Shown here piece by piece: positions 1-64,000 of a stretch of 64,000 nucleotides of DNA; position 1 is the first letter of the stretch, and each line of letters begins with the position of its first letter. Where the stretch lies: positions 5,309,501 to 5,373,500 of the forward strand of contig NC_134681.1 of assembly GCF_024713945.1 (NCBI RefSeq), given 5' to 3'. Under the pieces are notes generated by a model. The model made no database searches, was not told the DNA's origin, and saw nothing but the letters and a program-made list of their open reading frames with translations. This stretch comes from Dermatophagoides farinae. Taxonomy: Eukaryota; Arthropoda; Arachnida; Sarcoptiformes; Pyroglyphidae. The position numbers and the translations under genes were made by a program.

Positions 1-102
1 TCATCTGATTTGTTTATTTGTGCGGAACGAACTTTAATTGAAAATCAATGTGATGTAAATCTACAAGATCGACATGAAGAGAATTTATGTATTTGGCTAT
101 AA
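1..102 (+). CDS. C-terminal end of an unidentified protein (partial)
   Basis: Frame 1 is open from the first base and ends at a TAA at 100-102, giving 33 residues of mixed, non-repetitive composition (Cys, Trp, charged residues; ending in ENLCIWL). AATAAATAAATAAATA lies about 75 bases downstream (177-192), fitting a polyadenylation signal. The segment CDVNLQDRHE is faintly ankyrin-like, but that is too little to assign a family. The rest of the gene lies left of the window. It could be the end of a last exon or chance; the composition and the poly(A) signal favour a real exon. Confidence 0.5.
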   Translation, partial: SSDLFICAERTLIENQCDVNLQDRHEENLCIWL

Positions 103-1013
103 TTCTTTAAATATGATTTTAAAAATTTATAATTTATTTTCTTCCCCCCATTTTTGAGGTATAGGGGTTTTTATTGAATAAATAAATAAATAGCTCGACT
201 TTGAATGAAATAACTGTCCATCAATCAATTAATCCTGACAAATTGACACCAATTTATCAAACAGTGGCGAAAATTCTTTTGCTCAAATCACTAATCATCA
301 ACATGTGATAAAGAACAATTTTTACGTTCCATTGAAATTACATAATTTTTTTCATCAATTATGCATCTGATATGATAATATCTATCATATCATGAGTGGA
401 TTTTTTTATTCATTTTTCATGCTAAGTCTACAGCAAAAATAATGCATTCATTTTGCCGCCAAAAATTTCAACTCAAAGTACAACTAATGGGCAACTGCGC
501 ATAGTCAAATAGTGGTAGTGCAGCTAACTATTTTCAATGCAAATGTCGCGCGCTTCTTTTCCCCTTCTATTCTCCATACAAATTTGAATTTGATCGTTGG
601 AAAATCGAACATTCGAACTCAACGGTCGTCGAAGACGGTTGTCCTCACTTCGAGCTATTTTTCGTGATCATGTCGTGATATTTTTTCATTTTTTTCTATT
701 TTAATCGTGGATTTTTGCAGTAAATTTTGGAACAAAGAAATTAATCGATTCAAGATTATCGTTGTTAAAACATATTGCGGTCTAAGATCAAAAATTGGCC
801 CCGAAATCGATGAAGATCGTTTGGTTCGGTCATCATGTAATTATGATTCAAGTTGGCGAACAAATCCCATTTTCGGTGACTTTCAAATGTATTTATGACA
901 TTTTGTTTTTCATCAAATTGTATTCAATCACATCCTTTTCAAGTTTTCTTTTTTCAGAGTCCATTATTATAATTGATGTATGATAATTGGAATTCGGATT
1001 AATATATGAAAAC
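103..1013 (+). other. Intergenic stretch with possible upstream exons of the next locus
   Basis: AT-rich, non-repetitive DNA. The first 90 bases look like the 3' UTR of the preceding gene. From about 541 the base composition is richer in G and C, and intron-like borders appear: a pyrimidine tract ending in TTTTTGCAG at 712-720, and a GTAATT to TTTTCAG interval at 837-957. Exon 721-836 is open in one frame (contains KFWNKEINRF) but does not join in phase to a longer ORF. It may be a 5' UTR exon or a decayed coding exon of the locus at 1014-1941. Confidence 0.3.
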
Positions 1014-1534
1014 ATGGTCAATGAGGTAATTTACATTTTGCCTTTGATTGAAAATGCTAACAATTTTCCTTGTCTTTTGAAGCATAAAATTTTCATTGAT
1101 GATCAATGATCATTAGACATATAATTGGTGCCGTCTTTAGAAAAACGATCATGGTAATGATGCCGAGCATTACAAATTTATTGGTGGATATCTGGTCACT
1201 AACATGGTACGATGTCCAACGAAACATTATGTTCGTCATCAGGTAACTTTGGAATTTCGTTATCAATCAATAATTCTAACACTTACATTTCTCAAAAGTC
1301 TATTCAGAACATGCCTGCATTGAATTGTCGGAACAACTTATTCGGTAAGTCGACATATTCTTCATATCTAAAGATTGATAAAGATTGGTCTATCTTTTTT
1401 TATTAGGTTCGTTCCTGAAATTTTACAATCATCAAATTGAAATTCGATTGATGATTATGTTCGAGATCAATTCGGCGGTTCCATTGTTCATCAGCATTCA
1501 ATTCAAGAATAGTTTGGCCATGTTCAACACATGA
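1014..1534 (+). CDS. Candidate small spliced gene, unknown product
   Basis: I infer join(1014..1025, 1141..1242, 1308..1344, 1407..1534), 92 codons plus stop. Introns are 1026-1140 (GTAATT...TTTAG), 1243-1307 (GTAACT...TTCAG) and 1345-1406 (GTAAGT...TTAG), all short like the ERG28 introns. The three main exons read through both internal junctions in one frame, including EHYKFIGGYLVTNMVRC and NMPALNCRNNLF, with no simple-sequence bias. I do not recognise the family. The ATG at 1014 is simply the first in frame below an upstream stop, so more 5' exons may exist. Alternatives are a non-coding spliced RNA or a decayed gene. The splice sites are better supported than the coding claim. Confidence 0.3.
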
Positions 1535-1538
1535 TAAC

Positions 1539-1568
1539 AGGTTAGGCTAGGGTTAGATTAGGCTTAGG
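1539..1568 (+). repeat. Short TTAGG-like degenerate repeat
   Basis: About 30 bases read AGGTTAGGCTAGGGTTAG followed by ATTAGGCTTAGG, a run of variants of the TTAGG unit used at many arthropod telomeres. It sits between the two spliced ORFs of the first locus. It is too short and too degenerate to be a telomere tract and may be coincidence. Confidence 0.3.
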
Positions 1569-1641
1569 AACATGATCTGAGCTATTTCCTATTGAATTTG
1601 ATGCTGATTGAATCTTTGGAATCAATGAAGCGATCGAAAAC

Positions 1642-1941
1642 ATGATTATAAGTCGAAGATTCATGGAATGGAACACATACTTGAAAATGATCATGGTAAG
1701 CAAATGAATAGATTAATTGAACAAACAATTAATATTTATTTTTACTTAGGATCGCCGGCGAACAATTGGGAAATTGAATCTCGAACCACGGATAGAATTT
1801 GGACATTGTCTTGGAACATGGACCGCGATTATGGATTTATTTATGTCAAACGGGACAATTAACGTTTTATGGCGCAATTTGGATGTGAAATATGCATGTA
1901 TTTTATTATTTAAAATTTTTAATAAATTAATATTTCAATAA
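1642..1941 (+). CDS. Second candidate spliced ORF of the same locus
   Basis: join(1642..1695, 1750..1941) gives 81 codons. The intron 1696-1749 has GTAAGC...TTTACTTAG borders, 54 bases. The junction is phase 0 and leaves an uninterrupted, non-repetitive reading frame containing TIGKLNLEPRIEFGHCLG and GTINVLWRNLDVKYACILL. Stops in all frames around 1532-1615 prevent a simple join to the preceding ORF. The locus is therefore either two short proteins, one gene with a further unrecognised intron, or a pseudogene. No family recognised. Confidence 0.28.
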
Positions 1942-2046
1942 AATCAATTAAATTTCAATATATATCGATTAAATTAATATGAGGGGTAAAGGGAATGAAA
2001 GGGGGTCAAAATTGCTGCAACAATCGGTGAGCGACACCATCGATAA

Positions 2047-2223
2047 TTTCGATATATCGAAAAAACAATCGGTCAGTCGGGTGGTCGCGAAAATCGCGAG
2101 TACTCGCGAAAATTGCGAGTAGACTATCGATATATCGATAGTCAGTCGGCTAGTCGTATGTCGTTTGCGAGTACTCGCGATTTTGGCGAGATTTCTGAAC
2201 CACCCAAAATCGCGAGTACTCGC
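2047..2223. repeat. Cluster of perfect palindromes
   Basis: Within 177 bases there is TTTCGATATATCGAAA (2047-2062), TCGCGAGTACTCGCGA (2094-2109), a perfect 22-bp palindrome built on ATCGAT (2122-2143), and two more copies of the core GCGAGTACTCGC (2167-2178 and 2212-2223). The block is rich in CG steps, unlike the flanks. The symmetry keeps both strands partly open, producing shadow ORFs. It could be a small foldback element, a cluster of dimeric protein-binding sites, or a replication/boundary element. No terminal duplication was found. Confidence 0.7.
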
Positions 2224-2229
2224 TGGCAA

Positions 2230-5200
2230 CCACTTTTTTTTCTGTGTTTGTCAATTGTAGCCGAAAATTTTGGCAGCTGTATAATTGTAATTGGATTTGT
2301 AGAAAAAAACCAAATTAATTATATCGTTATTAATATTGTAACTATAAATACGCAATATAATTATTTGATTTTAGCGATTGAAAAAATTCAATGCCAACTT
2401 GTATTGTTATTTGTTGACAACACCCATCACCTGAATGCAATGTAAATATATCAATACAGTGACAATACGGTTACCAAAGAAATCGATTTTATTTCTACAT
2501 TTTTTCCACATATGATTTGTATATCCAGACTTTTGACGGTGACAAAAATTTTTTTTCTTCCACTACCATCGTCCAATTTGTTGTTTGGTAAAGAAAAAAA
2601 TGAAAATGAAATCGATTTTGATCGACCACGACAACAAGTTATCTCTTTAATTAACAAAAAAAAATAACTAAACGATACACATTTGAAATATACTATTTTT
2701 TGAAATATACTATTATTGAAATTCTACAAAACAGGATAGAAAATTAGTTTTTTTTCTGGTGTAAATCATAGAAATACAAAAAACAAAAATCATGATGATG
2801 ATAATGATGAGAAAAACTTTCATCCAACTTTATCCCTTCAAAAGTTTTTATCCGTTTTTGGACCACGCTTGGCTCAAAAAAAAATGCTGGTTCTCGGGTC
2901 TTTTGATTCAATGCATTGAAAATATTCAATTCAAATTTCTTTTTTTTTTATCATCAATTTAGTTTCAAAACAATTGACCATTCTATAGTGAACATACAAT
3001 TAACTGGATAAAAAAAAACGTCAACGATGATTGTTTTACATCAATTGTTGGTTGCAAACAAAAAAAAAAGAAGAAAGATATGGATGGAGCTCAATTTGAA
3101 ACAATTTTTTTTTCATTGTTTTTGTACATCATGGATCCATTCGATGACATATCTTGGATGATGTTCTGATATGATTATGAAAACATCACAGACACACACA
3201 CACACACAAAGAAAAAAACAACATGTTTGAAAACGGATAAAAAGAATGAGAATTTTAGGAAGAAAAAAAATAAATTTAATGAAAAAAAAAAATTCTGACA
3301 ACCTCAAACTGACATGGAGAAAATGAAGTAAATTTGTTTTGTTATTTTTTCCGAATTGGATTTCATTGTCATCATCAATAGAAATGAAATTGTTTTCTTT
3401 CTTGTCATACATACACGATGTGTAGTGGTTTGTAAGACTACAACGAGAAACTATTTTTTTTTTTTTTTTTTGGATTCGTCCATCCATTGATGGATTGATC
3501 AAAAAAAGTTCATGAATTCATTTCATTTCAAAAATCAATCGAATCTATTATTCAATTTTCAGTTAATAAATGTGAATAGAATTTTTTTGGGTTTCGGTTT
3601 CATCCATTCAAATATATTCCAAACGAAAGTTGGTCAAATATTTACCATCATACATAGATTGAAGAAGTATAGAAATGTTTATTCTTTTAAAAAAAAAAAA
3701 ATTATCGACATTTTTATTCATTTTACAACACACACACACACACAAAAAAACATATGGATGGAATTTTTTTTTTAAATATCAAATTTAAAAAATTTGATTC
3801 TCTGGTCTTTCTGAATACTAATATTATTATTTGTACACACACACAGAGAAGAGAAAAAAAGAGTTGAATTTCAAAGATTCTTTACCTGTCTACATTTACA
3901 ATCTTTCATCGTTGTCGATTCGGTCGCCATTCATCATTATATATCGACAACGAACGTCGAACAAGATCGAATCCAGAATCTACTACTTTTGAAATGAAAA
4001 ATTCTTTTATTTTTTATTCTAGTTTCTTCATTGCATTGATCACACACACACACACACACACGGTGACACACTTTTTTTTGTTGAATTATTTAAATGTAAT
4101 TTTAAATTTTAATTATTTGACATTTTGTATACAAACCAAACGAAGAAAAAAAACTGGGAACAAAAGAAAAACAACCACAATAACATCGATGACGACTATG
4201 GAAACCATTTTGGAATATTTAAATTCACAAAATATTTAACTGGATTCATGGATACAACCGATTTTCTAAAACCAATAATGATATTGAAATTTACCGTAGA
4301 ATGTGAATATTTTTTTTCCCCCAAAAGTTTTCATCACTCTGAATTCCTCATATTGGATAGAATTTTTCACTTTTTTTTCGCATAATAAAAAAAGTTATTA
4401 TAATGAATTTTTTTTTCTCCAATTTTTATTTTTTTTCTTCATCATTTTTTTATCCATCAGTTTCTCAGTTTTTTGTTTTGTTTTGCTTTGTTTTGTTTTT
4501 ATTTGATTTATAATGAAACAAATAGAAATAATCCAATGTGACAGAGAGATAAATATGATAATAATAATAATAATATAATTATGAGAATAATAATCAAGAA
4601 TCAAGAATGTATTGGGAATTGGCGTTAGAGGTATTGGTGAGTGTTTTTGTGTTTATGCGTGTTGTGAACATGGATAACATGAATAACAAATGAAATGGAG
4701 AATAAGCGACAATAAAAATGTTAATGTATATATTCTGTTCAAATGATGATGATGATGATTTACCTGAGAAAATAATGTTGATAATGTTTTTTGTCCATGA
4801 TATTGACCATGATGATAATTATGATGATGGTGATAATGATGATGATGATGTGGATAAAAATAATTATCTTAAATGATTGTATTTATGGTATATACGCCTT
4901 CATATTCATTACTTGTGTATAATATTCAAATGTTGTTGTTGTTGTTGTTTGTGTTGTGAGAAGGGTCACAAAAAAAAATTTGAACCGGTTCCGATACCAA
5001 AAAAAAAAACCGGAAACCGAACCGGCAATTCCCGGATTTGGTTCTTCACAATCAACATCTTGTACTAGTTGGTTATTTAGAAAAAGTTTGAATGAATAAA
5101 TGTTCCTAACCTTATACACGAATTAGTTCGGTGACACAGAATTTGTTGATAAATTATAAGAATATAATAATTTGTGAGATTGCACTTGATTATCTTGTTA

Positions 5201-8200
5201 TTTTTTTTTCATATGGAAATGGAATCAAATTCGTTTTTGTTTTGTTTTAATTTGAGACATTTTTGGATTTTTTTTTCATTCATTCATTCGTTCAATCAAT
5301 TAATTTAGATTAGAAAAATTTGATATGATTAAATTGAAAATTGTTCAAAACAAAACACACAAAAATTCCAAATGAGGAATCATTCAAAATCAATGAACCA
5401 AAAAAAAATTATGGCGAGATTATAATGTATGTGAATGGACAACATTCTGGATATTTATTATAATAGGGCGTATATATGTTATTTCGATGATAGCAAAAAT
5501 ATAAAAAATTTTTGTATAGTTTTACCTGTCGCTTTGTGTGTGTGTGTGTGTTTGATTTTGAAATTTTCTTTTTTTTTACCAGAAAATAAAAATTTTGATT
5601 GTATAGATTAATCAACAAATGAAAAAAAAAATAACAACAACATTTGGACTGGTAACCAATATATTATTGTGTATGTGTGAATTCTGTGTGTGTATTCAAA
5701 ATTATCTTATTTCCATACCACCATGTGATGATCACAAAAATTCACAAAATCAATATAGCCAATGTGAACAGACAAACAAACAAAAATAAAATAAAATAAT
5801 TAACAACAATCAGGGGAAGGGAAAAAAATTGATTCTTTTTTTGCATTCTTTATTCATATAGATTTTTTGGTATTTTTTAAATTTTCAATATTCTGTAATT
5901 GTGTTCGGACAAAGAATGAATGATTTTTTTTAGAGGGAATGAAAAAAAAACCAAAATAGAATCTAGTTCTTTTTTTTGATCAAGATTTATAGTGTTGTGA
6001 TATAGTAATTTCATTTTATTTTTACTTTTTTTTTGTTAATTTTTTGATTTCAAAACATAAATTGTGAGGCTTGTATGTTGATTGTTTGTATATAAATGTG
6101 TATGTGGATGTGTCAAATGTGAAAGGCATCGGGTATTTATAGTCATCATCATCATATCAAGACAGAATCATCATCATCATCATCATCAATATAAATCACT
6201 GAAATTCATTTTTATTTGTATGGATTTGTGAATGAATTAATGAGTGAATAAGGGGGAGAGATTCATGATAAAAATGTAACAAAAAAAAAAATCGAATGAA
6301 AAAAAAGTATTCATATCAAAAACAGCAAACAAACAACAACCAGAAAAAAACTGAAATGAAATGAAAATAAAAACAATCGTAAATGAATGAATGAATAAAA
6401 AAAATAAATAAAATTCTGAATTTTCTTTCCATTGTGATGATAATCAGGCATATGTTAATTGAAAAACAAAAATATTCTGATTGCACAGAATCAATTCATG
6501 GTCATTTTTGTTTCATTGTTGAGAATCAAAACTGAATAGTGTCAAAACAACATGCACATTTTCAATAATCAAATGTTTTTAGCCAATCAAATGCCAAACA
6601 TGTTGTATATCACCACAGGTTAATTAAATATTTGTCTGTTTCATCACACACACACACACACGTTTAACCATTTTTCTTTATATGAAAAATTTAAATTGTT
6701 ATCAATCCAAAAAAAATATCGTCATGTAATCGTTGTGTGAATGTGGTAGAAATGAGAAAAAAAAACAAATAATTCATAGCAAACAAGAATATAATAATAA
6801 AAAATAATATATAATCATTTTTGTATATAATATTGAAGACAAAAAAATAAAAAAGAACAAAAATATAACAACAAATATAATTATTGATTCCAAAGAACAA
6901 TAATAATCAAATTAATCAATCGATCAATGAATGAATGAATGGTTTTTAAAAAAAAACAGATTGTGATAATAATAATAATGACGATGATGATGATAGGCCA
7001 AAAAAAAAAAAAATATAACACGGAATCAATCAAAAATCCATTCAAAAATGAGAATCAATTTGAGAAATGAAAAACAGAGACTTTTTGTTTCATATCGTTT
7101 GATGCAATGACCATAATATTTGTTGATGATTGAAATCATGTTCATTTTGATAACGGGAATTAGTGTGTGTTTGTTTGTTTGTATGTATCGTATTTTTCTT
7201 TGTTATTATTATTTTATAGCATATGTATAAAAAAAACAGTAAATTGTGTTGTATTGTTGTTGTTTAAAAAAAAAAAAATTTCATTTGTTATGAATTTGTA
7301 GAAGAAGAATAAGAACAACAAAAAGAAAAAGAATTAGGCCAACAAAATTGATTTTTGGTTTCATTTTCGTAAAAAATAAAATATTTCAGATTGCCAACGG
7401 AGATTTTTATTAACATGACAAAAAAAGGAGAAAAATGGTAATAGTGTAGTGTAAACATTTTTTTTTCAATGTTTTAATGTGAAAATATTGAAATTTTTGT
7501 GAAAATTGAATGAAAGAAATGAAAATTCTTTTCTTTCGTAATTGGATTCGTTAACAATTAATGTCGATGGTGATGATTGTAAAATCATTGTGAGGAATAT
7601 AATTTTTTTTTCACTCGATTTGAATGAAAATGATTGAATTGAAATCCGTGTAATAAAAGTGAATTTTTTTTTTATTGTAAAATTCAAATGAAATGTTTTC
7701 ATTGTTCATGTTTTATATATTCATTTGTTATTGTCGCCATGGATGTTGGATTTTTTTTTGTTGTTGTTGTTGCAAGTATGAAAATGGATAATTCAGGTGT
7801 TTTACATGTATAAATGTGTATTTAGTATGCAAATTAAATGAAATAGAATGAATTGTCGATAAATGATGGTGAAATTGATGGAATATTTTATGAGGATGGT
7901 GATGATGATGATAATGATGATGATCGTTTGAAATAGTTGTTTGTTTGCCATAGCCTATATATACGCATGACCAATAAGTAAAAGGAAATTGAGACGAAGA
8001 AAAAAAAAAAAAAAAATAAAAAAAAATGTGAATGAGAGAGAAAGAGAGAGAGAGAGAGATAGGATATAGAGAAGTAGACAGAAGAATCATAGAATGAGAT
8101 CGTCGATTCGAGATTCGGATCTGGAACTAGAAAGAGAAAAAAAAATTCAAATAAATTTATGTGATAAATGAATATATATATATTTTTATGGAAAATTCTT

Positions 8201-8561
8201 TGATTCGTATTGAAATGAAATTAATCAATCAATCACTTACCATTGTATTTGACGAATTTATATAAGATCATGATGATGATGATGATGATGATTTAAATGA
8301 TGATATAATGAAATGAGCATAACCATATGAAAAATATAATGGATATAAACGATTTTTCATTCGAAATAATATTTCCATATATGTTGAATTCAAATTTGAT
8401 CAAATGGTAAAAAAATATATGTAAAATGAAAATGAGAACAAAAAAAATAAAATAATTCAATGGTCGAAGACAGGTTTTGTATTTATTATATCGGTATATA
8501 TATATCAATCGATTTGTATTTGTGTTTTCAGATTCCATTTATTCTCAAAATTATGTTGTTG
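2230..8561. other. Intergenic, microsatellite-rich, no gene supported
   Basis: AT-rich DNA with (CA)n at 3192-3208, 3729-3743 and 4041-4061, (GAT)n near 4745-4762 and 8270-8293, and many A or T runs. A short CG-richer patch at 4982-5038 carries several ACCGG/CCGGT motifs in both orientations (AACCGGTTCC, AACCGAACCGG), possibly a transposon fragment. The open frames here are translations of simple repeats. The right end is probably the 3' flank of FoxO. Confidence 0.5.
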
Positions 8562-8575
8562 TTTATTTGTTTATT
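8562..8575 (-). promoter_or_regulatory. Candidate FoxO polyadenylation signals
   Basis: On the minus strand two overlapping AATAAA hexamers (plus-strand TTTATT at 8562-8567 and 8570-8575) lie 30-43 bases past the FoxO stop codon. That would give a very short 3' UTR. Further AATAAA copies occur downstream in this AT-rich DNA, so the true cleavage site is uncertain. Confidence 0.3.
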
Positions 8576-8604
8576 TGTTTTTGTTTTTTTTTTTTTTTGG
8601 ATGA

Positions 8605-10875
8605 CTAGTGAACCCAAGATCGTGATGTTGGAACCTGTGTTGGTGATGGACCACCACCATTTGTTTCATTATTGATAAGAACGCCATCAATCACATCAAC
8701 ACTTCCAGCAATATTTTTATTGATATTATTTGTTGAAACAGTCATCAATGATGATGATGTTGATGCTAATTCAATAGTTATCGATGGTGTTTGTGGTAAT
8801 TCCAATTGATATGCTACCGTTGATGGTGATGTTGTAGAAGATTGTTGTAATAATTTTGATGATGTTTCAAACATTGTTTGATGATGTTGATGAACATATG
8901 ATGATGATGATGATTGTAAATGATCGACCGTTTGATTCCCATTAGCTAAATGATGTTGTTGTTGTTGTTGTTGATGATGATATTGACCATTATTCGTATT
9001 GTTACCAGTATTTGTAACTGTTGAGCTGCCCAGTGTTATATATGATAATGTTGTTGCTGATGTTGGTGATGATTGCTGGCTATTTAGCTGCTGTCGTTGT
9101 TGTTGATGAATTGTATTGTTATTATTATTGTTATTATTATAGATGCCAATCTCCATCATTGGTGATGGTGATTCTTGATTGGCAGTAGTATTTGAATTTG
9201 TTGATGTTGTTGTCGATGTTTGATGTTGTTGTGATAATTGGCTGCCCGTTTTATGATTTGGTACTGTCGTATTGGTCGATGATGTATTATGTGATACCAA
9301 TGGTGGACAATTCATTGGTGGTGAATCTAGTCCACCTTGATGATGATGATGTAGATTTGTAAACGTTGAATGTTTTAGATTATGTTGATGTTGATGATTA
9401 AGATGAAGATGGTGTTGATGATGATTACCAAAATCATTTCCACACATATCAACTGTAAGCAAAGTTTGCTGCATTCCTTGATCAATCATTGGATCACCAC
9501 TGAGCAATAAATCTGAATGCATTTGATCAAAAACAAATTCCGAATTGTTACTGTGAAAACTGCTTAAATCATTTGTATGATATAAAGATTGTTGTTGTTG
9601 TTGTTGTTGTTGTTGCTGATGATGATGATGATGATGTTGATGATGATTCTGTTGATAAACATCATATAGAGTATTGTTTGCATCATATGTATTCTGATAT
9701 GGATCATATTGACTATGATGATTTTCATATAGATCCGTATATGTTTGATGCTGTGTCGATGATGGTTGCATCTTATTATTATTATTCTGTTGAATTTGTT
9801 GATGATGTGATGATGATGTTGTTGATGATGATAGATGATATGGTGATCCCCCATATGTATTTGATTGTTGTGATGAATCATACAGCGATGATGTGATCAA
9901 TTCATTATTATTATTCATGATCGATTGTTTCAATGTTAATGTATCTAACATTGATGCTGGAGATGATTTATAATAATTTTGGCCATTCGTATTCAAATGA
10001 TTGTTGCTGTTGTTATTAATGTTGTTGGAATTGGAATTTTCATTTTCATTACATGTACTAGTATTACTACTATTACTGCTACTACAATTAGTATTATTCA
10101 TATTCGGCACTTGTTTTCGATTCGGGTTTGTCGTCGATAATGATGATGTTGACGACGATGACGACGACGAACAAGATGATGATGATGATGATGATGATGA
10201 TGAAGATGATAATGATAATGGTGATGATGTTACTCCTGTCGATAATAATGATGATCCCGATGTTGATAAGACCGTTGTTGTTGATAATGTTGTTGTTGTT
10301 GTTGTTGATAATGATGAAGACGATGCTGTTGGTGATATTGATTGTTGTTGTTGATGGTTTTTATGATGATGAAAATGTTGATGGTTACCATTTGGTGGTG
10401 AATGACGAGATAAATTTTGCTCTTGTTTTTGTTGTTGCTGTCCCTGTTGAACCCGATTAAAGAGATCACGATATGAACCACGACGAATATTCTGTTTTGT
10501 TGAGCTAGTTGTTGTCGTTGATAATGTCATCGATGATGATGATGATGATGATGTAGATAATGGTGTCGAATTGTTTTGAGATTGAGATTGTGTATTTCTT
10601 GTCTTGGTTATTATATCTGTATCCATTTGATTTGTTGATGTGGATGATTCTTCCACATTTGGAATCAATGGGGCCGATAACATTTGTATATCTTGTTGTT
10701 GTTGTTCAACCATTAATTGATAATTAGGATCAGCAATCTGATGTGGTGGATCAATTTGTACGTTTTCCAAATTCAAACATTCCATTAGATGTGAATCCAA
10801 ATGTGGTTGTTGATTACCAGTATTGTAACCATTGGATATGGTTGACGATCCATACCACTGTGACATTGATGAAAC
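8605..10875 (-). CDS. foxo: FoxO transcription factor, exon 3 (C-terminal transactivation region)
   Basis: 756 codons plus TAG. The exon follows an 85-base intron (10876-10960; GTTAGT...TTTAG) and joins in phase 0 after the DNHQ codons of exon 2. It is dominated by Gln, His, Asn and Ser/Thr runs encoded by imperfect CAA/CAT/AAT/TCA repeats, as in the unstructured C-terminal half of insect FoxO proteins. The last residues, SRSWVH, match the conserved SWV-type tail that ends FoxO proteins; this supports both the identification and the stop codon. Blocks outside the runs include LMECLNLENVQIDPPHQI near the start and SDLLLSGDPMIDQG in the middle, possibly activation motifs. FoxO acts in the nucleus downstream of insulin/PI3K/Akt. 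At 756 residues the tail is longer than usual because of repeat expansion. Confidence 0.93.
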   Translation of the reverse strand, partial: VSSMSQWYGSSTISNGYNTGNQQPHLDSHLMECLNLENVQIDPPHQIADPNYQLMVEQQQQDIQMLSAPLIPNVEESSTSTNQMDTDIITKTRNTQSQSQNNSTPLSTSSSSSSSMTLSTTTTSSTKQNIRRGSYRDLFNRVQQGQQQQKQEQNLSRHSPPNGNHQHFHHHKNHQQQQSISPTASSSSLSTTTTTTLSTTTVLSTSGSSLLSTGVTSSPLSLSSSSSSSSSSSSCSSSSSSSTSSLSTTNPNRKQVPNMNNTNCSSSNSSNTSTCNENENSNSNNINNNSNNHLNTNGQNYYKSSPASMLDTLTLKQSIMNNNNELITSSLYDSSQQSNTYGGSPYHLSSSTTSSSHHQQIQQNNNNKMQPSSTQHQTYTDLYENHHSQYDPYQNTYDANNTLYDVYQQNHHQHHHHHHQQQQQQQQQQSLYHTNDLSSFHSNNSEFVFDQMHSDLLLSGDPMIDQGMQQTLLTVDMCGNDFGNHHQHHLHLNHQHQHNLKHSTFTNLHHHHQGGLDSPPMNCPPLVSHNTSSTNTTVPNHKTGSQLSQQHQTSTTTSTNSNTTANQESPSPMMEIGIYNNNNNNNNTIHQQQRQQLNSQQSSPTSATTLSYITLGSSTVTNTGNNTNNGQYHHQQQQQQHHLANGNQTVDHLQSSSSSYVHQHHQTMFETSSKLLQQSSTTSPSTVAYQLELPQTPSITIELASTSSSLMTVSTNNINKNIAGSVDVIDGVLINNETNGGGPSPTQVPTSRSWVH

Positions 10876-10960
10876 CTAAATTGTAGCGATATAATGACAA
10901 CGTAAAAATAAAATCAATTACATCTTCATTATAAACAAAAAAAAAAAACTAAAAACTAAC

Positions 10961-11578
10961 CTGATGATTGTCTTGAATATCGAGCAACAGATTCGAACAT
11001 GTGGATGATGCATTTGATGATGCACGTGGTCTAAACTCATTTGGACTATAACTTGATGTATGAAAATGTGATCCAATACGATTCAAAGCTGTTGAATCAG
11101 CAAATATCTCAAAACTTCCTGTTGAACCAGGACTTGTAACGTGTATATTATTATTGTATGGTAAACCATGAACACCGATCGTATCGGATAGATTTAAATT
11201 CGTCAAACTTAAATTGGTTGTATTCATGATATTTTTATCATTGTTGACTAATGGTTCTGGATAGCATGCAAGAGAAATCATTGAGCCATCTGTCGATTTA
11301 TTCATATTAGGATATTCAGACAATGTGGTCAACGAAATATTATCACCGATGCCTAATTGGCCAAAATTTCTTGCTTGCATACGAAGCTGTTCAACTTTAC
11401 GTTTAACACGTCCACGACGTTTTTCATAATGTTGTGTTTCCATTGATATTGCACGACGACGTGGAGCTTTACCAGGTTTAGCATCTGGATTGATTACCCA
11501 CCATGAACTTTTTCCAGTTCCTTCATTTTGTATTCGTTTAAAACGATTATGTAATGAAAGATTATGACGAATAGAATT
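10961..11578 (-). CDS. foxo: FoxO exon 2: second half of forkhead domain, NLS and Akt sites
   Basis: 206 codons, phase 0 at both ends. The acceptor is CACAG before 11578 and the donor CAG|GTTAGT at 10961/10960. It begins [13 protein letters not shown], the recognition helix region of the forkhead fold, and continues through [18 protein letters not shown], a FoxO signature. RRRAIS (Ser about residue 534 of the whole protein) is the central Akt/SGK site and overlaps the nuclear localisation signal ([14 protein letters not shown] follows). [11 protein letters not shown] near residue 677 is the third RxRxxS Akt site. The exon ends [10 protein letters not shown]. All three canonical Akt sites are therefore kept, implying normal 14-3-3-dependent nuclear exclusion (inference from the family). 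Confidence 0.96.
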
Positions 11579-13257
11579 CTGTGTATAAGTGAAGAAATGA
11601 CAACAAACAAACAGAAAAAAATTAGAAAAAAATTAGAAAAAAATTTTTTTTACACTATCCATCATTATCAGAAAAAAAATGTCATATTTTCATTTTGTCA
11701 ATTTCTATAGACAAAATGAAAATTTAGGTCAAGATTTTTTTTATTTATTTCAACTATGAGTAACACATGCATTGATTTAATGCCGATAATATCGAATGAC
11801 ATCGAATGGCTTGGTAAAGAAACAAACAAACAAACAAACAAAAAAAAGCACAAAGAAAAAAATTGAAATTGAAACTTTAATTAAAACACATCAGCAACAT
11901 AAATAAATTATTAATTAATGATCATCATCATCATTTAGTTTGTTTTGCTTGAAAACTTCCAATATGTTTCCTATTAGTGTTTTGTATATATGATGATGAT
12001 GACATTGAAAAGTTGATAGCAACAACTACACAATGTCGTTAAGGGACTTTTTTTTTCTTTAATGTCTCGGTTTTTTTTTGATGTTCCGTTAAGTCAGAAG
12101 TTTTAAATTGTATATATATAGTGTGTGTGTAGGTTGATCAATCTAATTTATAATTTTGTTCCCTGTGAATTGAATTCAGTTCCTAGATTTAAAACATTGT
12201 ATGAATATATGAAAAGATGGTTATTTTTTTTTATTTGCACCAAGATTTTCAAATGCCAAAATGATGAAAAGAATTAACTCATGGAAATTGAAAATGTGAT
12301 GGCACACATGATCTTGAGAAACAAACCAGTGACCAGATCAACCTGGACATCCTGGGAAAATTCTGGTCTTTGTTTTTCTCCCTTTTCTTAATTTGTCCTT
12401 GATATTATTATGAATCGTTTTCATCATCATCATCATCAGGCCAGAACCGTTGTCAAAATTGGATTTCTATGAATTTAACATTTGCATTGATGTTTTCAAA
12501 GTTTTTTTTTTACTTTCCATGGTTGTTAAATACTTGTTTGGACCAGTTTTCAATGTATATATAGATAGATTATTCTCGAAACAGGATCAAAGAAAATTTT
12601 TTTTTTCTGTACTTTTGTGTTGGCGTATTGAACAAATATATAATATATATATATGGATAGAAATTAAGATGAAAAACATGATTTAGTTGTTTGATATTGG
12701 TCCCCCCCAAAAAAAATGGATCTTTGTATGGATCAACATGAATTTTTGTCGACAAATTATTATTAATTGAAAATATCATGTATCCACGGACAGACATTTT
12801 GTAAATGGGTCCATACGGTTTATAAATCATAAAAAAAAACATTATAAAACAGTTGAATGAATGTAAATGGAAAAAAAATCGATGGATATTTTTTTTTGTT
12901 ATTATCATCATCATTATTATTTAACTTGTCAATAACGTATGGTTCAATAATTTGGCATTAATTATCTATCTCTTTAAGATTATTATTATTGGTTCTAGAC
13001 AAATTTCCACCACCATTCCATGCCACAAACAAAATTTTTTTTTTTGTTTTAACAAGAAACATAATAATAATAACACAATAACATACGATAAGCGATAATT
13101 TTCTAGATGAACTTCAAGAATAATTTTTTTTTTTTTTTTTGATTCTGGATATTGTTTTTTTTGTATTGCGCATTCTCATTTTTTTTGCAAACATCACAAA
13201 CATACAGTTTCAATGTCAAAATAATAATGTAAAAAAAAATTTGTGGTGGTGGTGGTA

Positions 13258-13269
13258 GGGGGGGGGGGG
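13258..13269 (+). repeat. G12 homopolymer following (GGT)n
   Basis: Four GGT units precede a run of 12 G in otherwise AT-rich intronic DNA. The combination could form a G-quadruplex on the plus strand (the non-template strand is minus for FoxO transcription). No function is claimed. Confidence 0.7.
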
Positions 13270-14745
13270 TAATAAGCATTTGTTTTCCTCAGATTCTTGC
13301 ATGTGATGATGATGATGATGACATGATTCAATATTTTCTAGGATTGTTTAATAAAAACAAAGCATAAATGAAATTTATTTATCCAGTTTCTTTTTCGTCA
13401 TCATTCACAACACATCAATATGGCAAAGACAAAAAAAACAACAACTACCACAACAACAACAACCACAATAACAAAATCCAAAATAAGAATCAAGTTTTTC
13501 ATATTCAATAATAATATAATATAATTAAAAAAAAAATTCAGCACAGAAAATTCTAGCAATGTATTTATAACCAGAAAAAAAACATTCATCGTTGAAAAAA
13601 TCAGGGTTGTTGGCAAAAGAAGAAAATTTCAACAAGAAAAAACAAAAATTTGTAAAGAAAGTACACACCTAGCAAATAAATATGAATACACACATTTTTT
13701 TTTTATTACAAGATTCATGAATTGAATTGAAATTTTTTTTTCGCTTTTAAATACGTTTAGAATTTCAAAGATATTCTTCGGCATTCAGCCAACCATCATT
13801 GTTGTTTGGTGATGATGATGATGATGAAGTGAAAAAAAATAAATTCAATGTTAACAAAAAAAAATGTGAAGGCCTTCCCTTCACAACCTAACATTTCTTT
13901 TTTTTATTCTTTCAACAACAAATATATACATATTTTGTTTTTGCCTTCATTATCTCAGATTATTTATCCATTCGTTTCGAATAACGCCAACACACAAGCA
14001 CTTGCAACACGCATCAGTTAAAATTGAACAAGAAAAAAATGTACTGTATGAATGAAATTCCGAAATAGAATCAGAATTTTTTTCATATTCGGTATTCGAT
14101 TCCGTTATGTTTTTCAATGTTTTCCATCTTTCTCTTTCTAATTCTCTCTCATATACACTTATCACTTATTGCAATCTATGGCATTCTATTCAATTGATGT
14201 TATAGATATATATAACAAGAATTTAACACATTCACTACATCAAACATTTATAAAAATTTGTCATACAAACGAAAATACGTATATATAGAACCAATAAAAA
14301 AAGAATCTATTTACACAAAGAATGAAATTATGATCAAAAAACGGTCCTTCTCTCTCTCTCTCTCATGCCTATCAAAAACAAAGAAAAAGAAAATTCCGAG
14401 ATTATATCAAACTAATTTCTTTGAAAATAAATATAGGTATTTAGTGCGTGTGTGTGTGTGTGTGTGTGTCCAAAATGATATTATTCGTCATTTTGTTTTT
14501 TCGTTTCATTTAAAATTTTTTCATTGTAATTTCAATATATACATACATACATACATAATCCTATGTGATAATTATAATTAAACATTAATTAAATTTGATT
14601 TGATTATTAGTCATGGTATTTGTATTCATTAATTGATTTATAATCGAAAATGATTAAATCAAAAACAATCAATACAAATATCAATCATTTGATGATCATG
14701 TATATCATTTATATGTGTTAATAATAATTTCATAAGATCCAAACT

Positions 14746-14778
<33 letters not shown>

Positions 14779-15243
14779 GTGTGTGTTTGATAATTTTACA
14801 ACAACAAAAAAAAATATTTGCATTTTCCAATACTGAGAAATAACCCAAAGAATGATTAATGATTTGAATTCAACAACAAAAACAATTCTGTCTGTGCAAT
14901 TTTTTCCAACAGGCATCTTAATCTACCTTAAAAATAAGTGCAAAAGAAATAAAATATTTTCAAATGAAAATTCATTTGTAATCTGATATGGTTCTGTTTT
15001 TTTTTTTAGTTTCTAGTTTTTCGTCCATTGTTCTCAGAATGAATCAAAACAAAACAAAAAACTGATGATTTTTGTTCTCTTTCTTTTGAATTCTGTACGA
15101 ATCATGTTTCTTGAGTATTTTTTTTTATTCTGTATGATGATTTAAATTGTATATAAACTATTGTTATTATATAAAGAAAAAAAATTATGGTCGACCCAGG
15201 AAAATTAGATTCTGCCAACAGGCATGTTTCAAAATTTTCGAAA

Positions 15244-15245
<2 letters not shown>

Positions 15246-15283
<38 letters not shown>
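15246..15283. repeat. (CA)n microsatellite
   Basis: About 19 uninterrupted CA units in FoxO intron 1, one of the longest of many (CA)n/(GT)n tracts in the window. Comparable tracts lie at 25470-25503 (AC) and 45674-45706 (TG). Confidence 0.9.
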
Positions 15284-15284
<1 letters not shown>

Positions 15285-15856
15285 AATGATTATATGGAAA
15301 AATTTATTCATTCGATTCTCATTCTGTTTGTTCATTGTATTGTGTATACGGAACTCTGAGAATCTCTTAATATTTGAAAATCTACCTACACACCCACACA
15401 CACTTGATAAAGAATTGAATTCAAATATTTTTTTGGTGGCCAAAAAAAAAGAAAAAAAGATTTCATTTCGATTTCGATAATATTATATGTTGATATTCTA
15501 TCTTACATACATACAAAAAACATACATAACGACATTATGTTTTTTTTTTTGTTTTTTCACCTTTAAGGCATATTGGATAATAATCATAATCATCATCATC
15601 ATCATTATCATTATAATGAATGAAATAAAATGAAATGAAAAAAAAATAAAAGATTTTCTTCATCCACAATTCATGTTCATTCATTCGTTATAATTCATCA
15701 TTCAATTCAATCGACAATACACCATCGATATATGTTGAATTCAGGCAAGCAAACAATTTCATGTAAAGAGGGAAATTTAATTTGAAAATTTGATTGAAAA
15801 TTTATGTTTTTTTTCTTCTTCTTCTTCTAAATAGTTTAAGTGGATTTCATTTTTTC

Positions 15857-15986
<130 letters not shown>

Positions 15987-17105
15987 TTATTTGGCCATTA
16001 GTAACACTTTTTTTTTCTTCTCAACTTGCATATGTCCGGTTTATAATTATACACGTTATATATTATTATTATTATTATTTAAGACCTACTATATAAGTAA
16101 TAATAAGTAAGTATAAGTTTATTATTTCGTTTAATTAATCAATTTTTCGCCCCTCATTTTTTTTCATTATTATCATTCGGCATAAATAAAAAGAGGGAAA
16201 ACTTCAACGAAAAAAAAAAATCATTAAAATAAATGAAAAAAAAGCAATAACAGAAAAAAAAGAAACATTTTTCATATAGATAGATAGAGATTATTATTAA
16301 GAGAAAAAAACATATGCCAACAACGGTTGCTACAAAAAAAAGAAAAATGAAATAAAATGATCGATCCAAATCTTTCTATTATATCATTATCATCATAACC
16401 ATTATAATAGTCCAAATAATATACATACAGGTGTATTGGATGGCCAATCAATAATCAATCGATAATAATAATAAAAAGAAAAAAGATCATAGATCGATCA
16501 ATTTATTTGGCGTATATGAAAAAATAAAGGAGAAGCTTTGCTCCCATCAACAACAACAATAACAACAGCAGCAGCAGCAGTAAGAGAAAAAAAATGAAAT
16601 TTAGATCGATCCAATAAATATACAACATCCGAAAAACATTATGGTACTTTGGATACACACACACACACACACACACACATTGTGTTGAAAATCTTACGTC
16701 ATCATTATTTGTCGTCAAACATTTTTAGTTAGTGAAATTGAAAAACAAAACGTAATGAAGCCAATCATGTTACACATTGGTTTATATTTGGAACCCAATT
16801 TGAAGGCCAAATATATACACACACACACACAACATTTATATACTGGTTATTACATCATTAGGATTGATTTTATTGTATAGAGAATAAATTGAATGTGTTC
16901 ACATAATATGAATTAAAGTAATTATTATGAAATAACAAAACAACAACAAAAATTAATCATGTGATGATTCATCTTAAAATTCAACTCAATATCAATGTTC
17001 AATTGAAGAATTATTGAAAGAGAATAAAAAAAAATTATTATTATTATGCCAATGAAGTATATATGATGATATTTTCAAATTTGACATTTTGAAAATCTTA
17101 CATAT

Positions 17106-17110
<5 letters not shown>

Positions 17111-17149
<39 letters not shown>
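17111..17149. repeat. (AG)n microsatellite
   Basis: About 19 uninterrupted AG units in FoxO intron 1, in the opposite orientation to the CT tract 1.1 kb to its left. Confidence 0.9.
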
Positions 17150-17154
<5 letters not shown>

Positions 17155-17445
17155 GGCAAAGATTCTAATTCTTTCTATTTTTATTATTGATAAGAGAAAC
17201 TCTCGTGTTCACATTTTCAATATCAAGAATCAATAATCAATAATATCAAGAATCAATCATAAATTTAATCCAAATGAACTATAGATAATCAACTTTTTTT
17301 TTTTGCTTTTTTTTGCACATTTCTTAATTTGTTATTATTATTTTCAATGTGATGTACAAAAAAAAAGAAAAAAAATTTAATCCGATATACAAATCCAAGA
17401 ATTTGGAAAAATAACACAAATCTTGAATTTTCAGAATCAATGTGT

Positions 17446-17476
<31 letters not shown>

Positions 17477-19200
17477 GCGTCATTATGGCCCAATGAAAAT
17501 GTTGTCTAAATAGTAATAAATTTTTTTTTCTTCTATCCAAAATGATGATGAAAATCATGAAAACACAAATAATAAATAAATATATATATCGTAGTATACA
17601 TTGTATATGAATGGACAAACTGTTACACACATATATTTAAAGGATTAACAAGTTATATATATAATGAGTATGAGTATATATATATGTGTGAATGTGTGCC
17701 AATGACAGGCGCGTATGGATCAAAACAACAACAACAAAAACAACAACAACAACCAAAACATTAACATAAATTACAAACATTATAACCGAATAGAAACAAA
17801 TAAAGCTGAATATATAAATCAGTTGAAAAATTATATAATGTGTGTTTGAATGGAAGCGAGATAAATTTGGAATGTAATAGAAAAACCAAAACCAAAATGC
17901 AAAAAAATCAAACATAATTTTTATGATTCTTCATTTGGTTTATCAATGTATATCTATTGGTATGTCTAACTAATTAAGAAAAAAAACGAATAAAAGAGAA
18001 ATGTCTGTGTGTGTGTGTGTGTGTATTCTCTACATAATCAAAACAACAACAACAACAAAAAACAATGGTAAATGGAGAAAAAAAATATGTGATTGTATTC
18101 CCATTGGGTATGATCATTATAATTTTTAGCGGCAATTCAAATGAGCAACTTAAATATATTCTATATATTCTTATATTATATTATTCTTATAAATACATTC
18201 AATTTGCAAAGTTAATAGAAAAAGAATCTGAATATAAATTAATTTCAATGAATCACAGAGAAACGAAAAAAAAAACGCAATTCAAACCTCTTCTATAAGA
18301 ACATTGTGTTCAAGCATAACGAAAATCGGACAAAGCATTTTTTCGTTTGTTTTTTTTTCCTAAAAGAATAAAATTCATACTCACGCATATCAACACAACA
18401 GTATAGTATATATTATTTTTAAATTGTATCCAGTTCAGAATATTGAATTGGAATTATAATAAAATTCATACTCAAGGTGTGTGTGTGTGTGTGTGTGTTT
18501 GTGCATATATATCTTTTGTTGTTGTTATTTTTTTTCTCATCTAAAGTTCAATTCAAATGTAATTCTTTGAACCAGGGTGGAAAAAAAATTTTTTCGTTTC
18601 TTAATTCATTCAAAAAAAAAAACAAATTCTAACTCGATATCTTTTTGTTCGTTTTTTTTCTAGTTTGAATTTTTTCTTTAATTTCAAAATGGAATAATAC
18701 CCAAAGCCATCATTTTGATTGGCATATAATTGTTAATCGTCATCATCATCATCATCATCATCATCTACTATACTATGACGCTAAGGATGTGTGTAAACTG
18801 CGGCGAAGCTGAGCCGGCCATTCCTGCTTATTTTCAGTACAAACCTAACTATTTGGTATGAGCTACTCAGTGTGTGTTGTGTGTGTGTGTCTGAGCATGC
18901 GGGAAAACTTTTGAATGCCGCTGAACAGTTCGTCCAGCTCAGAAGTAGAAGTCGCTTCCAAAGAAACGCATTCTGTGGTATGTAGCTTTGACAAAGCTTT
19001 TTTTTCATTGTTCTAGCTCAGCACACGTTGCTGCAGCTTTTGCATCCAATAGATGGTGCAGTCATTCAATAGAACATAGAAAGAGTTCGAATTCGAATTT
19101 TTCGAATTGATTATTGTGATAATACATGTGACACACGTGATTTTCATTTTGTGTGCCTGTGTGAGTGAGTATTTGATGATGAAATCATCATTTTTTATGA

Positions 19201-19692
19201 TTTGGATTTAGAATACGAAAGTATTCTGGATCTGTGATTCGAGATGATTCAGCTCGAAGTGTACCGTTGCCCAATTTAAGAAGCCATTCATTGTATTCAG
19301 CAAAATTGGCTGATCTCATATTGACAGGAACGCACAAAAACACGGAGGCTCTGATTCCTCGGATCATTTTCCAACAAAACGATCAAGATCCTGAACTGCC
19401 ATTCAAATTGGTGCGTAGACAATTTCCTGTGGTGTTGGCTTTTGCTCTGACAATTAATAAGTCTCAAGGGCAATCTTTCGAAAAAGTAGGTGTATACCTT
19501 CCTACACCAGTATTCCAACATGGAATGATGTATGTGGCTCTTTCCCAATGCAAAAATCCAAATAATCTTAAGATTTTTGTTGAGGAAATTGAGGAAAAGC
19601 AAGGTGCTATTTTGCTGAAGGTCAACAACGATCGCAGCATCTACACCAAAAATATCGTATTCCGCCAACTTATCAATATCGATGAACAATAA
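19201..19692 (+). pseudogene. Helitron Pif1-type helicase, C-terminal remnant
   Basis: The frame is open from just after a TGA at 19198 to TAA at 19690-19692. It encodes the end of the Pif1-like helicase of Helitron RepHel proteins: EALIPRIIF, then LVRRQFPVVLAFALTINKSQ (helicase motif V region), then YVALSQCKNPNNLKIF (motif VI). In active members motif VI is normally VALSR; here the arginine finger position is Gln, so ATPase function would be lost. The N-terminal replication-initiator domain and Walker motifs are absent. It has no ATG at the start of the homology and is a fragment, not a gene. Confidence 0.85.
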
Positions 19693-19856
19693 TAAGTATG
19701 CTGTTTGATCGATAAGTTGATGTTGGATTTACGTAACATTTTCAAAAGTGTCAGGTACAATACAAAAGTCATGGCTGACCCTGCGGTACCAAACCGAAAG
19801 CCGGAAGCAAAACGCCGTGCATAGAAATCCACCGTCAGGCACGAAGCGTTAAAATT

Positions 19857-20024
19857 GACACCTTTGGCTGGATGCCAAGCAGGGGGGGCGGCGCAGCCGC
19901 CACACCTGCGGGTATCCAGCTATATTGACCGTCAAGGATTGATACCTTTGACTGGATACCAAGCAGGGGGGGCGGCGCAGCCGCCACCCCTGCGGGTATC
20001 CAGTTATATTGACCGTCAAGGAGT
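19857..20024 (+). repeat. Two tandem 84-bp GC-rich repeats in the Helitron 3' region
   Basis: Unit 1 (19857-19940) and unit 2 (19941-20024) differ at only a few positions. Each contains AGCAGGGGGGGCGGCG, the palindrome GGCGGCGCAGCCGCC, then ACCTGCGGGTATCCAG and TATATTGACCGTCAAGGA. The position just upstream of the terminal hairpin suggests a subterminal repeat that may influence transposition or copy amplification. Confidence 0.9.
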
Positions 20025-20048
20025 CAGCCCCGCAGGGCCAGACCAGGA

Positions 20049-20077
20049 CAGGCGCGAAGCGCCTGTTCTCGGGCTGG
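20049..20077 (+). other. Helitron 3' terminal hairpin and CTGG end
   Basis: CAGGCGC, GAA, GCGCCTG form a perfect 7-bp stem with a 3-base loop. Eight bases later come CTGG (20074-20077) and the host T. This is the standard layout of a Helitron rolling-circle termination signal. Confidence 0.8.
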
Positions 20078-22846
20078 TCATTTATAATGCACATGATAAA
20101 TGATAGCAGTAATAACGGTAGTAGTAGTAGTGTTGGTGGTGGTGGTTGTAGTAGTAGTTATAGTAATAGCTAGTGATAATCGTTAACACAACTATATGCG
20201 CTATAATTGTGTAATCAATTGTTTTTTTTATATAAATTATCAAAAACAATAATATGATGAAAAACGGATGAAAAACAAAACAAAACAAAAAACGTAAAAA
20301 GATTATTATTATTAACACAGATATTCCATTTCTGATACATCCAATATAACAACAAAGAATAATAATTACATCTGCAGAAAAAAAATAGATAGATAGATAG
20401 ATAAAAAGACAGAGAGAATCAGTGAATTCTTTATTCTGTTTTGCTTACTCAAAAACAAAAACGAAAAAAAAATTCCAAGAAAATTGCTAACTTGTTTATA
20501 AGAAGATTATCAATCAAAAGAAATACATAGGGATTTCAAAGAAAATGTAAAAAATATATAGAATTTTTTCCGCACCAATGTTGATGAGAATTGATTTCCC
20601 TCTCCCACTATCTCCTTCTCCTTCTTCTTTACGTTTTTTTTACAGTCTTGTTTCATTTTCCCATTAGTTGTCCCTCAAAAAAAAAATCAAATCAAAACGA
20701 AAAAAAAAATCCTGGAGAGCCATTGAACTAATTAATTTTTCACGGAAATTATCTTTTTTCCCTGAATTTTTTATTTCACGCATATTTTTTCAAATGTTTC
20801 AAATCTATCTCTCTCTCTCTCTCTCTAGTTTGCACTCTGTCCAATTTGTCAGTATCTCTAGACAAAATTTTAAAACTTTCGTTCCAATGACATTTAAAAA
20901 ACAAAAAAAAAAATTCATTGGCTGACTCTTTTTTTCTAATGGAGCTGATCTGAATAATTATTATGATGCTGATGATTATTAATGCGAAAAAAAGAGGGAA
21001 GAGAAAAAAAATTTGTATTAAATTAAAAATTTGCCAAAGTCAATTTAGAGTACGCTCATCATCATTATCATCCATAATGTGAATGATGATGATGATGATG
21101 ATGATGATTGTTAAACGTCAGACGAAAGACAAAAATTTTTTTTTATTTTTTGACTTTTTCATTTCTTTTGATCCATTTAAAAATGACAAATTAATCCTGA
21201 CAAACCATCATCATCATCATCATCATCATCATCTATATACGTCAATTGTCCATCTCATTGATTGTTATAACAAAAACAATGACAAAATGAAATCGATTAT
21301 TTGAAAAAAAAACACTACTTAATGAAAATTGATAATGGCAGGTAAATACTTGAATTTGAATATTCATTCATTTATCAATCAAAATTAATGGCTTGATAAA
21401 CCTGTCATCATCATTACAATATAATCATTAACAAAATTGTCCTATTGTCAATGGAATCAAATTATCCAATTGATAACGAATTAATCTAAAAAAAAAAAAT
21501 GCGAATGATCAGGTTGTATGTATATATATAATAATGATGATTTCAGATGGTCGACCATTTTTGCCAGAATGATTCGGTATATATAAAATGTTTTCACATC
21601 AACAACATCCAATACATTTATATTGAATGATTTGATTAATTTGATATTAAATTGAAAATTAATCAGTAATAAAAATCAACGAAACAAGAAAAAACTTTAA
21701 CGATTTCTACACAAAAAAAAATCATTCAACAATGATTATGATGGTGATGATAATCATTAATGAATGAAACAAAATAGTAAAATCTTTAAAGCCTTGAAGC
21801 AACATTATGCGAATATAAGAAACAAAAAAAAACTTTGGACTCTAAATTCAAAATTATCATCGATTATTATCATTGTTTTTGTTGTTGTTTTTTTTGGTGG
21901 TTAGTCGTTTGTTGTTGAAAAGCAACTGGCAACGATTTTTTATCTTTATCTTTATTTTTTTTTTACACAAAGCAATCATAAAGACAAAATGGACAAACAT
22001 TTCGTACTGTATGTCAAATAAAATGTGATCTGATTCAATCAAATTTAAACTGAAACAAAAAAAAATAATAATCACGTGGTTTTAATGTCTGTATATATAT
22101 TATAACACACCAGGTATAATCAATAATGAACATGTAATTGTCAAAGAATGTTTTTTTTTGTCTAAATGATTAAAATTGAATCAATGAATGAATGTTAATA
22201 AATCCAAAAAAAAAACATTAAACGGTAATGACAGTGTGTGTGTGTTAAACAATGCAAATTAAATAATCATCATCATTATCATGCAATAAAAAAAAGAAGA
22301 AAAAAAATCATTTAAGAAGTAATTCACTTCAAATGAGATTTTGATGACCATTTTTGCATAATAATTATGTTTACAAATCATCATCATTTATTTATTTATT
22401 TATCTATTCAAATCTCGGACATTGCGAGCATATTATAGCATAGCATTTAATCTTGTAATTGAAAAGTTCACCAGACGAGTTAGCAGCAATAACATTGATA
22501 TATATATATATTCTCTATGGATGATTTTCATCACCATTTTTATTTTTCTTTTTTTTCTGTATTCAACTATATTCAATGAATTTTATGCTTGTTTTTAGTA
22601 TAGGAATAAATGAATGAATGAATGAATGAATAAAATGTGTTAATGAAATTGAATATTAATAACGAATTGTCACCAGTAATTTATTTGATTGATTGATGTA
22701 AAAAAAAATAAGAGATAAAAAATCTGCTTACAGGCATGCAACATACACACACACACATAACCAAACAAATCAGGAAAAAGGAAACGGATCCGGAAAATGA
22801 CGGAAAAAATGATAAAATAAAATTTTATTTTTTTTATGACACCTAC
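20078..22846 (-). other. FoxO intron 1, 5' portion
   Basis: Runs from the Helitron to the donor AAG|GTAGGT at 22847/22846. Holds (TAG)n/(GGT)n near 20119-20165, (GAT)n at 21083-21108, (ATC)n at 21207-21232 and (GAAT)n at 22610-22631. No exon or conserved element is recognised. Confidence 0.6.
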
Positions 22847-24313
22847 CTTCCAACCAGCTGATGAATTATTATCGCCTTTATCTTTAAAATATGTCACATT
22901 CTGTACCATCCATTCATATATCTGTGATAATGTTAGACGTTTATCCGGTGAGCCATCGATTGCACGAGCAATTAATTCAGCATATGATGAATTACCCCAT
23001 GCATTACGTCTGGATGTATTCTTTTTTGTTGTTGCCGATGATGATGTACCGGATTCTGAACCAGAACGATGAAGATATGGTGTTTGTCCATTAGATAATT
23101 GTGAATCACTTGCACAACTACCAAGTGATCCATGCACTTTTAGACTAGAATATTTTCCCGTTGTTGTATTATCATTATTATTATCAGCCGGTGTCGTATA
23201 ATATAATTGTTGTTTCTCTGTTTTATCATTCAAATTATTCTGATTATTATTATTATTATTATTATTGTTATTAGATGTTGTCATTGATGTAGATGCAGAG
23301 GTAGATAATGATGTCGATGAATGATTTTGGACAGTTTTATTATCATTTATCGACGTTGTTGTTGATGATGTTGTTGTTGGTGATGATGATGATTTCGATT
23401 GAAATGGATTAGACGGATAAATATGTTGATGTGAATGTTGTTGTTGCTGTGGCTGCTGAAATTGATGTGAAGAAAGAATCTGTATTGGATTGATTAATCC
23501 TGAACGTCCATTCGGATCGTTATGATCATTAACCGGATCATCAAACATATACATTGAAGTATCGACATTATTTTGCAACAAATAAGGTGATTGTGTTTGT
23601 TGCTGTTGTTGTAGTGGTGATTGCTGATGATTTTGCTGTTGATTCGATGTTGATAATGATGTTGGATCAACATCGGTTAAATCTAATGAAGTTAGTACAG
23701 ATGGATTGATAGCATTTGAGGTAATACCATCACAGCCAATACCCATGACCATATCAGAGAAATCACCATCACCATGTAATTGATCATCACCAAATTCATC
23801 TTGTTGTTGTTGTTGAAAACTTAATGATTGTGGCCATGTATATGCACGTGAACGAAATTGTGAATTTTGATTCATACTGGATAGATCGGTAATTGGATCA
23901 TTATCCAAATTATGAAGAATATTTGATTGATTCATTGTTGCCGTAGTTGTATGAAACGGTGATAAAATATGTATGGTATTCGACTGCTCAAGTGAATCAC
24001 ATTCATTCAAATCATTTGTTGCCGCTGCCGTTGTTGCTGTATTTGATGATGATGATGTTGATGATACTATTGTTCCATTTGTAGGCGTTTCTATCAATGC
24101 AGTTGCAGCAGATGTTTGTTGTGAATGTTGTTTTATCGTTGTTGATGTTGTTGTTAATGATGATGATGATGATGATAAATGTGGACCAATCGTAAGAGTA
24201 GATGATAAAGAATTAACACGTGGAGGTGGTGGTGATGGTGTTGAAGAGTATGCAGAACCAGAGAAGTTATAATCTTCTTCGTTCGTATCCTCCATTTCAA
24301 TGATAGGCTCCAT
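22847..24313 (-). CDS. foxo: FoxO exon 1: N-terminal region and first half of forkhead domain
   Basis: 489 codons from ATG 24313 to AAG 22847, donor GTAGGT, phase 0. RSRAYTWPQ near residue 159 is the N-terminal Akt site (RxRxxT-W-P) of FoxO proteins. [14 protein letters not shown] at about residue 435 starts the forkhead domain, followed by [19 protein letters not shown] and [15 protein letters not shown], ending exactly where exon 2 continues with NSIRHN. The start is the first in-frame ATG. The frame is open a further 114 bases upstream without another ATG, and CTTCAG at 24385-24380 could be an acceptor, so an upstream coding exon cannot be excluded. The segment between the Akt site and forkhead is expanded with Gln, Ser, Thr and Asn runs. 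Total inferred protein is 1451 residues, about twice typical FoxO length. Confidence 0.94.
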
Positions 24314-24427
24314 TCCATTACCATTACCAAAACCGATGAAACAATGAAATTGTTTCGTTGGCAATGGCGGTGATGGTAGCTGAAGATTGATTGATTGAAT
24401 CGTGATGAAAATCTTTTTTCTTTCTGT
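24314..24427 (-). promoter_or_regulatory. FoxO 5' leader with possible splice acceptor
   Basis: In frame with FoxO but lacking ATG. AATCTTCAG ending at 24380 resembles an acceptor, fitting FoxO genes that have a distant non-coding first exon. No promoter motif could be assigned with confidence in the flanking AT-rich DNA. Confidence 0.3.
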
Positions 24428-25469
24428 TCATAGAATGTTCTTTATTTTCTAGAGAATTTAAGATTACGGAAAAAAAAACACACACACAAGTCTGCTTTTC
24501 TTCGAATTGTATGTTGAACAAAACAAATAATAATGACTGATGAGAACGAATGATCAATGATACAAATTCGTTTTGCTATCTATATGATGATGATGATGAT
24601 GATGATGATAAAGAAAGAAAATCAAAAAAAAAAAGAAAGAAAAATTAGTCAGAATATAATTTTATAACACAAAAGAATATTCTTTTAATAAAAGTTTTAA
24701 TGATCATCATGTATGATGAAAAAAAGAACATTCACAAACAATGTGATTAAGAAACGTTCATTATTATATAAAATGATGATTGACAGATCATTGTATTTAG
24801 CCAATAAAATCATACATAATCCAATATAATTCAAATAAGAACACATTCAATGAAACACACACAAAAAAAATGATAACAGAGAAAAAACAAATTATATTTA
24901 TAGCCACACACACACACACAAAAAATAAATAAATGGAATTTGATAAAAACGAAAAAAAAACACAATCCGAAGATCACAAACACACACACACACAGTGAAA
25001 AAAAAAATCTTACAAATGGAAAGCCAAAAACAAAACAGGATGATGATCAAAATATGAGAAAAAAAATAGAAAAATTTTTTTTTGTTGTTGTTGTTTTGTT
25101 GTTTCATTACAAAAACAATATGGAGTCGACAAATTAGAAATTCATCGAAATAATCATCATCATTATTATAAAGAAAAAAAATTTTTTTTTTTAACACAAG
25201 TTTGATAACAAGTTAGTATGTAAGATATATATATTGGTTTGATAATGATAATATATCATTTGATGATTGGATATACCAAAAAAAAAAATAAAAAAAATAT
25301 TGTCATATCAAACTAAACACCCATATATACATAGAAATTGAGTTAGTTAGTGACTGAGTAAGTGAGTTATAAAGAGAAAAAGAAACACATTTGCACATTT
25401 TTTTCTATTATGATCATTATCATCATCATTGAATCAACAATTTATCAATTGTTGATACCCCTCCCTACC

Positions 25470-25505
<36 letters not shown>

Positions 25506-28500
25506 ATCGATATTTATGTAATCTGTAGCTATATATTTTGATGATAATATTAATGTTCCATATTGATACTTTTGTGTGTTTACTATCAAACAAACAAAAA
25601 AAAAAAAATAATGATGAAAACCAAAAAGAAAAATTTCTTTCTTTTTTTTTTGCTGGAACTCAATCAATCAGTCAGTGAGTCAGTGAGTCATTGAGTCGGT
25701 GAATAAGTTGCTATTGGATACAAATTAGTTTTTTTTCGATTTCTTTTTTTTTTTGAATTCTGCTTTCCATATCGAATGGGTAAAAAAATCATCAGATGAG
25801 CATATACGCAGTATACAACCAAAAAAAAAAACTTTGATACAGTTAAAACAAAATGAACAAGTGGTTAGAGATCATTTGGATCATCATTTGGGTCATATAT
25901 TTTTCAATGAAATTGAATCTCATTTCAAGGTTTCAATGTGTGCAAATGTAAACCGAAATTAATAAATTACTATGGAAACGTAGAAATTCTTGAAACATTT
26001 TTTTCAGTAGAATAATAAAAAAAAATGAAAATTTCGTAGTTAATTTCTTTGGTAAATTTTTGTTTTGGAAAACTGTATATGGATAGATCTAAACACACAC
26101 ACACACACACACACACGAAAAACCGCAAACAAACCATGATAGAAGGGAGATATCGAAATTATTATCATCATTAACATCATTATCATCATCATAATCATCA
26201 TTATCATCAGCAGCAGCAGCAGCAAAAAAAAAACAAAGAATAATTTGAGAGAAAGAAAAATAAAAACAAAGATAATGATGATAAAGATAAAAATAAGAGA
26301 AAGTGAAAAAGATAATTCAAGGCCATATGATAAAGTGAATGAAAGTTTGATTGAATGAAAATTTGAAAAGAAGGAAAAAAAATGAAAGAAATCATCTTCA
26401 AAAATGATCATCATAATCATCATCATTATTATTATTATTAACATCATCATCATAGATGATGGCAAAGGATTGAATTCAAATCGATTGATCAATCAATCGA
26501 TCTTACATTGGATTTTGTGTACGAAACAGAAAGATTGTTGTTGTTGTTGTTGTTGTTGTCGTGGAATTGCATGTTCAATAAATTTTTTTTTTGTTGTTCA
26601 ATCATATTACCACCTTTAATTTAATGTATGTGTATAGAAAAAAAAATTCAACAACAAAATAAAGAAAATTTTCGAATCTTTTCTAAAGTATCAAAAAAAA
26701 AAAAAAAATCTGTAATGCAACAACTTTTTTTTATTATTATTATCAAACAAGTCGTGTGACAAACATAAAATCAAGAAAGAAAATCATCATCATCATCTTC
26801 AAAATATTTTTTTTCCCCCCCCTCCGAAAAAAATCTATCCATTTCATTTTTATCATTTATTTAACACATGTTCACTCTTTTATATACAAAACAAATCAAT
26901 GTTTTTTGTATTTGGAAAAAAAGTAAACGTCATAATCAGAGTATATATGTGAAAGACACACACACACACACAGAGAGATTGAATAAAAAAAGGATATAGC
27001 AAAAAAAACCACCACCAATCTTTGATTCGAAAGCAAAATTATTCTCATTTTTTTTCATACATGTAAAGTTTCATGATTTTCCACAACAACAACAACAACA
27101 AAAAATTTCGACGCAAAAAAAAAATGATGATGATGATTATGATGAAGAAATTGAAACGTTGCACATATAGCAGCAGCAGCAGCAGATAATAATATCAATC
27201 AATATTATATTAATATAATTTAAATATGAAAATGTATCCCACATCCTTGAGATCATTGGCTATTATATGACGATGATTATGATGATGATGATGATGATAA
27301 TTGTGGGTAAACGATAAATAATAATGAATTTAAAGTGATAATATATGAAAGTGTATGTGTTTGTGTGTGTGAACAAATGTATAATATGGGCAATCGGATC
27401 ATATTTGATCATCATCATCATCATCATTTTATATGGCTGTTAAAATGTGTATATATGCAATAAATAGTAGAATTTGATTGAATGAGAAAAAAAACATAAC
27501 GTTTTCAATGATAAAAAATGTGAAACGCAATGTTTATGGTTGGTGGATATAGATAGGGTGGAATAGATTTTGAAAAAAAAGCAAAAAATTTTCTAATATA
27601 AAATTCTGAAAAATTTTTCCTTGATATTTGATAATGCGTAAGGGGTTTTTTCTCATATTTACCTTTCTCTCTCTCTCTCTCTAGCTTTCTAGCTCTCTTT
27701 CTGGTTATTTTTTTTAAACGATTAATTAATTGTGTGTGTTGTTATTATTGTTGTTTTTGTTATTAATCTAAATGATGATGATGAATTCTGAATGAATGAA
27801 TATTAATTTCTTTGGGGAAAATTTTTTTTTTATTTTTTTTATTTTTTTTTTTTTTTGAATCAAATCGATACAAGGTTTTCTTTTTTTTTCATTCTTTATA
27901 TATCGTTTGTTGCTATATCAATCATTTCTTCTTCTTCTTCTTTTTTTTATTATCGCTATTGCAACTTTTTTGTTGTTGTCGTTGTTGTTGTTGTTGTTAT
28001 CATGATTATTATAGTTTCAGTTTTCAGTTTTCAATTTTCATTTTATATATATATTGGTATTATTATATTATATTATATATATTGGTTTTAATTTTGTTAA
28101 CAGAAAAAAAAGTTATAACTAACATGTGATATAGATTCATAGATAGAAAGATAATACACACACACACACACACAAATAAACAAAATGCAACAAGATTTCT
28201 TTCTTTTTTTTCTGGATTCAAGCAATTATGATGATGACAAATATTTTATTAAATTATTATTCGACCAATCATTATTTCTGGCCTGAAATTGGATATCAGC
28301 ATACAGTATATATCATCAATTGGTAGATGATGATTTTAGACAAACAACAAATGGTATTTGATACAGTTTTGTTTCTATTTTAACTGCAACAAAAAAAAAT
28401 TATCTTCATTTAGTTTAGCAACAACAACAAATGTAGCAGCAACAGCAGCAGCAGCAGCAGCATGGGTAAAAATTAAAAAAATTTTTTTTTGTTTTGTATT

Positions 28501-30969
28501 GAAAATCAAAATTAAATAAAAAAAGAGTAGTGGTGAAAGTGAAACCACACAGAATGATTATGATGATGATAATGAGAAGTAAAAAGATGCAATCTTTGGC
28601 ATTCTTTTCGTTTATGCAAATATATACAATCTCTCTCTCTCTCTTTCTCTTTTTATCTAATGTGTGAAATACGCACCACTACGTGTTTATGGAAATAAAT
28701 GATGATGATGATTTAAATTCAACAAGTTTCATAAGGTTTTTTTTCTGTGCAATGCAAGCAGAGAAAAAAAACGATTTAAAATTGAAAATGAAATGAAAAA
28801 TTTTTGAAAAACAAATGTAAGTTGAATTTGTAATTTTGTTTTATTATTATTATTATTATTTCATTTATTCAAATTATGATGATGATTTTTTTTCTCTGGT
28901 GATTTGATGAATATCATCAAATCAAATGGTATATAATAAAAGCAGAGAAAAAAAAATTAAATGAAATCACCAAAAATAACGAAATGAATGAAATAGACAA
29001 CCAGAAAAAAAAATTCAAAATGAAAACGAACAAACAAACAAAAAAAATAGGATGTTGTTGATTTTTCATCAGAAAAACATTTTTGTTTTACGTCTTGTCG
29101 TTCATAAATGTGAACAAACAAAATTCACAATATGTTGTGTTTAATAGTTATATAAATATGGATAGATTGGTGGACAGTGAGAGAAATAAAATAAAATAAA
29201 AAAAACAAAAAATTGTCATCAAATTATCGTAACAAACGAATCGAAAAGAATTATAGCCAATTTCATGTGTGTGTCTCGGTGTGTGTGTGTGTGTATTGAA
29301 AAAAATCAAATAATGATGACAATTCAAATGAAAAACAAATTAAAAATCAGTCAAATTGTTTTGATCACGTTTAAATACCATATTTAGTATAATATATATC
29401 GTACACATAATATATTATTGATCGATTGATCGAAAAATAAACGATAAATTCAATTGTTCATTCAAACACTTTGTTCATCAACATCATCATCATGTTATCG
29501 TTATATATATAAAAAAAAGGCAAAGGATCTCTAGAGTCTTTAGAGTTTCGCCTCTTTTCATCGAAAATCTTTATGAGAAAAAAAAACAACAGAACAACAG
29601 ATAATCTAACAGGAAAATAAAAAAAAAAATTGCCAAGTTTATTTGTCAAACACATCGTTGCGTTGTCAAGAAATGTAGAACCCCTTTATGAGATATATAA
29701 ATATCTAAAAGTCTGTATACACTATACTACTGTGTGTGTGTGTGTATATGTATAAACAAGATCCAAGAATAATCCAAGAAAAAAGGTTATTCTTCTTTGG
29801 TGAATGTGTGTGTGTTTGGTTGTTTTTATCAACAAAAATAAGCCTGTGTGTGTGTTTTTTTTCTTACATTACATTCGTTATTGATTGTGTTTGACCAAAA
29901 AAAGATTTCGAATTCGAATTCGATTCGATTTGGTCAAATTGTTTATTCGGTTATTTTTTCTCTCTCTCTCTCCCTTGGATTTATTTCAACATTATTTATT
30001 TGTCAATAATAATAATTAATTAATATAATACTAAAACTAACACAAAAAAATCACTTCTCCAAAATAGGGTTTCTTTTCACATAACTGAATCATAGAAAAA
30101 AAAACTTGAAAATCGCATTTACACTAAAGTAAGTTATTATATTATTCGAGAAAGAAAAAGCTAAGATGGTTTTGAAAAAAAACCTGAAAATAAGATTACC
30201 GGAATCATTCGATATAGATCAAAAATGGGTATATACACACACACACACATGTATATATATAGAGAGAGAGAGACATTTATAAAAACTATACTAAAAACAA
30301 TCCGGTTTATTTATGTTTTCGCAACTTATATATCCGGTATACTTGTTGTTTTTGTTGTTTTTGTCTTATATTATTTTTAAAGAGTGATGACGGTAATATA
30401 CGAATTGGAAGAAAAAGAAACATGAACAGCAACAACAACAACAACAACGAAAAAAAAAGTTAAACAAGATGATGATGACGATGATGATGATGATGGTAAA
30501 AGTTCGAATGAAGATTAAATTTTTTTTCCCTCTCGTTTTTTATCTCTCTTCCTTGATTGTTAGCTGGGAAAAAAAATTAACTGAAAAATTAAGCATTATT
30601 GAACCAAAAAAAAACAGTAGAACAACTGTAATAAGAAAAAATAAGCTGAAAAAATAGTGGTAGCAGTAGTAGCAGTAGTCTTAATTTTGGCTAAATAGAG
30701 ATGCTACAATATGATCATGATGTTGTGATGTCAAAAATTTAGACATTTTTATTCTGGAAAGACAAAAAAAAATTCTTTCTTTTTTTTCACGCGCCAACAA
30801 CAATAATGATCAACATCGATTCAATGATTTGATTGTGATGTGTTTGAATGGTAGAACAAAAAAAAATACTTTTTTTTCTGATTATCACACAATATGGAAT
30901 TCAGCAAAAAAAAAACAGGAATGAAACTTGGAAAAAGGTATATTAATTATCAAGAGAGGGGCACCTTAA

Positions 30970-31013
<44 letters not shown>

Positions 31014-32621
31014 GAAAAAAAATTCGCGCCCACAAAAGAAAAATTCAAATTCAATTTCCTAAAATTTTTTTTTAATATCATCAGGAATGTTTAAATTTTG
31101 TCATTATACACACAAATTAATTAAAAAAAAAAAAATTGATGTCAAATATATATATCTCAATGGAAAGAGAAAAATTTTGTTGTTGTTGTTGTTGTTGTTG
31201 TTAAAACAAGAACCTAGGAGCAAAAAATACAAATGTATTCGTTAAATTTTTTTTTATGATATTTACCCAAAATATCGATCTCTATGATGATGTTAATGAC
31301 AAAACTTGTGCGTATATATATCTCACTCTCTGTGTGTGTATATATATGTTTCTATCCTAATTATAATGAGTTCATAATGATTTTTTTTTCTTCTTCTTCT
31401 TCTTCTTCTTTTTACTTTAATCTTTCATCAATCGTCAATGTGTTTCAAACGACCAAACGATATTATTGTGTTGAAATATTAATAAAAATGAAACAAAAAA
31501 AAATTGATTGTTTATCTAACGTGATGATATTAATAAATGAAATGAATGATGATGTTAATTATATTTAGGTCATAATGTTTTTTCTTTTCTTTTTCATTCA
31601 AATTCAATTGTGATTAATGAATGTGAATTGAATGATTGTTGTTGGAAAAATGGATCAAATTGATAAGCAGAGAAAATAAAAAAAAAATAATTTATGTGAA
31701 TAAACAGATATAATAGAGCACAAAAGAAGGCAAAAGTAAACCAGAATCAGCAAGAAAAAAAAGCTAGTGCATTATGAATATTATTACACTTTCTTTGATT
31801 TTTTCCCAAAATATTTTATGCACTTTTTTTTACTGATTATAAATCAAAAATCAATCAATATTCATTAATATAAGAATAAAGGATTAAATCAATCGATTGA
31901 AAATTGATATATCACATATATTGACAAAAACAGCAGCAACGGATCATACCATATATGATGATGATAATTTTTTTTTTTTTGATTTCATTTCAAACAATTC
32001 TATAGGGCCAAATAATACTGTTGCTGTGATTATCCCAATCTCACTGCCATTATCCATCAACATCGTGATGATTGAATATCACAATATATTGGAAAGTAAA
32101 GCCAACAAAAAAATAAAAAAATAAAAAAAAAATTTTTTTAAATCGATCATCATGATAATCATCAAAGCAAAAATGATTAAAATTGAAATTGAGATGCCGA
32201 TATTGGGATGAAAGTGATAAATCAAGGGGAAAAAAAAGAAAAATAAAAAAATAAAACTACGTTTTTTTGCCATACCATACCATGACAATAATCAAATAGA
32301 TCAATTTCAACCTATCAATCAATAAATTGATGATGATCAAATAATTTTCGCATCATCAATCAATGAATGAAAATTACGAAAAAAAAAATGTCATACATCA
32401 TATGACACAGTGATTGATTGGATTTATCATGGCCGAACAAACAAAAAAAAAGAATCATACTTTTTGTCCAATTTGTTGCATTGTTTTTTTTTTTAACAGA
32501 AACCCGAAAAAAAATTTGCAATTTTAACGTGAAAATTATCAATAATTTTTTTTTCTCGGTATAAAAAAAAATTTAATTGAAAAGACGACAACAACAACAA
32601 CAACAACACAAAACACGTACG
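24428..32621. other. Intergenic, microsatellite-rich, no gene supported
   Basis: Simple repeats throughout: (AC)n at 25470-25503 and 26095-26116, poly(ATC) blocks, CAG/CTG runs (26211-26223, 27171-27184, 28438-28461), and many A/T runs. One 69-codon frame ending at 25962 is not simple repeat, but it lacks an ATG in a convincing position and splice signals. FoxO promoter or 5' UTR exons may lie here unseen. Confidence 0.5.
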
Positions 32622-32659
32622 TACCATTCAAATGTCACAACGAATTCAGAAATTCGATC

Positions 32660-35629
32660 ATGAATTGTTCATCAGACATTTTAGCTTTACAAGAACCATA
32701 TGTCTTCAAAAATCGTATACCCTTTTCTTTGTCTTCAAGAATCTATCACAGTCATCCACAAAACGGTACTATTTATAGTGCCATTGTTATTGTTAACAAT
32801 TCGCTGACTATTGAGCATTTAACAAATTTCACCAATTCCTTCGCCACAACAATTAAGATACAAACCAAATCTACCAGTCTAATTCTAGTGAATCTGTATC
32901 TTCATTCCAACATTTTTTGTGATTTACATCATGATTTCTTCGTCTCTATTTTATCAACCTTCTTCAACCTTCCGATTATCTTCTGTGGTGATTTCAATGC
33001 TAGAAACCCATACTGGCACGACACTATTACAAATAGAAACGGCAATAAGCTTAAGGATATTATTGATTCACAAAGCCTTATTGTTCTTAACAGCAAAACC
33101 AAAACGTGTCGTAACGCTAGTATTATTGACTTAACAGTTACCAATTCCAAGGCATACAGTTACGTTTCAAATTGGAATGTAACACGATTATGTGAGATGT
33201 CTGATCATGAAACAATCGTTTTTACAATCAATTCCTTCAACGATCAATTTGAAAAACACTACATCAAATCAACATGGAAATTTATTGAATCAGATATGAG
33301 CTCCTACTTGAATAATATTGATCAACATTCGATATGCTGTCTAAATCAGTTTCTCCACGACTGTAATAGTTTCACAAATATTGATAGTGCAATTTCTAAA
33401 CTTACAAAAATTTATATTGAAGCAGCATATAAAGTTTTTCCAGTTCGGAAATCTTCATCGTATCCAAAAAAATACTCTTGGTGGTCAAATTTGCTTGATT
33501 CTCAAAAACAATATTTCCATTACATAAAAAATTTGTATTATCGACACGATCAACAAGTCAGCTATGAGTTTTATAAAAATGTCCGAAACAATTACATAAA
33601 ATCAATTCGAAAAGCAAAAAGAGATAGTTTCAGATCTTTTCTTGAAGATGTAAACTCTTCTGACCACTTCGGCAACACATATAGAATTTTAAAACTTTTA
33701 ACATCTAATACTAATAATAAAATTCCAATGATTGACCAAATTCCTTCTAGTGAAAAACAACATCAAATGAACCATATGTTGAATCAAATGTTCCCTGATG
33801 ATAATAAAGCCAATGACACACAAACAACTTATTACATTAGACATTTCCAACATTTGCTTTCTAATCGATCTGATGTCTTCATTACTATTGATGAAGTAAA
33901 AACAATCATCAACAATTTAAACCCAAAAAAAGCACCTGGTTTGGATTATGTCACTAATAAAATGATTAAAGCAACATGTGATCTTCTTGCTCCAACGATT
34001 CAACTATTATTCAACAAATGCATCAATTTGCATTATTTCCCTCGTGAATGGAGAAAAGCTACTGTACGAATCATTCCTAAGCCAAATAAAACTGATTACA
34101 ATAATATAAAAAGCTATCGCCCAATCAGTTTGATTTCCAACCTAGCCAAACTTTTTGAAAGAATTATCAATAATAAACTAGCGGCTCACCTTAACCAATT
34201 TATTCATCCAGAGCAACATGGCTTTGTTAAAAATAAATCTACAATATCCGCTTTATCATCAATTGTCGATTCAGCCATTCAACATAAACAACACGATAAA
34301 ACAGCTATCATTGCTATTGACATTGCTTCTGCTTTCGACAAGGCATGGTGGCCAGCAATTATTTACGAATTGGATAAGGCAAATATTCCGTCTGATTTGA
34401 TAAAAATTATGATGTCATACTTATCTGATAGATCTATCTTGTTTGACTATGGTGATTATTCGTCAAGTAAAACATTATCATGTGGCTGCCCGCAAGGTGG
34501 TGTCTTATCTCCTCTGCTATGGACAATTTTATTGAATGATCTCCTAGTTACGTTCAATATCTCTGATTCAAAAGTTGTTGCATTTGCCGATGATATCACA
34601 ATTGTTTGTTGGGCGTCGTCTGTAAACCTCCTTAAAGAGAAAATAATTGCTTCCATAAACTTCGTTGACAAATGGTGCCAAAGTCGGAAACTAAGCATCA
34701 ATAATAATAAAACTAATATTCTATACTTATTTAAAAAAAATAAACCAGTCATTTATCACAGCAATCATCAAATTTCTCCTTCTGATTCAATTAAAATTTT
34801 AGGCTTGACCTTCGGTAATCATAGACATCTCTCAAAACTGAATTTTTCCCCTCATATCAACAATATTGTCGACAAATCCCAACGAATATGCAGAATTTTA
34901 TTTGCTCTAATTGGAAATACCTGGGGTTTACCCTGCAAAAAAAGAATCAATTTGTATAAAGGTATGATCCGCCCAGCCATTTCGTATGGCTATCAAATAT
35001 GGTTTAATCAGATTAATAAATCACAAATAAAAAAAATCGACTCATTACAATATCGAATTTTAGCCAAATCAATTCAAGCTTATTGTTCTGTTTCTGAAAA
35101 CATTGTCCATCTCATCTGTTCATTACCGAAATTGTCTGATTACTTTCACACTCATCTCATTACCAAACATATCCATGACTACCATTTGAAAGCCATTGAA
35201 GTAAAAAACATTGAAAATCTCCTTCTACTCAAATATTACAATGGTTCTAATGATACTTTTAAAAAATTCTTTGTCTCTCCGTTCATTCCGAATTACTTCC
35301 GTCCAAATTTTTACAACATTCAATTTATTTCTAATCATGGGAAGTTCAATCAGTACTTATTTAAGATTGGCAAGTCATCCTCCCCATTATGCCCATGCGG
35401 TCGTGATATTCAATGCTCGATCCACATTCTTTTATCATGCCATAATTTTTCTTATAGAAACCTTTTCTCAAATGCAAAAGATTGTATAGCAACCAAGCAA
35501 AATTTCAACATCTTCAACCAATTTTGTAAAGAATATTGTCTAAATCAGGGGTCGGCAACCTTTTTCGGACAGCGGGCCATTTTCAAAATAAAATTTTTTA
35601 TGTGGGCCACACATTCAAATATAACTTAA
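32660..35629 (+). CDS. LINE ORF2: endonuclease and reverse transcriptase (5'-truncated, 3' end replaced)
   Basis: The 989-codon frame begins in the endonuclease domain: ILALQEPY (residues 8-14) with the catalytic Glu, GDFNARN (110-116), IIDLTVTN (155-162) and SDH (181-183). The reverse transcriptase has PKKAPGLDYVTNKMIK, SYRPISLISNLAKLFE, motif A IAIDIASAFDKAWW (Asp about 554), CPQGGVLSPLLW and the catalytic AFADDI (about 641-646). A C-terminal C-C-H-C cluster, LCPCGRDIQCSIHILLSC, near residues 910-928 is typical of the R1/Jockey group. The true start lies upstream in the lost 5' part; ATG 32660 is only the first Met. Residues from 963 on are encoded by the inserted hAT terminus; without it the LINE frame would stop three codons later, at 37759-37761. 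No inactivating change was seen in the catalytic motifs. Confidence 0.88.
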   Translation: MNCSSDILALQEPYVFKNRIPFSLSSRIYHSHPQNGTIYSAIVIVNNSLTIEHLTNFTNSFATTIKIQTKSTSLILVNLYLHSNIFCDLHHDFFVSILSTFFNLPIIFCGDFNARNPYWHDTITNRNGNKLKDIIDSQSLIVLNSKTKTCRNASIIDLTVTNSKAYSYVSNWNVTRLCEMSDHETIVFTINSFNDQFEKHYIKSTWKFIESDMSSYLNNIDQHSICCLNQFLHDCNSFTNIDSAISKLTKIYIEAAYKVFPVRKSSSYPKKYSWWSNLLDSQKQYFHYIKNLYYRHDQQVSYEFYKNVRNNYIKSIRKAKRDSFRSFLEDVNSSDHFGNTYRILKLLTSNTNNKIPMIDQIPSSEKQHQMNHMLNQMFPDDNKANDTQTTYYIRHFQHLLSNRSDVFITIDEVKTIINNLNPKKAPGLDYVTNKMIKATCDLLAPTIQLLFNKCINLHYFPREWRKATVRIIPKPNKTDYNNIKSYRPISLISNLAKLFERIINNKLAAHLNQFIHPEQHGFVKNKSTISALSSIVDSAIQHKQHDKTAIIAIDIASAFDKAWWPAIIYELDKANIPSDLIKIMMSYLSDRSILFDYGDYSSSKTLSCGCPQGGVLSPLLWTILLNDLLVTFNISDSKVVAFADDITIVCWASSVNLLKEKIIASINFVDKWCQSRKLSINNNKTNILYLFKKNKPVIYHSNHQISPSDSIKILGLTFGNHRHLSKLNFSPHINNIVDKSQRICRILFALIGNTWGLPCKKRINLYKGMIRPAISYGYQIWFNQINKSQIKKIDSLQYRILAKSIQAYCSVSENIVHLICSLPKLSDYFHTHLITKHIHDYHLKAIEVKNIENLLLLKYYNGSNDTFKKFFVSPFIPNYFRPNFYNIQFISNHGKFNQYLFKIGKSSSPLCPCGRDIQCSIHILLSCHNFSYRNLFSNAKDCIATKQNFNIFNQFCKEYCLNQGSATFFGQRAIFKIKFFMWATHSNIT

Positions 35630-35654
35630 ATAGTGCTTTTATATCATATACGAC

Positions 35655-35690
35655 AGGGATGGCAAACTTTTTTTGATGTCCGTGCCACAA
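35655..35690 (+). repeat. Second hAT-like terminus inside the first
   Basis: CAGGGATGGCAAACTTTTTT followed by TGATGTCCGTGCCACA has the same order of motifs as the outer left end (CAGGGGTCGGCAACCTTTTT, then a GGGCCA box). It looks like a diverged relative of the terminal repeat. No matching inverted copy was found on the right side, so it is a remnant or a subterminal duplication. Confidence 0.45.
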
Positions 35691-35742
35691 ATTCATAAAA
35701 ATTCCTATTTAAATATGTAACGTGTCACAATAAAATTTCATT

Positions 35743-36570
35743 CGAAAATGGCAAATGTCCAAACTAACACGACCAGTTCAGAATCGAGAAAATGGCAAAT
35801 CCAACCTAACACGACCAATTCAGAATTCAAAATTGAGAAAATAACAAGTCCAAACTAACACGACCAGTTCAGAATCGAGAAAACAACAAATCCAACCTAA
35901 CACGACCAATTCAGAATTCAAAATTGAGAAAATAACAAGTCCAAACTAACACGACCAGTTCAGAATCGAGAAAACAACAAATCCAACCTAACACGACCAA
36001 TTCAGAATTCAAAATTGAGAAAATAACAAGTCCAAACTAACACGGCCAGTTCAGAATCGAGAAAATAACAAATCCAACCTAACACGACCAGTTCAGAATC
36101 GAGAAAACAACAAATCCAACCTAACACGACCAATTCAGAATTCAAAATTGAGAAAATAACAAGTCCAAACTAACACGGCCAGTTCAGAATCGAGAAAATA
36201 ACAAATCCAACCTAACACGATCAGTTCAGAATCGAGAAAATAACAAATCCAACCTAACACGATTAGTTCAGAATTCAAAATTCAAAATAAAAAAAATAAC
36301 AAGTCAAACTTAACACGACCAGTTCAGAATCGAGAAAACAACAAATCCAACCTAACACGACCAATTCAGAATTCAAAATCGAGAAAATGGCAAATCCATA
36401 CTAACACGATCAGTTCAGAATCGAGAAAATGGCAAATCCATACTAACACGATCAGTTCAGAATCGAGAAAATAACAAGTCCAAATTAACACGGCCAGTTC
36501 AGAATCGAGAAAATAACAAGTCCAAACTAACATGACCAGTTCAAAATTCAAAATTCAAAAGTCCAAACTG
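35743..36570 (-). repeat. Satellite array, left arm (18 units)
   Basis: Eighteen copies of a unit built around CTAACACGACCAGTTCAGAA and TCGAGAAAATGGCAAATCC. Short units are about 42-43 bp; long units (about 48-54 bp) carry an extra TTCAAAATT stretch. Short and long forms partly alternate. It is the reverse complement of the array at 36875-37600. Confidence 0.93.
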
Positions 36571-36714
36571 AACCAAACTGAATTTGAATTATTATCGACT
36601 TTTACAACATTTTTTCGAATCAGATAAAATTTTTTTTGATGATCATTTGTTAATGTTATTCATTGTGTGGAAAATTACAACAACATATTCTGAAAATAAA
36701 TATTTCCATCTTCA

Positions 36715-36894
36715 ATGGCAGAACATCCGATACATATCGAATTAATTAAATGTAACAAACATTATTTAACTCTGAATCCTGGAAAACAGAATTCATCATT
36801 GAAAATAATTTTTAATAAATCTAAAAAACGGTATCGAAACCAACCCATTCTGGTAACTAGAATAACTAACCATCTGAACTGGTCGTGTTAGGCT
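36715..36894 (+). other. Spacer ORF between the satellite arms
   Basis: The loop between the two arrays (36571-36874) is non-repetitive. It contains a 59-codon frame, ATG 36715 to TAG 36894, with basic composition (NKSKKRYRNQPILVTRITNH), running into the first repeat unit. It is not recognisable as a transposase. It may be host sequence captured by the element or a chance ORF. Confidence 0.3.
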
Positions 36895-37600
36895 GGACTT
36901 GTTATTTTCTTGATTTTCAATTTTGAATTCTGAACTGGTCGTGTTAGGCTGGACTTGTTATTTTCACGATTCTGAACTGGTCGTGTTAGTTTGGACTTGT
37001 TATTTTCTCGATTCTGAACTGATCGTGTTAGTATGGATTTGCCATTTTCTCGATTCTGAACTGATCGTGTTAGTATGGATTTGCCATTTTCTCGATTCTG
37101 AACTGATCGTGTTAGTATGGATTTGCCATTTTCTCGATTCTGAACTGGTCGTGTTAGTTTGGATTTGCCATTTTCTCGATTCTGAACTGGTCGTGTTAGT
37201 TTGGATTTGCCATTTTCTCGATTTTGAATTTTGAATTCTGAACTGATCGTGTTAGTTTGGACTTGTCATTTTCACGATTCTGAACTGGTCGTGTTAGTTT
37301 GGTCTTGTCATTTTCATGATTTTGAATTTTGAATTCTGAACTGGTCGTGTTAGTTTGGATTTGCCATTTTCTCGATTCTGAACTGATCGTGTTAGTTTGG
37401 ATTTGCCATTTTCTCGATTCTGAACTGATCGTGTTAGTATGGATTTGCCATTTTCTCGATTCTGAACTGATCGTGTTAGTTTGGACTTGTCATTTTCATG
37501 ATTTTGAATTTTGAATTCTGAACTGGTCGTGTTAGTTGGGATTTGCCATTTTCTCGATTCTGAACTCTGAACTGATCGTGTTAGGTTGGATTTGTCATTT
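36875..37600 (+). repeat. Satellite array, right arm (16 units)
   Basis: Sixteen copies of TGAACTGGTCGTGTTAGTTT followed by GGATTTGCCATTTTCTCGAT, mostly 42 bp with occasional 54-bp units. It is inverted relative to the left arm, so transcripts could form a stem of hundreds of base pairs. Because 42 is a multiple of three, several frames stay open and read as a 14-residue repeat (SELVVLVWICHFLD). This is a property of the repeat, not evidence of a protein. Confidence 0.93.
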
Positions 37601-37752
37601 GTGATGTTGATTGTTGCAAATTTGTCGACACAATATTTTTTTAATTTAATATTTTTCCTAAAATTATGTTGGTGCTTTGGTGGGCCGCACAAAAAGTTGT
37701 AATGGGCCGCATGCGGCCCGCGGGCCGCAGGTTGCCGACCCCTGGTCTAAAT

Positions 37753-37914
37753 TATTCATAAAAAAAAACATTTATTTTATTTATTATCTTTATTGTTTCT
37801 ATTTTATTACTTTGTTCTTTATTGTTGTTTTCTTTCTGCTAATTTCCATTTCTGCGCAAGTGCTCCCCGGAGCAGCGCGTGTTAATTAAAGTTAAATTAA
37901 ATTAATTAATTAAT
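37753..37914 (+). other. LINE 3' remainder and microsatellite tail
   Basis: Beyond the hAT element the LINE resumes: the stop codon TAA at 37759-37761, a T-rich 3' UTR containing TGCGCAAGTGCTCCCCGG and AGCAGCGCGTG (a possible stem, GCGC/GCGCG), then a TTAA-rich tail up to the 14-bp target duplication. The GC-rich segment next to the tail may be the structure recognised by the reverse transcriptase (inference). Confidence 0.7.
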
Positions 37915-40900
37915 TACCATTCAAATGTTGATTTATCTGCAAATGGTGTATTATATATTTAATGATGACGTTTTGTTTATATCATCATCATCATCATCAT
38001 CATAATCAAAATTTGAAAAATGTTGATGATTCCATCAGAAAAAAAAGCTGAATCAATATTCATTTATTCGATTGTTTGTTTATGTGTGTATGGTTGATTT
38101 ATATACTTGTTGCAAATATTTCTAAAGTTTTAACGCTGATTCAAATGATAAAAAAGGGGATTTTTGGTGTGAAAACAAAAAAAAAAAAATTTTTTTCTTG
38201 TTCAATTCTTTATGGGTCAGAAAATAATGAATGAATTTAATTGACGAAAATCAAATGACGACGATTAATAATAATGATGATGATGATGATGATTGATCTG
38301 TTGTAGCAACATTGCCCGATTTCATTGATTGGCAATATATTTAAAATATATCTGCATTATAATTATCAAGATTGTAGATGTATGTGTGTGTGTGTGTGAT
38401 ACTTAAATTTTAATGACATTGAATGAAAATGTCGATGTCGATGATGATGATGATATGAGTAAAGTGATGATGATGATGATGATGATGCTGATGTTCCAGA
38501 TGAAAATTATAATGATGATGATGAGAATGATGATATTATTATTACAGGATACAATAATTAGTTCAATAGGGACACTTGATTGAAACAAAATTTTAATTGA
38601 AAAAAAAATTAAAGTGTAGTTTATAATTGATCCAGAAACGTGGCTAAATAATTTTTTTTCTTCTTCTTCTTCTTCTTCTATGCTAGAATTATTGAATATT
38701 CATATATATTTTTTTTCTTCTAATTAACGTATTTATCAAAAAAAAATTTTTTTTTTGCTTCATTCATTCTAATGTTTCAGATTCCAATTATTATTAATTT
38801 CAATGTCGAAGTATAGGATGATGATGATGATGATATTGCAATCATTCCATGATTTTTCTTTCTAACAAAAAAAACGATAAATTCATAATGATCACTGTTT
38901 TTTTTTCTTTTTTGCTCAGGTACAGGATTTATGACTGATGATTTTGTTGGTGATAATGATGATAATCATTTATATATATATATATATATAATACAGGTGT
39001 ATAGAGAAGAGAAAAAAAACAAAAGTGTCTTTAGACTTTAAAATCACATAAAAACACAAAAATTTGATAATATTAATGATGATGATGATGATGATAAAAT
39101 AAAGTTGGAATTTTTTTTTTGTTTGTTTGTTTGTTTTGTTTTGTTTTAATTTCACTTTGAAAAATTATCGACAATAAATGAAAAAGAAAAAAAAATGATC
39201 CAAGCAAATGAATCAATGGATGAATGTTGATGATGATGATGATGAGGCAATCGATAGGATCCTGAGTAATGTTCAATTTTTTTTTTTTTTTGATTACATC
39301 CAGCCAAAACAGATCAGATTCTATTGAGATGATGAGAAAAAAAAATTCAAGAATTAAGAATAATTTAAACATATCATTGAAATAAATTGATTAAATTTCA
39401 ATCAATGAGAATAATTAATGAAAAAAAAATGGAATCGAAAAAACCACAGGATGATACCTGAATATAAAAATGAAAATTTTTTTTCACCACTTTTCATGTA
39501 TTTTCAATGAATAATATATCTGAATCAATAATAACAAATGATGATGTCGATTGTATTTTTTTATTATTATTAAATGGATAATAATATTTGACTAAACTGA
39601 TTGATTTACTGATTGACTGACTGATTGATTGGCTGGCTGGCTGGCTGGCTTACTGACTCGATATACAACAACTATGAATAGATGATGTGATTGTATTGAA
39701 AAAAAATGGTTAAATCAAAAAAAAAAAAATAAAAAAAAATATGGTGAGAAGCAAATAAAGCAAATAGAAGAAGAAAAAAAAATTATCCATCCATTGGAAT
39801 TCAATGGATTTTGTAGTCGTAGTGTTTGATCATCATCATCATCATCATAGTCATCATCATCATCATCAGCATCATTGCATATGTATGGTATAGTCGGAAT
39901 ATACACTTTGATGATTATAATGATGATGATGATGATGATGATGATGATGGTAGTTGTAAATTGTGACGATGACAGCGGCAATAATGATGAGGATGTTGAT
40001 GGTTCTGGTGTGTTGGTTGTGGTGTTGGTGGTGTTGGTGGTGGTGGTGGCAGCAACAAACATTCAAAAAAAAAAAAGAAACACAAAAATTTAGTACTTCA
40101 CACATTTCATTTGTATTATTATAAAATTATAAATGAATGATGATGATGATTATTATTATTATTATGACGATTATATTATATTATATATTGTGTATATATG
40201 ATGATCATCGTCATCATTATTGGAAACCATGTGATTGTCACATCATCATCATCATCATCATTATTATCATTATCGCATTAGAAAAAAAAATTTTTTTTTT
40301 CAAGACATCAAAGACACACACACACACACACACACTGCATCAAATATGTGTTGTGTGTATGTGCAAAGATCACAACTTGTAGCTTGTACACATATCTATA
40401 TCTATCTGTTATATGATGGATAAAATACATGCACACACACACACATATCATACAAAATCATTGAATTCAATGAATCTAATGCTATTCTTATGTGTTCAAA
40501 CACTTACACATTATTGGGTTTTTTTTTCTTCTTCTTTTTCTTTTTCTTCTTCTGCTGCTGTTGCTGTAATATCATTTGTTTGTTGTCATGTCATGTCATA
40601 TTTTGGACAAATGAATGAATGATTTAAAAAAAAAATTATATTGAATAAAAAAACGAAAGATTTCTGGTTTTTTTCTTAAAACAAAAACGGATTCTATTGA
40701 ATCCTTTAATATGAATTTTTCTTTCGTTTTTTTTTGTTTGTTTCATTAATCAATTGAATGCTGGCTATTATCATTATGATGTTGTGGGGTCACACATATA
40801 GAACATGTCTGTCTGTTTCTGTTCATATATATTATATATATATTATATTATTGTTGAATGTGTTTATTTTTATATAATTTAATATATAACTCACCACATG

Positions 40901-41397
40901 GTTTGTTGTTGTTTTTTGTTGTTGTTGTCGTTTCATTTGGAATCAATTTTCAAATTTTTGTTTTTATTTCTTTTTTTCTCATTTCATTTCTATTCTATAT
41001 ACTATATATACTACTATTTCTATTCAATTTTCAAACAAAATAAAACAAAACAAAACAAAACAAAAAATGCTGTTGTACACACATTATATTAATATACACA
41101 CATACACACATATAATACATGTGTGCCTGTATATTTATCGATGATGTATGCACAATTTGATGCAAAAAGAAAAAGAAAAAGAAAAAGAAAAAGAAGAAGA
41201 AGAAGAAGAAGAAGGCCACAACTAAATACCACAATACCGATACACATGTGTGTGTATATGATACGCACACTCTCACTGGATAATGTTTTATTTTTTTTTC
41301 TTCTTTCATTCAATTCATTCGATTTTTTTTTTTGATACAATCTCTCTATATTTTTTTTTTTATCCTTTTTCATTCTCCTACTATTCACAATATTATC

Positions 41398-41428
<31 letters not shown>

Positions 41429-41551
41429 ACACACATACACACAAAATTTCACTCATTACTCTTTTACATCTCTTTTTCTTTCTTTCTTGTAAAGTAAATT
41501 CTATCTATCTATCCATCCATCTATCTATCTGCATTTCTCAACGCTTTCTAT

Positions 41552-41586
<35 letters not shown>

Positions 41587-44048
41587 GATCATATTTAAAG
41601 TAGCCTCACTAACTCGTTCGTTCATTTATATATTCGCTTACTCCTTTTTTTTTGCTCCTCATTTTATCGCTCTATCCATTTATCTTATTATTTTTTTTTT
41701 TTTTGCTCAATCCAATGCTGAATCCATCTATCTATCTATCTATCTATCTATTTCACATTTAAATGTGTACTTTTTTTTTTGCTTGCTTGCTTGCGTGTGT
41801 GTAAATAGATATTGTGATTGTACACAAAAATTGAAAAGAATAATAACAACTTTTTTAGAAACAGAAAAAAAAATCCAAAAAATTGATGCGGCAATTTTAA
41901 CAAAGTAAAGTATTAAAAAAAAAATTTTGTTCCCTCAAATTTTGTTTCATCGTCATCATCATCAATTTTTTTTTGGGGGGGTTTACATATATTTATCATT
42001 ATAGCCTATAGCTTGATTGGCCAGTTATATGATGATGATGATGATGGAAGGATTTAATGCCTACACACACACACACACGCATAATGCGAAAAAAAAGGTA
42101 AAAAAGACACCAACTAGTTGATGATGATGGCATGAGGTACCTCATATTTTTATTTCATTTTGCTAGGTTAATGAAAGAAAACTGATGATTTTTTTTAGCT
42201 TTTTATTATTATTAAATGAAACACACACACACATTGATTTGGGTTCGTTCTGGATCTGCTGTGTTTACATGATCATCATCATGATGATGATATCGGATTT
42301 TCTTTTTTTTTTCATTTCATTTCTTTTCATCATTATTACTCCTTTTTTTCTCATCACTGTCTTTTATTTGCCGCGCGCGCTATATATTTTTTTTTTCGTG
42401 TTGCTGGTCCAAATTAATGTGTGATTTGAACGCTGTTCAGTTGATGTTGGTTGGTTTTTTTTCAATTCACTGATTATTTATTTTTTTTATTTTTTGGCTA
42501 TCAAGCTACATTATAAAAATTTTTTTTTTGCCTGAAATTATTATTATTATCATCATCATCAGAAACAAACAGATAGATTTTAATTTGAACAGTAAATTCA
42601 TCATTATCATCATTATGATTAGATTTGAATGAAGAAAGAGACAGAGAAAAGGGATAAAATAAAACGATAAGCAAAGAAAAAAAAAAGCTTAAAGGAATCA
42701 TCGAAAGAGAGAAACATTAAGATTTAATGGATTTCTATCTATCTCTTTATTTCTATTGTCGATGATGTGCTTGATTGATTAATTTATGTATATTCAAACG
42801 AAACGAAATGAAATGAAAAAAAAATTCTATGGGAAACAAAACAAAAAAGCAAGTGCCCCACACACACACACACAAAAAACAACAACAACAAAGGCAACAA
42901 TAGCAAAAAGGGTAATGAGAATAATTTACAATTTTTTTTTGTTGTTGTCGTTGTTGTTGTTGCAGCAATAATTTGATTTTGAATAATAAAAGTTATCCGG
43001 AGGCGTTAAAAGAATACAAGTAAAAAAAAAGTTGTCAGATACAATTTAGCTGTGAAAGAGGTGATGAAAAAAAAATTTTTTTTTTTTTTTTTGAAACACC
43101 CACACAAATAGTTGAATAACAACAGCAACAACAGAAAAAAAAGAATATTCTCCAAGCAATTAATGAATGAATGAATAAATGACAATTAGTAGATTGAATA
43201 AATATAGAAAACAACAACAAAATAAAAAAAAAACCAAGTGGTTATTATAACAAATATTTCAAGAATGTGAAATAACCCATAAGAAAAGATGTGAAATCAA
43301 ATGTGTCCACGTATTTTTTTTTGTGTTGATTAATGATAATAAACACGTGAATTCGACATTAAACACCAAAAACAAATTGAACAAATTGAACAACACAGAA
43401 TAAAACAAAAAAAAACAAGAGAAAAAAATCAATCAATCAATCAATAATAATAATCAGAACACAGACCATTAATATATATATATATAATTGATAAATTGAA
43501 ATTTAATTTGAATTTGAATTTTTGTTTTTTTTTTACATTTTCATTTTCTATTTGTCCGTTGTTTGTTGGTCATCGATATTCATCATCCATTTAAGCACAA
43601 CAACGATGAATTTTTTATATCACATTGTAGTTGAAGAATATAATGAAAGAAAAAGAAACGAATCCAACAGGCCTCGTTTTATAATATACGAAAACATACA
43701 CAAACATATACCATACACGCACATACACACACTATACACATTAACAACAATCAACAATGATGATGATGATTATGAATACGACGACAACGACGACGACGAC
43801 GATGAATGGGCAAACATCATCACCGTTAGAGTGGCTAATTCATTCTGAAATTGTATATATGGTTCGTATAAGTGTTCGTTCGATGAAGAAAGGAGAAAAA
43901 ATTTTTTTTCTTTTCTTTCATTAGTTTTTCTTTTTTTTTCTTATGCTTCTTTTTTTTATAACACAAAACCCAATAAATAAAAATGCAAAGAAATGGTTTA
44001 TATTCTTATTTTACAGTATATTCTCTATGTGATTCCCTATACAGCAAT

Positions 44049-44079
<31 letters not shown>

Positions 44080-45672
44080 GGATGATGATGATGATGATGA
44101 TGAAATAAGAATCTACAGCTTGGTGTAGAATGGAGGAGGAAGAAGAATGTGGTGGTGGTGGTGGTGGTTATAGTGGTGACTATTTAGATTGTAGCGAATA
44201 AATTACTGCAACAGTAACACAACAGCAGCAACAACATTTACTACGATAATAACCTAAAACAGCAGCGTTAATAATAATAAAAATAAACGGGAAAAAAAAT
44301 GAGATGATTTTATATTTTCACATATAAGCAAAAGAAAAAAAAGCCAAAGGGGAAATTGAGATCAGATCAGATCAGATCTTTGATCACTAGTATCCAGTGA
44401 TCGGTGAAATATCAAACTGAATTTTTTCTTTTTTTTTCTGTTTTTATTTTCCCCATTTTTCTGTTTTTTCCAGCTACCCCCTCAAAAAAAAATAGCTCTT
44501 GTCAATTCAGTTATAGATGGAAAAAAAAATTCGGGGCACAGAATCAATGAGGGGCCCGGTTTCATTTTGTGTGTGCATTTTGTGCATGTGTATCAAGCCG
44601 GCTGCTTAGCCATGAATGAATGTTGTGTGTGTGTGTGTGTGTTTCTCTCTCTTTTATTTTTTTGGCGCACGCCATATTCGAGCCGGGCGTCATAGAACCA
44701 TTGCACATTTAATTTTTTTTTCTTCTCTCTTCGGTTATTCATCATTCATCTATACTACTACAAAAAAAAATAATGCAAACATGTGTTTTACGTCGACGTC
44801 GATAAGAATAAAATGAAACAAGCAACATAATAATGATAATGATTTAGAATAGAATGCTACAAGCAACTTTCTTTAATAATATGGATGGAATATATAAAAT
44901 AACATACGTGCGTAATTTAACCAAAGAAACAAAAAAAAAAGTGTACCAGTACCAATGGCCAAAGCAACCAAAACAACAACAACAACAACAACCACCACCA
45001 CCACCACCACCACCTTCAACATAAAGAACAACAACGAAGAAAATCAGCTACCACCTTTTCAAATAGACCACACAAAACCTAAAAACCAACCATCATCATC
45101 ATCATCATCATCCTCATGATGATAATGATCCAAAGTGTTTTACGTCGCCGCTGTTTTGCAATATTGGATTTTATTTTATTTTGTTGATGATGATGATGTT
45201 GTTCACAATTTTTTTTTTCTTGATTCTCCCTCTTTTTTTTCTATCTTGATCTAGAAATGATTTTTGAATGATGAGTGATCAAAAGTATGTGTGTGTGTGT
45301 GTGTTTATGTGCGTGAATCCAATTGATGAGGAGGATGAGAAAGAGTAGAAAAAAAAGAGGAAAAATAATGCATGCGCCAATCAAAAAAAAAATCAATTCA
45401 ATTATATCATCACCAACATCATCAAAAAAAATTGATCAATTAGTATAATTATCATGATGATTAGGTTACTAATCGACATCAATTTCATAACCAAAAAAAA
45501 AAAAAAAAACAGCAACAACAACAACAACCAAAGTTCAATAATATGGTAGGTTACATCACGAATAGGAAGAGCATGAGGAGAAGAAAAAAAGAGCAACAAA
45601 AAAAAAAATGAATCTTTATTTTCAAACACAACAACAACAACAACAAAAATGACAAAATTTCCATAGCAATAA

Positions 45673-45713
<41 letters not shown>

Positions 45714-48700
45714 GGCGTAATGGATCACTTTTCAAATTGAGCTTCTGAAATTTTGAAAAAAAAAGTTTCACACTTAAACACACACACACACACACAAACA
45801 AATATATGAAAAAAAAAGATTTACCATTTTTTTCAGTAAATAAAAAAAAAGAAAGAAAGAAATTATCGGAAAAGATACTCGTTGTCCAATATATATATAA
45901 ATGAAATGTGTCTGCGTGTGTGTTTGTATCCTATTCACGTCATTCAAAATGAAGAATTTAAATTGAAAAATATTCTTGTTGCATTTGGCCAGGAAAAGAA
46001 AAAGGTATTGATATTGTCAGGATTAATGAACAATATATATATATATGAAAGATTCCATATACGCAAACAAAACAAAACAAAAAAAAATGAACGAGAGAAT
46101 CAAAAGAAAGAAAACTTTCAAATAATAATAGATTTATATATATTCAGATTCAGACTTTGTGAAGAAGGAAAAAAAAAATAATTAATGATACTAAAATTGA
46201 AAATTTCTTCTTCATTTATCCATCAACACCATATAATCTTATTATTATTATTATATAATATAAAAGTTATATAATAAAAACGAAAAATAAGCGTCTCAAC
46301 GAATTTTTTTTTTTTTTTTTTTTTGGTCCTAGCTTAATTCACAAATTTTATTATTATGCTCTATTATTGTTATTGCTACTTATGTCACCACTACTACTAC
46401 CATAACAACAACAACAACAACAACAACAACGATAACTACTACTACTACTACTACTACTACCGCTACAATGATTATAGTTTGTGTTATGTAACTAACAAGT
46501 ATACTTGATATGCATATATAACAACAATGTTAGCAATAAGAAAAATATAACAAGTATATACACACATGAAAATAAAAAGAAGAAAAACATTAAGGCCATG
46601 GCCATGGCCAATTCAACAGACCATTGTTGTTATTGAAGATTATTTGGTTGTGAGAGAAAGAAAGAAAGAAAGAAAAAAAAGGAATTACATTTACAACCTA
46701 CACAAGCGCAAGCGTTGACGTGATATATAATATATCCACATTGATCGGAATGTACGAAATTTGAATTTTCAATTTCAAATGATGATGATGATAATATTTC
46801 ACTAATGATGATGATGATGATGATGATTGGTATGGATCAAAATAGATTTTTGATTCATTGTTTATATTGATCTTGATATAATATAATATTTTTTAAAATT
46901 ATTAACCATGTGAATATGAATCAGCCAATATATATAGTGTTTCCGTTTGTTTACAATAAATTGATTGACTGTTATTGTAATTTTTGTTGAGTAAAAAAAA
47001 AAAAAAAAAATTATAATCGAAAATTAACTGGAAAATTTTTGTTTGTTTGTTTTGTTTTGTTTGTTTGTTTTATTTTGTTGTGGTATGTAATTAAAATAAG
47101 CCAGAGCATGTATCGAAAATATTTTTTGGAATCATGAAACAAAACAAAACAAAACAAAAAAATTCTTAATTCTTTTTCAATCTAATTTAATTCTTATAAT
47201 TCATTGGGTTTGTGTTGATTATCACGGATTTTTTCTTTTTCTTATTATTTTTTTGTTTTGTTTTGTTTGGTTTGGTTTGGTTGTTGTAAGAAAATTAACA
47301 TAAACTTTGTCCATGAAATAACTACGTCGTATGATGTTGTTTTTTTCTCTGTGTGTATTTGATGTATGTGTGTGTGTATGTATGGAACATAACATAAAAC
47401 ATTGGAAAAACGAATTGCCTTGAACTTGTCTTCGACAATAACACCAAAATAAAATGTGTTTATTTTGTGTGCAAAAAAAAAAAAGAAAAAAAACACACAC
47501 AAGATATTTCCAATTTAAAAGTACAAAATATGCAACTATGTTACATTGAGAATCGTTATTCTTTTTTTTTATATATTATTCTGAATTTTACTTTGTTTTT
47601 TTTCTGCTACAAATACTGAAGAAAAAAGGGACAACGAAAAAAAAAATATCTAAAAAATTTCAAATAATAGAAACAAATGATGAAGATGATGATGAAACGA
47701 AACGAAACGAATAAAAGATTAAAACGAACAATAATCGATCAAATTGATCGATCAAACAATCAATCAATAGATCGATAGAGATCAATCGTTTGATCGATTT
47801 GATGAAGGTTACGGCTTGTGGGGTTACCAATTTTTTTTTCTTTTCTTTACTTTCAATTTTTTTTCTCTGTTGTTGTTGATGATGATGATGATGATGATAT
47901 TTTTCTATCTATATTCTCCACCCTTCAATCTCTTTCTCTTTGTGTACATTTTTTTTTCAATTACCGTTTTTAGCATTCACAAAATTTTTTTGATTTTTTT
48001 AAAAAGCAAAAAAAAAAAAAAAATTCCACCATAGAATAATTTCATTTCATTCAATTGGCAAAAAAAAAACTACTGTCATTTTGCTTTTTTTCCGACACAA
48101 AAATAAATAAAAAAAAAAGATCTCCAACATCATAACCCACGGGCTATTCATATATGAAAATGTGGTGAATTTTTCTATTTGACAATATTGCAAATGCGCA
48201 GAAAAATTTTTTCCAATGACAGTATGACGGATGATAATAATGTCGTTTGTTTGTTTGTTTGTTTGTTTTTTTTTTCGTTGTTATATTACATTATAATGAA
48301 AAGGAAAAAAAAATTCTTTATCAAATTGCGATTGCGTATGACGGATTTCGAGGACAGCCATATTGATCATCATCATTAATGAGTGGAAAAAAAAATTCAA
48401 GAATCGAACCACCTGACTACGGTATTCCATAAAACAAACAATCACAAATTGGTATATAATGATAGTCAATCAAATTGACAAATAGGAGAACAGAAAAAAA
48501 ATGATGACCGTTTAATACAGATAATAAAGAGAACGAAAAATGTTCACAATTTTTTTTTCCTATAAATCAACAATTTCAATTATGATTTTTTTTTTTTTTT
48601 TTTTTTTTGGTTTTGCCATGGCAATTAAATTTTTGTGACGAAGGAAATTGAATGAATTGAATAAATTGTGTACATAATAAAAATTCAATGTGATAATATT

Positions 48701-48717
48701 ACATTGACGACATTATT

Positions 48718-48764
<47 letters not shown>
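48718..48764. repeat. (ATC)n microsatellite
   Basis: About 15 uninterrupted ATC units, grading into GAAGAT and GAAGAA repeats up to about 48805. It is the longest example of the ATC/GAT family that pervades the window. Confidence 0.9.
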
Positions 48765-50942
48765 GAAGATGAAGATGAAGAAGTAGAAGAAGAAGAAAAA
48801 GATGAAGATTGAATGTAGAAGTAGCATCATAGCTGTGTTTTTGTATCATCACCATCATCATCATTTCAAAGAATTCCCATTATTCAACTTATTGTGTATT
48901 AATATGATGAAAAAGAGAAAAAAAAATTTATTTCATGGCCATCACACTTTAGGACAACAACAACAACAACAACAACAGCAACAAACAAACAAAACAAACC
49001 GAAAATATTGCATTGAGGGTTTTTTCTATGTCATTCAATTAAATTCAGGCAATAATAGCAGTATAAAAGTGGGATAAAAGTTTTTTCTTCTCTCTCTCTC
49101 TCTCTCTCGCTTTTTTTCATTTGATCATAATCATTTTATAATAAAAAATGTTGATGATGAAGGTTTTAAATTTTATTAATATTTCTGAATTCGGAATTTT
49201 TTTTTTGTATGTAAACGGGTTGTAAATGTGATGATGATGATGAATTTTGTTTATCCACTGATTAGAGATTCAATTTTTAATGTTGATGATGATGATGATG
49301 ATGATGATTAAAGAAATGAAAATGAAAAATAAAAATAAAAATTTTTTTATTTTTTTACCTGTAATTTAAAACCATTGAATTGTTTTCAAATGAATCAATG
49401 AATCATTTTCAGAATAATTTTATTCTTTCATTTTTTTCCGTATAATAAGATCTATGTTATTTGAGAAATTCTTCTAAATACACACACACATCCCACACAC
49501 ACACACACACACACTGATACTTGAACAACATTACAATGTTAAATTTAAAGTGAATCGGATCAGTGAAATGAATTTTCAATTTTATTATTATTATAAAACA
49601 AGGAATTTTTCACACAGTGAAAAAATGTGTTAGAGTGATTTTTTTTGTGTAGAAAAAATTAGAAAAAAAACTGTTTTTTTTGTCATTTCCTAAATCCAAT
49701 TGTGTGTGTGTGAGTGTGTGTAACCACAAGAATTCTGCCTACCCAATAAATTTTTTTTTCTCGCCCACCACCATCATCATCGTAATCATCAGTGTGTCGG
49801 TTTTCTGATGACAATATGGATTTCATCATAGAATCGTTTTCGGAATTTTTTTTTTTTTTTTTTAATTTTGTCAGAATAAAAATTTGTCACAATTTTTTTC
49901 ATCATAGCCATGGTTAAATTAGCGAGAAAAAATTTGTACTTTTTTAAAATGAGACAAACAAAAAAAGTATATATATAGGAAATATTTTCCAAGAAATTCT
50001 TTCCATTCCATCCTATTCTCTCATCTTCCCCCTCTCTCTCTCTCTCTCTCTCTCTTTGGCCCAGAAAATTTAATTTTTTTTTCTTCATCATTTAGTACAT
50101 TGAATTACATGGCCAAATAAAATTGTTTGGATATAGGTACAACTTCTTTGTCTCCTGGCACTTTTATATATAATATGTATCAGGAACACGATGTGTGTGT
50201 GAGTGGTGGAACACTTGTAGCTATATTCTATTATATTTCATTAATTCTACTACTATTTTAATAATATCCAGCTCATCGTCATCATCATTATGGATAAGGG
50301 CCATGGACACAGTAACGGCCTTGTAATCGAATTCATATGAGTTGCGCATGTATCATTAAATTCTACAATATTCGGTAATGTTTATTCATCATCATAGAAT
50401 TTGTTGCCCAAATCAATAATGAAAATATGAATGAAGCCAATGAAATATCTGTTGAAATAAACTTTTGAGTGAGAAAAATTTTTTCATCCACATTTCAATT
50501 TGTCAATAAAGTGAATAGAAAATGAAACCAATTCAATTATTGATTATATATCTATCTCTTTATATCTTTGAATATATAACTTGCACTGTATAAACAAAAT
50601 CATCAAAAACGTAAAAATCAAATTGAAATTGTACATTTTATTTATTTCAACAATCAATAAGATTCTTTAAAAGAATCGACAACTTTTTTTTTGTTCATTT
50701 ATCCATTTACATACATTCACTAAATATTGGCTGTGCGGCCATGAACCAATGGATTTACAAAAATAAGCAAACTTAAATCAAAAAAAGCCTAATTAAAATC
50801 ATATATACACAAACACACACACACACATTTGGTATATTCTAGTGAATACAAAATAAAATGTACAGAATAATAAAGCAAAAAAAAAGTCATTAAATTAGCT
50901 AATAATCAAATGACTAGATCGAACAACATTAAACACGAGAAT

Positions 50943-51066
<124 letters not shown>

Positions 51067-53159
51067 AGAAAAAACCTGTTGATAATCAAAATAAACATTA
51101 TCAATCGATCGATCGATCGATCGATTGATCAGTTGATGAAAGGATATGGATTATAGATTGGATTATAGTATGTTTTTTTTTCTTGTTTCAATGATAATAA
51201 TGATGATGGAAATTTTTTTTTTTTTTTAATTCAATTCAATTCAATTCAAATCAACTTTTAAAGGAATAATTTTCATTTTATTTTGTTTTTGTTCATTCAA
51301 TCATTTATTCATTATATATCTAAATGATGATGATGATGACGACAATTATGATTGAAATTCTTTTTTCTGTTTCTATTTTTCTCTCTCTCTCTCTCTGTGT
51401 CTCTTTCTTTGAGTTGCCATGTTTAATAATATCTTGATTGTTGCAGATATGAATGAACTTAGAATCCAAACAGTAAAAAAAAAAAAAATAGAAAAACTAT
51501 AAATACTAACAACGACTACAGTAACAAAAAAAAACAACATCATCATTAATTCAATGAAATGAAAAAAAAAACACACACACACATACACACATCAAGGTCT
51601 TTACCAAAATGGCCGTATAAATTGCATCGTTTTTTTTATGTGTGTGTGTGTGTGTGTATGTGTTTGCGTTTGTTTGCCATACAAGATACAACACAATTCA
51701 ATTCCATCAATTTGTTGCATTAACTTTTCTTTTCTTTTTATTTTTACCACTTATTTACAATTTATATTTGGAATAAGTATGAAGTAAAATACAAAAAAAA
51801 AATAAATTGGCCAGATTAATAATAAATGGATTTATTGAACGATTGATAATTACTATGCCAATCATTCATCAATGGATAATCAATGGGTTTAGTTTTCTTC
51901 ACCTACATACCCATCTATAAAGGAATAAAATCTTAGAAATGTTAGAAAAACAAAAACGTATAGAATTTTGATCACATGGCTTTTTTTGGCAATATTTTGC
52001 AATTTATTAGTTTAGTAGTAAATTTCCCTTTTTTACTACTTTCGATAGATGATGATGATGATGATATTTGATTTTATTGCCAATTTTTTTTCTCTCAATA
52101 TTTGTGTCAATAATAAATTTTTTTTTTTTATAATCATTTTTGATTCATAGATCGATATTGATAGATGGATTTAATATTTGTGTGTGTGTGTCATTGTCAT
52201 CAATGTTATGCAAGAATTTGTGTTAACAAAAAAAAAAAAACACAAACAAGAAAGAAATAAAAAAAAAATATTCCAGAATAATCTATATTGATTGAAATGA
52301 TGATGAATGAATTGAATCGATTGTTTTGATGAACATCATCATTATCATTATTCTTGAATGAAACGTGTACCACAAAATTTTTTCCGGTGCAATTTTTTCT
52401 CTCTCGCTCTCTCTCTCCCTTTCTCTTCTTATACGGTTAATTTTTTTTCATGTACAAATTTCATTCAATGAATGAGAAAAAATAGACAGAAAATAATTGG
52501 CTGCGAAAAAAAAATCGAAAGTAAAACTGCCAAGAATAAGCAATTAAATCGACAAAAGAATGAATTTGAAATCAATTTTTTCATACAATCATTATCATCA
52601 TTAGTACAGTACACACACACACACACACACAGTGTACACATATAGAGAATCAAATTCTTTTTTTTTTGGAATTTTTTTTTTGTCATTTCAATTTCTAACC
52701 ATTTCTCATTTGTTGATCGAATACGATAATGATGATGATGATTATCTGTCTATGTTTATGAGTGAATGAATTGAAAAATTGAATTTAATCGATAAGTCCT
52801 TGATGGATATTGGAAAGAAGAAGAAGAAGAAAAAAAAATTTTTTGTTTGTAATGATTATATTGATTTGAATCAATATGATGACGCCCAAAAAAACAAGCA
52901 ACAAAAATAGCTTCGATTGTAAGTGATTGATGTAAGAATCTGACAATTAAATTTTATAGTTTTTTTTTCTTAATAACAATGACAATCACTAAAAAAAAGA
53001 AGAACTAGGTTATACCAATATGGATTCTACCAAATTTGACGGAAAAAACACTATTGATTCAAATTAAATACAATGTTATTATTGGGAAAAAATTTTTTTT
53101 TTCCACTGTTCATCAAAATATTCTCATTTATATCACACATACATTGAATTGCTTCGTCT

Positions 53160-53190
<31 letters not shown>

Positions 53191-55269
53191 ATAGAGTGAA
53201 AAAACTTTTTTTTTTTTTTTTTTTGTTATTCTGATCTTGTGACACAATCATCATCATCATCATCATCATCATAAGATGACAAACGACTACATAAAAATAA
53301 AAATATATCTTTATTCATTCAAGGTAGAAAAGCATATGTGTAACCTTGCTCTACAATAAATGAATGTGAAAGAATGAATACTTTACTAAAAAAAAAAAAA
53401 TTTTTGTTTCACTTTCACAACTAAGCAATCCATGTTGTTGTCGTTGCTGTTGTTGTTGTTGTGATTGCAGGCAATTTTTTTATTTTTTTTTGATCTTTTC
53501 AAAGAATCAGATGATGATGATGACGATGACGATGATGATTGTGATTGTTATTTTGTTGGTAATGGGGATAGAGAGAGAGAGAATATCTATCTTTATCATG
53601 TCAAAGATGAAATCTCTTTTTGGATTCTTACTCTTTTCATTCTAACATTTGAAATAAGAGCTGAATAATAATAATAATAAAAAAATTCTTTTCCACTTTC
53701 AAATAAATTCCTAATTGTACATATGATGTGAAGAAATAATTTTGTACTTTTTTTTCTCTTAATTTGTTTTTTTTTATTTGGCTTCTGGATAATCCTTACG
53801 ATGATGATGATGATGGTAATGATTCGTATTTTTATAATTACTATATCTTGCCAATTATTTTGTATTTTTTTTTATTCTTCGGTCTTTTTTTTTATATTCT
53901 GTGTTCTGTATATTTTTTTTTTTTTTTTTGCTGTTTATTATATGTGAATGTTTGATCCACGTGCGATCGTATTTTGATCTCTCATACTACGGACTATATG
54001 GCTTCAATTTGATTTAAATGATAAAAAAAAGCAAATTATTCTTACTCGAAAAAAAAGGATCGGATGGATTCCAATATGCCATTTAATGATGATGATGATG
54101 ATGATGATGACGATGAAGGAATGAAGAGAGAAAAAAAAATCAAACACAATCTGATATTCATTGGCCATTCAATGATTCCGATGAATTTTTGTTTTTTTTC
54201 TGTTTTTTTTTTTCTCTCTCTCTCATTCAGATGACAAACATAAATAAACAAACATGGAATAGAAGAGAAAATTGAAATTGTGTATACACAATATTCATGG
54301 AAACAATTTGTTGCGATAGTCAGTCTGTTGTGATGGTTGTCATCAATTTTTTTTTTCGCCTGAAAAGCGCTTGAAATGAAATGAATCAAGAATACTAGAG
54401 GTTTGGTCGATTTTATCAATGAAATGAAATTTTTTTTTTTTTGATAATTTTGTTTGGTAGATCGATTGAATGGCAGTGCCAAAAAAAAATAGAAACGAAA
54501 AATATAGCTTTGTTTGGCCACACACTTGAAACAACAGACACCCACGCACACAATCGAAGAATCGTAAGAATATTAAAAAAAAATTGAAAAAAATCAATTT
54601 TTTTCAAACATTTTTATGACATGTTGAAATCATTTTCTTTCACTTTTTCAATTTTTTTTTTGCTGTATGCAGCTCAATGAATAATGATAATATCATAAAT
54701 TTGTTTCGGCTTTTTTTTATCCAAACATTCAAATGTTATGTCGATTCATTTTCATCGACATTTATTTTCCGTTTTTTTTAAGAATTTGAACGTTATGTTA
54801 TTCACTTTGTTACAATGGAAAAATTCTCATGAAATGTATCATTTTTGTTCATATACAAATAATATTGATTTACAAAATTAAAAATAGCAATGATCCCAAT
54901 GGCGCCATCTTTTTTGAATAGTTTTCAAAATTTCATTTCATTTCATTTCATTTTTTTTTTTTTTTTTGGAATTTCAATTCTATTCTATCTCAATTATATG
55001 TGTAGAATAAGAATATAAAAATTTATTGATAATACTTGTCATTATCATGTTTACATCAAATCAAAAAAAATGAGAATGAAAATGAAAAATAGAAAATGGA
55101 GAAAGTGAGAGAGGAAAGGCTATGAAAAAAAAATGGTGAAAGAATCGATCATTTGTGAATAAAGTTAAAAATATTTTTCAAAAAATGGTTTCATTTCATT
55201 GAATAGAATAAATGACTAGTAGTAGTAGCAGTAGCAGTAGTAGTAGTAGTAGTAGTAGTTTGAATGAAA

Positions 55270-55275
55270 TTTATT
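55270..55275 (-). promoter_or_regulatory. Candidate ERG28 polyadenylation signal
   Basis: AATAAA on the minus strand (plus TTTATT) lies 85 bases beyond the ERG28 stop codon, a plausible spacing for a compact gene. Confidence 0.4.
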
Positions 55276-55359
55276 TATATCGATTTAAGAAGATTTTGAT
55301 TTGATTTTTTCGTCATTTCATTATTTGTCGTTTTTCCATTTTTCCATTTTTTTTTCATT

Positions 55360-56252
55360 TCAATCTGAATGAATTTTTCCATATCGATGATTGGTAATTG
55401 ACGATGATGATATGGACATCCTATCTGAATATTGATGATGATGATGATGATTTGATTTATGTCGTTTATTATGATGATGACCTTGATGATGTCCAGGATG
55501 TAATAAACAAGATTTAACAATATCTTCATTGATCTCAACATGAAGCCATGGTTTCCAAATAAAATGAAATAGAATTAACCATATTAATGATATGACTATG
55601 TTGTTGTCGGTGGTGTTGGTGAAGGATGATGATGATGATGATGGAAGGGTTTATGATTAAGAATGAATAGATCATAAATTAATGTCAATGAGAAAAAAAA
55701 AAAGAAAAATTAGATCATACAAAAAAAAACAACCGCCAAAACATACCGCTCATCATAAAAGGCAATAATGTTGCACCATATAAATCTAATGTACAATAAT
55801 AGAATGATTCGACCATAATCAATGTGATGAAAACGATAAGTAAAAATATTGTTATCGTTTGTAATCTAAGTACATCAAAGATTAAATTTTTTTTTTTTTT
55901 GAAAAAAAAAGAAAATTCCGATTCAATTCCGTTAAATAGAATTGTGAATCGTTAATATTTACGGTATAACATAAAGATGTATGGCCGATTGTATCAATAT
56001 AAATGCCTGAATGATTGAATAGCAGCCAAAATAATGTACGAATACCATTTCTATGAATTTGATTTGTTTTTTTTTTTTTTGATGAAAATAAAAAACATAA
56101 TATTCTTATCACATACCTTTATGTATTGTTGTATGAAAAATTTTTCCAAATAAAAAATTTGGATCAAAAAATGATCGTAAACATAGACCAATATGCATGA
56201 AAGCAAGAAAACTAAGCCAACCACGTAATGAATAATCGGACCAATGGGCCAT
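55360..56252 (-). CDS. ERG28: ERG28 homologue (ER membrane sterol-pathway scaffold), four exons
   Basis: complement(join(55360..55595, 55747..55865, 55963..56050, 56117..56252)), 192 residues. Introns of 66, 97 and 151 bases have GTATGT/GTAAAT/GTATGT donors and TAG/TTAG/TAG acceptors, and split codons close correctly at all three junctions. Residues 9-36 (LRGWLSFLAFMHIGLCLRSF, then DPNFLFGK) fit the Erg28 family pattern LRxWL...L-SF-D--FL--K. The following HYFGCYSII, MVESFYYC and LLPFMMSGVISLI align, as I recall the human protein, without gaps to its TFGIWTLL, SELF and LAPLMVASFS regions. Four hydrophobic segments are present. A His-rich tail (from about residue 147) is an addition. In yeast Erg28 tethers the C4-demethylation enzymes at the ER; arthropods lack sterol synthesis, so the role here is unknown. 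A single-exon reading of exon 2 in another frame was rejected on phase. Confidence 0.78.
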
Positions 56253-58148
56253 TATTTATTTACTTTACTTTCTACTTTCTTATTATTTCACTTTGATAAT
56301 TAGAATCATAGAACGATTATGATGATTTGAATGAAAATAAAATTTACCCAAAAAAATTCCTTCAAGTATAAAATAATAATAATATTCGACACACACTCGA
56401 TTGAATAAACATGAGCAATATGAGTTGTTGATGGAATTTATGAATTTTTTTTCCATACTATTTGAAATCCATATCACTAGATGGCAGATAGAATTTTCAA
56501 CTTTTACAAGTGGAAAATTGAAAACAAAACAAAAAACAAAACAAAAAAATCAATTCATTCAATTGCAAAAAAAAACCGAATTTATTTATTTTCATCAAAT
56601 TTTCTTTTTTTCTTCATTGATAAAAAGGTATGTATTAAATAAAAAGATATTACGAAAACAATCAAGTTTATCAATCAATCAATCAATCAATCCAGAATAA
56701 TAAAGATGAATTCGCGAATAAGATTGTGCCTAAAAGTGTGTGTATTTGCGGCTATTATAAAATAATAATTGCAGAATTCAACTGGCTGAAATAACTTTTT
56801 TTTGTATGTTTGTGTGTGTGTGTGTATGTATGCTCAATCTGAATTACTAGATCTACATATATGATAAAACGGTATTGAAAGAAGAGGAAAAAAAATCAAA
56901 TTTTTTGTTGTTGTTGTTGTTGTATAAACATCATTAAATATATATAGTAGGTATAAATATCGATAGATGGCGATACAGTCTGGATTTATTTATTTATTTA
57001 TTTAGAATTTAAAATTCGTTTTTCAAATGTGTGTGTGTAACAACAAATTGGATGTGCGTGTAAAAAAAATTTTTTTTTCTCTGAAGAAAAAATTTTGTGC
57101 CATTTTTTTAGAAAAATTTGTCATTTTTTTCTTATTTGTTTGTCTTTGTTGTTGTTGTTGTTGTTGCTGTTGTTAATTATTTATTATTTAATGGTAAAAG
57201 GATTGCAAAAAAAGAAATGAAAAAAATGTTTCAAAAAAAAAAACAATGAGAAAAGTTTTTGTCCAGTATTTTTTTGTTTGTTTGTTTTTTTCGATTTGTT
57301 TTGTCAGTTGTACACATAGAATTGTGAAACCAAATTCACATCCAAATGTGTGTGTGTGTGTGTGTGTGTCATGTTGTCACAATAAGTTAACAATTAGGTC
57401 CCTATTTTAATCATAATCATCATGATAATCAGATCATGAATATAGCAATATTGTTCAAAGTATTATTATAGATGATTGATGGATAATCGAATCTTGACTC
57501 ATGAAAATGAAAAGAGTAAATCAAAAACAAAAAAACAAAAAAACTTTAAAATCAATAAATCAATAAACCTGGAATGTTTCTGGCTATCATTTTGTTGATT
57601 ATCCAATTAATCAATCGATTAATTTGTTTATATCAATGATAATAATAAAGAAATACGAATATGAATGAGTAAAAGTGAATCAGAATAATATAAGGATGAT
57701 TTATTCGTTTGTGTCTTTTTTCTTGTTTGTGTGTGTGTTTTTTTTTTATTGGAAAAATTCGACAGATTTATCGAATGAAGAACAAAAAAAAAAAATTTTT
57801 TTTTTTTGCATTAAGATCATATGGACAACAATTCTATTATTTAGATTGAAAAAAAAGTTTGCATTGTTACCAATCAAGAATGTGTGAAAACAATTTTCGT
57901 TTATTGTATAGATTGAATAATCGATTGATGATTTGAATAATAAAAATTCTATAAATAAATTGTCGTTGTTGTTGTTGTTGTTGTTTTTTTTTATACAATA
58001 GTAGGCGTTATATATGTGTGTGTGTGTGCTTGTGGGTGTACAATCGATCAACAAACAATAAAAATATCAAAATTCATTTGTGATGACCAGAAAAAAAAGA
58101 GAACAAAGAAAAATATGATCAATTCGAAAACATTTCGTTTCATTATCA
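56253..58148. other. Intergenic region between ERG28 and the receptor gene
   Basis: Upstream of ERG28 and downstream of the receptor exon. It holds (GT)n at 56812-56826 and 57348-57369, (GTT)n tracts, (ATTT)n at 56988-57003 and A/T runs. No exon is seen. The ERG28 promoter should lie within a few hundred bases of 56253; a receptor AATAAA candidate is at 57900-57905 (minus). Confidence 0.5.
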
Positions 58149-58759
58149 TTATGAATGAATATTTACAGTAGTGGCCGCTATGTTTGTTGATGTTGATGTT
58201 GTAGACGTTGATGCTGTTGCCGTTGTCGTTGTAGATGCTGTTGTTGTTGTTGTTGTTTTTAATTGTTGATGATTTTTACCATTTCCTTTTCCATTTGTTG
58301 TATTATTTGATTGCAATTGATGATGTTGTTGTTGATCACGATGATGATGGCCAACAACAACACTACTGCCAGCAGCAGAAGCAACACTACCACCACCACC
58401 ACCACCACTATGTATATGTCCATGTATACGATGAATACTTTGATGTATTGAACGTTGATTTTGATGTAATAGATCACGATGATGCATTAATTGTTCATTA
58501 CGTTGTTGCTGTTGTTGTTGTTGTTGTTGTTGACGACGTGCATGATGTACAGCGGCTGCAGCTGATCCAATTGAACTTGGTTGATTACCACGACGAAATT
58601 TACAAGTTAATATTCTTATATATGTACGGCGAAAATTTGTATTACACAATGCATAAAGTAATGGATTTAATGTAGAATTAACATAGCAAAGAAAATATGC
58701 AAATTGCCACCAAACACCTTCTGGATCGATTAAACCAGTATAGAATGTTTTCAATAATA
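58149..58759 (-). CDS. Muscarinic acetylcholine receptor-type GPCR, last coding exon
   Basis: The exon follows a pyrimidine-rich acceptor (TTTTATTAG) and begins with the last two bases of a split codon, then LLKTFYTGLI. TM7 carries CYVNSTLNPLLYALCN: the NSTxNPxxY core followed by ALCN is the muscarinic receptor hallmark, and helix 8 FRRTYIRILTCKF closely matches arthropod muscarinic receptors. The 140-residue cytoplasmic tail is low complexity (Q10, a Gly run, His and Thr/Ser/Ala runs) and longer than usual. It ends at TAA 58149. A GTAAAT just before the stop could be a donor to a further exon. Exons for TM1-TM6 should lie at higher coordinates but were not found up to the window edge, implying a long intron or exons outside the window. 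The receptor would sit in the plasma membrane and couple acetylcholine to G proteins. Confidence 0.85.
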
Positions 58760-61541
58760 CTAATAAAATGAGAAAAAAAAAGAATCGATTAGTTTTCATC
58801 ATCAAGTTTAAGTAAAAAAAAAAACATTGAATAAATTTGATTATGAGAAAAAAAAATGAAATTCAAATCACGAAATGTAAACAAATAAAATTGAAAAAAA
58901 ACGAAAATTTTTCTTTCGATTCAAATTCCAGTCATATATGACGATGACATTTAACTAGAGACCATAAAAAAAATGTCTAAACTTGTTGAAACAAATGTAG
59001 ATCTACATCACAGAAATAAAAGTCACTTCTGTTCTTGAAAACAGAATCAAGTTTTTCATTTGTAATTTGAACGGATTCAATACAATACTAATTCAATTAT
59101 AAGTCATTCTTTTTTTTCCATTTTCACCATACACAAATATAAGTGTTTTTCAATAGAATAAAACTAAACCACATAAATTCACATAAATTCTTGATGATTC
59201 ATTCTAAATGATTTCCAGGTAAATGATTTTCGATACAAATTGAATCAATTATCACACAAATAAATCCGATCAATTTAAATGTGTCTGTGTGTGTGTGAGT
59301 GTGAAAAAACGAAAAAAAAATCAATTTTCATCGAATTATCTCAGTTGGACTGCGCGGTTGGTGAAAAAAAAAGATAACAAGCAAAATACCGAAAAAATTT
59401 TCAATAGAAAAAAAACCCGAATTACTTAAGCCTATTAATTAACCACATATTATTCAATTGTTTGCAATTGATTCAGATTTTTTTTCGCCACTAATAAATG
59501 TGTGTGTGGGATTTATTTTGTTTCGAACGAGAAAAAATATTGCCATCATTATCTCTGAGATGTCTGCGTGTGTGTGTGTGTTTTCATTTGTTTGAAAAGC
59601 AGAAAAAAAATTTACGAAAAAAAACACCTAACATAAAAGTGAAAGTTTTTTTTTGTTCCATTATCATCAATGAACGAGCGGGGGTGGGGAAAAAAAGGCA
59701 GATTTAGACAATTTTTATCATCATCAGCATCATCGTCGTCAGAATATAGAGAGAAAAAAATATATAAAATCGACCATTTTCTCTTTTTGCCCATTAATAT
59801 CATCATCATCATCATCATTAGACAGACGTCTTTATTTTTATTTTTTTTTAAACTTATTGAAACTCATCATTTGTAACAGAAATCGGTGAAATAACGAATG
59901 AATGGTAAGGGCCGTGTGTGTGTGTGTGTAAGATATGGTAAGCCATTATGTTTGCTAAGCTTTTTATTGTCCAATTTTTTGATTCCCAAGAATTTTTTTT
60001 GATTCAGTTCTATTTTTTTTTGTTTTTTAGATCATGCGTCAAGAATATTACGTGTAAGAAAACAGATTATTTGAATTTTTTTTTCTCCCATAGTTTTATA
60101 TACATACATCAAATGTGTAAAATTTTTTTTTTGTTTTTGTTTTCTAATACGCAATTCAGAATAATCTTTTGCAATTACTTCACTTAGTTTATATTTGGAA
60201 ATGAAGATAACAACAACAACAAAAAAATGAGCAACAACTTCTTGAGCAAAAAAAAAAAAAATAAAAAATAAAATTCATGTCATCTTTTTTTTCCATGTTT
60301 TGTTTGTTTAAGCCTAATCAGATTTCTATCGAAAAAAAAAATTTGTTATGTATTAATCCATTTTTTTTACTTCCCTCGAACCCCTCCCCCCAAACAAATA
60401 GATATTTTCACCGATGGCTCTAGATAAATAGAATTTACAGACTGGCCTTTGCATTTGAATGTTCAATCTTCCAAGTCGTATTGGCATTGGTATCTCTGTT
60501 GGCTAAAATCTATAATGATTTTTCAAGCAACCATCACAGCTGTGTGTACAGCAGCAAATACATTCGACATACACACACACACACACACACACACACTAAA
60601 GAAAACATAAAGGAAAATATGAATCGAACAAAAATCGTGGAAAAGAATTGTGTAAATTGAAAATTTTTCGTAAATGGTTTGATTATCATACGACCCATAT
60701 TCATTCCCCTATCGACAAATGAAATCCGATATTCTGTATACAAACACAAGAATAAAAATGAATGTGTAATCATCTTCAAAATTTAAAAAAAAAAGATTTT
60801 CATTGTTTTTTTTTTGGCTACACAAAAACAGACGTTCAATTTTATCCAATCATCAATAACTTGTAATCATAAAATCATAATATCATTGACATGTGTGTAT
60901 AATGAATTCACGAACTTGGCTATGACAAAAGTATTTTTGTCAAAAAAAAATTCGGGCACTCACACAAAAAAAAAACAATCAACAATTCTTTCGATGGAAT
61001 AATAGAAAAGAATTTTTTTTTTGTTAATACTTTCATTTGGTATGTTGAACACGATATATACACAATCACTTTATAATAATAAATTCAATTTTCGTTGTTG
61101 TTATTGTCGTTGATTACCGCAATAAAAAAGGAAAACAACACCACCACCAAAGACGTAGTTCAATTTTCACATATATATACAAAATACGACAAAAAAAATG
61201 AATTCTTCAAAAAAATCTATTTAGAATTCTGATGGTGTTGATCACCAAATGTATGTATATATGTGTGTGTGTGTGTGGTCAATTGATCTTACACAGGAAC
61301 AGAATTTGAAAAAGCATTGACTTTTTTTTCTTGGTATCTGACACACCCGTACACACACATTAAAACGAAACTAAAAATAAATTCGACATTCCAATGAATT
61401 CGCTCTCTCTCTCTCTTGCTCTCTCTCTAGAAATCATCATCACATAAAATTTATTGATCATTATTAATGATTAAAATATCAAGGAAGAAGAAAAAAATAA
61501 AATTGGATGATAATTTTCATTGAAAAACATTCCATAACAAT

Positions 61542-61578
<37 letters not shown>

Positions 61579-63538
61579 TAGGAGAAAAAAAATCAATCAA
61601 ATCGTACATCTCATTACATAGTGTTACAAAAGCAAAAAAAAAGCAAGATGGAAAAAAGAAATGTCAATTTAAGCAACATCATTTCCGATTTCGATAAATC
61701 AATTTTTTTTACTCTCTCTCTCTTTCTCTTTCTCTCTTGTTTTTTTTCTGAATCTAAATAGACATCTTTTTTTTATCTACTAAAGTTTTTCCAGTCTTTT
61801 GATTCGTTTACATATTACCATATATATATATAATATATAAATATATGATTCACAATCTTCAAGAATTAGTTGATGATAAAAACGAAGAATTGAAAGTAAT
61901 AGAGTGAATGAATCGTTTTTTTTTCTGCTTTAACACTTCTCTCTTTGATCCAAGATCGATAACGACAATGATGATGATGATGATGTTGGTAGCTCATTAT
62001 CATCATTGTATTGACCAATTTTTTTTTATCTTATTTTCAACTAAGAATAAGTGTTTGTGTGATAAGAAATAAGTTTATTGTAAAAAAAGTTTTCTTCTTT
62101 TTTTCTGTTTTTTTCTGTTTGCTACTTATTTCTTTCATCTGTGATTATTATATTCCACAATCCAAGAGAAAAAAAATCCATGATTCATTTCATTTTATTT
62201 CATCTTTCGTTCACTATCACACCCACACATACACACATCAATCGATCGATTCAATGGAACCGATTTATATAAATGAATGAATGAATGAACAGAGAATAGA
62301 AGCGTAAAATAGAACAATCGCAATAGTTGTATATATGGAACGATGGAAAAAAAATGGAAAATAAAAAATTTTTCGTAATCAGTAATGTTTCATCCACTGT
62401 TCTTTTTTCTTTTTTTTTTGTTGTGAATTAATTCCGTGGCAAGTGAATAGAATTAGAAAAAGAGAGTTAGTGTGTGAAACGAAAGAAAAAAAAATTGATG
62501 GTCATTACCATATAATGATGATAATCAATTTTTTTTTGTTGCTGCAAAGATGATGATTTCTTGTCAGCTACATTCATCAACACGAAAATTATGATATGCA
62601 CAATAATCTTATCACAATTGGAATGTTATTGGGGAAATTTTTTTTTTTTTTTTTGATTTCATTCAAATAATAGGATTTTTTTTCTGTTTGAACATTTAAA
62701 TTCTATTTTTCACGCTTCACTTTTTTTTAGGATCGATGAAAAGTTGTACATATGACAAATGGGGATCCAACTTGATACCAAATAATAGTTTATATATTCT
62801 ATTTTCAATTTATTTTTCATTCATTTCATTCAAATAATCCGGAGGCAAAATCAATGTGTAAGAATTTGAAAATGTAAACGATTTTTCTCTGTAATGATGA
62901 TGATGGTGATGATGATAATCATTTTTTCTAATCATATGGTATCATATTGATGGATATATGATCCAGAGAAATCTCATTCCATTTTTTTTTCACCCCATTG
63001 ACCATTTTATTGATGATTCAAATCAATCGATGATCGAATGGAACAAGACAAGTATTAATCATAAATAAATCAAATCAAATCAAATCATCATATATCACAG
63101 AAAGAGGTATAACTATAGAGATTTTCCTTTGTTTGTTTGTTTGTTTCATTCATTTCCGTAAACAGAATTCACAATTCTTTTTTATTTTTATATATATTGT
63201 CATTGACATCAACACAATGTTAAAGGTGGTCTCATGAGTATTTTTTTTTCTCTCTTTTTTTTCATTCTGTTGACACACACGCACACAAAAGACAAAAGTA
63301 TTGAATGTATGAAAAAAAGTGTGATTCTTACAATGGTGATTTGATTTGATTGTTGATATTTGATCCAATATCCAATATATACTTATTATTATTATTATAT
63401 GGACAACAACAACAACAATAATAATAATAAAAATGAAACTACCGCAATCACCAAAGAAAAAAAAAATATCGCAATATAATCATAATAGACTTTTCATCAT
63501 CATCATCATCATCATCATTGTTTGTGTAATATTATCAT
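58760..63538. other. Presumed receptor intron or 5' flank, no exon recognised
   Basis: AT-rich with (CA)n at 60570-60597 and 61545-61574, (CT)n at 61401-61429 and 61711-61735, GATGAT tracts and A/T runs. I searched by eye for the TM6 segment of a muscarinic receptor on the minus strand and did not find it. Confidence 0.45.
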
Positions 63539-63728
63539 TGTTGAAATATTTGCAACACAGTTGGTTAAGAATAAGAACAAGTGAAAAATATGCACAATTC
63601 AAACAAAAACAAAAACAGTTATATTTCGGTTATAATATTAGCATATAAATATACTATAAACGGAACTATTGTTCCAATTAATTATAATAAACATTTGTTG
63701 ACATAAATTAAATCATTATATTCGAACA
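63539..63728 (-). repeat. Copia-type 3' LTR (inferred borders)
   Basis: On the minus strand the LTR would begin TGTTCGAATATAATG right after a purine tract (AAGGGGAG, plus 63729-63736) that overlaps the end of the pol ORF. It would end ATATTTCAACA at 63539, giving 190 bases with TGTT...AACA ends, a usual length for copia LTRs. The 5' LTR lies outside the window, so the left border is inferred from the end motif alone. Confidence 0.55.
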
Positions 63729-63734
63729 CTCCCC

Positions 63735-64000
63735 TTATGTCAACAAAGGATTTGTAATATTCCAGCATTTCAATAATCTCTCATGTTTATCTGGTGTTAA
63801 CGATTTCGTAAACCAATCTGCCTTCTGTTTAGATGATTCGATCCATTTGATGTTTAAAAAATTTTCTGATATTAACTGTCGAACCATATGATATTTTATG
63901 TCTATGTGCTTCAATCGAGATGGAATAGCAAGTTGTGTCAATTGAACAACTGCAGCTTGATTATCAACATGAATTATTGGACATATAAAAGAAATTTGCA
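63735..64000 (-). CDS. Ty1/copia-type Pol polyprotein, RNase H C-terminus (partial)
   Basis: The frame enters from the window edge and ends at TAA 63735. It contains IIHVDNQAAVV (catalytic Asp region), PSRLKHIDIKYHMVRQLI (the KHIDIxYHxxR signature) and KQKADWFTKSL (family form ADxFTKxL), the standard end of copia RNase H. The purine tract and LTR start follow immediately. No frame break is seen in the visible part, so the copy may be recent. Confidence 0.88.
   Translation of the reverse strand, partial: QISFICPIIHVDNQAAVVQLTQLAIPSRLKHIDIKYHMVRQLISENFLNIKWIESSKQKADWFTKSLTPDKHERLLKCWNITNPLLT

Follow-up and report, generated by a model that had tools for sequence, protein, structure and literature searches.

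The foldback (FB) elements of Drosophila carry inverted arms of short tandem repeats, a design shared by the dust-mite element described here, and the FB arms reach the termini. Unlike those of FB, the arms of the mite element, which belongs to the family that we label F1, start about 200 and about 145 bp inside the 15-bp tip. Galileo, a P-superfamily transposon of D. mojavensis and D. buzzatii, has tandem repeats inside its long inverted repeats and forms chimeras, including copies with the two termini of one subfamily around the interior of another, for which recombination has been proposed (PMC3573991). Tetris of D. virilis is likewise a non-autonomous foldback whose inverted arms contain tandem repeats, and it has a link to satellite DNA (PMC4079207). 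Tandem repeats borne by MITEs, such as those of miDNA4 in Xenopus, also multiply inside non-autonomous DNA transposons (PMC9659126). We compare with these systems an element from a 64,000-nucleotide stretch of the Dermatophagoides farinae genome (the window), a genome in which DNA transposons are reported to make up 0.09% (PMC11074847).

A foldback element inserted in a LINE

The segment 35546-37744 of the window is a 2,199-bp non-autonomous hAT element of family F1 (the labels F1 to F6 are our own and were assigned from tips and duplications). An unstranded 8-bp target-site duplication, GTCTAAAT, flanks it on both sides (35538-35545 and 37745-37752). The tips of hAT elements are short and inverted and typically begin with CAG; here the left tip (35546-35560, plus strand) and the right tip (37730-37744, minus strand) both read CAGGGGTCGGCAACC with 0 mismatches and agree at 15/15 bp, and none of 100 shuffles yielded two matches when up to 3 mismatches were allowed. 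The hAT terminal repeats and the duplication named in the original prediction are thereby borne out. Inside the left tip, the non-repetitive end module F1L (35546-35742, plus strand, 197 bp) leads to a left arm of 18 plus-strand units of about 42 bp (35764-36547). An unstranded spacer of about 310 bp, core type A (36561-36870), separates it from a right arm of 16 units in the opposite, minus orientation (36871-37584), which is followed by the end module F1R (37601-37744, minus strand, 144 bp). Unit cores were counted at up to 3 mismatches; shuffled sequences gave a mean of 0.00 and never reached 34 (0/100), which confirms the predicted 18 and 16 opposed units with a gap of about 300 bp. The interval first given, 35743-37600, roughly covers the arrays and falls short of the full element, and to call the arrays giant was an overstatement, as the arms measure only 784 bp (left) and 714 bp (right) from first to last unit core. 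The element thus has the structure of a foldback, in which long inverted arms built of tandem repeats enclose a middle part; its arms stop short of the termini and start inside the non-repetitive end modules. There is no transposase ORF in 35546-37744 among ORFs of at least 110 aa, and the five PF05699 loci of the genome, inspected for flanking tips, gave no convincing tip pair, so that no transposase of F1's own was found.

A hairpin of 700 bp or more had also been expected of a transcript. In silico the plus strand does fold back on itself, with 627 arm-to-arm pairs and a minimum free energy of -1117.7 kcal/mol, but the duplex is imperfect and its longest unbroken helix is 130 bp. The predicted fold of the minus strand is similar (-1192.8 kcal/mol, 624 arm-to-arm pairs), and five mononucleotide shuffles gave -444.9 to -493.0. 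The best ungapped stretches of arm-to-arm complementarity are 239 nt at 87% and 189 nt at 95%.

The element interrupts the ORF of a host LINE (endonuclease and reverse transcriptase; 32546-35545, plus strand; RVT_1 4.5e-39, Exo_endo_phos_2 1.6e-15), which it breaks two codons upstream of the stop, in sense orientation. When the flanks are joined, all 253 bases match three uninterrupted LINE copies, at C4:6147871 (100%), C1:4198842 (100%) and C6:4357626 (98%); the same search gave five other matches, namely the element's own two flanks and three of partial length. Insertion of the element is therefore shown by paralogous empty sites in three LINE copies. Elsewhere in the window, an ORF at 19201-20022 resembles by eye the end of a PIF1-type helicase, which we take to be perhaps a Helitron remnant, and two 84-bp tandem copies come after it. 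Two minus-strand ORFs presumably encode, again by eye, a FoxO-type forkhead-like domain (22670-24427) and the end of a rhodopsin-type receptor with an NPLLYALCN stretch (58149-58862). Pure dinucleotide runs lie at 15860-15984 (TC, 62.5 copies) and 50945-51060 (AG, 58 copies).

One repeat unit under unrelated tips

We searched the D. farinae assembly (62,435,336 bases in 22 contigs) for the 42-bp unit, as had been proposed, and obtained at least 952 matches to its core at up to 2 mismatches (500 forward and 452 reverse; copy numbers from the genome searches are lower bounds), compared with 0 for the backward control. The loci that were read bear L-numbers; L009-L066 hold 828 units, which with the 34 of the window make 862 of the 952. 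Because these 862 units lie mostly inside recognisable transposons, the label satellite is doubtful for this repeat. The picture of the original prediction, as worded, in which one hAT element captured a free satellite, is not supported and was rejected, since the unit is spread over many element families and none of the 862 was seen in a free array outside transposons (90 units are unread, and the assembly may lack heterochromatin). The suggestion that the element helps to disperse the repeat is supported and was understated: related arrays sit in five hAT end-families (F1, F2, F3, F4 and F6) and in the Tc1/mariner-like F5. A host-gene origin of the unit, pursued through the F6 flank, yielded no parent gene; this flank has at least 13 genome matches, 12 near-complete at 94-100% and one of 54 bp at 84%.

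The hAT tips are CAGGGGTCGGCAACC in F1, CAGT[CG]ATTCTCAACC in F2, CAGTG[TA]TTCCCAACC in F3, CAG[GC]GCCGAGCCGTG in F4 and CAGGGCCGGCCC in F6. Perfect 8-bp duplications flank 25 of the 28 hAT elements having both tips (F1 6/7, F2 11/12, F3 2/2, F4 1/1 and F6 5/6), the imperfect ones being L010 (2 mismatches), L025 (3) and L042 (4); judged by these duplications, all five families look like hATs. The original prediction was to fall if no other copy combined the terminal repeat with inverted arrays; seven elements with inverted arrays carry both CAGGGGTCGGCAACC-type tips, the window element included, and on this count the prediction stands. The ends of F1, F2 and F4 show no match to one another at E 1e-4. 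Other end pieces are common to families (F1L-F3a, 83% over 78 bp; F2G-F6a, 94% over 158 bp; F1R-F6a, 92% over 52 bp; F4a-F6a, 77% over 44 bp), and the hAT ends are therefore themselves mosaics. At least 13 genome matches to F1L were found, 12 of them adjoining arrays in loci read (the other, C9:1219693, is unread); near-complete F2G ends lie in array elements in 12/12 cases, and F1R is 98-100% identical in L009-L014. Short elements with F1-like tips and no arrays are present as well (L047-L050); those of L049 and L050 (1501-1590 in both) are 90 bp long and have little beyond two inverted F1-like tips. L011 has two array elements separated by 215 bp, one of F3 (1431-3434) and one of F1 (3650-6295), and a separate perfect 8-bp duplication flanks each of them.

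The inverted termini of F5 extend for hundreds of bases; those of its copy L018, aligned from the tip, are 94% identical over 721 columns. Between the arrays of L027 and L030 are pieces of a Tc1-type transposase, interrupted by at least one stop; in L027 the two pieces, with at least one stop between them, match HTH_Tnp_Tc3_2 (5.2e-10) and DDE_3 (8.9e-9), and the core of L030 is 97.6% identical to that of L027. TA flanks all five F5 copies with both tips (5/5), a search pattern that began with TA making it possible that the TA is internal to the repeat.

The window and the loci read up to L062 contain 42 opposed array pairs, with arms of 2 to 27 units. Their polarity (plus on the left, minus on the right) is uninformative, because pairs were selected so and an inverted pair is symmetrical. 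Single end-families carry differing spacers. Core A is found in F1 (window, L009 and L010), in F2 (10 copies of a 162-bp version) and in F5 (L018, L029 and L041, besides L020 and L026 with one F5 end); its spacer as in the window numbers 22 among the matches listed genome-wide. Core B is full length in F2 (L025 and L037) and F4 (L031) and shortened in F1 (L011b and L012-L014, with L053 having one F1 end). Core C belongs to F3 (L016 and L011a), core D, which holds the transposase, to F5 (L027 and L030), and a 32-bp core to F6 (8 copies); an 88-bp core in the F5 copy L061 is not safely assigned. In 36 of the 42 pairs, ends and cores are joined in a total of ten combinations, and in the other six (L020, L026, two in L034, L046 and L053) the ends are missing or decayed.

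Across families with non-aligning ends the spacers are up to 98-99% identical. Core A is mostly 91-99% identical between families, lower for the deleted L010 (window-L018, 94.7% over 302 bp; window-L041, 97.9% over 194 bp; L009-L041, 99.0% over 194 bp), and core B 95-98% (L013-L037, 98.3% over 349 bp; L031-L037, 96.9% over 783 bp). Core direction is constant inside each asymmetric combination of ends and core. An assembly artefact appears unlikely, as the combinations are found again at separate loci and have perfect duplications there. Two of the loci with incomplete ends have further contents: L026 (2118-5668) has core-B-like sequence, core A, 6 units and an F5 terminus next to a broken hAT transposase, and in L034 (2019-4064) a LINE ORF whose domains are reverse transcriptase and RNase H starts within an array.

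Proposed origin and movement of the cassette

In two hAT families, remnants of Tc1-like termini lie beside the arrays. The F5 tip agrees at 19/22 positions (3 mismatches) with the 22 bases that immediately precede the F4a array, and 0/300 resampled sequences matched equally well; the nine other ends among the ten tested gave no significant match to that tip (33 to 294 of 300). The array of F6b borders on a 39-bp piece of F5 terminus (87% identity), and the 32-bp core of F6 matches sequence at the edge of the F5 core that holds the transposase. In the Tc1-like L041, 183 bp of a hAT MITE (2060-2242; 95% to L047) lie inside an array, and insertion of hATs into such arrays therefore occurs. The Tc1-like F5 is the more likely source of the cassette, a direction that these sequence relations suggest rather than prove. 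Simple intact nesting of F5 in F1 was discarded, as there is no F5 terminus between the F1 ends and the arrays. L063 with L066 resembled an ancestral F5 with few units but is rearranged, with two plus units on each side of a transposase piece, and carries no weight for the origin.

We favor, at slightly better than even confidence, a foldback cassette that perhaps originated in a Tc1-like element, was captured by hATs and then passed in part between families by recombination of the arrays. The cassette would have arisen by expansion inside that element's long inverted repeats and entered hATs when one element inserted into the other, the Tc1 termini being lost afterwards. Partial exchange between families could then proceed by recombination or gap repair, with the flanking arrays as homology arms, and hAT transposases acting on the short tips would spread the chimeras. 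A bolder and more tentative form of this proposal treats the inverted array as a transposon parasite that has no transposase of its own, moves between hAT and Tc1/mariner elements through array homology (recombination or gap repair) and has unrelated transposases serve in turn as its vehicles.

If the arrays act as homology, core-side units are expected to follow the core and end-side units the end. We compared the inner and outer 150 bp of 53 of the 84 arms, having dropped those below 300 bp, those with no assigned end and those of L034, L041, L046 and L053. Over these arms the global test is near null: identity is 0.759 outer and 0.783 inner for the same core side in different families, against 0.766 outer and 0.778 inner for different core and family, and 0.806 outer and 0.793 inner for the same end with different cores. 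A clean signal of exchange is confined to the full-length core-B pair, where F2-B and F4-B arms have inner identities of 0.93 and 0.93 and outer ones of 0.75 and 0.68, and where the alignment of L037 (F2) with L031 (F4) spans arm, core and arm and ends at the array edges. The pattern is absent from the F1-B arms (inner identity 0.77-0.84), and the F2T-B and F1R-B arms are alike on the outer side (0.90), which the exchange model does not explain. Turnover of the arrays could have erased the signal elsewhere.

This near-null outcome also fits separate nested insertions, in which a Tc1-like foldback entered several hATs independently and lost its termini with no exchange between arrays, the cores being common to families because the donors shared them. 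The F5 relics in F4a and F6b and the derivation of the F6 core from the edge of the F5 transposase core point the same way. We nevertheless consider this history somewhat unlikely: the loci read contain no two-ended F5 copy with core B, and the F1, F2 and F3 ends have no F5 relics beyond array-edge sequence. The start phase of the array within the unit differs among end-families, and this counts against one fixed-border cassette inserting repeatedly.

Multiplication of the units by selection as transposase-binding sites, as is reported for the Galileo repeats (PMC3573991), would agree with the position of the arrays next to the termini in the families read. It is quite improbable as a general account, as the same unit sits under unrelated tips of two superfamilies, for all of which one transposase would not suffice, and arm length ranges from 2 to 27 units; for F5 alone it is possible. 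More improbable still is retention of the foldback for siRNAs made from its transcript, a reading modeled on the strong predicted hairpin and on the insertion in the sense of the LINE ORF. It agrees with reports that dust mites, D. farinae included, lack piRNAs and use siRNA-producing master loci that control TEs (PMC5805368), but transposition alone explains the spread, and in the favored history of capture and exchange a hairpin transcript with its siRNAs would be a plausible by-product. Vertical descent from one array-bearing hAT whose descendants' ends diverged is scarcely credible: the subterminal pieces common to F1L-F3a, F2G-F6a and F1R-F6a favor it, but the F1, F2 and F4 cores are 97-98% identical although the ends do not align, and the same cores lie inside a Tc1/mariner-like element.

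Comparison with described foldbacks

The mite arrays differ from their closest counterparts in unit and in range. The Galileo repeat is about 210 bp long and present in 2-3 copies, against about 42 bp and 2-27 units in the mite, and the exchange described for Galileo is confined to one family of one superfamily (PMC3573991). Tetris has a 220-bp unit and is a single family, assigned to Mutator by its authors; its repeats also form kb-size arrays outside the element, whereas none was seen in the mite, where 90 of the 952 units are unread (PMC4079207). The available parts of the account of MITE-borne repeats do not report them as opposed arrays common to superfamilies (PMC9659126), and the open-access subset of the literature returned no account of a cassette shared across superfamilies. 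Foldback arms, tandem repeats within transposons and chimeras are each of a known kind; the sharing across superfamilies is the part for which that literature gave no account.

The presence of closely related foldbacks in at least six families of two superfamilies suggests that such repeats can serve as cargo swapped between transposons. A cassette shared and recombined between superfamilies would disperse tandem repeats, and the 42 pairs of aligned arrays, in the compact genome of an animal reported to lack piRNAs, make the exchange model and the siRNA idea testable with existing reads. Chimeric foldbacks are known within families; a cassette that crosses superfamilies would be a way for non-autonomous elements to change vehicle.
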